Source of the DNA: Actinomycetes bacterium
GTDB lineage: Bacteria; Actinomycetota; Acidimicrobiia; Acidimicrobiales; JAJYXR01
Assembly: GCA_021801525.1 (NCBI GenBank)
Contig: JAJYXW010000166.1
Location: forward strand, 1-38,245
Reading direction: 5' to 3'
DNA: 38,245 nt
Shown: positions 1 through 38,245 of the stretch, one piece after another
Position numbering within the stretch: position 1 is the stretch's first letter
Layout: each line of letters begins with the position of its first letter
Translations under genes and position numbers: made by a program
Notes under the pieces: generated by a model
What the model saw: only the letters and a program-made list of their open reading frames with translations
Databases searched by the model: none
Told to the model about the DNA's origin: nothing

Positions 1-2
1 CG

Positions 3-89
3 CTGCAGGAACAGATAGACCAGCTGCGCGAGCGGGTGAACGGCCTTTCGTCGGAGCTGGCCGCGCTCCGCGACGATCTCGGCGCCTGA
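3..89 (+). CDS. C-terminal end of a coiled-coil protein (partial)
   Basis: The window opens inside a reading frame that ends in TGA at 87-89. The visible 28 residues form an amphipathic heptad-like helix rich in Leu, Glu, Arg and Gln (LQEQIDQLRERVNGL and so on), as in a coiled-coil tail. The start and most of the protein lie outside the window, so no family can be given. It is the only frame here that fits the codon bias of the neighbours. It points rightwards, away from the leftward hicBA pair that follows. Confidence 0.5.
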   Translation: MQEQIDQLRERVNGLSSELAALRDDLGA

Positions 90-171
90 CGCCAAAACGG
101 CGAGCCCAAACCTGCCCGAACCCCGGACAGCATCGAGCACCGCCAGGTGCTCGATGGACAACGCTCCCGGA

Positions 172-396
172 TCAGAGGAGCCGCCTCAGCTCCTCGACGT
201 GCATGTTGATGTCGGCGAGAATGCCACGCAGCGTGCCCTTGGCGACGTTGCGCCCAGGATGAACCGGCACCGTCGTACCGCGCCCGTCCGGGTGGCGCAT
301 GATGTGATGGCTTCCGGTGACCCGTGCGACCACGAAGCCTGCCTTCTCCAGTGCCCGGACGACTCGCTCGCCGGACACCGACGGCACTGGCGGCAT
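172..396 (-). CDS. hicA: HicA-family mRNA interferase toxin
   Basis: This is a 74-residue protein with the HicA/YcfA double-stranded-RNA-binding-like fold signature: an N-terminal SGERVVRALEKAGF helix, the G-S-H-H motif near residue 29 that carries the catalytic histidine, then R-H-P-D-G and the closing strand-helix VPVHPGRNVAKGTLRGIL. HicA toxins cleave mRNA and are neutralised by HicB. The start ATG (394-396) shares one base with the TAA stop of the upstream hicB, so the two are translationally coupled with antitoxin first. Length is normal for the family and no catalytic residue appears to be missing. Family assignment is firm; toxicity is inferred. Confidence 0.88.
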   Translation of the reverse strand: MPPVPSVSGERVVRALEKAGFVVARVTGSHHIMRHPDGRGTTVPVHPGRNVAKGTLRGILADINMHVEELRRLL

Positions 397-608
397 TAGG
401 CGACGTCGATGGTGAGCGTCAACTCGTCGGGCACGCCGAACTCACCGATCAGCCCGGCGAGGGCTTCACGCAGGTCCGCTATTGCTGCTGACGCTGTGAC
501 ACCCTCGCCGTTGGCACCCACGCCGGGCCGTAACTGGGCGTGGGCGCACCATACGCCATCCTCGTCCTGTTCCACGGTGTAAGGCACGTGTATCGCCCGG
601 GTCGTCAC
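396..608 (-). CDS. hicB: HicB-family antitoxin
   Basis: This is a partial-RNase-H-fold antitoxin of about 70 residues. It carries the family pattern: a strand YTVEQDEDGVWCAH, a P-G-V turn, G-x-G-x-x-x-x-E-A-like segment (GEGVTASAAIADLREAL) and a short C-terminus. I chose GTG at 608 because AAGGAG lies six bases upstream of it. An in-frame ATG at 632 would add eight residues and is the alternative. There is no room for the C-terminal HTH or ribbon-helix-helix domain found in longer HicB proteins, so self-regulation would need another route or HicA-HicB cooperation. It overlaps hicA by one base. Confidence 0.82.
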   Translation of the reverse strand: MTTRAIHVPYTVEQDEDGVWCAHAQLRPGVGANGEGVTASAAIADLREALAGLIGEFGVPDELTLTIDVA

Positions 609-638
609 AACTAACTCCTTGGCATCCGACATGCCTAT

Positions 639-650
639 GGTAGCGCTACC
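639..650. promoter_or_regulatory. 12-bp palindrome upstream of hicBA
   Basis: GGTAGCGCTACC is a perfect inverted repeat centred about 36 bases upstream of the chosen hicB start. Position and symmetry fit an operator for the toxin-antitoxin operon, but this HicB has no visible DNA-binding domain. The assignment is inference from position only. Confidence 0.35.
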
Positions 651-867
651 GCTTCTCGCCACGGCGCACCGATTCCGCTCCGCTCGAGCCGTCGTGGCGG
701 TCACCCCTGGCTCTAGCCCATTGGCGCGAGCGAGCCCGGGAGCACCCGCGAGCTCTTCACGAAACCTCCCCGTCCTCCCCTCGGCGGGTCCTTGGGCAAT
801 GGAATCCCGCGCCACGCGCGCCGAAACCCCCGCGCCGCTCTCAGGGGGCCGGTGCCTGGAGAGGGAA

Positions 868-898
868 GCCCACCCCATACTGGCAGTATGGGGTGGGC
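868..898. repeat. perfect 13-bp inverted repeat in the hicBA-marR gap
   Basis: GCCCACCCCATAC and its exact reverse complement flank the five-base loop TGGCA. There is no T tract after either arm. It sits in a 585-bp gap between divergent transcription units (hicBA left, marR right), where I find no convincing gene. It may be a mobile palindromic repeat unit or a terminator left from a lost gene. Confidence 0.6.
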
Positions 899-1138
899 AG
901 GGAAGGTTCGGGAGGCTCGGCGCCGAGCTGAGGCTGGCGGACCTGGTGTGGCGGGCGGACACGTCGCACCCAAGTCGTTGCGAGTGCGGGGGTGTGGCGC
1001 AGAGTGGTGCAACGCTCCGACGGATCTTGGACGCCTACGGCGCTGACGGGGACGGCCCCGTAGACGCTGAGCATCAGCGCTAACGCGACCGAGCTTCGCT
1101 GGCGGCCGCGTGAGCAGGTGAGCGTAGTAGTTGCTTTT

Positions 1139-1151
1139 GATAGTAACTATC
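1139..1151. promoter_or_regulatory. MarR-type operator in the marR promoter
   Basis: GATAGTAACTATC is a perfect 6-1-6 palindrome. It lies between a TTGCTT (1131-1136) and a TATACT -10-like hexamer (1157-1162). A protein bound here would cover the promoter, as expected for an autoregulated MarR gene. The site is seen in the sequence; its binding by the adjacent MarR is inferred. Confidence 0.65.
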
Positions 1152-1193
1152 GCTGCTATACTCCTGCCTGTGTCTCGCGGAAGGAGCTGACCG

Positions 1194-1730
1194 GTGGTTG
1201 CTGGCGAGCAAAGGCTGGTTCGAGTGATGCCGACGGGCGAGCGTGGGTCTCCGACGCCTGCGGCCCTCGCTGACCGTACCCGCGTGGCGATGATCCGCCT
1301 CGGGCGCCAGCTCCGTCGGCAGGATCCCCCGGGGCCGAGCATCTCTTGGTACTCGGCACTGGCCACGATCGCCGTCCATGGCGAGCTCGCCATCGGGGCG
1401 CTGGCCGAGGCCGAACGCCTGCCGTCCTCGGCGGCGACCCGCCTCGCCGACCGGCTCGAAGACGCGGGTCTGGTCGAGCGACGCCGTCACCCGACCGACC
1501 GGCGGGGGGTGAACCTGGCGATCACCCCCCACGGCCGGGAGGTCCTCGACCAGCACCGCCAGAAGGGCAACGCCTGGCTGGCCTCCAGGTTGGCGCGCCT
1601 CGACCGGGCAGAGCGCGCCACGTTGGCGGCGGCGCTCGGTCTGCTCGAAGCCCTCGTGGACGACGACGAGTCCGGCCATTCCTCGTCCCAGCTGACCGCC
1701 CACCCGGCGCGGCAAACCGAGGCGCGATGA
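1194..1730 (+). CDS. MarR-family transcriptional regulator
   Basis: This is a 178-residue winged-helix regulator. The core runs from about residue 30 to 150: a dimerisation helix, LAIGALAEAERLPSSAATRLADRLEDAGLVERRR as the helix-turn-helix with recognition helix, and the DRRGVNLAITPHGREVL wing, then a long C-terminal helix. MarR proteins usually repress their own operon and release DNA on binding a small aromatic ligand. The GTG start is supported by AAGGAG at 1181-1186. Its stop overlaps the patatin start (ATGA at 1727-1730), so the two form one operon. The palindrome at 1139-1151 is the likely target. The ligand cannot be told. Confidence 0.88.
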   Translation: MVAGEQRLVRVMPTGERGSPTPAALADRTRVAMIRLGRQLRRQDPPGPSISWYSALATIAVHGELAIGALAEAERLPSSAATRLADRLEDAGLVERRRHPTDRRGVNLAITPHGREVLDQHRQKGNAWLASRLARLDRAERATLAAALGLLEALVDDDESGHSSSQLTAHPARQTEAR

Positions 1731-2632
1731 CGGTTGCATTCGCCCTGTCGGAGGGCGGCAACCTGGGGGCGATGCAGGCAGGGGCGATACGAGCGCTGCT
1801 CGAGGCCGGGGTCGAGCCCGACCTGTTGGTGGGCACCTCGGTTGGCGCGCTCAACGCCGCCTTCTGCGCTACGCATCCCGGTGTTGATGGCGCCCGCGAA
1901 CTGCAAGCCGCCTGGGGTGCGCTGTCGCGCCGCGAGGCGTTTCGTTTCAACGTCGCTGGCGCCTTCGCCGGGCTCCTCGGCATGCGCGACCACCTCGTGT
2001 CGACCACTCGGCTGCGCCACCTGATCCGCCGGTGGCTCCCCATCGAGCGCATCGAGGACGCCCCGGTCCCCTTCGCCGCGGTGGCCACCGACGCACTGAG
2101 CGGAGAGGTGGTGGTGCTGCGCCACGGCGACGTCGTCGATGCGCTGACGGCTAGCAGCGCCATCCCTGGACTGTTCCCCCCGGTGCGCGTCGGCGGGCGG
2201 TGGCTGGTAGACGGCGGCCTGGCCGCCGGTTGGCCGGTCACCGAGGCCCTGGACCTGGGGGCAGACACCGTCTACCTGTTCACGACCGCCACGGCACCCG
2301 CCCGCCGGCCTCCCCGTGGTGTGGTGGCGATGACCATGAACAGCGTGGCGCTCGTCACAGCGAAACTGCAGCAGGAACGTCTGGTGGCGGCAAAACGCCA
2401 GGCGGCTGCCAGAGGCGGCCTGGTCGTGCTCGTGCCGTCACCGGCCCCCGAGGCACCCTCGCCTTTCGACTTCGCTCGCGGCGACCTGCTGGCCAGTGCC
2501 GCCTACCAGCACGTCCAGCAGTGGCTCGACGACAACGGCGGGCCCGACCGGCTCGGCGGTGGTTCCGAACCCATCACCCTGGCCCGAGGGGTCGCCGATT
2601 CGCTCGTTGGCGAAGCACCTGAGCCCGCGTGA
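1727..2632 (+). CDS. patatin-like phospholipase
   Basis: This 301-residue acyl hydrolase has the full patatin signature: the oxyanion glycine run SEGGNLGAMQAGAIRALLE at residues 8-26, the nucleophile elbow GTSVG (Ser38), and the DGG motif carrying the catalytic aspartate at residue 162. Such Ser-Asp dyad enzymes release fatty acids from phospholipids or other acyl esters. No signal peptide or membrane span is visible, so it is probably cytoplasmic. Its ATG overlaps the marR stop, which implies coupled translation and MarR control. The last 20 residues after the fold look unstructured. Family is certain; substrate is unknown. Confidence 0.92.
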   Translation: MTVAFALSEGGNLGAMQAGAIRALLEAGVEPDLLVGTSVGALNAAFCATHPGVDGARELQAAWGALSRREAFRFNVAGAFAGLLGMRDHLVSTTRLRHLIRRWLPIERIEDAPVPFAAVATDALSGEVVVLRHGDVVDALTASSAIPGLFPPVRVGGRWLVDGGLAAGWPVTEALDLGADTVYLFTTATAPARRPPRGVVAMTMNSVALVTAKLQQERLVAAKRQAAARGGLVVLVPSPAPEAPSPFDFARGDLLASAAYQHVQQWLDDNGGPDRLGGGSEPITLARGVADSLVGEAPEPA

Positions 2633-2686
2633 GGACAGTCCCCGTGCAGATGGGCGCAGGCACCGTGCCCCGAGCGGGGTCGGCAT

Positions 2687-2824
2687 CGGCGTCGGGGCGG
2701 CGAGGGTCGGGATCGTGAATAGGGAGAGGTCGAGCATCGGCTCGCGCTGGTTTGCCTCGACGACGACAAAGACACCGATGAGCACCACCCCGCCGACGAG
2801 GTAGCCGAGGACGGTGGCATCCAA
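2687..2824 (-). pseudogene. remnant of a DHA2-family MFS drug exporter
   Basis: The minus strand encodes one transmembrane helix followed by the hallmark inter-helix motif of DHA2 (EmrB/QacA) transporters: GYLVGGVVLIGVFVVVE, then REPMLDLSLF and a short IPTLAA. Upstream the frame is arginine-rich with no further helices, and downstream it turns into Pro/Thr repeats and runs antisense into the patatin gene. Only about 45 residues of a protein that is normally near 500 survive. MarR regulators commonly control such exporters, so the fragment may be what is left of a former partner. No start codon is assignable. Confidence 0.6.
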
Positions 2825-3044
2825 GGAGGAGGTGGCGAGCAGAGAGCGCCGCCTCGTGTCGACGTCCGAGCGCGCCGAGAAGCGCCTCTCCGTCGAAAAC
2901 TGTCGCGGAGCCGGCGGCTACCTTCTGCAGCCGTCGCTCGGCACGATCCCTGTCGCGGTCGCGTCGTGGCAGACATCACTCCGAGGAGCGGCGCTCTTTT
3001 TATTCCTCGCGTTGGCCATCACACAGGACTTTCGCCACGGCGCG

Positions 3045-3074
3045 AAAGGAGGGGCCCCGAAGGACCCCTCCTTT
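3045..3074. terminator. likely bidirectional terminator hairpin
   Basis: AAAGGAGGGG and CCCCTCCTTT form a perfect 10-bp stem around a ten-base loop. The arms end in A/T runs, giving TTT after the stem on either strand. It lies 61 bp past the stop of the leftward secreted-protein gene and is best read as its terminator. Confidence 0.6.
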
Positions 3075-3135
3075 CCCTTTGGCCTACCGCTGGTCAGCGC
3101 AGTGAGCCCCGCTGGTCAGCGCAATGGCGGCTAGC

Positions 3136-3660
3136 TCACGGAAGCGACACTGGCAGCGACGGAGCGCTAGGAAGTGACGGAGCGCCAGGAAGTGACGGAA
3201 CGCCAGGAAGTGACGGAGCCCCAGTGCCGCAGAGCGTCGTGCTCGGGGGAGCAGGGGCGCTCGGGTTCAAGATCACGTTGTCACCTGAGCCCTGGAAGTC
3301 ACCGCTCGTGCAGCCCACCAGGCCCTCGGTGGTCGACAGCCCGATGTAGCCGGCAAGCGGGCCGGGGTTCGAGTCGCCGCCTTGGGCGATGACGTAGCCA
3401 GACTGCGTGGTCGCGTTGCCTGACACGGTCACCGAGCCCGTGATCGGCAGGGGTGAGCCGAGACACACCTGGACCATGTTGGTGCCGGTCGGGTTCGGGG
3501 GCGTGGGGGAAACGTTCACGCCGATGGGCGCGCCGGCCGCAGTCGAGCAGTTGTCGAGGTTCGGTCCGGTTTCGCTGGCGAAAGCAGGCGCTGCGAAAGC
3601 AACAGCCATCCCGCCAGCCAGCGTGGCTGCCGCCACGCTGCTGAGTATGAGTTTCCGCAT
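3136..3660 (-). CDS. small secreted protein with a Pro-Ser-Leu repeat tail
   Basis: This is a 174-residue protein. A clear Sec signal peptide (MRKLILSSVAAATLAGGMAV, then AFAAPAFAS) is probably cut after AFA-S near residue 30. The mature part is Gly/Thr/Ser/Pro-rich with four cysteines (NCST, VCLG, GCTS, LCGT) that could pair as disulfides. The tail has six-residue repeats of the type PSLPGV, PSLPGA, PSLPSA. The start ATG (3658-3660) has AAGGAG about ten bases upstream. I recognise no family; an envelope-associated or exported protein is inferred from the signal peptide. A terminator hairpin follows at 3045-3074. Confidence 0.78.
   Translation of the reverse strand: MRKLILSSVAAATLAGGMAVAFAAPAFASETGPNLDNCSTAAGAPIGVNVSPTPPNPTGTNMVQVCLGSPLPITGSVTVSGNATTQSGYVIAQGGDSNPGPLAGYIGLSTTEGLVGCTSGDFQGSGDNVILNPSAPAPPSTTLCGTGAPSLPGVPSLPGAPSLPSAPSLPVSLP
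3153..3224. repeat. 18-bp tandem repeat, four units, in-frame
   Basis: Four tandem copies of GAAGTGACGGAGCGCCAG with few changes encode, on the minus strand, the six-residue repeats at the C-terminus of the secreted protein. The period is a multiple of three, so copy-number change would keep the frame. Confidence 0.85.
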
Positions 3661-3913
3661 GATCGTGGTTCTCCTTTGTAGTGGGTTGCTCCGATGCGCC
3701 GCGTCCGTGCAATGACTCGCCGCTTGGCGCGTCCTCGCGAGCGGATTTGTCGGCACGGACGAAACGTGGGACACCCGGGGATGTCGCGCCAGAGGAAAAG
3801 ATCGTGCCGGATCTCCCACTTGCAACCTCCCTGCGCGCGTATGACATCACTATTGCGCTATACAATCGCCTGCCCACCCCGGCTGGCGGAGGCGGCCGGG
3901 CGTCGGAGTCCTG

Positions 3914-3933
3914 GACGCGTCCGCGGACGCGTC
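3914..3933. repeat. perfect 20-bp palindrome
   Basis: GACGCGTCCG is followed directly by its reverse complement CGGACGCGTC, with no loop. A third related copy, AGCGGACGC, follows. It lies in the 342-bp gap between two leftward genes, upstream of the secreted-protein gene, where I see no coding sequence. It could be a regulator site or a cruciform-forming repeat. Confidence 0.6.
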
Positions 3934-3960
3934 AGCGGACGCTCCTGGAAGGACTTGGCG

Positions 3961-4002
3961 CCCTGCTCCCTGCGCCCTGCGCCCTGCTCCCTGCTCCCCG
4001 CG
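3961..4002. repeat. 7-bp tandem repeat, six units
   Basis: CCCTGCT/CCCTGCG is repeated five times, with a sixth diverged copy CCCCGCG that ends at the base before the stop codon of the next leftward gene. The unit is not a multiple of three and the array is intergenic. Confidence 0.85.
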
Positions 4003-4407
4003 CTACCAGCGCTTTTGGCGACCTGAGGCGTTCAGCTCGGCCAGATAGCGGTTGTAAGCCGCCAGCTGCTCGTCTTCAGTCTCCTCGTCGCCCGGCGTAT
4101 CTCTGCCGTGGCTCTCGTCGCCTGAGGCAGACCCTGCGTCCCAAGAGGCCTGGGCTTCGCCGGGAGCATCACCACCGCCGGCTTCACCCGGCGCGCCCTC
4201 CGCCACGATCTCCCGTACAAGCTTGCGCCACACGTAGATGCCGTACGCGGCGAAGAACGGCCACTCGAACGTGTAGACCCAGCTCAGCGTGTTGCCCGAA
4301 AGGGCGCGCTCGAGCTGCCACCACCCGAGCGCCAGACACCCCGGTACGACCACCACGAGAGCCACGTGCAGCCTGACCGCGCGAGCGGAAAGCCATCGCC
4401 TTCCCAC
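4003..4407 (-). CDS. two-span membrane protein with acidic tail
   Basis: This is a 134-residue protein. Residues 9-28 (AVRLHVALVVVVPGCLALGW) and about 45-58 (FEWPFFAAYGIYVW) form two hydrophobic segments joined by a short loop with WQLERALSGNTLSW. A cytoplasmic tail rich in Gly, Glu and Asp ends in AAYNRYLAELNASGRQKRW. This layout occurs in short conserved actinobacterial membrane proteins of unknown role. The start is GTG, with a GGGAAGG-type purine stretch nearby. It follows the leftward lipoprotein gene by 63 bp and may be co-transcribed with it. Function is unknown. Confidence 0.75.
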   Translation of the reverse strand: MGRRWLSARAVRLHVALVVVVPGCLALGWWQLERALSGNTLSWVYTFEWPFFAAYGIYVWRKLVREIVAEGAPGEAGGGDAPGEAQASWDAGSASGDESHGRDTPGDEETEDEQLAAYNRYLAELNASGRQKRW

Positions 4408-4470
4408 GAGACAACTCTACGACCGCTTGCCGCTCTCGACAGTGCGTAGCGCGCTCGGCAGGGCACACGG

Positions 4471-5679
4471 TCAGCGCAACGGCAGACGAACCTCCAGGTA
4501 TCGCGGCCGGTACGTGCGGACGTTGCTGAAGAGAACAGCCGTGTTCGCAGGGTCGACCGAGTAGCCGATCACTATGCGGTCGCCGGACCCGAGTCCCGGC
4601 TGGGCGACTGCGTCGTACACGAACGCACCAACCAGTGCCTGGGGAGCCCTGTAGAGGACGACGCGGTCCACGAACGGCCCCACCGGCGAGCACGAGAAGT
4701 ATGCGTCTATCGCATCCGAGAACGCCGACGGCGTGGTGCTCCGGGTTACGAGCACGTAAACGCCGTCGACCCGGACGACGCTGTACCCGGTGTCAACGCC
4801 GCTCATGACGCGCACGGACCGGGCTGGATCCGGGCTCCACCCGCTTCCGTCGAAGTAGCTCCACGGAGACGACAAGTCGGTGCCCGCGACCCGCGCCACG
4901 TGCATGTAGCGGACCGTGTGATGGTCCTCGACGCCGTAGATGTAGGTGTAGGCGCCCGACCTCAGCACCCAAGAGCTCCACGCCACATCGCCCGAGAACG
5001 GCAGGTGCGCCATTCCCAAGACGGCCATGCTCGGATATGCGAGGCGCACGAGCGCGCTTCCCACCGGGTGGTCGGTAGCCAGACTGCTTCCCTCCTGGTG
5101 GTACTCGGGCAGGAGGAGCTGGAGCACCGGCCCGTCGAAGAGCGCCGGGCCCGCATAGAACAGGTAGCCGGAGGTGGCCCTTCGTGGGCGAAGCAGCGAG
5201 TGGGGCGAGCGCGGCGTGCCTCCGGCAATGGTCGTGAACGTTGCGCCACGCTGGACGACGACCGTGTTGTGGACCATGGGAGCCCCGGGCGGTCGCCGGT
5301 TGCCCGGGAGCACTCCGCCGAGAAAGGTGTCGCCGAAGATCCACAGACGCGCACCTCCCGGAGCGAGCACGGAATAGCCCCCATCGCCTCCGGTCCATCC
5401 ACTGGCGCTGTCGCCGTATCGTGCCCACTGACGCTCGAGAGCCACGTCTGGCTGGGCATCGGTCAACGCGCCCGAGCGCAGCGCCGACATACATGTCCCG
5501 GGCGAGCCGGCAGCAACTCCTCGCGTCGCGAGAGGCGATCGGGCGACGGGCACGCGCTCACGCGTGCCAGATCCGCCAATCAGGCAACCTGCGAGGCCTC
5601 CCCCCAAGCCGAGGGCAAGCAGGCCGCACAAGGCCGCGACGCCGAGCGACCGAGACGGCCAAAAGGTGTCCAATGCCAC
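4471..5679 (-). CDS. lipoprotein with DUF4185/DUF5005-like propeller domain
   Basis: This 402-residue protein begins with a hydrophobic signal ending in the lipobox L-A-G-C (Cys32), so it should be lipid-anchored outside the membrane. From about residue 90 the sequence shows the opening motif of DUF4185/DUF5005 beta-propeller proteins (SGWTGGDGGYSVLAPGG, then LWIFGDTFLG). Similar W/G/D-rich blades follow through to SCSPVGPF and VIGYSVD near the end. These families resemble glycosidase propellers of the GH43/GH68 type and may act on or bind polysaccharide, but no activity is proven by sequence. The GTG start at 5677-5679 has GGGGAG seven bases upstream. It probably leads a two-gene leftward unit. 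Confidence 0.75.
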   Translation of the reverse strand: MALDTFWPSRSLGVAALCGLLALGLGGGLAGCLIGGSGTRERVPVARSPLATRGVAAGSPGTCMSALRSGALTDAQPDVALERQWARYGDSASGWTGGDGGYSVLAPGGARLWIFGDTFLGGVLPGNRRPPGAPMVHNTVVVQRGATFTTIAGGTPRSPHSLLRPRRATSGYLFYAGPALFDGPVLQLLLPEYHQEGSSLATDHPVGSALVRLAYPSMAVLGMAHLPFSGDVAWSSWVLRSGAYTYIYGVEDHHTVRYMHVARVAGTDLSSPWSYFDGSGWSPDPARSVRVMSGVDTGYSVVRVDGVYVLVTRSTTPSAFSDAIDAYFSCSPVGPFVDRVVLYRAPQALVGAFVYDAVAQPGLGSGDRIVIGYSVDPANTAVLFSNVRTYRPRYLEVRLPLR

Positions 5680-5920
5680 TTAACGCTCCCCGGGTCACCG
5701 CGCCAGCTCCTCGTGGCAGCGGGCCTCACCCAAGGCTACCCAGGGAGTGCAGCCGGCAGGCGGCGGGCGGCGGGGGCGGAGCAGGGCGGCGGGGGCGGGG
5801 TGACAGGGCTGCCGAATGGGCGTGGGGCGGCCTCTGGAGCATAGAATCGCCCGCACTTCCAACAGGCAGGCGCGGCGGCCGACCTCGGCGAGATCCGGCA
5901 CGCCAGAAAGGCAGGCAGCG

Positions 5921-7171
5921 ATGCGCTGGAACCTTCCGACCAACAAGGTCCCCGAGGCGTGGTTCAACGTAGCCCCGCGTCTGCCCGAACCACTGGAGCC
6001 GCCGCTGCACCCTGCCACCAGGGAGCCCGTAGGCCCCGACGACCTGGCACCGCTGTTCCCGATGGCGCTCATCGGGCAAGAGGTGAGCCGGGATCCCTGG
6101 ATCGACATCCCCGGCGAGGTTCTCGACGTCCTCCGCCTCTGGCGGCCGACGCCGCTCGTGCGCGCAAGGCGGCTCGAGGAGCACCTCGGCACGCCCGCTC
6201 GGATCTACTACAAGGACGAGTCGGTGTCGCCTGCCGGGTCGCACAAGCCCAACACCGCAGTCCCACAGGCCTTCTACAACCGTGCCGAGGGAACTCGCCG
6301 TCTCGCCACCGAAACGGGGGCCGGGCAGTGGGGCAGCGCGCTCGCGTACGCGTGCGCCCTCTTTGGCCTGGAGTGCAAGGTGTACATGGTGAGGGCCTCT
6401 TACGAGCAAAAGCCCTACCGGCGGATCATGATGGAGGTCTGGGGAGGCTCGGTGGAGCCCTCTCCGGTGGACGAGCCGGGCCACCCCGGCTCCCTCGGCT
6501 CTGCAATAAGTGACGCCGTGCGAGACGCCGCCGGCCGCGAGGACTCCCACTACTCGCTCGGCTCGGTCCTGAACCACGTGCTCTTGCACCAGACGGTGAT
6601 CGGGCTCGAAGCCAAGGAGCAGCTGGCCGCCGCCGGCGAGCAGCTGCCCGACCTGGTGGTCGGATCGTGCGGCGGCGGGTCCAACCTTGGCGGCATATGC
6701 CTGCCGTTCGTCCCGGAGGAAGAAGTGGGCCTCCTGGCCGTCGAGCCGTCCGCGTGCCCGACCCTCACTGCAGGCGCCTTCAACTACGACTTCGGCGACA
6801 CTGCCGGGCTCACACCGCTACTGCCCATGTACACCCTCGGCCACGACTTCATTCCTCCGTCGATCCACGCAGGCGGGCTGCGCTACCACGGGGACGCGCC
6901 GATCATCTCCAACCTCGTGAAGGCCGGGCGGATGAAGGCGGTGGCGTACCCTCAGGAAAAGGTGTTCGAAGCTGCCGTGACGTTCGCCCGCACCCAGGGA
7001 ACTATTCCCGCACCGGAGACGAGCCACGCGATCCGGGCAGTGATCGACGAGGCGCTTGGCGCCAAGGAGGAGGGCGTGGAGAAGGTCATCCTCTTCTCGT
7101 ACTCTGGGCACGGCCTGCTCGACCTGGGCGCCTACGACGACTACCTCGCCGGGCGTCTCGAGTCGGTCTGA
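5921..7171 (+). CDS. trpB: tryptophan synthase beta chain, TrpB2 type
   Basis: This 416-residue fold-type II PLP enzyme joins indole and serine to make tryptophan. It has the long N-terminus typical of the TrpB2 subfamily ([26 protein letters not shown]), the substrate region RPTPLVRA, the PLP lysine in GSHKPNTA (Lys109), ETGAGQWG, and the phosphate-binding glycine loop [11 protein letters not shown]. TrpB2 proteins act without a classical TrpA partner in many genomes, and none is seen here. The ATG at 5921 is preceded by GAAAGGCAGG; an in-frame ATG at 5816 is further from a ribosome site. It converges with the big ATPase-PglZ gene, with 11 bp between stops. Confidence 0.92.
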
Positions 7172-7182
7172 GGCACCAGCGC

Positions 7183-10100
7183 TCAGGCAAGTACGTTACG
7201 CGGGCCGAGCACTATCACGGGCACGACGCACTCTTCGAGGCTCAGCCCGCCATGCGCGTAGCGGCCTTCCGGGCCATGCCCCCACGAATGGCTCTCCCTG
7301 AAGCCGTGATCGGCCACGACGACGACCGGCACGCCCGGAGGCACCGCCGCCAGTGACGGCAGCACGCGGCGGCGAAGCGAGGCCATCGCGTCGTCGAGGA
7401 GCGCAGCCAGCTCCGCCGAAGTCCGGTGAAGGCGCTCGTCCACTGTCGTTGACACAGCGATCGAGAGCGGAGGCCCCGCAGCCCACAGCTCGTGCAGGCG
7501 CGAGTGCCTGTCCTCGCGGTCGGCCCGCTCCACGACGGCGGCCTCGTAGCCGAGATGCGAGAACGGCGGCGGGTACTCGACTTCGCCGCTGGCACCTGTC
7601 ATGGCCCCGGCTGCCCCGGCAGCTCCGGCAGCTCCGGCAGCTCCGGCAGCTCCGGCCGGGACGGGCGCGCCCCGAGCTAGCGACGCCATCGACTCTGCAG
7701 TGCGGGTCGGCGCGGGCACGACCGCCACCTTGTGACGAACGTCCCTTCCGGGAAGCAGCCGGGCAAGGTCCTCTGCCACGTGCTTGCCCAGGTCCACCCT
7801 CATCGCGTCCACGAGAAGGACCGCGACCCGGCCGTGGCTCTCGAGAAGCGGGGCGACGACTTGCCTCCCCACGTCCCAGATCATCAGGCAGCCCGGAAAA
7901 CCCGTGTCCGCGTGGAGGGCAAGCTCACTATCGAGTCCTGCGAGGAGGCGCCGCGCGGGAACCCAGAGCGAAGAGACGGCCTCGGGAGATAGAACGCTCG
8001 TGCCGGCAGCAGCGAGATCCGCTCTGCTCAGCAGCTCGGGCACCATCGCGGCATGCTGCGGGTACAGGTCTTCGACCAGCTCTCTCGCGTCGCCGGTGCC
8101 GAGGCTCCTCTCGACGAAGGCCAGGTGCCGGGCCGCCGCCAAGACGAAGCCGAGCGCTACAAGCTCCTCATCGGTCACAAGAGCGTGACCTGAAGCTATC
8201 GAGGCCAGGTCGACATCCCCGATCCGCTCGGCCATCTGCAGAGCCCCCGACAGGCGGGACACCAGCTCACGAGCAGCGAGACGAAGTGGAAGCCTTAGCA
8301 GCCTCTCGCTCCGGAGCACTTCCAGGGCTAAGTCTGCCGGCTGCTCGGACATCGACAGCGTGCGCTCCACCTCGTCCCCGATGACCGTCCCCGGCGCGAT
8401 CTTCGCATCGAACGCTGCCAGCTCGGCGTGCACCGCTCCGTCGGATACTGCCGCCTCCGCCGCATGCAGGAGAGACGTGCTGTGCGCAAGAAGGCTCGCA
8501 GGAACCCAGGACGGGGGCTCCGAGCGCCCCTGCAGCGCGGCAGCATGGCTAGCCGAACCCTGGCCGGCTGAATCCCGTCCGGCTGAGACCTGGCTGGCCC
8601 AACCCTGGCCTGCGCCGCTCGCAATGCCACCGAGACCCGCCCACCATGCCGCCAGCCAGAACGCCTCGCCCGGCTGCTCGGATGGAAGTGCCTGCGCTAT
8701 GCCCGGAAAGCGCTGCCGGAGGAACGCAAGGGTGGCGCTCCCCGCCGACGCGGCCCCTGCCGACGCGGCCCCTGCCAACGGGCGAGCTTCAGGGGGCGCA
8801 CCTCCAGCGGAGCTCTGTGGACCGGCACTGTCGAGCACCTCGACGAATCCCGCTGGAGGCAGGTTGCCATCGGGGTCGACCCATCGAGCCAACAGCTCGA
8901 CCAGGCGCCGCTTGGGGTAACGGCGCCCCACGAGGTCGTCGCGCAGCGACGCGAGATCCCTGCTCACGACCAGCTGGTTCCCGGTCAGGACGTCGCCTAC
9001 TACGGCGACCAGCTCGGGGGACAGAACCTCGCCCGCAAGAACCGTGCAGGCGCCTTCCGGAAGCTTTCCACCGGTTGCCGCGTCGAGGGCCATTGCCTGC
9101 AAGCGGCGAAGTGCCGCGGCTAGCTCCTCTCGACCCAGCGAAACGAGATCTTCCGCAGCCGAGCTGAGCCGCTCACGCTGCTCGGGACGAGCGAGCTCCA
9201 CGAGGTACTGCAACACGCCGTTCGCCGCCTGGGCCACCAGAGCATCGCCGTCGAGAGAAGGAAGCGGGGTGCCTATCTCGAAGCCGCAGGTGCAGCGAGG
9301 CTTCCATGCGAGCTCCAGCTCCAGGCGCCTCGTGCAAGGTCGCGGCGCCGAGGACGACAAGGTGCGCTCTATTCGCACCTGGTCGTCTGTGACCGCCAAG
9401 GCGCGCACGCCGGCCAAGGCGGCCAGTGCCCTATAGGGAGGGCTTGCCCGCAGTGCGTCTACCTCGCGTGGCCCGACTGCTGAGTAATAGGCGTCGTGAG
9501 CCTCCTGGTACGCGGCCACGTAGGCCGAGCGCACTTCACGCACTGCGGCAAAGAGCTCCCCCGTGCGCTCCTCCAACGCGATCCTGAAGACGTCGCGAAG
9601 CAAGGCCATGGCGCCCTCGTAGAGAGCCTGGAGCCGGACGTCCCCTGGGGGGAGCGTGAAGTCCGGGTGCGAGAGGTACGCGGCCGCCTCCTCCACCCTC
9701 CTCGAGTCGTCGCGCAAGAAGCGTGCGAGCGCCTCGACCCGGCGTGCTGCCCCGAGCGTCACTGCGGGTTCACGTACCGCGGCAACCAGTTGCCTCAGCC
9801 CCACGCTGCTCGACGAGCGCTCCCCGCACGACTCCACGAGCGCGGACAAGAGCTCTACATCAGTGGTGATCGCTGCGGTCGAGGCACCGGCAAGGATCGC
9901 CACGTCCTTTGCGGAAGCCATGCCGGAGCGCACCTGAGCCAGGGCCTCCACCCTCGCGTCCAGCCAGGTGCGAGCGTAGGTCCATGCGCTCCGCTGGACG
10001 GCGGCGTTCCACGGGTCGAAGGGGCCAGGCCCGGCAATGGGAGCCAGCTCGGCAACGCGAGCTCGCACCTCCGGCTCCACGAGCTCACCCGCGCCCAGGC

Positions 10101-12792
10101 GGTCGGTGGAGGTCACGGTGACGAATGGCTCGGCAAAGCGCCTGCGGCCGCGCCACATCTCGAGCAGGCCGGCCTGCACGCAGGCGTTCAGCACTAGCAC
10201 CGCCTCCGGCTCGCTCAAGCCGATCCATCCTTCGGCCAGCTCGCTGACTACGGTGCCGGCGACGGCGGGCTCGCCGTCTCCCACCAGCCTGAGAGCCTCC
10301 GCAACGGCAGGACTGCGCGAAGGGTCGGGGGACACAACCGCACCGTCGGCTCTGAGGCGCGCCAGCCCGAGCGGCACGAGGTAGCCCTCGACGAGCGGGC
10401 GGAGCCGCTCCCTCGCCAGGGCGGCAGAGCTGAGCCGCCCCGCTGCAATGACGTCGTTCACGAGCTGGCGCAGCAGCCGGTCTCCAACCAGCTCCCCGCG
10501 GGGAGCCACGAGCCTGTGGCCCGGGTGCAGCGCCGACAGGAGTGGCTCGGCCAGGGCTGGCAGGTGCCTCTCGAAGGGCATGCCGGCAAGGGAGGGCAGG
10601 TCGGGCGAGGGCGGTGGGTGACCCGCCCTGTAGGAGGCGGTGAGAGCTTGGGGGGTGTCGGAGCCCAGAGGCATTTCCCCCTGGAGATCCCTACCACGCT
10701 GATCGGGACGCTCGCGAACTGCGGGGTAGGCCACCTCTCCCTCGAAGTAGGCGCGCCTCAGTATCTCCCTCGCTCGAGCTGCTCCGCTCTCCAGCGCGCG
10801 AGCGAGGATCTCGGTTTGGTCCAGGGAGCCTTCGGACTGGGCCACCAGCATTACCTGGCGAGACCCGTGCATCTCGATCGCAGCGCTCAGCTCCTCGGAG
10901 CGCAGCGGTGCAGGGAGCCATATGGCTAGGCGGCCCGATCCGGAGCTGAGCTCACGTGCCCGGGCAAGCGCCGCGGCGTGCTCGGCCACCTCCAGTTCCG
11001 CTACCACGAGGCAGCCTTCGGCACCCGCCGCGACGGCTCTCGCGACTAGCTCGGAGGCATCCTCCGCCGTGAGCTCGAGCACCCTCGCGCGGCACACGTA
11101 GAGCGCACGCCTCGTGTTCTGCCAGAGAAGCTCCCGTAGCGTCGGCCCGAGCTCGCCCATCATCGCGAGCGGCAGCGACGGGGAAGACCCCAGCTCTTCG
11201 AGTGTCGCCACTACCCGGCGATCTGCGGGGCTCACCTCTGCGACGACCTGCTCGACTCGCCTGCGGACCACCAAGGCGGCGTCGGCCCCAACCTCCACCA
11301 TGTAGGTCCGCGGCGGGCCGGCCTCGCTCACGACGTAGGCGCCGTGCTCGAGCAGCGGGCCCAATATGGCCTGCTCGAGGTACGCAGTGTTGGCCGTGGG
11401 GTCGAGGTCGCTCGCTCTCACCATCAGCATCCCCGCAAGCTCGGCCGCGCTGCGCGGCCGCTCCAGGGGGGACGATGCGAGAAGTGCGAGCAGCTTTACG
11501 GTACGCAGCGCCAGAGGCCTGTCCTCGGCGTCGAGGAAGCCTTCGAGCGCTCGCTCGTAGTAGGGGACGACCGCCTCGGCTATCCGCGACGTCTCGTGGC
11601 GCTCGCGAAGGCGGTCCTCGAAACGGTCGTAGATCCGCTCCGGCGTGACCAGCTCGGTGTAGGGCCGATCGAGCGCGCTGCTCAGCTCGCCGTACACGAA
11701 CGCGACCACCCCGCGCTGCTGGGAGAGGAGGAAGCGCAGGCCCTCGAGCACGCTCAAGGTGTCGGGGTGCAGCGGGTATGTCTGCGCAAGGCGCTCGGCG
11801 GTGACTCCTGGTGCGAGGTTGGCTGCCTGCAAGTCGCGGTGCAGCTTCCCGATCCACTCGGACGATCCCTCTCGGAGCTTCACCAGCCTTCCGCGCACCA
11901 GGTCCTCGACGTGGCGCATGGAGAGCGAGAGGGTGGTCGGGTAACGGTCGCGGATGCGCGCGAGCTCGCGCTGGCTCACGTTCGCGACTTCCTCGATGCT
12001 CTCTTGGAGGGCTCCCACCACGACGACCGGACGGCGCGCCGCCCACTCGCCCAGGAACTGGAGGAACCTGAGGTCCTCCGTGAGCGCATCGGCACGCTTC
12101 GCCCGCAGGAACTCGCTCAACTCGTCCACGAGCACGACCACCCCGCGCCAGCCGCCTGCCTCGGCCGCTTGGCCGATCGCGTCCCAGGCCTCGGAGCGAT
12201 CCGCGCCGGACGTGGGCTCCTCACGGCCGAGCGCCCGCCACGCCCTCGCAGCGACCACGTCCTCCAGAGTCGCCTTGGCACGGTACTCGACGAGCGGGAC
12301 CCGCACGGCGAGCATGGGGCCGCTTTGCTTCGCCAGGTCCTGCAACCCGGGCTCCCACCCGGAGAGGTCCGATCCGGCGGGATCCGAGAGCAGCTCCCCG
12401 AGGGCAGCGAGGAAATGCGACTTGCCCGACCCGAAGGGGCCGACTACGAAGAACGCCCCGCCCACACCGCCTCGCGCCTCGGACGAGGTCGATCCTGCTG
12501 CAGGTAGCTGCGTGGGTGGCGCTGCAGATGCCGCCCGGGATGCCGCCGACAGCACCGCCGAGAGGCTCCCGACGACGTCTCCGGTCAGCACCAGCTCTGG
12601 CAGGCAGCCTTGGTCCGAGTCGAGGCGCACCACCGTCTCCACGCGGGAGATCTCGACCAGCTCTCCTATCGTCCGCACGTGCGCGGCCTTGCCAGCCGCC
12701 TCCCCTCTACCTCCTCGAGCAGGTGCGTCAGGCACAGATCCGCCCCGCTCCCGTGCCGTCATCTGGCGCCACGGAGCATCACGTGGGGTCAT
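7183..12792 (-). CDS. giant BREX/Pgl-like ATPase fused to a PglZ domain
   Basis: This 1869-residue protein starts like BrxC/PglY (DUF6079) ATPases: TIGELVEISRVETVVRLDSD at 41-60, Walker A GPFGSGKS at 118-125 and Walker B VVVLVDELSEF at 218-228 (Asp223, Glu224). A long helical middle follows, with a C-T-C-G pair. The last 220 residues form an alkaline-phosphatase-fold PglZ domain with its metal-site motifs: LLVDAM (Asp1662), a T-R-T nucleophile region near 1696-1698, VVVADHGF (Asp1828, His1829) and AHGGLSLEE (His1847). In BREX and Pgl phage defence these are separate proteins. Low-complexity Ala/Gly linkers come from in-frame minisatellites near 1390-1420 and 1714-1731. The ATG overlaps the upstream TPR gene by 14 bp. 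Domains are clear; the role in defence is inferred. Confidence 0.8.
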   Translation of the reverse strand: MTPRDAPWRQMTARERGGSVPDAPARGGRGEAAGKAAHVRTIGELVEISRVETVVRLDSDQGCLPELVLTGDVVGSLSAVLSAASRAASAAPPTQLPAAGSTSSEARGGVGGAFFVVGPFGSGKSHFLAALGELLSDPAGSDLSGWEPGLQDLAKQSGPMLAVRVPLVEYRAKATLEDVVAARAWRALGREEPTSGADRSEAWDAIGQAAEAGGWRGVVVLVDELSEFLRAKRADALTEDLRFLQFLGEWAARRPVVVVGALQESIEEVANVSQRELARIRDRYPTTLSLSMRHVEDLVRGRLVKLREGSSEWIGKLHRDLQAANLAPGVTAERLAQTYPLHPDTLSVLEGLRFLLSQQRGVVAFVYGELSSALDRPYTELVTPERIYDRFEDRLRERHETSRIAEAVVPYYERALEGFLDAEDRPLALRTVKLLALLASSPLERPRSAAELAGMLMVRASDLDPTANTAYLEQAILGPLLEHGAYVVSEAGPPRTYMVEVGADAALVVRRRVEQVVAEVSPADRRVVATLEELGSSPSLPLAMMGELGPTLRELLWQNTRRALYVCRARVLELTAEDASELVARAVAAGAEGCLVVAELEVAEHAAALARARELSSGSGRLAIWLPAPLRSEELSAAIEMHGSRQVMLVAQSEGSLDQTEILARALESGAARAREILRRAYFEGEVAYPAVRERPDQRGRDLQGEMPLGSDTPQALTASYRAGHPPPSPDLPSLAGMPFERHLPALAEPLLSALHPGHRLVAPRGELVGDRLLRQLVNDVIAAGRLSSAALARERLRPLVEGYLVPLGLARLRADGAVVSPDPSRSPAVAEALRLVGDGEPAVAGTVVSELAEGWIGLSEPEAVLVLNACVQAGLLEMWRGRRRFAEPFVTVTSTDRLGAGELVEPEVRARVAELAPIAGPGPFDPWNAAVQRSAWTYARTWLDARVEALAQVRSGMASAKDVAILAGASTAAITTDVELLSALVESCGERSSSSVGLRQLVAAVREPAVTLGAARRVEALARFLRDDSRRVEEAAAYLSHPDFTLPPGDVRLQALYEGAMALLRDVFRIALEERTGELFAAVREVRSAYVAAYQEAHDAYYSAVGPREVDALRASPPYRALAALAGVRALAVTDDQVRIERTLSSSAPRPCTRRLELELAWKPRCTCGFEIGTPLPSLDGDALVAQAANGVLQYLVELARPEQRERLSSAAEDLVSLGREELAAALRRLQAMALDAATGGKLPEGACTVLAGEVLSPELVAVVGDVLTGNQLVVSRDLASLRDDLVGRRYPKRRLVELLARWVDPDGNLPPAGFVEVLDSAGPQSSAGGAPPEARPLAGAASAGAASAGSATLAFLRQRFPGIAQALPSEQPGEAFWLAAWWAGLGGIASGAGQGWASQVSAGRDSAGQGSASHAAALQGRSEPPSWVPASLLAHSTSLLHAAEAAVSDGAVHAELAAFDAKIAPGTVIGDEVERTLSMSEQPADLALEVLRSERLLRLPLRLAARELVSRLSGALQMAERIGDVDLASIASGHALVTDEELVALGFVLAAARHLAFVERSLGTGDARELVEDLYPQHAAMVPELLSRADLAAAGTSVLSPEAVSSLWVPARRLLAGLDSELALHADTGFPGCLMIWDVGRQVVAPLLESHGRVAVLLVDAMRVDLGKHVAEDLARLLPGRDVRHKVAVVPAPTRTAESMASLARGAPVPAGAAGAAGAAGAAGAAGAMTGASGEVEYPPPFSHLGYEAAVVERADREDRHSRLHELWAAGPPLSIAVSTTVDERLHRTSAELAALLDDAMASLRRRVLPSLAAVPPGVPVVVVADHGFRESHSWGHGPEGRYAHGGLSLEECVVPVIVLGPRNVLA
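7611..7655. repeat. 9-bp in-frame repeat in the PglZ domain
   Basis: Four exact copies of CAGCTCCGG (7620-7655) and one diverged copy encode a Gly-Ala-Ala run on the minus strand. The run lies between the nucleophile motif and the second metal motif of the PglZ domain, so it probably extends a surface loop. Confidence 0.85.
8557..8616. repeat. 15-bp in-frame repeat in the ATPase-PglZ linker
   Basis: Four diverged 15-bp units (type ACCCTGGCCGGCTGA) encode GQGWA, SQVSA, GRDSA and GQGSA on the minus strand. A second 15-bp repeat, CGACGCGGCCCCTGC twice, lies at 8746-8775. Both fall in the linker before the C-terminal part of the giant protein. Confidence 0.75.
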
Positions 12793-13888
12793 CCGAAGGA
12801 CGCGCAGTGCCGGTTGCTTCGGTGCCAGCTACTTCTTCTGTGCCAGCTACTTCTTCTGTGCCGGCTACTCCGGCGCCTTCCGCCGCCGAATCGCCTGCTT
12901 GCGGGGTGCCCGTAACTGCCACCCCCGGTGCCGGCAGCTTTCGGAGCGCCCCGTAGAACGCTCCGCGCCTGTGCCCGGCGCGTGGCAGAGCCTCCTCGAG
13001 CACCTGGCGCAGCTCGTCCAGCGCGCCGCGCTCTTGCTGCATACGCACGTAGGTGCGAAAGAGGATCACGTCGTGAGGATCCTCCACCAGGCACCGGCCG
13101 AGCACTGCCGCAGCATCGTCGAGCTTGCCCGCCCTACGTAGGGCGAAGCCCTGCATCTTGCGGGCGTACGCGTCGCCATGCTCCGCGGCTCGCCTACCCC
13201 AGGTGTCGGCAGCGCTGGCCGCGTCTCCACGCCCGGCTCGCATCTTCGCGAGCACTCCGAGCAAGTGGCGGTTCCCCCTACCGCTGCTCTTCAGCAGAAC
13301 CTCGATCTCACGATCACGCTGTTCGGCCGGGAGCCCGAGCAGGCGAGCCTCGACGAGCTTCGCGTACGCCCACTCGTCCTCGGGATCGTGCTCGTGAGCA
13401 CGGGCATACATCACCTCGGCCTCGTCGAGGTGCTTCTCGCGCATCGCCAGGTCACCCAGCAGAACCCACGGAGCGCCGGAGGAGTCGTCGCGCTCGGCCG
13501 CCCGAGATGCCGCTCCCCTTGCCGCCTCCAAGTCTCCGAGCTGGAGCCTGGCGCGTGCCAGCTGCACTAGGGCCCACGTGCCCTTCGCGCCGAGCGCATC
13601 TGCCTGCTGGTAGGCGCGAGCCGCGTCTTCGAATCGGCGCATCCGATAGCACAGGTCGCCACGCAGCTGCGCGGTGAACGCCGTGGTGCCGGCTGCGGCT
13701 TCCGCGCGGTCGATTGCATCTTCGGCCTCGTCGAGCCGGTTCCTCCGAAGCTGCACCCGAGCCAGACGGGCGAGCGCGAAAGCGTGGCCTGGCGCCTTTC
13801 CAAGCACCTCCTCGAGCGCGATCACCGCCCCGTCGAGATCGCCCGAGCGTTCGAGACGCCCCGCCTCCTCGAGCTGCTCATCAGTCAT
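12779..13888 (-). CDS. TPR-repeat protein coupled to the ATPase-PglZ gene
   Basis: This 369-residue soluble protein is built of about eight tetratricopeptide repeats from residue 1 to about 310. Examples are EEAGRLERSGDLDGAVIALEE, LARVQLRRNRLDEAEDAIDRA and AYQQADALGAKGTWALVQLA. TPR solenoids bind peptides or partner proteins and have no enzymatic residues. The tail (after RKLPAPGV) is low-complexity, with AGTEEV repeats from an 18-bp minisatellite. I start it at ATG 13886-13888; longer frames upstream run into a tandem-repeat region and lack a ribosome site. Its stop lies 14 bp inside the ATPase-PglZ gene, so the two are almost certainly one operon and plausibly one complex. Confidence 0.82.
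   Translation of the reverse strand: MTDEQLEEAGRLERSGDLDGAVIALEEVLGKAPGHAFALARLARVQLRRNRLDEAEDAIDRAEAAAGTTAFTAQLRGDLCYRMRRFEDAARAYQQADALGAKGTWALVQLARARLQLGDLEAARGAASRAAERDDSSGAPWVLLGDLAMREKHLDEAEVMYARAHEHDPEDEWAYAKLVEARLLGLPAEQRDREIEVLLKSSGRGNRHLLGVLAKMRAGRGDAASAADTWGRRAAEHGDAYARKMQGFALRRAGKLDDAAAVLGRCLVEDPHDVILFRTYVRMQQERGALDELRQVLEEALPRAGHRRGAFYGALRKLPAPGVAVTGTPQAGDSAAEGAGVAGTEEVAGTEEVAGTEATGTARPSDDPT
12822..12875. repeat. 18-bp in-frame repeat in the TPR gene tail
   Basis: GTGCCAGCTACTTCTTCT occurs twice exactly (12822-12839, 12840-12857), and a third diverged unit follows. On the minus strand it encodes AGTEEV repeats at the C-terminus of the TPR protein. Confidence 0.85.
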
Positions 13889-13901
13889 GGCGACGAGCCT
13901 A

Positions 13902-14015
13902 CGACGCCCCAGGCACCATCCCGCCGCCATCTGACAATCCGGCCGCCATCCGACTATCCTGCCGCCCCGCCAGCATCCCGCCGCCATCCGACAATCGGGC
14001 CGCCCCGCCGGCGAG
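13902..14015. repeat. 19-bp-period tandem repeat in the divergent promoter region
   Basis: Six consecutive 19-base units of the type CCGCCGCCATCCGACAATC fill most of the gap between the leftward TPR/ATPase-PglZ operon and rightward rimO. The units at 13921-13939 and 13978-13996 differ at one base; the others vary in the second half. There are no spacers, so it is not CRISPR. It may carry repeated regulator sites or be a minisatellite. Confidence 0.8.
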
Positions 14016-14061
14016 ACGCCTCCGTAGCGCCGCCCTACGCCGCCGCCGGTAGATTGTCCTG

Positions 14062-15588
14062 GTGACCGGACGCTACTGGCTCGAGACCCTGGGTTGCCCC
14101 AAGAACCAGGTCGACTCGGACAAGCTCGAGGGCACGCTACTGGCCGGCGGATACGTGCCTGCTGCGGATCCCGCTGCCGCGGACCTCGTCGTGGTCAACA
14201 CCTGCGCATTCGTCGAAGCGGCGCGCGAGGAGTCGGTCGAGGTGATCCTCGACATGGCGGCGAGACGCCAGGCGGGTTCCCGTGTAGTCGTAACGGGCTG
14301 CCTCGCCGAGCGCTATGGCGAGGAGCTCAGATCTGCTCTGCCCGAGGTGGACCTGGTAGCCGGCTTCGGGATGCCTCTCATTCCTCCCGTGGACAGCGCC
14401 GGCAGCCTCGGGAATGGCACCGCTCAGAGCATAGGGCGGGCTCCTGCAGTTCCTACGCCGGTAGAGCTCAGGCGACCACCGGCATTCGACCTGCTCAACA
14501 TGCCCCGACCGCGACCAGCCGCGCCTTGGGCCTACCTGAAGGTCGCCGAGGGATGTGACCGGCACTGCGGCTTCTGCGCGATCCCGTCGTTTCGCGGGCT
14601 CCAGCGGTCACGCAGCAAGGACGCGATCATGGAAGAGGTGGATGCCCTGGGCGAGCAGGTGCGCGAGATCGTCCTCGTCGCGCAAGACCTGGCCTCGTGG
14701 GGCCTCGATCGCTCGGAACCTGACCCAGACCGCCCACGGGGCCGCTTAGCGACCGCCGGAGGGCCAAGCCAACCCGGAGGGGTGTCGCGCGGGGTGCTCG
14801 GAGGGGTGCTCGGAGGGGTGCCGAACGGGGTGCCGAACGGGGTGCCGGGCGGGGTGCCAGAGGCAGTGCACCTGGCCTCGCGACCAACAAGATCATCGGG
14901 TCGCGAGCGGCCGCTGGTCGGACTGCTCCGCACGCTCTGCGAGCGCATCGAGCGCGTGCGGCTCCTCTACCTCTACCCCTCCTCGCTCGACGACGACCTC
15001 ATCGACGCGATCATCGCGAGCGGCGTCCCGTACTTCGACCTGTCGCTCCAGCACGTGTCGCGCCCGCTGCTCGCGAGGATGCGCCGTTTCGGCGAGGGGA
15101 GGCTGTTCCTCGATCGGATTGCCCGGATTCGAGACGCCGAGCCCGAAGCCACGTTCCGCTCGTCGTTCATCCTCGGTTACCCGGGTGAGACCGAAGAGGA
15201 CCACGACCTTCTTCTCGACTTCATAGAGAAGGCCGAGCTCGACTGGGCAGGGTTCTTCCCCTTCTCCGAGGAGCCCGGCACCTATGCGGCAGAGCTGGGA
15301 GAAAAGGTTCACGCGGATGTCGCGATGGAGAGGCTTCGCGAGTGTGCCGAGCTCCAGGACGCCATCACCGCGCGAAAGCGCGATGCCCTCGTAGGCCAGA
15401 CGATCAGGGTGCTCGTGGACGCCCCGGGAGTTGCCCGCTCGCACCGTGAAGCCCCCGAGATAGACGGAGTAGTGAGCATTCCTCCGGAGATCGCCGCCGG
15501 CGAGATGATCGACGTGGTAGTCACTGGAGCCATGGGCCCCGACCTCGAGGCGCAACCTGCCGGCTCAGGCCGGGCGTATGGGCAGTGA
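14062..15588 (+). CDS. rimO: ribosomal protein S12 methylthiotransferase RimO
   Basis: RimO adds a methylthio group to an aspartate of ribosomal protein S12 using radical SAM chemistry and two iron-sulfur clusters. The opening is diagnostic (LETLGCPKNQVDSD). The first-cluster cysteines are Cys12, Cys48 and Cys80, and the radical SAM triad is CDRHCGFC (165, 169, 172) followed by AIPSFRG. A C-terminal TRAM domain ends the protein (VLVDAPG onwards). At 508 residues it is clearly longer than usual. About 60 extra residues at 218-283 include the GVLGGVPNGVPN repeat, and there is a second insertion near 105-150. The start is GTG. It overlaps pgsA by 11 bp. Confidence 0.93.
   Translation: MTGRYWLETLGCPKNQVDSDKLEGTLLAGGYVPAADPAAADLVVVNTCAFVEAAREESVEVILDMAARRQAGSRVVVTGCLAERYGEELRSALPEVDLVAGFGMPLIPPVDSAGSLGNGTAQSIGRAPAVPTPVELRRPPAFDLLNMPRPRPAAPWAYLKVAEGCDRHCGFCAIPSFRGLQRSRSKDAIMEEVDALGEQVREIVLVAQDLASWGLDRSEPDPDRPRGRLATAGGPSQPGGVSRGVLGGVLGGVPNGVPNGVPGGVPEAVHLASRPTRSSGRERPLVGLLRTLCERIERVRLLYLYPSSLDDDLIDAIIASGVPYFDLSLQHVSRPLLARMRRFGEGRLFLDRIARIRDAEPEATFRSSFILGYPGETEEDHDLLLDFIEKAELDWAGFFPFSEEPGTYAAELGEKVHADVAMERLRECAELQDAITARKRDALVGQTIRVLVDAPGVARSHREAPEIDGVVSIPPEIAAGEMIDVVVTGAMGPDLEAQPAGSGRAYGQ
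14797..14868. repeat. 12-bp in-frame repeat inside rimO
   Basis: Six 12-bp units of the type GTGCTCGGAGGG, GTGCCGAACGGG and GTGCCGGGCGGG encode V-L-G-G, V-P-N-G and V-P-G-G. They sit inside the radical SAM core of RimO in a loop that is short in ordinary family members. Confidence 0.85.
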
Positions 15589-16249
15589 GTTCGCGATGAA
15601 CCGTCCGGAGGTGAAGCGCCAGTCCGCTCCCGGGACATCTCCTCAGGGATCGAGCTTCGGACCATCGGCGCTCGCCACACCCGCCAACGCCGTGACGGGG
15701 CTCCGCCTGCTCGCCACTCCCGTAGTCATCGCCATGGTCGTTCTTCGTGGACCTGGATGGACCCAGTTCGCCGTAGCGTTCGCAGTCGCTGCGACCGACG
15801 GCCTCGACGGGTGGATAGCGCGGCGGCAGGGAGCCACCCGATCGGGCGCGTTCTTGGATCCGCTCGCCGACAAGGCGATCGTCATAGGTCTGCTCGCCGT
15901 AGTGGCTGCCCGCGGTGAGGTGACATGGCTCCCCGTTGCGTTGATAGCCGCGAGGGAAGTGGCGATGAGCGTCTACCGGTACGTGATGGCACGCCGGGGC
16001 ATCTCCATACCCGCGCGCTTGTCGGCCAAGGTGAAGACGATCGTGCAGGACCTGGCGGTAGGCATGTGCATCATCCCCGAGATCTCCGGCCATCGCAGTA
16101 TCCTCGCTGCCGGCTTGTGGGTGGCGGTCGCACTCACGCTCTACACGGGCGCCGAGTACATGCGCGACGGAGGCCGTGCCGCAAGGCGAGGACGCGTGCA
16201 GCAGGCCGCGGATCCTTCCAATACCCCCGGCATGGGACCGAAGCCATGA
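15578..16249 (+). CDS. pgsA: CDP-alcohol phosphatidyltransferase (PgsA type)
   Basis: This 223-residue integral membrane enzyme probably makes phosphatidylglycerol phosphate from CDP-diacylglycerol and glycerol 3-phosphate. The catalytic CDP-OH-P signature is complete: D-G-L-D-G-W-I-A-R-R, then G-A-F-L-D-P-L-A-D around residues 75-100. It is set among several hydrophobic helices (for example AIVIGLLAVVAA). The N-terminal 30 residues and the C-terminal tail after TGAEYMRDGG are polar and unstructured. The ATG at 15578 lies inside the end of rimO; a second ATG at 15596 is possible. It is part of the rimO-pgsA-cinA run common in actinobacteria. Exact head-group alcohol is inferred from this context. 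Confidence 0.87.
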   Translation: MGSEFAMNRPEVKRQSAPGTSPQGSSFGPSALATPANAVTGLRLLATPVVIAMVVLRGPGWTQFAVAFAVAATDGLDGWIARRQGATRSGAFLDPLADKAIVIGLLAVVAARGEVTWLPVALIAAREVAMSVYRYVMARRGISIPARLSAKVKTIVQDLAVGMCIIPEISGHRSILAAGLWVAVALTLYTGAEYMRDGGRAARRGRVQQAADPSNTPGMGPKP

Positions 16250-16277
16250 TCCCCACGAGAGTGACGGAGAAGCAGGC

Positions 16278-17591
16278 ATGAGGGTCGACGTCCTGGCCGT
16301 AGGCACCGAGCTGCTCCTCGGTCAGATCCCCGACACCAACTCCGCCTGGCTCGGCCGCGAGCTTGCGGCTGCGGGCGTCGACTCCCACTTCCACCAGGCA
16401 GTCGGTGACAACCAGCCCCGCATCGTCCTTGCACTGCGCACCGCGCTTGCCCGGAGCGACGGCGTCATCGTCTGCGGCGGGCTCGGTCCCACCCACGACG
16501 ACATCACGCGCGAGGCAATAGCCGAGGTGATGAACGTGCCGCTGGTGCGCGACGACTCGCTCGTCGAGGGCATCCGTGCCCTCTTCGCTTCACGAGGCCG
16601 CACAATGCCCGAGAGCAATGCCCGCCAAGGTGACGTGCCCGTTGGAGCGGAGGTGATCCCCCAGACGCTCGGCACGGCCCCTGGGCTCGTCTGCCCGGTA
16701 GGCAACAAGGTCGTCTACGCACTTCCTGGCGTCCCCTATGAGATGTACGACATGTTCACCCGGGCTGTGCTCCCGGACCTGCGGGCGCGCATGGCGAGCG
16801 CGGGCGGGCCGTCCACGATAGCGAGCCGGGTTCTAAAGACGTGGGGGCTCAGCGAGTCCGGCCTTTCGGAGTTGCTGGCTCCCCGGGTGGCAGCTCTCGA
16901 CGCGTCGGGAGGAAACCCTACGATCGCATTCCTCGCAAGCGGGGTCGAAGGCATCAAGGTTCGCGTGACGGCGAAGGGGGACAGCCACTCCCGCGTCGCC
17001 GCCATGCTCGACGCAGAAGAGAAGGAGCTCCGCGCGCTTGCCGGGGACCGCGTCTTCGGAGTGGACGGCGACACGATGGAGTCGGTCGTCGGGGGGATGC
17101 TCGAAGCGCGAGGGCTCACGCTCGCTACAGCGGAATCCCTCACCGGAGGAATGGTCTCCTCCCGGCTGGTCGGGGTGCCCGGCGCGAGCCGCTGGTTCCG
17201 CGGATCGCTCGTCGCGTACGATTCATCGGTGAAGTACGGCCTCCTAGGGTTGGAAGAGGGCCCTGTGGTGACTGCCGAAGCCGCCATGTCCATGGCCGCC
17301 GCGGTGAAGCGCTTGCTCGGAGCCGACGTGGGCCTTGCCCTGACGGGCGTCGCTGGCCCCGACCCACAAGAAGGCCAGCCTCCCGGCACGGTAATGGTGG
17401 GTCTAGCCATGCCAGCCGGAGCCGTGCCAGCCGGAGCCATGCCGGCCGGCGCGGGTTTCGACCAACCGATCGAATCAGTCGAGCTGACCCTTCCCGGCGA
17501 CCGGGAACGTGTACGCCAGTACGCCACCATCTCCGCTCTCGACCTGCTGCGCCGGCGCTTGCTCGGCACCCAGCCTGGCTGCACGGCCTGA
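16278..17591 (+). CDS. cinA: CinA-family protein (competence/damage-inducible, NMN deamidase type)
   Basis: This 437-residue protein has an N-terminal MoCF-binding-like domain (VLAVGTELLLGQIPDTNSAWLGREL, then VCGGLGPTHDDITREAI). A C-terminal CinA/PncC domain follows (TLATAESLTGGMVSSRLVGVPGAS, GVAGPDPQEGQPPGTV). CinA proteins act as ADP-ribose pyrophosphatase and/or nicotinamide mononucleotide deamidase in pyridine nucleotide recycling, and are often next to recA. A 15-bp minisatellite inserts MPAGAVPAGAMPAGAG in a loop before the final helix. The ATG at 16278 starts exactly at the conserved MRVDVLAVG; an upstream in-frame start lies within pgsA and is unlikely. It is 28 bp from pgsA. Confidence 0.93.
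   Translation: MRVDVLAVGTELLLGQIPDTNSAWLGRELAAAGVDSHFHQAVGDNQPRIVLALRTALARSDGVIVCGGLGPTHDDITREAIAEVMNVPLVRDDSLVEGIRALFASRGRTMPESNARQGDVPVGAEVIPQTLGTAPGLVCPVGNKVVYALPGVPYEMYDMFTRAVLPDLRARMASAGGPSTIASRVLKTWGLSESGLSELLAPRVAALDASGGNPTIAFLASGVEGIKVRVTAKGDSHSRVAAMLDAEEKELRALAGDRVFGVDGDTMESVVGGMLEARGLTLATAESLTGGMVSSRLVGVPGASRWFRGSLVAYDSSVKYGLLGLEEGPVVTAEAAMSMAAAVKRLLGADVGLALTGVAGPDPQEGQPPGTVMVGLAMPAGAVPAGAMPAGAGFDQPIESVELTLPGDRERVRQYATISALDLLRRRLLGTQPGCTA
17411..17455. repeat. 15-bp in-frame repeat inside cinA
   Basis: GCCAGCCGGAGCCGT, GCCAGCCGGAGCCAT and a diverged third unit encode P-A-G-A-V/M repeats in a loop of the C-terminal CinA domain. Confidence 0.85.
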
Positions 17592-17691
17592 GAATGCCGC
17601 TCCTCGCAAAATCCTGTGCCGATCCTGTGCAGGGCGCGCACAGCGAAGCCAAGGCCGGGCATATCCTCGCCCGCGAAGAGGAGCCCAGGAG

Positions 17692-18096
17692 ATGGGCGGG
17701 TTGTGCCGGGAGGATCCCCTTGTGCTCGAAGGTGTAGCCGAGTCCATAGACGAGCTCCGCCACGAGGTGGCGCGTCTCGAAGGTGAGCTCACTGCCACGC
17801 GGGCGCAAGTGGCCACGCTCGAGTCTGCGGAGCAGCAGCTGCGCGCAGAGATCGAGGCGTGCAAGGTCGGGGAGGCGACGGCGCGTGCCGAGCTCGCTCA
17901 GCTCCAGCGCCGCGCCGACGAGCACGACGAAGTCGCTCGCAAGCAGATTGCCGCCCTGGAAGAGCAGCTTGCCCAGGCTCGCCGCCTCGAGGAGCAGGCC
18001 GAGAGCGAGCGCGCGGCCGTGATCGCCGCCCTCGGGCGCCGCGCGCGGCGCCAGCTCGAAGCTCGAGGCGAGCCGGAAGATCCAACGGTGCCGTGA
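17692..18096 (+). CDS. coiled-coil protein of unknown function
   Basis: This 134-residue protein consists mostly of one long amphipathic helix, from about residue 18 to 115. It is rich in Glu, Ala, Arg and Gln with heptad Leu (IDELRHEVARLEGELTAT and on). There is no signal peptide and no membrane span. The C-terminus (RRARRQLEARGEP) is basic. The ATG at 17692 has GAGGAG eight bases upstream. It sits between cinA and thpR in the recA gene run, 100 bp after cinA and 27 bp before thpR. I recognise no family; a structural or partner-binding role is only inference from shape. Confidence 0.7.
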   Translation: MGGLCREDPLVLEGVAESIDELRHEVARLEGELTATRAQVATLESAEQQLRAEIEACKVGEATARAELAQLQRRADEHDEVARKQIAALEEQLAQARRLEEQAESERAAVIAALGRRARRQLEARGEPEDPTVP

Positions 18097-18123
18097 CTCG
18101 CCGCTCCGAGTAGACAGTCGCGC

Positions 18124-18663
18124 ATGCGCCTGTTCATCGCCGCCTGGCCGCCACCCGAGGTGCTCGACCGCATCGAGGCACTCGAGCGACCCGACGTGGC
18201 AGGTCTCAGGTGGTCGACGCGTGACCAATGGCACGTGACGCTCCGCTTCCTCGGAGAGCTGACGGGCGCCGCCAGCCTGACGGAGAGCCTGGAGGCATGG
18301 AGCGCGAAAGAACAGCCCATTCCAGCTGTAAATCATCCTGTCGAGGCAACCTTGGGACCCGCGACGGCATGGTTCCCCGGCTCGCGCATCCTGCAGGTTC
18401 CTGTCCGTGGCCTCGACGAGTTGGCCCTCGAAGTGAGCGAAGTGACTCGCTCCATCGGCCGGGCACCAGAGCGCTTCTCCGGTCACCTGACCTTGGCGAG
18501 GGCAAGGGGGAGGGGCGTGCCCGGCTCGCGGGCACGGATCCTGGCCGGCGTCCCGATCGAAGCCAGGTGGGTAGTGGACGAGCTGGCGGTTGTGGCATCC
18601 ACTCCCACGCCTAGTGGCTCGCGCTACGAAGTGGTGAGTCGCGTGGCGCTGCACCGATCCTGA
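18124..18663 (+). CDS. thpR: RNA 2',3'-cyclic phosphodiesterase (2'-5' RNA ligase, LigT/ThpR)
   Basis: This 179-residue protein of the 2H phosphoesterase superfamily opens with the typical MRLFIAAWPP. It holds both histidine motifs, HVTLRF near residue 38 and HLTLAR near 121, which form the active site that opens 2',3'-cyclic phosphates on RNA or joins 2'-5' ends. Length is normal. ATG 18124 is the natural start. It lies 27 bp after the coiled-coil gene and some 200 bp before recA, in the same direction, an order seen in other actinobacteria. The physiological RNA substrate is unknown. Confidence 0.9.
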   Translation: MRLFIAAWPPPEVLDRIEALERPDVAGLRWSTRDQWHVTLRFLGELTGAASLTESLEAWSAKEQPIPAVNHPVEATLGPATAWFPGSRILQVPVRGLDELALEVSEVTRSIGRAPERFSGHLTLARARGRGVPGSRARILAGVPIEARWVVDELAVVASTPTPSGSRYEVVSRVALHRS

Positions 18664-18862
18664 GGTGCATCCACCATCGCACAGACGTTCGTAACTACAC
18701 TGGTGGGATGCGTGGGTGCCAGCCGGGACCGAAGACCGGGACCGAGGGCCGTCCCCCACCTCGGCCCGCCGGCCGCCGTTGCGTCCGGGGCCACTGTTAC
18801 ACCCCACCCGTATGGTCATGAGGTCGGAGCAACCGAGGCAGAGCAAGCTAGGAGAGCAGGCA

Positions 18863-19963
18863 ATGGAACGTGACAAAGCAATAGAGGCTGCTGTAGGCCA
18901 GATAGAGAAGCAGTTCGGCAAGGGGTCGATCATGCGGATGGGCGAGAACGCCAGCATGTCCATCGAGTCGATACCAACCGGGGCGATGGCGCTCGACCTG
19001 GCATTGGGAATAGGCGGCCTACCGCGTGGCCGCATAGTCGAAGTCTACGGACCCGAGTCCTCCGGCAAGTCCACCCTCGCGATGCACGTGGTGGCAGAGG
19101 CCCAGCGCAACGGGGGAATCTGCGCCTACATAGACGCGGAGCACGCGATGGACCCCGTGTACGCGAAGGCGATCGGAGTCGACATCGACGACCTGCTCAT
19201 CTCCCAGCCCGACACCGGCGAGCAAGCGCTGGAGATCGCCGACATGCTGATCCGCTCGGGAGCGCTCGACGTCCTGGTGATCGACTCCGTCGCCGCCCTC
19301 ACCCCCCGCGCTGAGATAGAGGGCGACATGGGGGACGCCCACGTGGGATTGCAGGCACGTCTCATGTCCCAGGCGCTCCGCAAGCTGACCGCCACCTTGT
19401 CGAAGTCCCGCACCATAGCCGTGTTCATCAATCAGTTGAGGGAGAAGATCGGCGTCGTCTACGGATCCCCCGAAGTCACTCCCGGGGGGCGGGCGCTCAA
19501 GTTCTACGCCTCCGTGCGCCTCGACATACGCAGGGTGGAGGCGATCAAGGACGGCCCGGACGTGGTGGGCAGCCGGACCCGCGTGAAGGTGGTGAAGAAC
19601 AAGTGCGCCCCACCCTTCAAGCAGGCGGAGTTCGACATCATGTACGGCAAGGGCATAAGCCGCGAGGGCTCCCTCCTCGACGTCGGGGTGGAGCTGGGCT
19701 TTGTGAAGAAGTCCGGTGCATGGTTCACCTACGAGGGCGAGCAGCTCGGCCAGGGTAGGGAGAACGTGAAGCAGTTCCTGGCGGAGACCCCGGAGCTGAT
19801 GGTGGAGATCAACGAGCGCATACGCGCGCAGCTCGGCATGGGTGACGCCGCAGGCGATGCCGAGGAGGACTCCATCGCCGCAGCAGGTGAGATCACCTCG
19901 GAGGACTCGGCCCGGCCAGCCACTGACAAGACCGGCGCGCTCGAGAAGGCCGTCCTCGACTGA
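18863..19963 (+). CDS. recA: RecA recombinase
   Basis: This 366-residue RecA is the ATP-dependent strand-exchange protein of homologous recombination and co-protease of the SOS response. It shows [11 protein letters not shown], Walker [10 protein letters not shown] (63-71), Walker [13 protein letters not shown], loop L1 EIEGDMGD, loop L2 [22 protein letters not shown], and [15 protein letters not shown]. No intein interrupts it. The tail is acidic as usual. ATG 18863 is preceded by GGAGAG at 18851-18856. I could not find an actinobacterial SOS box (GAAC-N4-GTTC) in the 200 bp upstream. recX, which often follows recA, is absent; a convergent DUF3048 gene follows instead. Confidence 0.98.
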
Positions 19964-20001
19964 GCCAGCTGCCCATCCGCTGGGGCGACCGGAGAGGTCG
20001 G

Positions 20002-20028
20002 AGCAGGCTGACCCTCCGGCTGCCTGCT
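20002..20028. terminator. hairpin between convergent recA and DUF3048 genes
   Basis: AGCAGGC and GCCTGCT form a perfect 7-bp stem with a 13-base loop in the 66-bp gap between two converging stops. There is no T tract, so a classical intrinsic terminator is uncertain, but the position suits a shared terminator. Confidence 0.4.
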
Positions 20029-20029
20029 C

Positions 20030-21154
20030 TCACCCGGCTGGCGGGGAGCCCGTCGCGCTGACGACGATATTGGATGGGACCAGTTCCACCCACGTCCTGC
20101 CAGGGGCCAGCGGTATCGTCGCACCGTCAGAAGCTACGAGGCGGGTGCGGTTCATGAGAGTTGCCCGCTGCCAGGTGCCAGCCACCCCGACGCCGTTGCG
20201 GAACACCTCGAGAGGCCCGCTGCCGGTGAGGGTCGCCTCCACCTCGTAGCCGCCCAGGTTGTTCTCGAGCCAGGGACCGAGGTGGATTTGCACCTTCTGG
20301 ACGACGATGTTGGTGGTGGATATCTGCCGGCCGCTCGTCAGCATGGCCGGCGATGACCCGTAGTCGAGCAGGTACTGCCCGGTAGATGCGTCGTAGTGCC
20401 AGTACGCGGGCGAGTAGACGGAGAAGGGTATGTGGACGGTGGTGGCCGGGGAGCCTGAAGGCACCGCCGTGGAGTAGGTGAACAAGGGCTTCGGCGGTGT
20501 GGTATCCGACGGGGTGATCCCCCATCCTGATGCTGTCGTTATGTAGGTCGAGTACGGAGCCACCCGGCCGAAGTCGTGCTGGATTATGCCTCCGTAGGAG
20601 AACAGGTCGTCATCCACGATCGCGGCCGAGCGCAGCGCGGCAAGCACGGGGTTTATGCCGCCCATGTGGATGAACAACGGCTTGCTCAGTTGCTCGAGGA
20701 TCCCGACGTCGACCAGCCGCGCCGAGCGTATGGGACCGACGAGCGGCGCCTGGCTGCACTGGTACACCGCGACAAAGCGCGTAACACCGCCTTCGACCGG
20801 CTCATCGAAGACGATGTCGGCATGGTCGAGGCCGCTCTGCGGCCGTGCGGCGGGGTAGTTGTCCACTTTGATCGCCAGTGCGGGCCGGCTCGGCACATGA
20901 CCACCCGGAGCAGGCAGACCCGTGAGGGGGCACACCGGGCCATCCGGCTCGATCGTGGCCGAAGTCCGCGCAACGCGCGGAGCTCGCACCTTCTTGGGCG
21001 TGACGTGCTTGCTACCGGCTGTGACCACCAACGCCACCGTTGCGACACCGAGGAGCACGGCAAGCGCGATGAAGCCTGCCGTCCATATCCAAGAGCTTCC
21101 CCTGGGTTCCTGCTTGCCGGGCCTCCGCTTGACGTGGCGCCCCCTGGCGCTCAC
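20030..21154 (-). CDS. DUF3048 (YerB-type) membrane-anchored protein
   Basis: This 374-residue protein has a basic N-terminus, one transmembrane helix at about 22-46 (WTAGFIALAVLLGVATVALVV), and an extracellular DUF3048 region. The family signature is clear: CPLTGLPAP, RPALAIKVDNYPAARPQSGLDHADIVFDEPVEGGVTRF split over 95-130, then PLVGPIRSAR. The C-terminal half holds the second DUF3048 domain (WVELVP near the end). The family is widespread in Gram-positive bacteria and has no firmly known activity. The start is GTG with a weak GGGAA upstream. It is divergent from the acyltransferase across a minisatellite and convergent with recA. Confidence 0.87.
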   Translation of the reverse strand: MSARGRHVKRRPGKQEPRGSSWIWTAGFIALAVLLGVATVALVVTAGSKHVTPKKVRAPRVARTSATIEPDGPVCPLTGLPAPGGHVPSRPALAIKVDNYPAARPQSGLDHADIVFDEPVEGGVTRFVAVYQCSQAPLVGPIRSARLVDVGILEQLSKPLFIHMGGINPVLAALRSAAIVDDDLFSYGGIIQHDFGRVAPYSTYITTASGWGITPSDTTPPKPLFTYSTAVPSGSPATTVHIPFSVYSPAYWHYDASTGQYLLDYGSSPAMLTSGRQISTTNIVVQKVQIHLGPWLENNLGGYEVEATLTGSGPLEVFRNGVGVAGTWQRATLMNRTRLVASDGATIPLAPGRTWVELVPSNIVVSATGSPPAG

Positions 21155-21265
21155 GGCTGGAGATTCCCGAGCGGTTCCGTGGCTCCCCGAGCGCGCATGG
21201 CGACAACCATACCGGCATTCCGACCGCGCTCGGTGGCATTCGCTGCCGGCACCGGAGGCAAGATC

Positions 21266-21403
21266 GGCATGGGCCGCATCAGAGGCGGCATGGGCCGCAT
21301 CAGAGGCGGCATGGGCCGCATGGGCCGCAGGGGCCGCAGGGGCGGCATGGGCCGCATCAGAGGCGGCATGGGCCGCATCAGAGGCAACGTCGGCACCAGA
21401 GGC
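21266..21403. repeat. 21-bp tandem repeat between DUF3048 and acyltransferase genes
   Basis: GGCATGGGCCGCATCAGAGGC repeats exactly at 21266-21286, 21287-21307 and 21344-21364, with a further close copy at 21365-21385. A shorter GGGCCGCAT/G variant lies between, and an 18-bp AACGTCGGCACCAGAGGC unit follows. All six frames are open or partly open because of the repeat, but none has gene-like features. I treat the 325-bp divergent gap as non-coding. Confidence 0.8.
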
Positions 21404-21479
21404 AACGTCGGCACCGGCGGCAGGTGCACTGAGCCTCTTGCACGAGCGCGACCTGGAAGGCGCCGGTTAGGGTCTTCTC

Positions 21480-22331
21480 GTGCAGAGCCGATCTCCGATG
21501 CCGCGACGTCGCGGCGAGCCCCCGCAACTCCACCCTTCACCTCACCCCAGAGCGATCCGGAACCTCCGGCCGTGGCTCCGCCACTACGCCACCTCTGCCC
21601 TCCATGCAGCCTGGGAGGGCGTGGGCAGGATCGGTGCCCTCGGTCCCGATCACCCCCGTGCCAGGCGGTTCGGCGCCTTCGGAGAGGGGAGCATGCTCGC
21701 GTTCCCCCCGGGTGCGGTGTACAACGAAGCCTGGATCAAGGTGGGTAGCCACACGATGATCGGTCCGCACGTGTCGATCAGCGCGGGCATGCTTCCTGGT
21801 CAGGAGATGATCATCGACACTGTGGTGTCAATAGGTGACCGCTGCCTCATCGGGAGGGGCAGCCATATCGTCGGGCATTTCTGCATCGACATCGGCGACG
21901 ACGTCCACACCGGTCCCTACGTCTACGTCACCGACCAGAACCACGGCTACGAGGACATCGACCTGCCCATAGGCGTCCAGTGGCCGCTCGACGCAGCCGT
22001 GTCTATCGGCGCCGGCAGCTGGCTGGGGGCGGGTGCGGTCGTGCTGCCCGGTGCACAGGTGGGGAAGCACGTCGTGATCGGTGCGGGCTCGGTGGTGACC
22101 GGCAACATCCCCGACTACTGCGTGGCCGTCGGAGCCCCCGCGCGGGTGGTACGCCGGTACGTGCCCGGCCAAGGATGGACGAGAGTCGGACCGGATGCGA
22201 CAGATCTGTCGGATGCGTCGGATGCCACAGATGTGACGGATATGACGCATGTGCCGGATCTGGCCGATCTGACGGATCTGACGTTCAGGGGACGGTCGCC
22301 CGGACGTTCCGCCGGTCAGCCTTTCGCTTAA
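21480..22331 (+). CDS. hexapeptide-repeat acyltransferase
   Basis: This 283-residue left-handed beta-helix protein has many [LIV]-G-x-x-x-x turns: VSIGDRCLIGRGSHIVG, IDIGDDVHTG, VSIGAGSWLGAGAVVLPGAQVG and VVIGAGSVVTGNIPDYC. These lead to the closing AVGAPARVVRRY, as in maltose, galactoside and serine O-acetyltransferases. A histidine in VTDQNHGYEDID (near 150) is the likely catalytic base. The acceptor is unknown; envelope sugar or polysaccharide is plausible. The tail after residue 235 is a Asp-Ala-Thr/Leu-Thr-Asp low-complexity run from degenerate 9-bp repeats. GTG 21480 has AGGG seven bases upstream; ATG 21498 is possible. Its stop overlaps that of the convergent dehydrogenase. Confidence 0.85.
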   Translation: MQSRSPMPRRRGEPPQLHPSPHPRAIRNLRPWLRHYATSALHAAWEGVGRIGALGPDHPRARRFGAFGEGSMLAFPPGAVYNEAWIKVGSHTMIGPHVSISAGMLPGQEMIIDTVVSIGDRCLIGRGSHIVGHFCIDIGDDVHTGPYVYVTDQNHGYEDIDLPIGVQWPLDAAVSIGAGSWLGAGAVVLPGAQVGKHVVIGAGSVVTGNIPDYCVAVGAPARVVRRYVPGQGWTRVGPDATDLSDASDATDVTDMTHVPDLADLTDLTFRGRSPGRSAGQPFA

Positions 22332-23197
22332 GCCAGCGCGGGGCGCCTCCGGACCATGGCGACCACCGCGGAGTAGTCGAGGTCACCAAAGCCGGCGGCC
22401 AGGGCATCGTCGAGCCATGCCGCAGCATCGGGCGTGAGGCGCAGCCCCACCCTGTGCTCACCTGCTGCCCGGAGAGCCAGGCGGGCGTCCTTTGCAGCCA
22501 GAGCGAGCCGGAAGCGTGCAGGATAGTGGCCCGACTCCAGGTGCGCACGCTTCGACGCGACCGTAACTCCTATAGGAGAACCCTCGAGCACGTCGAGCAC
22601 CGCCTTCTCGGGGAGGCCGAGCCCGTCAGCCACGGCCAGCACCTCTCCCAGGGTAGCCATCAGGTCGACGAGAGCGGTGTTCACGACAACTTTCATCGCC
22701 GCCCCGGAGCCAAGCTCTCCTACCCTCAGCGGGGTACCTAGCACCTGGAGCACTCCCTCCCAGCGCTCGTAGTCCCCGGAAGCACCTCCGGCGAATATCT
22801 TCAGCTCGCCTGCGGCCGCCTGAGGCACGCTGCCGAGCACCGGGGCGTCGAGCATTGGATTGGAGCTGGGCAGCTTCGCGCGTATCGCCCGTACGGCACT
22901 CGGACCTATGGTCGACATGTCCACGTAGGTGGCTCCGGCGTCCAGGGAATGGATCACTCCATCGGGTCCCGACAGGCACTCCATAACGGCGTCCGGGTCG
23001 GCGAGCATGGTGACCACCAGCTCTGCGCCGCTCGTCGCCTTGGCGGGCGTGGACGCAAGGCGCGCTCCGGCCGCGGCGAGCGGCTCTGCACGCCCTGGCG
23101 TGCGGTTCCAGACCGCAACGTCGTGGCCGGACTCGAGCAGCCGTCTCGCCATCGGCAAGCCCATGTTTCCCGTCCCGAGCCATGCGATACGAACCAT
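22328..23197 (-). CDS. NAD(P)-dependent beta-hydroxyacid dehydrogenase
   Basis: This 289-residue member of the 3-hydroxyisobutyrate/tartronate-semialdehyde/glyoxylate reductase family oxidises or reduces small beta-hydroxyacids. The N-terminal Rossmann motif is VRIAWLGTGNMGLPMARRLL. The substrate signature VDMSTIGPSAVRAI and LDAPVLGSVPQAAAGELKIFAGG follows, and the catalytic lysine lies in GSGAAMKVVVN (near residue 170). A C-terminal helical domain completes it. The ATG at 23195-23197 fits the family start. The TAA stop shares TTAA with the acyltransferase stop on the other strand. No neighbour indicates which substrate it uses. Confidence 0.9.
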   Translation of the reverse strand: MVRIAWLGTGNMGLPMARRLLESGHDVAVWNRTPGRAEPLAAAGARLASTPAKATSGAELVVTMLADPDAVMECLSGPDGVIHSLDAGATYVDMSTIGPSAVRAIRAKLPSSNPMLDAPVLGSVPQAAAGELKIFAGGASGDYERWEGVLQVLGTPLRVGELGSGAAMKVVVNTALVDLMATLGEVLAVADGLGLPEKAVLDVLEGSPIGVTVASKRAHLESGHYPARFRLALAAKDARLALRAAGEHRVGLRLTPDAAAWLDDALAAGFGDLDYSAVVAMVRRRPALA

Positions 23198-23399
23198 AAA
23201 ATCCGTGTCTAGCGCGCTCTGCGCCCGGCTGCGAGTCCGGCCACGCAACGAGCATGTAGCCCTGCGTAGCGTAATAAGGCTGGTCAGAGCCTGCGTCCAG
23301 TGCGGCTGGGCGACGCTCCGGGCAGCCTGGTAAATTCGTTGGATCACGAAGCAGCCTCCCCCTATCCCCGCCAGGCAGGCCCCTCGCATTGCCGGGGAG

Positions 23400-24218
23400 G
23401 TGATCGCCGATCAACCCGCCAGCTCCCGTGGCGAGGGTACGTCGCAGCGCGCGGGCGGAGGTGCTCCGGATCAGCCCCACGCGTTGCACCTCCCTTCCCC
23501 CGGAGCCTTCCTCCGCCACGCAGTGATGCCCCTCTGCGAGGGGGTGGTAGGACCGGCAGTGCTCTTCTACGTGGTGCTCGTGCTGGCAGGCTTCGACGGA
23601 GCGCTCTTTGCCGCCCTCGGCTGGTCGCTTGCGGCCATCGCGCGACGGCTCTGCCTTCGCCAGCGAGTCCCGGCGACGGTCGTCCTCGGCACGGTTCTCC
23701 TCGGCGGCCGTACCGCACTCGCTCTCGGCACCCACAGTGCGTTCTTGTACTTCGTGCAGCCCACCGCGACCACTGTCTTGGTAGCGCTCACTTTCCTCGG
23801 ATCTGCACTCGTCGGGCGGCCGGTGATCCGAAAGCTGGCGATCGACTTCTGCCCCTTCGACCCCGACCTGCTGACCAGCCCGCACATGCGCCGATTCTTC
23901 ACGCGCGTCTCGCTACTGTGGGCACTGGTTCTGCTCACCAACGCCGGGACCGTTCTCTGGCTGCTGCTCGTGTCATCCTTGAAGGTTTTCGTGGTGGAGC
24001 GGACGGTCATCTCCGTGGGGCTTCCCGCGCTCGGGGTCGTCGTGTCCATCTGGTGGTTCGTGCGGGCCATGCGCCGGGCAGGCATCACAGTGCACTTCGG
24101 CTTGCCTGCCGTCCTCCCCGCTCCGGTCCTCGGATCTGGGCCGGTCTTAGGATCTGGGCCGGTCTTAGGATCTGGGCCGCTCCTCGAGCGTCGGCGCGTT
24201 CCAAGGACGAGCGCCTAG
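23400..24218 (+). CDS. multi-span membrane protein, VC0807-like
   Basis: This is a 272-residue protein with about six hydrophobic helices: AVLFYVVLVLAGFDGALFAAL, VPATVVLGTVLLGG, TVLVALTFLGSALVG, LLWALVLLTNAGTVLWLLL, and VGLPALGVVVSIWWFV. The motif RPVIRKLAIDFCPFDPDLL resembles the short loop of VC0807/intracellular-septation-like proteins of unknown function. The start is uncertain: GTG 23400 touches its GGGGAG too closely, and an internal ATG near 23526 is possible. The tail carries three exact or near-exact copies of a six-residue repeat, PVLGSG. It is divergent from the dehydrogenase gene. Confidence 0.65.
   Translation: MIADQPASSRGEGTSQRAGGGAPDQPHALHLPSPGAFLRHAVMPLCEGVVGPAVLFYVVLVLAGFDGALFAALGWSLAAIARRLCLRQRVPATVVLGTVLLGGRTALALGTHSAFLYFVQPTATTVLVALTFLGSALVGRPVIRKLAIDFCPFDPDLLTSPHMRRFFTRVSLLWALVLLTNAGTVLWLLLVSSLKVFVVERTVISVGLPALGVVVSIWWFVRAMRRAGITVHFGLPAVLPAPVLGSGPVLGSGPVLGSGPLLERRRVPRTSA
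24123..24176. repeat. 18-bp in-frame repeat at the membrane protein C-terminus
   Basis: CCGGTCTTAGGATCTGGG occurs twice exactly and once with changes. It encodes PVLGSG three times just before the stop. Confidence 0.85.
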
Positions 24219-24393
24219 CTTCGTAAGAGGCCCAGCGGATAGGCGGGGTGGACCAGAGAGTCGTTCATCCAGGCAAGCAGCGCAAGGCGGAGGAGGAAGT
24301 GCAGGCTGGACCGCCTGCACGACGACAACAACGCCGCGATGCGCTGCCTGGGGGACGACGAGCCCGCCGTGCCTATCCGCTGGGCCTCTACGA

Positions 24394-26808
24394 TCAGCCG
24401 CCGTTTCCGGCGGGTACGTAGCGCCTGCAGGGCTCCCCGCGCAACGAGGGGCATGCAGGGCGCGCCGGTGCAGGGGTGATCCCGGGCACCAAGGGCAGCA
24501 CGAGCGTGGAGGGAAGCACACCGCCCAGGGACAGCGTGTCGACCACCTTGCCGCCCGTCTGGAAGGTGTCGAAGGCCCACACGGGCCGGTCCCCACCCGG
24601 GGCGCTGATCGTTATGCGAATGCGAGACCCTGCACGGAACGCATGAGCGATCGGGTCTATCGGCACCCGCACCTCGGTGAACCTCCCGTGAGGGAGGGGT
24701 CTCGCTTCCGATGCCAGGAAGCTCTGCACAGGCTGGAGCACGCTAGAGGCGCGCGAGTCGAGCGCGCGGTCACTGGCGCGGAGGAACCCGGATGTCACGT
24801 ACATCTCCTCCCCGTCGGGCTGCACGTCGGACACCGTCACCTGGATGTCTGTGTTCGCCGCCGAGGAGCGCAGCATGAGGTCCAAGCTCGCCGGACCAAC
24901 CAGGACAACGTCGCGAGCGAGCGGCGGCGTGATGAAGCCCAATCCTTCGCTGCCCGTGACCGGAGCCCAGTCGTAGGGAGGCAGCGCAGCCCAGGGGTTC
25001 CCGCCGTTAGGCATGCTGGTTGCCGGACGCAACGCGGGGTTGGGGCGATAGGACGCCGTGCCCGGCGCGGGCTTCGTCCTCTGGAGGCTGCCGTTCTCGC
25101 CCAGGTAATAGGTGGTCGCCACCGTACGGCGAGGCGGCCAGGAGGAGAAGCCCTCGGACCACACTGGCTGCATGGCCCCCGGTCCGAGGCTCCCGCCGCC
25201 GTTTCCGAAGAAGACGGTGACCCTGGGGTAGGTGCGCACGAAGTCGGCCCGCGCCGCTGCGTAGGTCCCGGCGTGAGTGAAGCGCATCGGCGGCGGAGTC
25301 GCCGAAGGCGCTCCGGTGGCCTGGCTGTAGACCTCCTTCATCAGCGCGTCGAAGATCGGGGGCTGCGCCGGGACGTGATGAGCTACGAAGATGTCCAAGA
25401 ACGCGAGCCAGCGCGAGATGGTGGCGGGTCCGAGCGAGTCGAAGTGGGTGCCGTTGATCATCGACACCCAGACGTTCTTGTCCCGCGACAATGCGGAGAT
25501 CATCGCAGGCCACTGGGGCCCGGTCTCCTCGTCCTGCAGGGCGCCAACCAGGAAGACCGGTACCTGTATCTTCTTCGCCCAGGTGGTCGGCGAGCGAACG
25601 TCGTACAGGCCGGGCGACCGGTATGCCCCGCCCTTGAACAGGCCGTAGACGTTCCGCGTCTCGAGATGCAGGGCCTGGTTCGCGAGGCACTGGCGGTTTC
25701 CCTCCGCTATCAGTGCCTTGGCATAGGCTGCACCACCCTCAGGAGCCGGCAGCGCGTCCTTCACGCGAGCGGCAATCCAGCTCGCGGCGAACCCGCTGTT
25801 CAGGATGCCACCGGGAAAGCCGGTCGAGTAGAGGTCGTTCGTCGTGCTCATCGGGGCTATGGCAGCCAAGCCAGGGGGTCGCGCACCGGCGACGAAGAAC
25901 TGCGAGATGCCCGAGAACGAGATCCCGACCATGCCCACGCGATGGCCGAGAACCCACGGCTGGGCAGCCACCGTCTGCACCGCGTCGTAGCCGTCGTACG
26001 TGGTGTTAATGCCGAACAGGTCGAATGCTCCGCCCGAGCATCCTGTACCGGGCATCTGGAGGCTCACCGCCGCGAAGCCGAGCATCGGCATCATGAGCGA
26101 GCCGATTATGGTCGCCGTGCTCGGCAGCAACGGGCTCGACCGGTTGGCCCCTGGCGTCGTGTAGGCCTGGATAAGGCTGCCAGGCGCTGCAATCGAGTAC
26201 CCCGAGTACTCGATCACCGTGGGAAACGGGCCGTCGGCCAGAGTCTTGCCCGGCGGCAGGCGCACTGTGGCGGCGAGCTGCACGCCACTGCGGGTGGTGA
26301 TGTAGTTCAAGCCGGCGTGAAGGTGCTGGGAAGCGTAGAAGCTCGCCGGCGGGGTGTCGCCAGGGGAGAGCACGCTGAAGGGGCTGGTGCCGAGCACCTC
26401 ACGACCTTCGACACTCCTGAAGGTGTACCCCGGACCCGGAGAGAGGTTCCGGACTATGAGGCTGCCGAGGCGGTCTGCCACTCCCCGGCCTACCACCCGG
26501 CCGGCCGAGTTCGCCACGAGCAGCTTCTCGCCGGGCTTGGCTCCGGTCTCGTAAGCCTGGTAGATCGCGCCGCGCCCGCTGAAAGGAGCCCTGGCTGTTA
26601 TCGCGGGCGCAAGAGCCTCATGCGTGGGGGCTGACGTCGCTCCCGACGAGCAGGCCGTCAGGAGACCCCCTGACATCCCCAGCGCGCCGAGCACGGCAGC
26701 CGAGCGCTTTGCAAGGGCGTGACGACGGGAGGTCCCCGTAGGCCGGCTGGCACCTGCCCCCTTTGCGTATGGCTTTGCGTATGGCCGCATTACCCCACGT
26801 TCCCCCAT
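24394..26808 (-). CDS. secreted CocE/NonD-family (peptidase S15) hydrolase, lipoprotein
   Basis: This 804-residue protein has a twin-arginine-containing signal (SRRHALAKRSAAVLGALG) ending in the lipobox L-T-A-C (Cys53), so it is probably an extracellular lipoprotein. The alpha/beta-hydrolase domain has the S15 elbow G-I-S-F-S-G (Ser297), an acid candidate in LQDEETGPQ and a histidine in NGTHFDS. The C-terminal jelly-roll matches X-Pro dipeptidyl-peptidase/CocE proteins (RVPIDPIAHAFRAGSRIRI). Such enzymes cleave esters or Xaa-Pro peptides. I prefer ATG at 26806-26808 because GGGGAGG stands seven bases ahead; ATG at 26835 adds nine residues. A 12-bp repeat makes PYAKPYAK at the N-terminus. Confidence 0.87.
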   Translation of the reverse strand: MGERGVMRPYAKPYAKGAGASRPTGTSRRHALAKRSAAVLGALGMSGGLLTACSSGATSAPTHEALAPAITARAPFSGRGAIYQAYETGAKPGEKLLVANSAGRVVGRGVADRLGSLIVRNLSPGPGYTFRSVEGREVLGTSPFSVLSPGDTPPASFYASQHLHAGLNYITTRSGVQLAATVRLPPGKTLADGPFPTVIEYSGYSIAAPGSLIQAYTTPGANRSSPLLPSTATIIGSLMMPMLGFAAVSLQMPGTGCSGGAFDLFGINTTYDGYDAVQTVAAQPWVLGHRVGMVGISFSGISQFFVAGARPPGLAAIAPMSTTNDLYSTGFPGGILNSGFAASWIAARVKDALPAPEGGAAYAKALIAEGNRQCLANQALHLETRNVYGLFKGGAYRSPGLYDVRSPTTWAKKIQVPVFLVGALQDEETGPQWPAMISALSRDKNVWVSMINGTHFDSLGPATISRWLAFLDIFVAHHVPAQPPIFDALMKEVYSQATGAPSATPPPMRFTHAGTYAAARADFVRTYPRVTVFFGNGGGSLGPGAMQPVWSEGFSSWPPRRTVATTYYLGENGSLQRTKPAPGTASYRPNPALRPATSMPNGGNPWAALPPYDWAPVTGSEGLGFITPPLARDVVLVGPASLDLMLRSSAANTDIQVTVSDVQPDGEEMYVTSGFLRASDRALDSRASSVLQPVQSFLASEARPLPHGRFTEVRVPIDPIAHAFRAGSRIRITISAPGGDRPVWAFDTFQTGGKVVDTLSLGGVLPSTLVLPLVPGITPAPARPACPSLRGEPCRRYVPAGNGG

Positions 26809-26957
26809 CTCGAAGCCTCCCCGATCCCCCCGCATGCCCGCACGCGCACACCCACGCGTGACTTTGCCAAGCTGCAGTCCCGCTGGTCAGCATCAGCCTG
26901 GCCTGGCTGGGACAGAGGAAGGTTACCAGCGCGTCACAACGCTGTCACGCCGCGTGT

Positions 26958-28673
26958 TCAGCTCAGCGTGGCCGGCAGGGCGCCGCAGGGCGCTGGCACG
27001 ATCCGGAGTGTGACCAGGCTCGAGGCACGGCCTGCCACTAGCGTCAGATGCGTCGACCCCGGAGCCGAGGTTACCCGCGCCCCTTCGGCGAGGGCGCAGT
27101 AGCCCCTGGGATAGTGGCGGTAGGTCGGCACGAACACGACGGTCGGCTGAGTGATCCGGTGGTTCGGCTGGTACGAGTAGCTGAAAATGTCCGTGGAAGG
27201 GTCGTAGCTCATTGCCAGCGGAGTGCCGGCGGTGGCCTGAGCGTACGGCTCGGAGAGCATTGCCGCGCGCCCTTGGTGCACGATCGGGGCACCATTCGCG
27301 CCCGTGGACGCAAGGCCTTCAGATGGCCCACCCGTCGGGTCGTTGTAGTACTTCCACTGCCAGTACGCCCATCCCACCAGGTGCTCGTTGGCGAAGGCCA
27401 CCATGTCTGCCAGGTCCGTGTTGGCCGGCTCCGCGCCGAACTCGCTCATGAACCACGCCGGCCCGCCCGGGTTCTGCTTGTCAGCCGCGTTCGTGCGGGC
27501 TGTCGCCTGCGAGGAGAAAGCCTGCTGCTCCTGCGTGGGGCAGACCGGGGAGCTGGATCGGAACCCGGTGTAGAACGACGCCGCCAGGCAGTAGTCGTGG
27601 AAGTTCAAGACAAGGTGCTTGTAGGGCATCGGACCGATCCAGTCGGCGTTGCCGAAGTCGCTCGAGACATCTGGCTCGTAGAAGATGGGATGGGTCGGGT
27701 CGACCGATCGGATCGTCGGGATGGCACCTTCGGCCGGGTCGGTCGGCGGGCAGGTGAGAGGCACCGGGCTCCCCGAGAGAGAGCCGGGATGCGCACTCCC
27801 GGTGTAAAAGCACTCCAGGCGGGCGTCGAACTCGGCAGCACCGCCGACGCTGAACACCTCCGTCGAGAACGGCTCGTTGAACAGGTCGTAGCCGAGCACG
27901 TAGCGGTTCCCCGCAAAGCTCTTCGCCACCATGCGCCACGCGCGGTCATAGTTCCCCTGCAGGTTGCCGATCACGTCGTTGTTCCAGAAGTGGTTGTAGG
28001 CGACGCCGACAGCGGGCTCTGCGTAGTTGGCGCTCCAGTTGCCCGTGTTGGTGGCCGGCAGACCGTCGGTGCACACTGCCCAGTTGGGAGCTCCCTCGCC
28101 GGCGAACATCTCGTTGTAGACGTCCTGGTGCATGTCTACGAGGCTGAAGATCCCGTACTTGCCGAGCAGGTCGACCGTCTCCTTCACCTTCGAGATGTAG
28201 GACTTCGCGATGCTCGCGTTCCACTGGTTGGCGTGGCCCGGCAACCCCGGAGTGCAGATCTGCGGGCTGTTGGGTGCCAGGGTGCCCGGCTCGATTCCCT
28301 TCCAGAGGATCCCGAGGCGAACCATGTCGAAGCCGAGGCTCGCTATGGCCTTCGCGTCGGCGGCGGTGAAGTTCCAAGGCTTTCCGGGGTCTACGTAGAG
28401 CTCGTACGGCGCGTGCTTGTAGACGGCGTCGACACCGTGGAGTATCAGGTCCCTGCCGTAGCTGTCCTTCAGGAACGCACCGCCCGTGGAGGCGATAGGG
28501 CCGACCGGACCGCACGCTGCGACGCCCGCGCTGTGCCCAGCTGGGCAAGACGCACCCGTAGTGCTCGCCCCAGCCATCATGCTCGCACCTGGACCGCCCG
28601 GGACCACGACGGCGAGGAGCGACGACGCCGAGCAAGCTGCTAGCCAAGCCGCAGCCGATCGCCACGATCTCAC
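26958..28673 (-). CDS. secreted GH5 glycosidase, endoglycoceramidase-like
   Basis: This 571-residue protein has a signal peptide (residues 1 to about 35). Its TIM barrel resembles GH5 endoglycoceramidases, which release intact glycans from glycosphingolipids. Visible markers are LILHGVDAVYK, MVRLGILWKGIEPG, SLVDMHQDVYNEMF, the acid/base glutamate in YDLFNEPF (Glu267) and the nucleophile in WFMSEFGAEP (Glu411). A beta-sandwich tail follows from about 490. Substrate could also be another glycolipid or steryl glycoside. The start is GTG with no strong ribosome site. It lies about 150 bp before the leftward CocE-type hydrolase; both are exported hydrolases and may be co-expressed. It was once divergent from a response regulator, now a stub. 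Confidence 0.85.
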   Translation of the reverse strand: MRSWRSAAAWLAACSASSLLAVVVPGGPGASMMAGASTTGASCPAGHSAGVAACGPVGPIASTGGAFLKDSYGRDLILHGVDAVYKHAPYELYVDPGKPWNFTAADAKAIASLGFDMVRLGILWKGIEPGTLAPNSPQICTPGLPGHANQWNASIAKSYISKVKETVDLLGKYGIFSLVDMHQDVYNEMFAGEGAPNWAVCTDGLPATNTGNWSANYAEPAVGVAYNHFWNNDVIGNLQGNYDRAWRMVAKSFAGNRYVLGYDLFNEPFSTEVFSVGGAAEFDARLECFYTGSAHPGSLSGSPVPLTCPPTDPAEGAIPTIRSVDPTHPIFYEPDVSSDFGNADWIGPMPYKHLVLNFHDYCLAASFYTGFRSSSPVCPTQEQQAFSSQATARTNAADKQNPGGPAWFMSEFGAEPANTDLADMVAFANEHLVGWAYWQWKYYNDPTGGPSEGLASTGANGAPIVHQGRAAMLSEPYAQATAGTPLAMSYDPSTDIFSYSYQPNHRITQPTVVFVPTYRHYPRGYCALAEGARVTSAPGSTHLTLVAGRASSLVTLRIVPAPCGALPATLS

Positions 28674-28803
28674 CCGTTGGTAACGAGCTCCGGTTCCCCG
28701 GCTTGCGAAATGCGGCCGTGAGCCCTTGGCAGCGTAGTGACCTACGCTCGGGGAGCAGGCGGGTCACATGGTATTCACATCATCCGTCTCGTACCCTGCC
28801 ATT

Positions 28804-28860
28804 GTGCGCGTGCTAGTGGTCGAGGACGAGGTACGCATGGCGGCGCTCCTTGCCGAGGCC
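28804..28860 (+). pseudogene. N-terminal stub of an OmpR-type response regulator
   Basis: The sequence VRVLVVEDEVRMAALLAEA matches the first strand and helix of receiver domains of the OmpR/PhoB class, including the acidic pair E-D that binds magnesium. After this the frame continues with unrelated residues and stops at 29010. Only about 19 of roughly 230 residues remain. The break marks the left edge of a rearranged, more AT-rich patch. The fragment is short, so chance similarity cannot be fully excluded. Confidence 0.55.
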
Positions 28861-29007
28861 GGTCGCCAGGCCACTCGGCCCGAGTGCTCGAAACGGTATA
28901 GATCTGCGGAGCTATCCGCCAGGGCCAAAGCTGCCGTCCTGCAACGTAGACTTCAGCCCAGACTAGCGCTATCACCCACATTCATGCCTGAAGGCCCCGG
29001 AATCGCA

Positions 29008-29016
29008 TGATATATT
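29008..29016 (+). promoter_or_regulatory. extended -10 promoter element
   Basis: TGATATATT reads as an extended -10 (TGN plus TATATT). It lies ten bases before the GTG at 29026, so transcription would start at or just before the start codon, giving a nearly leaderless mRNA. Confidence 0.4.
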
Positions 29017-29025
29017 GAGGCCCTC

Positions 29026-29454
29026 GTGGTATCAATCCACTTACTTCACGGACCATCGAAGCGGCACATCTGCTTGGCGCGGGCTGGCTCATGGCTTGCG
29101 CTCGGAGTCTTACTCTCCTTGGGACCCATCGTCTCTTCCTGTGGAAGCGCTCATGCTGGTTCCAACTCCCTGGCAGGTACGTGGAACGGAGAATGGTACA
29201 ACTCCACAGCTGGTGTTCCTTACACGTTATCGCTACACGAAGGCTCCAGAGATAGGCTAGAAGGAACCATGTATGTCGACGGCCGTCGTCCCAGCTATTC
29301 CGTTCACGGTAGTATCATACATGACCGCATAACGCTCGCGCTCCCCAATGGCAGTGTTATGAATGGACCTTACCACCGAGGGCAATGGACCGGATCATTT
29401 TCTGATGGGGGTATCCGTTGGCATTTTCGTTTCGTGAGGCGATCTCGAGCATGA
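29026..29454 (+). CDS. orphan small lipoprotein-like protein
   Basis: This is a 142-residue protein. Residues 16-40 form a signal peptide (LARAGSWLALGVLLSLGPIVSSC) ending in a lipobox-like V-S-S-C. The mature part is a small beta-rich domain: LAGTWNGEWYNSTAG, YTLSLHEGSRDRLEGTMYVDG, GQWTGSFSDGGIRWHFRF. The alternating Trp/Gly pattern resembles small lipocalin-like or avidin-like barrels that bind ligands, but I cannot name a family. Base composition is clearly more AT-rich than the neighbours, which suggests recent transfer. The start is uncertain (GTG 29026, perhaps leaderless). Confidence 0.6.
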   Translation: MVSIHLLHGPSKRHICLARAGSWLALGVLLSLGPIVSSCGSAHAGSNSLAGTWNGEWYNSTAGVPYTLSLHEGSRDRLEGTMYVDGRRPSYSVHGSIIHDRITLALPNGSVMNGPYHRGQWTGSFSDGGIRWHFRFVRRSRA

Positions 29455-29476
29455 ACTAATAGAGAAGTATCTGGCG

Positions 29477-29704
29477 ATGGCATTCCATGTCGTGGTCGAT
29501 TGCAGTGATCCGAAATCTCTCGCAGTTTTCTGGGCCAGGGCGCTCTATTATGAACACATATTGTACCTTGATAACTACAGCGTTATCGTCGATGGTAAGC
29601 GCGTAGAAGGTGGTAAAGAGGCTTCTAGTCCAGACAACGAGGTTCACACCTACCAGATCGGGCCGTGGCGCGATCATCGGACGGTGACGACCTCGGCGAC
29701 GTAG
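29477..29704 (+). pseudogene. truncated glyoxalase/VOC-family gene
   Basis: The frame begins MAFHVVVDCSDPKSLAVFWARALYYE (split: FHVVVDCSDP, then SLAVFWARAL), the standard first strand-helix of glyoxalase-like (VOC superfamily) proteins. It then continues only to about residue 58 before running antisense into the next gene's 3' end and stopping at 75 residues, where about 115-130 are usual. The second half of the metal site is missing. It belongs to the same AT-richer patch as the preceding lipoprotein. It is probably a decayed or truncated import. Confidence 0.55.
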
Positions 29705-30126
29705 CCGCCGACGGCGACGAGAAACCCGACGGCCATGAGATACGAGGCAGCATTGCTCTGGCCACCCATGAGGAAGGCCAGGCCGCCGATCCCGGCGACG
29801 AGAATGCCGCCGAGGGCAACAACTGCGCAGGCGGTCGCCCACCGGCCGTTGGGGAGCGCAGTGGCGACGCCCAGCACGGCCCCGGCGGCGAGGATCATCC
29901 CGAGCATCATGTGGAGGCCAACCAGCGGACCGTTGCCCATCATCTCTGCCATCCCGGCGCCGGCAGTCGGGAGGTGGACGAAAAGGTTGACGGCCATGCC
30001 CAAGAGGAACTGGACACCGAGCAGCCCGAGCAGCCCGAGCGGCACGGCGACGTCTGCCAGCCGACCCTTCGGCCGGTCCGGGCGGGCTCGGCGGCTCGTC
30101 TCGCCGCCGGCCTCACTCCCTGCCAT
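29674..30126 (-). CDS. four-span membrane protein
   Basis: This 150-residue protein has four hydrophobic helices: VAVPLGLLGLLGVQFLLGMAV, VGLHMMLGMILAAGAVLGVAT, WATACAVVALGGILVAGIGGLAF and ASYLMAVGFLVAVGGYVAEVV. A histidine in LHMMLGM and another in FVHLP could bind haem or metal, but this is speculation. The ATG lies within the 3' end of the PIG-L gene (14-bp overlap), making it the last gene of the sulfur operon. The N-terminus is polar and Arg-rich. No family is recognised with confidence. Confidence 0.75.
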   Translation of the reverse strand: MAGSEAGGETSRRARPDRPKGRLADVAVPLGLLGLLGVQFLLGMAVNLFVHLPTAGAGMAEMMGNGPLVGLHMMLGMILAAGAVLGVATALPNGRWATACAVVALGGILVAGIGGLAFLMGGQSNAASYLMAVGFLVAVGGYVAEVVTVR

Positions 30127-30889
30127 CGAAGCCCGGGCTGTCATCGGTGTGCTCCGGAGTCGCCTCGGTGCCCGGTGGTGGCCGCAGCCATCGCAAGGAC
30201 TCAGAGGCACCCGACAGCTCGAGGCGTCGCCACAGCACGGGGTTGTCGGTGGACTGGCTGGCGTGGCAAGCGATCGCCTGTCGCTGCCGGTACCGGTCGA
30301 CGGCGATGACGAGGTCCACCTCGGCGTCGCGACGTCCGAGAAAGCTGGTGCCGTGCTCGGCGTTGAGAGTGCTGGCGACAGTATCGGGCACCGCCCAGGC
30401 GAGCACGGGAAGCCGACAGCGTCTGGCCGCGAGAAGCGCTGCAGCGGTCGCTGCGCAGTGGTCAGGGTGGCCAGTGATACCGCCCTCGTCGAATACGAGA
30501 AGGATCTCGGCCTGTCCGCTCGCCTCGTCCACCTGGCGGGCCAGTTCATCGAGGGGGATCTCGCCAAGATGACCATCGGCGTAACCGAGGAGCGCCACCT
30601 CCTCGACTCCGATGACGGCCGCAGCAGCAGCGAGCTCGCCGGCGCGGAGCTCGCCCAACGAGCGGCGGGTCTCGCCGAGGGTGGAAGCCTCCCCGTGAGT
30701 GAAGCACAAGACCCGCGCCGTGGTCCCCTGGTCGCTCAGCGCACCGAGCACGGCGCCGAGCCCGAAGGACTCGTCGTCGGGATGGGCGCAGACCGCCAGC
30801 ACCTCGCCCACCTGGGGCAGGTGATCAGCTGATCGGCTCGCAGTGCCCTCCCCGGGTTGGGCGGCACCGTGAGCGACGCGCTCGGGCAC
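30113..30889 (-). CDS. PIG-L (LmbE) family deacetylase
   Basis: This 258-residue zinc-dependent N-acetylglucosaminide deacetylase has the metal motif AHPDDE (35-40) and the second ligand motif HPDH (141-144). RVLCFTHGEAST and LGYADGHLGEIPLDEL are also family-typical. In actinobacteria such enzymes include MshB (mycothiol biosynthesis) and Mca (mycothiol-conjugate amidase). With a sulfide-handling operon upstream, a role with thiol conjugates is attractive but unproven. The GTG at 30889 follows the upstream stop by four bases. The first 28 residues are not conserved in type, so a later start is possible. Confidence 0.88.
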   Translation of the reverse strand: MPERVAHGAAQPGEGTASRSADHLPQVGEVLAVCAHPDDESFGLGAVLGALSDQGTTARVLCFTHGEASTLGETRRSLGELRAGELAAAAAVIGVEEVALLGYADGHLGEIPLDELARQVDEASGQAEILLVFDEGGITGHPDHCAATAAALLAARRCRLPVLAWAVPDTVASTLNAEHGTSFLGRRDAEVDLVIAVDRYRQRQAIACHASQSTDNPVLWRRLELSGASESLRWLRPPPGTEATPEHTDDSPGFDGRE

Positions 30890-30893
30890 CGGG

Positions 30894-32114
30894 TCACCAG
30901 CCGAGCGCGGTCGGCATCTTCTGCCCTCGGCGCGCGGAGAAGAGATAGGCGCGCTCGAAGGCCTGCTTGGCGTAAAGCCACCTGCGCCCCTCGGAGACCG
31001 TCGGGATCTGGTCGCGTGGTGGGCGGACCGGGTCGACGGCCATGTAGGCGCCGCGGTCGCCCATGTCGAGCACGCAGCGGGCCGACAGCTCGGCGGTCGT
31101 CCCTTCGCGTCCTTCGACGCGGGCTGCGAGGTCTCGGGCGGCGATGCCGGCCATCTGCTCGGTCATGTGGCCCGTCTTCGGGAAGTTGACCGGGACGGGG
31201 GTGTCCCCGACCGGGGGGAGGGCGACGGCGACCCCGACGGCGTAAACCCCGTCGGCTGTCTGGTGGCGGTAGTGGTCGTCGACGGGGATAAACCCCTTCG
31301 GGTTCGCGAGGCCGGGGCTCTTGGCGACTGCGTCCACACCAGCGAGGGGCGGGATCACGATCGAGAGCAGCGACGGGGTAGGGCTCGCCCCCTCGGTCTC
31401 CACGGTCTCGGCGGTGATCTTCGTGATCGCCACCGAGGTGCGATACACGACATCACGCTCTTCGAGGGCGCCCTCGAGGAGCTGGCGGATCTTGCCCGCC
31501 CCGCCCATGCCCATGTGCCCGAGGAACGGCTCGGGGGTGAGCACGGTCATCGGGACCCGATGGCGTAGCTTGCGGCGCCGCAGCAGGTGGTCGAGCTCGA
31601 AGGCGAGCTCGTAGACCGGTCCGATGCAGCTCGCTCCCGGCGCGGCCCCGACGACAACAGGGCCGGGGTCTGTGAGCAATGCCCGGATCGCCTTGGCGAG
31701 CTCGGTGGTCTCTCCGGCAGACATCGGCGAGTGGCCGGGGCCGTCGAAGGGGCCGAGTCCCTCGACGGCTTCGTTCGCGCTGCGGTGCCCGGTAGCGACG
31801 ACGAGGAAGTCGTAAGGGTGCTCGGTACCGCTCGTCGCGACGACCTTGTTCTCGGTGTCGACGCCGGTGACCGTCTCATGAGCGAAGGCCACGTGCTTGT
31901 TGGCGAGAGGTCCGGCGAGGGAAAAGGAGATCTGCTCGAGGCTGCGCCGTCCCATCGCCACCCATGGGAAGGAGGGAACGAAGCGGAACTGGTCGTCCTT
32001 GGCGACAAGGGTGATCTCAGCGCGCTCGGGGCCGAGGTGCCGGCGCAGCTCGTAGGCAGTGGCGAGCCCGCCGAAGGAGCCCCCGACGATGACGATCCGT
32101 ACCCGCCCGGTCAC
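30894..32114 (-). CDS. sulfide:quinone oxidoreductase-like flavoprotein
   Basis: This 406-residue two-dinucleotide-binding-domain flavoprotein has the FAD motif RIVIVGGSFGGLATAYELRR at its start. DFLVVATGHRS follows, then a cysteine in GAAPGASCIGPVYEL (Cys163) and a second in SARCVLDMGDRG (Cys347), placed like the redox cysteines of sulfide:quinone oxidoreductases. The C-terminus, with PRDQIPTVSEGRRWLYAKQAFERAYL, is typical of the membrane-bound end. It would pass electrons from sulfide to quinone. A third cysteine of classical SQR is not seen. I prefer the GTG at 32114 (GGGAGG six bases ahead) over ATG 32138. Context with DsrE and rhodanese supports sulfur chemistry. Confidence 0.85.
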   Translation of the reverse strand: MTGRVRIVIVGGSFGGLATAYELRRHLGPERAEITLVAKDDQFRFVPSFPWVAMGRRSLEQISFSLAGPLANKHVAFAHETVTGVDTENKVVATSGTEHPYDFLVVATGHRSANEAVEGLGPFDGPGHSPMSAGETTELAKAIRALLTDPGPVVVGAAPGASCIGPVYELAFELDHLLRRRKLRHRVPMTVLTPEPFLGHMGMGGAGKIRQLLEGALEERDVVYRTSVAITKITAETVETEGASPTPSLLSIVIPPLAGVDAVAKSPGLANPKGFIPVDDHYRHQTADGVYAVGVAVALPPVGDTPVPVNFPKTGHMTEQMAGIAARDLAARVEGREGTTAELSARCVLDMGDRGAYMAVDPVRPPRDQIPTVSEGRRWLYAKQAFERAYLFSARRGQKMPTALGW

Positions 32115-32196
32115 TGCCGGCCTCCCGCCCACGTGCATCGCCGGGTGAGCAGTCGTCGAAGCGCGCCACGTCTGCCGGAGCGGGCCGCGGTGCTCA

Positions 32197-32547
32197 TCAG
32201 AACGTCACCACCTTGTCGGCCCAGATCGTCCAGTCGGTCGCCTCCTCCAAGGTCGAGCGCCGCGCACCGTCGACGAGCATCTCGTCGGTAAAGGCCCGGG
32301 CGTCCATGCACGTGCCACAGCAGCCAATCTCGCCGCCATGGCGCACGACTGCGGTCACCATGCGGTCGAGGTGGTAGTAGCCGTCGGGGACCTTCTGGTT
32401 CCCGAGTGCGCAGCCAACGGCGTCGCCGAAGAGGAAGACGCGTACCTCGACTCCCTCACGACGCGCCAGGGAGCCGGCGAGGCGGAGGCCGTTGTAGGAG
32501 CGTTCGGTGCCATAGGGCGGGTCGTTCAAGACGACGAGGATCTTCAT
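32197..32547 (-). CDS. DsrE/DsrF-like sulfur-relay protein
   Basis: This 116-residue protein has the DsrE-like fold: an MKILVVLNDPPYG strand and loop, helix SYNGLRLAGSLARR, VRVFLFGDAVGCAL (Cys46), and near the end GCCGTCMDARAF (Cys76, Cys77, Cys80). Such proteins carry persulfide sulfur between partners. The cysteine cluster is the likely sulfur carrier. The ATG has AAAGGAA upstream. It is the second gene of the leftward operon, 49 bp after the ArsR-rhodanese gene and 82 bp before the SQR-like gene. Confidence 0.85.
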   Translation of the reverse strand: MKILVVLNDPPYGTERSYNGLRLAGSLARREGVEVRVFLFGDAVGCALGNQKVPDGYYHLDRMVTAVVRHGGEIGCCGTCMDARAFTDEMLVDGARRSTLEEATDWTIWADKVVTF

Positions 32548-32596
32548 CGGGGCGTTCCTTTGCTCGTGTTGGGATTTGGCGGTGACGGGGTGGTGA

Positions 32597-33367
32597 TCAT
32601 TGCCGCTGAGCACCTCCTGCCCCGAGCCCGGCGGTATGCGCCGTGACGGCCGGGCGGCGGCTCGCCGGAATGTCCGCCTCGTAGGTGAGCGAAGCGGCGG
32701 TGGTACCAGTGGCGACAGGGAGACCAGCCTGGCGCCACTCGGGGAGGCCGGCCTCCAAGCAGCGCGCCTTCAGTCCTCGTGCCCGAAGCGTCGCGACGGC
32801 CTCTGGCGCGAGCAGGCACAGTGGGCCCCGGCAGTAGGCGACGACCTCGAGGGCGGGGTCCAGCTCGTCGAGGCGGGCTTCGAGGTGCTCCAAAGGGAGC
32901 GAGAGCGCCCCGGGGATGTGGCCGGCCGCGTACTCCTCGGCGGGGCGCACGTCGAGGACGACGACCGAACCGGTGCGGACCCGCTCTAGCAGCTCGGCGC
33001 GCGTCACCCGTTCGGTACCCTCGCCGTCCGCGCCTATGGCTCGCAGGATCTGGTCCACCTCGGCCAGGCGTGCCCGGCCGAGGTCGCCGAGCGCGGCGAC
33101 GAACCGGCACTCCTCCTCTCCCGCCGCTCGGTAGTAGACGCGGGTGCCCTCCCGGCGGGTCTCGACGAGCCGGGCCTGGCGCATCACCTGCAGGTGCGCA
33201 GATGCCGTCGAGAGCTTGAGTCCGGTAGCCAAGGCCAGGGCCTCGACGCTGCGCTCGGCCTGGCAGAGCAGCTCGAGCAGCTCGATGCGCTTGGGGTGCA
33301 CGACAACCTTGCCGATCCGGGCGAGCTGCTCGTAGAGGTCGGCTCGGCTACTCCTCTGATATTCCAC
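32597..33367 (-). CDS. ArsR-type regulator fused to a rhodanese domain
   Basis: This is a 256-residue fusion. The N-terminal 90 residues are an ArsR/SmtB winged helix (LYEQLARIGKVVVHPKR, VEALALATGLKLSTASAHLQVMRQARLVETRREG). Residues 120-220 are a rhodanese domain (VVLDVRPAEEYAAGHIPGA) with active-site cysteine in AYCRGPLC (Cys179). Such fusions sense reactive sulfur species through persulfide formation and control sulfide-detoxification operons. GTG 33367 is chosen because the only longer start is a TTG (33403) that coincides with a -35-like TTGCGC. A leaderless transcript is then likely. It leads the sulfur operon and probably represses it. Confidence 0.88.
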   Translation of the reverse strand: MEYQRSSRADLYEQLARIGKVVVHPKRIELLELLCQAERSVEALALATGLKLSTASAHLQVMRQARLVETRREGTRVYYRAAGEEECRFVAALGDLGRARLAEVDQILRAIGADGEGTERVTRAELLERVRTGSVVVLDVRPAEEYAAGHIPGALSLPLEHLEARLDELDPALEVVAYCRGPLCLLAPEAVATLRARGLKARCLEAGLPEWRQAGLPVATGTTAASLTYEADIPASRRPAVTAHTAGLGAGGAQRQ

Positions 33368-33369
33368 GA

Positions 33370-33379
33370 ATCTATAGAT
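33370..33379. promoter_or_regulatory. palindromic operator/promoter of the sulfur operon
   Basis: ATCTATAGAT is a perfect 10-bp palindrome just before the chosen GTG. On the minus strand TTGCGC (33398-33403) stands 17 bp from TATCTA, giving a -35/-10 pair that overlaps the palindrome. An ArsR dimer bound here would block its own promoter. Confidence 0.5.
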
Positions 33380-33700
33380 AACATGGTGCGGAGTTTGGCG
33401 CAACTGAGAGGGTGCGGGTCATGTGACTTACACCGGCGCCCCTGACCTGGGAAGGCTCTCGTGGTGTCCATCGAATTGCTACACGCTAGGAGGCCGCTAG
33501 ACAGTGAGCGGCGGACCCGCGGTGTCAAGGGACAGGAGGATCTTCACGCGGCTGGGGGCGATCTTCAGAGTCGCCGGGCGTCATGTGTGCCATGTCGGCA
33601 ATCTGGCTGGGCGCCCTCCGCACCCTCGGCCCCGCCTCGCCGCAGCGGGCGTCGGAGTTAACGAGGTGACTGCAAGCTGGCTCCAATACTGGTGACAGCG

Positions 33701-33740
33701 ACTGGCAAATAGTGGCAACCAACGGCAAACGTCGGCAACT
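33701..33740. repeat. four GGCAA boxes with exact 10-bp spacing
   Basis: GGCAA starts at 33704, 33714, 33724 and 33734, a strict 10-bp register. The boxes would lie on nearly the same face of the helix. They are in a 375-bp non-coding stretch between the sulfur operon and tRNA-Ser, where I see no gene. Two boxes overlap the terminator stem. They may be protein-binding sites, possibly integrase arm sites. Confidence 0.65.
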
Positions 33741-33756
33741 CTTCTCGCCGACGTTT
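33727..33756 (-). terminator. tRNA-Ser terminator
   Basis: AAACGTCGGC and GCCGACGTTT form a perfect 10-bp stem with a ten-base loop. It lies 23 bp beyond the 3' end of the leftward tRNA-Ser gene, with TTT closing the stem on the minus strand. Confidence 0.65.
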
Positions 33757-33778
33757 TACCTGTTCAGACCCCCTAGAG

Positions 33779-33867
33779 CGGAGAGGCAGGGATTTGAACC
33801 CTGGGAGCCAGTTTCCCAGCTCAACTCATTAGCAGTGAGTCCGATTCGGCCGCTCTCGCACCTCTCC
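33779..33867 (-). tRNA. tRNA-Ser, anticodon GCU
   Basis: The minus strand folds as a class II tRNA. The acceptor arms are GGAGAGG and CCTCTCC with discriminator G. The D-arm region is followed by an anticodon stem-loop ACTCA-CTGCTAA-TGAGT that presents GCT (reads AGC/AGU). A long variable arm (GAGCTGGGAAACTGGCTC) and a T-arm with GGTTCAAATCC complete it. CCA is not encoded. It appears intact. Confidence 0.93.
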
Positions 33868-34059
33868 TCGCTCAACAGTGTAGCCGCTCGGGGCTCCCGG
33901 AACAACACGAGGAAATATAGGCTGACAAGGTAGTTCTTTGGCTGCGGCGCTGTCGCTGACGACTCGCCAGTGACCCGGAGCACTCCAAGTCGCGCATGTT
34001 ACAGTGCTCTTGCTTGGCGCGCGATCACACGCTGTTCACACTCCTGCTAGTCTGAGAGC

Positions 34060-35700
34060 ATGCCCACGGGCCAGTCGGCAGCGGTCCCCCCGTCGTCTGG
34101 GATCTCGATCGATCCGCCGACGATCGAGGCGGTCCGTCGCCTCGAGCGCCAGCGACCAATCGAGCCCTGGATCCCGAAACACTGCAGCGTGTTCCCCGTG
34201 AAGCCGGGGAAGAAGACGCGTAGGAATGGCAAGGAGGTGCCATGTTGGGACGTCCGCTGGCGCGTGGACGGCTGGGAGTTCCAGATGCGTTTCACCCGCC
34301 CGTCTGGCACGTCGGAGATGGCCACGAAGTGGGCAGAGGGACTCGCGAGGGGCTTCGTCTTGGGATGGGCATTCGACCCGGTTTCCCGCCGGTTCCTCGA
34401 CCCGGACGAGCGCGGGTCCTTCGCTGGCGTATCGCCCGTAGCGGATGACGGAGAAGAGCCCGCCGACAACCGGCCGACCGTTGCGACCACCGCGGTCGCG
34501 TACCTCCGGCGACGGTGGCGCAGGTGGAAGCCGAAGAGCCGGCAGGCGGCGGTGCGCGCTCTCGAGCGAGCGTGCGCCGACCTGTTGCGAGCCGGTGCTC
34601 CTGAGGCTCCGGGGAACCTCGGCGCCTACCTCGACTGGCTCCTGCAACCCGATCGCGGCGAACCCGCCTCGGGTGCCGGCGCACTGGCGTCGGTGCCGGA
34701 GGTACCCGAGGAATTCCGCGCGGCCGCCGACTACCTGTCCGAGTGGTCATTGCCGCTCGCTGATCTGACGTGGCAGATCCTGGAAGCGTTCCTCGCGCGC
34801 TACGAGCACAACCAGCGCTCGCCAGATCGGTCGGTATCGGACGCGACGACGCAGCGCTTCGTCGCCGATGTGCGTCAGTTCGTGAGTGACGCGACGACCC
34901 GCAACGAAGTGGTCGATCCCTGGCCGGCCCTCCAGCGCATGACGCGCGCGAGCAAGGCGCAGCCGAGCCGGGTCGATCCCGTCGACGCCGAGCTCGTGCT
35001 GTCGCCCGAACAGGTCTGGGCGCTCGCTCGGGCCTGCGCCGAGCACGGATCCTGGGGGGACGTGGTCATCTGTTTCGTGCTCGTCATGGGCTTGTGCGGG
35101 CTGCGACCTGGCGAGGCGATCGGGCTCCGTATCGTCGACCTCGATCTGCCTGACACCGGTCCGGGCTGGCTGAGGGCTTGGCGTTCCCCCCTCGACGTCA
35201 CGAAGCGGTGGCTCGATCGCGACGAAGACCCCGACTGGGGGCCGCTCAAGCGGCGGAGGATCGGGGATTCTCGCCGGCCTCCCGTTCCAGCGAACGTCGC
35301 GCAGGAGCTCAAGCGCCACCTCGCCACCTTCTGCGTCGGCGCGAAATCAACCTCCCTCGTCTTTCTGCACAACGGTGAGCGCTTCGACATGGATGCCTTC
35401 GTGCGAGAGGTCTGGGAGCCGGCCGTGGCGGCGCTGTTCCCGGCCGACCCGGACCTCGACCCTGACGATCCCGGCCAGCCGAAGCTCTCCAAGCTCGTCC
35501 GCCAGGACCTGCGGCACGCCGCCTGCTCACTCTGGCTGAACGCCGGGGTCGCTCCCAAGGTATGCCAGCGCTGGTCCGGACACGCCACGTTGTCGGTATT
35601 CCTCGATGTCTACCAGGGCATCATTCCTGGGAGCGAGGATGATGGCGTGACCGCCGTGGAGCGCTTCCTCGCCAACCGCAGGACCGGACCGTCCTCCTAG
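34060..35700 (+). CDS. tyrosine-family site-specific integrase
   Basis: This 546-residue recombinase has an N-terminal arm/core-binding part. Its catalytic domain has box I LCGLRPGEAIGL (Arg349), box II QDLRHAACSLWLNAG (Arg485), GH at 507-508 (WSGHATL) and the nucleophile in FLDVYQGI (Tyr518). The usual histidine of the HxxR box is a glutamine (Gln482), a tolerated variation. It integrates and excises mobile elements at a short core site, often inside tRNA genes. It starts at ATG 34060, 190 bp from tRNA-Ser. Its TAG stop overlaps on CTAG with the convergent excisionase-like gene. A tRNA-Thr 3' fragment at 36141-36185 is the probable attachment scar. Confidence 0.92.
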   Translation: MPTGQSAAVPPSSGISIDPPTIEAVRRLERQRPIEPWIPKHCSVFPVKPGKKTRRNGKEVPCWDVRWRVDGWEFQMRFTRPSGTSEMATKWAEGLARGFVLGWAFDPVSRRFLDPDERGSFAGVSPVADDGEEPADNRPTVATTAVAYLRRRWRRWKPKSRQAAVRALERACADLLRAGAPEAPGNLGAYLDWLLQPDRGEPASGAGALASVPEVPEEFRAAADYLSEWSLPLADLTWQILEAFLARYEHNQRSPDRSVSDATTQRFVADVRQFVSDATTRNEVVDPWPALQRMTRASKAQPSRVDPVDAELVLSPEQVWALARACAEHGSWGDVVICFVLVMGLCGLRPGEAIGLRIVDLDLPDTGPGWLRAWRSPLDVTKRWLDRDEDPDWGPLKRRRIGDSRRPPVPANVAQELKRHLATFCVGAKSTSLVFLHNGERFDMDAFVREVWEPAVAALFPADPDLDPDDPGQPKLSKLVRQDLRHAACSLWLNAGVAPKVCQRWSGHATLSVFLDVYQGIIPGSEDDGVTAVERFLANRRTGPSS

Positions 35701-36005
35701 TTCGAGCTCAGCTGATCCAGCCACGCCCGGAGCCAGTCCTCGCGCACCCGGATCTGTCGGTTCGGTAGCCGCCGGAACTCGGGGAACCAGGGAGCACCTC
35801 GCGCGCTCCATTTGCGCACCGTGTGAACCGAAACTTTCAGCATGGTCGCGATCTCAGCAATGGTGAACCACCGGAGATCGACGCCGTCGGGTCGGCCGCG
35901 CTCCTCCGATCGCTCGTTTGCCCCGCGTCCCGTCGCACGCCCCACGGGTACCCTGTCTGCGGGTCGATCGTGGCGCTGGGGACGGTCGATCAGCGGCGGA
36001 CTCAC
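35697..36005 (-). CDS. excisionase-like helix-turn-helix protein
   Basis: This is a 102-residue protein. Residues 44-100 are a MerR/Xis-type winged HTH (FTIAEIATMLKVSVHTVRKW, then RLPNRQIRVREDWLRAWLDQ), as in excisionases and AlpA-like directionality factors. The N-terminal 40 residues are Arg/Pro-rich and may be outside the true gene, so a later start is possible; GTG 36005 is the longest. It converges with the integrase gene with overlapping stops. Recombination directionality is inferred from family and neighbour. Confidence 0.78.
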   Translation of the reverse strand: MSPPLIDRPQRHDRPADRVPVGRATGRGANERSEERGRPDGVDLRWFTIAEIATMLKVSVHTVRKWSARGAPWFPEFRRLPNRQIRVREDWLRAWLDQLSSN

Positions 36006-36140
36006 ATGGTGAAATTTGGGTGGGCTCTCTCCACGTCGAGGGCGGCGGATATGGCGATGGCGGCCTCAGCGCCGGCTGCACGTCCCGCTACTCGCTCACG
36101 TTCGTCGGACTGTCACTGTCTCGTGATCGCCATCGGCTGA

Positions 36141-36185
36141 CTCGTAATGTTCAGGCCGTGGGATCGACCCCCACCCCAGGCTCCG
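36141..36185 (+). other. 3'-half of tRNA-Thr(CGU): probable attachment-site scar
   Basis: From 36141 the sequence has exact tRNA geometry. It runs: anticodon loop CTCGTAA; five bases for the 3' stem; variable loop AGGCC; T-arm GTGGG-ATCGACC-CCCAC; acceptor strand CCCAGGC; base T; then CC. The T-loop has one mismatch (A for T54). The 5' half is absent: no GCCTGGG partner stands upstream, only sequence next to the excisionase-like gene. A hairpin with TTTT follows, as after a real tRNA gene. Such half-tRNAs are left at the far end of integrated elements. Confidence 0.6.
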
Positions 36186-36191
36186 ATCAAA

Positions 36192-36213
36192 GCCCAGTCA
36201 GATGGGCGCTTTT
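36192..36213 (+). terminator. terminator after the tRNA-Thr fragment
   Basis: GCCCA and TGGGC pair around GTCAGA and are followed by GCTTTT. It is the original terminator position for the tRNA whose 3' half remains. Confidence 0.5.
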
Positions 36214-37158
36214 GCCGGCGATGACCTGGCTGGCAAGGAGGTCCGTGCAATTTCCGTGCAATAAGGGTCCTTGCTCCCGACCTCGAGGTCCTCACCAAGT
36301 CGCGCCGTCAGCTCCTCGTCGACGCCCGGAAGTAGGTGCCCTTAGGTACCAAGGGTGACCGTGATGACAGTTAGCGGACGGATGCTGGTGCGAGCCCGGT
36401 TGCGTGCAACCCTCGCACCCACTCGGCTACTTCATCGCGCTCGACGGCGCCAATCCTCTCGTCTCGCCAGCGAGGCTCGATCCAAGTTCTCACCACACCG
36501 GCATATCGGCGGCGAGTGCGGGAGGTCGTAGCCTTGGGCTTGGCGGTTGTGGGATTGGCGCGGGCCGCGATGCGAGCTTACGGCGGGAGCAGCCGGTCGG
36601 CCTGAGTCGTGTTGGTCATGGTCTGCATCTCACACGAAGCCCTTCGGCGACATCTTGGCTCTCGCAGACTCGGGCCGAACGTGCTGGATGTCACCCGCGT
36701 CGGGCCAAAGCCTCGAGCGATGCCTAGGCCTCCTCGGTGCGCAACCGCCGGGTGCAGGCAGAGACCGGCCAGATGCCGATCCCGAAGGCAAGCCTGACCA
36801 GTTAGGCCACCCTCTCCGCGCGTGCGGAAACCTTGCCCTCGAGGCAGGCGATCTTGGAACGCAGGTACCTGTTCTTGACCCTGAGCGATTTGTTATCTTC
36901 CTTCAGCCGGGCGGCCTCAGCCCGCCACCGCTCTGCTTGTTCCTCCAGGCGCTGCGGCTGGGTCAGGATCCTGGCGGCCACGGCCACCAACAGACATCAT
37001 GAGCTCGTCTGTGTTCAGCACCCTCCGTGTCCAATACCCTCGCGCTGGCGACGGGTTCGCCGAACAGTTACCGTCCTGCGGGTAGTCGAAGTGCAGCGCG
37101 ATACGTGGACGGACCGTGACGTTTCCACCTCGCGGGCCGAGCGTTTGCCTCGCTGCAA
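36214..37158. other. gene-poor stretch, possible transposase debris
   Basis: I find no frame with convincing gene features in this 945-bp stretch. A minus-strand 62-residue frame at 36802-36990 (ERWRAEAARLKEDNKSLRVK, then NRYLRSKIACLEGKV) is a coiled coil. It resembles the N-terminal leucine-zipper segment of some IS66-like transposases but stops at once. It has only a TTG start, so I treat it as debris. Confidence 0.35.
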
Positions 37159-37656
37159 CTACGCCGCGACGCCCTTGCCAGCTCGAGCCGCCGTCGGCAC
37201 CTTCGTACCCGGTGCAACCGGCTCTGGCCCGGAGCGCCGCAGCGGGGCCTCCTCCGCCTCGGAGTGCTCCTCCTCGAATCCCTCGCTCAGCACGAGGAGC
37301 CCGGCACCGAGCACCACGGCGTCGGCTGCCTGCTCGATGTCGCCGCCTTGCGTGCCATCGTCGAAGATCACTGCAGCATCCAGGAAAAGGAATCCGATGG
37401 CCTCCGGGGACAGGGATACCTTCTCCTTTGCCTCGTGCTCCTGGTCTCTCGCAACCCGTGGCATCTCGGACTCCTCCAAGCCGGAGACGCCGACGGTGGT
37501 GGTGGCATACCACCGGGCGTTCTCCGCGAGGACTCTCCGGCGGGCGACGTCGCTCGCATCGAGGCAGGTGAGCACGAGCTCCATGAAGTCGCACTGGCTA
37601 TGAGCGCTCGCGGGCTTCGCCAGGGTCGCTGCCGATACCGATCGGGTGGTAGTCAT
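37159..37656 (-). CDS. orphan soluble protein of unknown function
   Basis: This 165-residue protein has a near-perfect ribosome site (AAGGAGGAG) six bases before ATG 37654-37656, so it is very likely translated. It is acidic, with MELVLTCLDASDVARRRVLAENARWYATT near the start, LSPEAIGFLFLDAAVIFDDG in the middle and a hydrophobic helix ADAVVLGAGLLVLSEGFEEE. The tail EPVAPGTKVPTAARAGKGVAA is low-complexity. There is no signal peptide. I recognise no family. It stands alone in the region right of the integrase-associated tRNA scar, flanked by non-coding DNA. Confidence 0.6.
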   Translation of the reverse strand: MTTTRSVSAATLAKPASAHSQCDFMELVLTCLDASDVARRRVLAENARWYATTTVGVSGLEESEMPRVARDQEHEAKEKVSLSPEAIGFLFLDAAVIFDDGTQGGDIEQAADAVVLGAGLLVLSEGFEEEHSEAEEAPLRRSGPEPVAPGTKVPTAARAGKGVAA

Positions 37657-38245
37657 CTTTCTCCTCCTTCGGTTGCTCTCATCGGTCAGGGGGGACCACG
37701 CGCTAGGGCCACTTGCCGGCGGGTTCAACGACCACACCAAGCCCGAAGGGTGCATGGGCGCAGGTCGCACCGTCACGGCGGGCCGACGCATGGCGCGCCT
37801 CGGTAGAGGAAGGTCCGACCTCTAGGTCGTCGCGAAGAGGCACCATCGATTCGCGACGGCGATCACCTCCAAGCGCGATCCGTCTGAATGACTCGCCAAG
37901 ATGGCCAACCCTCTGCTCGCCCAGTTGGCCGTCGACCGGCTTCAGTGCGCCGCGTGCGAGCTAGTGATCGAAGCTCTGCACTACCGCCAGAGGCATAGGC
38001 CCAGACTCCCACCGTCGTCCCTCCGGCCCCAGGCCGGGGGATGCCGGTGCCGGAATTGACGCCAGCGCCTTGCCACTGGATCATCGTGTGCGGCCGGAAG
38101 GGGTGTTGGGCGCCGCTCAGGATGAGAATCCGGGGGGTCGTTGACGACGCTCACGGTGCTGACGGCAGATGGGCCCTGCAGTAGACGGGTGGTCGGCGGG
38201 CGGGCCAGGCTGCTGGCGACAGGGACGCGCAAGAGCCCTCCCGCC
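37657..38245. other. right-end stretch with no recognised feature
   Basis: Apart from the promoter region of the orphan gene at its left edge, I see no gene, tRNA or repeat that I can support. The open frames here are short and lack ribosome sites. Confidence 0.4.

What the first reader, a model, noticed from the sequence alone, without database searches (positions are those of the whole stretch)
7183..13888. Two-gene TPR plus BrxC/PglY-like ATPase-PglZ fusion, outside any BREX island
The 1869-residue protein carries a DUF6079-type P-loop ATPase start (Walker A 118-125, Walker B 218-228) and a complete PglZ metal site (Asp1662, Thr1696/1698, Asp1828, His1829, His1847). In BREX and Pgl defence these are two separate proteins working with a methyltransferase. 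Here they are one chain, translationally coupled to a TPR protein, with no BrxX/PglX, PglW kinase, BrxA, BrxB, BrxL or helicase within the window. The locus sits between trpB and rimO, i.e. in a housekeeping neighbourhood. I infer a minimal two-component BREX-related system, either a compact phage defence or a PglZ phosphatase/nuclease complex with another signalling role. I do not know a described system with this architecture, but could not search.
Basis: partly seen in the sequence, partly recalled or inferred. Interest (0 to 1): 0.88.

Follow-up and report, generated by a model that had tools for sequence, protein, structure and literature searches.

The report
TPR-partnered BrxC–PglZ fusion protein
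Two neighbouring bacterial genes encode a TPR protein and one giant protein that joins two normally separate parts of the BREX phage-defence machine, the BrxC DNA-handling ATPase and the PglZ nuclease; no methyltransferase or other BREX part was found with them, so this is probably a stripped-down, previously undescribed relative of BREX whose function still has to be tested.

Summary
A 369-aa TPR protein (12779-13888, minus) overlaps by 14 bases a 1869-aa protein (7183-12792, minus). Residues ~42-559 are a BrxC-type ORC/Cdc6-like AAA+ ATPase plus first wHTH (hhalign against BREX-3 BrxC, E 1.4e-18). Residues 1028-1174 align with the matching C-terminal stretch of BrxC (E 1.3e-4). Residues 1633-1869 are a PglZ core (hhalign E 2.5e-5; top structural matches PorX and PglZ). 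So it is a nearly complete BrxC joined to a PglZ lacking the BrxB-docking domain. I found 13 loci, all in Acidimicrobiia/Actinomycetes genomes. The TPR gene is directly upstream in 9 of 9 readable cases; the two genes co-vary (r 0.93). The pair is rare (6 of 248 genomes of the order) and sits in many different chromosomal sites: an accessory module, not a conserved neighbour of rimO or trpB. No BREX methyltransferase, BrxB, BrxL or PglW was found nearby; the genome's only Eco57I-type methylase belongs to a XhoI-like RM pair. The largest recent BREX survey (main text) does not describe this architecture. Best reading: a methylation-free, BREX-derived ATPase-nuclease with a TPR adaptor, more likely defence than housekeeping. 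Function is inferred, not shown.

The parts
12779..13888 (-). TPR protein, 369 aa, first gene of the pair
   Evidence: Pfam TPR_19 1.9e-18 and others. Directly upstream of the fusion in 9/9 loci whose 5' flank is readable. An alternative upstream ATG at 13987 is not supported by the homologue alignment.
7183..12792 (-). BrxC-PglZ fusion, 1869 aa
   Evidence: Full-length homologues at 54-57% identity.
11413..12681 (-). ORC/Cdc6-type AAA+ ATPase, residues 38-460
   Evidence: DUF6079 1.4e-20. hhalign to BREX-3 BrxC, residues 42-559, E 1.4e-18. Best PDB profile hits are BrxC 9zn5/9zll/9zdx. Foldseek top hits are ORC subunits and BrxC, E about 2e-3.
12418..12441 (-). Walker A GPFGSGKS, residues 118-125
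   Evidence: Invariant in all homologues that cover it.
12109..12141 (-). Walker B region, residues 218-228 (D223, E224)
   Evidence: Invariant D223/E224.
11944..11958 (-). Probable arginine fingers R279 and R283
   Evidence: HMMER alignment to BrxC places them on BrxC K326/R330, the fingers seen in the cryo-EM structure (PMC13326643). Invariant.
10729..11283 (-). wHTH-like plus alpha/beta domain, residues 504-688, in the order described for BrxC
   Evidence: AlphaFold2 secondary structure. Low sequence similarity: 500-910 gives no significant hhalign hit.
10087..10485 (-). Probable tandem wHTH, residues 770-902
   Evidence: AlphaFold2 secondary structure only.
9271..9711 (-). BrxC C-terminal region with Cys motif C1153...C1167-x-C1169, residues 1028-1174
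   Evidence: hhalign to BREX-3 BrxC 961-1106, E 1.3e-4, 4.2e-4. Cysteines invariant.
8827..8997 (-). Strand-helix-helix-strand subdomain, residues 1266-1322, resembling the extreme C-terminus of BrxC (dimerisation region)
   Evidence: AlphaFold2. By-eye match QLVVSRDL...FVEV to VVVSGGDI...LRFVVE at the BREX-3 BrxC end. Inferred, not scored.
7897..8739 (-). All-helical linker, residues 1352-1632
   Evidence: AlphaFold2. No alpha/beta BrxB-docking domain.
7186..7896 (-). PglZ phosphodiesterase core, residues 1633-1869
   Evidence: PADLOC PglZ 3.3e-10; Pfam PglZ sub-threshold (0.034). hhalign to BREX-3 PglZ E 2.5e-5. PDB PorX 5.7e-4 and PglZ 1.7e-3. Foldseek PorX/PglZ E 8e-5 to 2e-4, prob 1.00.
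13889..14061 (.). Divergent intergenic region between the TPR gene and rimO, probable promoter region, with imperfect direct repeats

Best explanation
A two-gene, BREX-derived module. The large protein is a BrxC-type AAA+ DNA-binding ATPase covalently joined to a PglZ metal-dependent nuclease/phosphodiesterase core. In BREX, BrxB bridges the BrxC AAA+ domain to the first ~98 residues of PglZ; here no BrxB was recognised, that docking domain is absent, and the fusion replaces the bridge. Proposed mechanism: ATP-bound subunits assemble on DNA through the AAA+ and wHTH regions. The co-translated TPR protein acts as adaptor or sensor that either restrains the complex or tells it when to fire. Release of the PglZ core then nicks DNA or hydrolyses (cyclic) oligonucleotides. 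No host-methylation step was found, so self/non-self discrimination must come from the trigger, which makes an abortive-type or structure-sensing phage/plasmid defence the most likely role. Shown here: homology, conservation of catalytic residues, pairing, co-variation, patchy distribution. Inferred: oligomerisation, TPR role, nuclease activity, defence.
For: Two independent colinear BrxC matches: residues 42-559, E 1.4e-18, and 1028-1174, E 1.3e-4. PglZ core match covering the catalytic positions. ATPase and PglZ catalytic residues invariant in homologues at 52-57% identity. TPR gene paired in 9/9 readable loci, spacing -14 to +23 bases in the eight measured; pairwise identities correlate r = 0.93; dN/dS 0.22 (fusion) and 0.10 (TPR) in one pair, L003 vs L009. 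Patchy: 6/248 genomes of the order in six families, 1/236 in a phylum sample. Varying neighbourhoods. One locus (L022) has a TrwC relaxase within about 5 kb and an integrase-like ORF (identified by eye) about 10 kb away. Another (L023) has a full-length DpdE-like SNF2 helicase next door. The PglZ N-terminal ~98 residues bind BrxB, which bridges to the BrxC AAA+ domain, and PglZ is a metal-dependent nuclease that also cleaves cA6 (PMC12205998, PMC13326643). The only Eco57I-type methylase in the genome sits with a XhoI-type endonuclease.
Against: No defence island around the window copy or most homologues. The TPR protein is as conserved as the enzyme and under purifying selection, unlike a fast-evolving phage sensor. 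Within one subclade (L003, L007, L009) neighbouring genes are shared, so there the locus looks stably inherited. No phage, plasmid or viral-contig copy was found. The first-half AlphaFold model is poor (pLDDT 65, pTM 0.37), and the middle region (500-910) shows no sequence similarity to BREX-3 BrxC. The genome is 93% complete, so an unlinked partner could be missing. No experiment exists.
Confidence: 0.55

Rival explanations
1. A non-defence DNA- or nucleotide-signalling complex: the PglZ core acts as in PorX, hydrolysing (cyclic) oligonucleotides or modified DNA ends, and the AAA+ part loads or remodels DNA under control of the TPR protein, in a stress or chromosome-maintenance role.
For: The closest solved structures to the C-terminal part include PorX, a regulator. 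The TPR protein has low dN/dS and is conserved as well as the enzyme. Neighbours are mostly ordinary metabolic genes. The locus is stable within one subclade.
Against: Found in only about 2% of genomes of the order and not found in the one same-family genome sampled, which is unlike a maintenance function. There is no receiver domain. The ATPase half is specifically BrxC-like.
Confidence: 0.22
2. A modification-dependent or structure-dependent restriction enzyme: the wHTH and AAA+ parts recognise modified or replicating foreign DNA directly and PglZ cuts it, with TPR as an assembly factor.
For: No methylase partner was found, and PglZ nicks and linearises DNA in BREX type I (PMC12205998). BrxC binds DNA through its wHTH and alpha/beta regions (PMC13326643).
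Against: No reader domain for modified bases was recognised. The alpha/beta and second wHTH assignments rest on a low-confidence model.
Confidence: 0.15
3. A BREX remnant that works only with BREX components supplied from elsewhere in the genome, or a decaying relic.
For: Parts are clearly BREX-derived. Homologue L004 is frameshifted and carries a broken duplicate TPR start.
Against: Long intact ORFs with invariant active sites in many families. No PglX-like methylase seen in the genome. BrxB docking domain absent.
Confidence: 0.05
4. Chance or assembly artefact: two genes joined by a missed stop or chimeric contig.
For: None found.
Against: The same fusion is a single ORF of about 1,680-1,830 aa in several other independent contigs, with invariant residues on both sides of the junction.
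Confidence: 0.01

Closest known systems
BREX type 3 BrxC (DUF6079), e.g. Leisingera thetidis plasmid pBMJM1_5, locus L058
   Same: AAA+ ATPase with the same Walker and arginine-finger pattern, colinear C-terminal Cys-motif region, similar extreme C-terminus.
   Different: Separate 1241-aa protein in an operon with BrxF, a methyltransferase, a helicase and PglZ. Here about 25% identity over the ATPase, fused to PglZ, no methyltransferase or helicase.
BREX type I PglZ (E. fergusonii, Salmonella, Acinetobacter; PDB 9zn5_B)
   Same: PglZ nuclease core with catalytic Thr and the HGG histidine.
   Different: The fusion has no N-terminal BrxB-binding alpha/beta domain and no C-terminal beta-sandwich (against PMC12839542 and PMC12205998).
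PorX (T9SS response regulator)
   Same: PglZ core preceded by a helical linker, ending right after the core.
   Different: No receiver domain; instead a BrxC ATPase.
Type-3 BREX-related (BR) systems (PMC12839542)
   Same: A minimal PglZ core combined with a BrxC-like ATPase system.
   Different: Those use a DUF499 ATPase, separate PglZ, iSTAND, a helicase and a methyltransferase.
SspC of SspBCDE (phosphorothioate defence)
   Same: Homologous ATPase domain (PADLOC SspC 3.8e-11).
   Different: No SspB, SspD or PAPS-reductase gene recognised nearby; PglZ fused.

Membership tests
BREX (any type) | BrxC/PglY ATPase | tested here: met
   As a domain of the fusion. Below NCBIfam's curated cut-off (40.9 vs 400 bits).
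BREX (any type) | PglZ protein | tested here: met
   Core only, fused. Below NCBIfam's cut-off (36.5 vs 400 bits) and Pfam's (14.5 vs 25).
BREX (any type) | BrxX/PglX methyltransferase (or PT-modification genes in type 4) linked to the locus | tested here: not met
   None among the window genes scanned or homologous flanks. The only Eco57I hit in the genome is a XhoI-type RM. Genome 93% complete.
BREX (any type) | BrxB-like iSTAND and the PglZ domain that docks it | tested here: not met
   No such gene recognised beside any locus. The 1352-1632 region is all-helical in the model, with no alpha/beta domain. A very divergent BrxB elsewhere in the genome is not excluded.
BREX (any type) | BrxL, PglW or a helicase partner | tested here: not met
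   None in the window. One homologous locus only (L023) has an adjacent SNF2 helicase, not recurrent.
BREX-related type 3 (BR) | DUF499 ATPase + methyltransferase + helicase + separate PglZ | tested here: not met
   ATPase matches DUF6079 and PglZ is fused; no methyltransferase or helicase partner.
PorX-type regulators | N-terminal receiver domain before PglZ | tested here: not met
   BrxC-like region instead.
Anti-phage defence system | Lowers phage or plasmid success | not testable with these tools
   Needs phage challenge.
Anti-phage defence system | Enrichment next to defence genes or mobile elements | tested here: inconclusive
   Two loci show such neighbours (L022, L023); the others do not.

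The most novel reading that the evidence does not exclude
A methylation-free, two-gene immune system in which the BREX core (BrxC and PglZ) has been fused into one ATPase-nuclease and placed under a TPR sensor, so that BREX-type effector action is separated from DNA modification.
Probability: 0.42. Interest if true: 0.85.

Novelty: new variant of a known kind. Interest (0 to 1): 0.7.

Why it matters
How BREX couples BrxC ATP use to PglZ cutting is an open question, and in known systems it is studied in multi-protein complexes that also need a methyltransferase. A natural single-chain BrxC-PglZ with one partner would be a minimal system to test whether the ATPase controls the nuclease directly. 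If it defends, it would show that BREX-type restriction can work without self-methylation, with discrimination moved to a protein sensor.

Tried and rejected
Artefact by missed stop or chimeric contig: rejected, same fusion in independent contigs. Core gene beside rimO: rejected, relatives keep rimO-pgsA-cinA but have other genes upstream, and none of the homologous loci showed rimO or trpB in its flanks. Full BREX member: rejected, no methyltransferase, BrxB or BrxL found. Hidden PglX elsewhere in the genome: the only Eco57I-type methylase is next to a XhoI endonuclease. Phage, plasmid and viral-contig copies: none. Similarity of the middle region (500-910) to BREX-3 BrxC: no significant match. 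Empty-site comparison: no clean trpB-rimO junction in the five relatives read, so insertion could not be dated. Literature: no match for PglZ with TPR as a partner, nor for a BrxC-PglZ fusion, in the main text of PMC12839542 or in searches; supplements could not be read. Several whole-genome searches failed at the machine, so sampling outside the class is thin.
Full report
OBSERVATION. The two minus-strand ORFs are present exactly as described: TPR protein 12779-13888 (369 aa) and the large protein 7183-12792 (1869 aa), overlapping by 14 bases. Flanks are trpB on one side and rimO-pgsA-cinA-(short ORFs)-recA on the other. G+C of the pair (0.69-0.70) is slightly above the window mean (0.68); there is no compositional sign of recent import.

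WHAT THE LARGE PROTEIN IS. Pfam gives DUF6079 at residues 114-407 (E 1.4e-20) and only sub-threshold PglZ (E 0.034). PADLOC gives BrxC 2.4e-14, SspC 3.8e-11 and PglZ 3.3e-10. NCBIfam BREX_BrxC and BREX_PglZ match far below their cut-offs. A profile of the ATPase region finds BrxC chains as the best solved structures (9zn5, 9zll, 9zdx; E 6e-5 to 5e-4). A profile of the C-terminal part finds PorX and PglZ. Profile-profile alignment to four BREX-3 BrxC proteins covers residues 42-559 with E 1.4e-18. A second, colinear segment, 1028-1174, aligns with BrxC 961-1106 (E 1.3e-4) and includes a Cys motif. By eye, 1266-1322 also resembles the extreme C-terminus of BrxC, and AlphaFold gives it the strand-helix-helix-strand shape described for the tip of BrxC (PMC12839542). 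The region 500-910 has no detectable sequence match. Its predicted order of wHTH, alpha/beta and wHTH elements agrees with BrxC, but that model is weak (pLDDT 65). The PglZ core aligns with BREX-3 PglZ (E 2.5e-5), and Foldseek puts PorX and PglZ first with probability 1.00.

CATALYTIC RESIDUES. Walker A K124, Walker B D223/E224 and R279/R283 are invariant. R279 and R283 fall on BrxC K326/R330, the arginine fingers seen in the Acinetobacter structure (PMC13326643). D1662, T1696, T1698, D1785, H1789, D1828, H1829 and H1847 are invariant in every homologue that covers them.

WHAT IS MISSING. BREX PglZ begins with a ~98-residue domain that binds BrxB, and BrxB bridges to the BrxC AAA+ domain (PMC12205998, PMC13326643). 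The fusion has instead an all-helical stretch (1352-1632) and ends directly after the core, without the C-terminal beta-sandwich. No BrxB gene was recognised nearby. I infer that covalent fusion has replaced the BrxB bridge.

DISTRIBUTION AND PAIRING. Thirteen loci are in hand, counting the window. Full-length copies are 52-93% identical to one another; the window's copy is 54-57% identical to the others. The TPR gene lies directly upstream in 9 of 9 loci where that flank is readable. In the eight pairs measured, spacing is -14 to +23 bases, with a 4-base stop-start overlap in four of them. TPR and fusion identities correlate at r = 0.93. dN/dS is 0.22 and 0.10 in the one pair tested, L003 vs L009. 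In the order sample the fusion is in 6 of 248 genomes, from six different families, and it was not found in the one same-family genome sampled. A phylum sample of 236 gave only the window's own genome; a class sample of 296 gave no new carrier. Phages and viral contigs have none; plasmids have only ordinary BREX-3 BrxC at 25-29%.

NEIGHBOURHOOD. Neighbours differ: glutamate synthase and MFS; luciferase-like and FAA hydrolase/ILVD; S8 peptidase; AHSA1/glyoxalase; complex I genes. In G030 (L022) the pair lies between a recBCD-type operon with a DUF4143 AAA gene and a TrwC relaxase; an integrase-like ORF follows about 10 kb on (RecB, RecC and the integrase identified by eye). In G032 (L023) the next gene is a full-length DpdE-like SNF2 helicase (PADLOC 3.2e-201). 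Three related genomes (L003, L007, L009) share neighbouring genes. In relatives rimO-pgsA-cinA is conserved but upstream of rimO is variable, and none of the five relatives read has the pair there. The pair is an accessory module, sometimes near mobile or defence-type genes, usually not.

MECHANISM. Shown: homology to BrxC and PglZ with intact active sites; TPR pairing and co-variation. From the literature: BrxC binds DNA and oligomerises with ATP and DNA; PglZ nicks DNA and hydrolyses cA6. Inferred: the fusion loads on DNA, the TPR protein gates it, and the PglZ core is the effector. With no methylation partner found, the trigger must carry self/non-self discrimination. I put defence in some form at about 0.6-0.7 overall, the specific TPR-gated ATPase-nuclease model at 0.55, and a non-defence signalling or DNA-maintenance role at 0.22. 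The low dN/dS and high conservation of the TPR protein argue against it being a rapidly evolving phage-protein sensor and are the main reason for caution.

NOVELTY. The 2026 survey of BREX and BREX-related systems covers 8475 taxa and describes fusions of other kinds; its main text contains no TPR partner and no BrxC-PglZ fusion among the passages found, and it discarded unassigned hits. I could not read its supplements or preprints. The pair fails the defining features of BREX (no methyltransferase, no BrxB, no BrxL), so it should not be filed as BREX. It probably works with BREX core parts. I rate it a new variant of a known kind.

Noticed in passing
L023:13961-17434 (G032): A 1157-aa DpdE-like SNF2 helicase (PADLOC E 3.2e-201) lies convergent and about 80 bases downstream of the fusion; not seen at other loci.
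   Followed up: partly
L022 and L065 (G030:C78): The pair sits between recBCD-type genes with a DUF4143 AAA gene and a TrwC relaxase; an integrase-like ORF (by eye) follows, suggesting an integrative conjugative element nearby.
   Followed up: partly
L004:7193-7471: A broken second copy of the TPR gene start (91% DNA identity over 377 bases to the first) lies after a frameshifted fusion; tandem duplication remnant or misassembly.
   Followed up: partly
G000:C14 (L027:8761-11222): A XhoI-type restriction-modification pair with an Eco57I-family methylase elsewhere in the same genome, next to a DDE transposase.
   Followed up: yes
window 7604-7657 and 12817-12870: Short in-frame tandem repeats: Ala/Gly 9-base units inside the PglZ core and 18-base units at the TPR C-terminus; the aligned stretches are poorly conserved in homologues.
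   Followed up: no
window 13908-14004: Three imperfect ~40-base direct repeats in the divergent intergenic region between the TPR gene and rimO, possibly regulatory.
   Followed up: no
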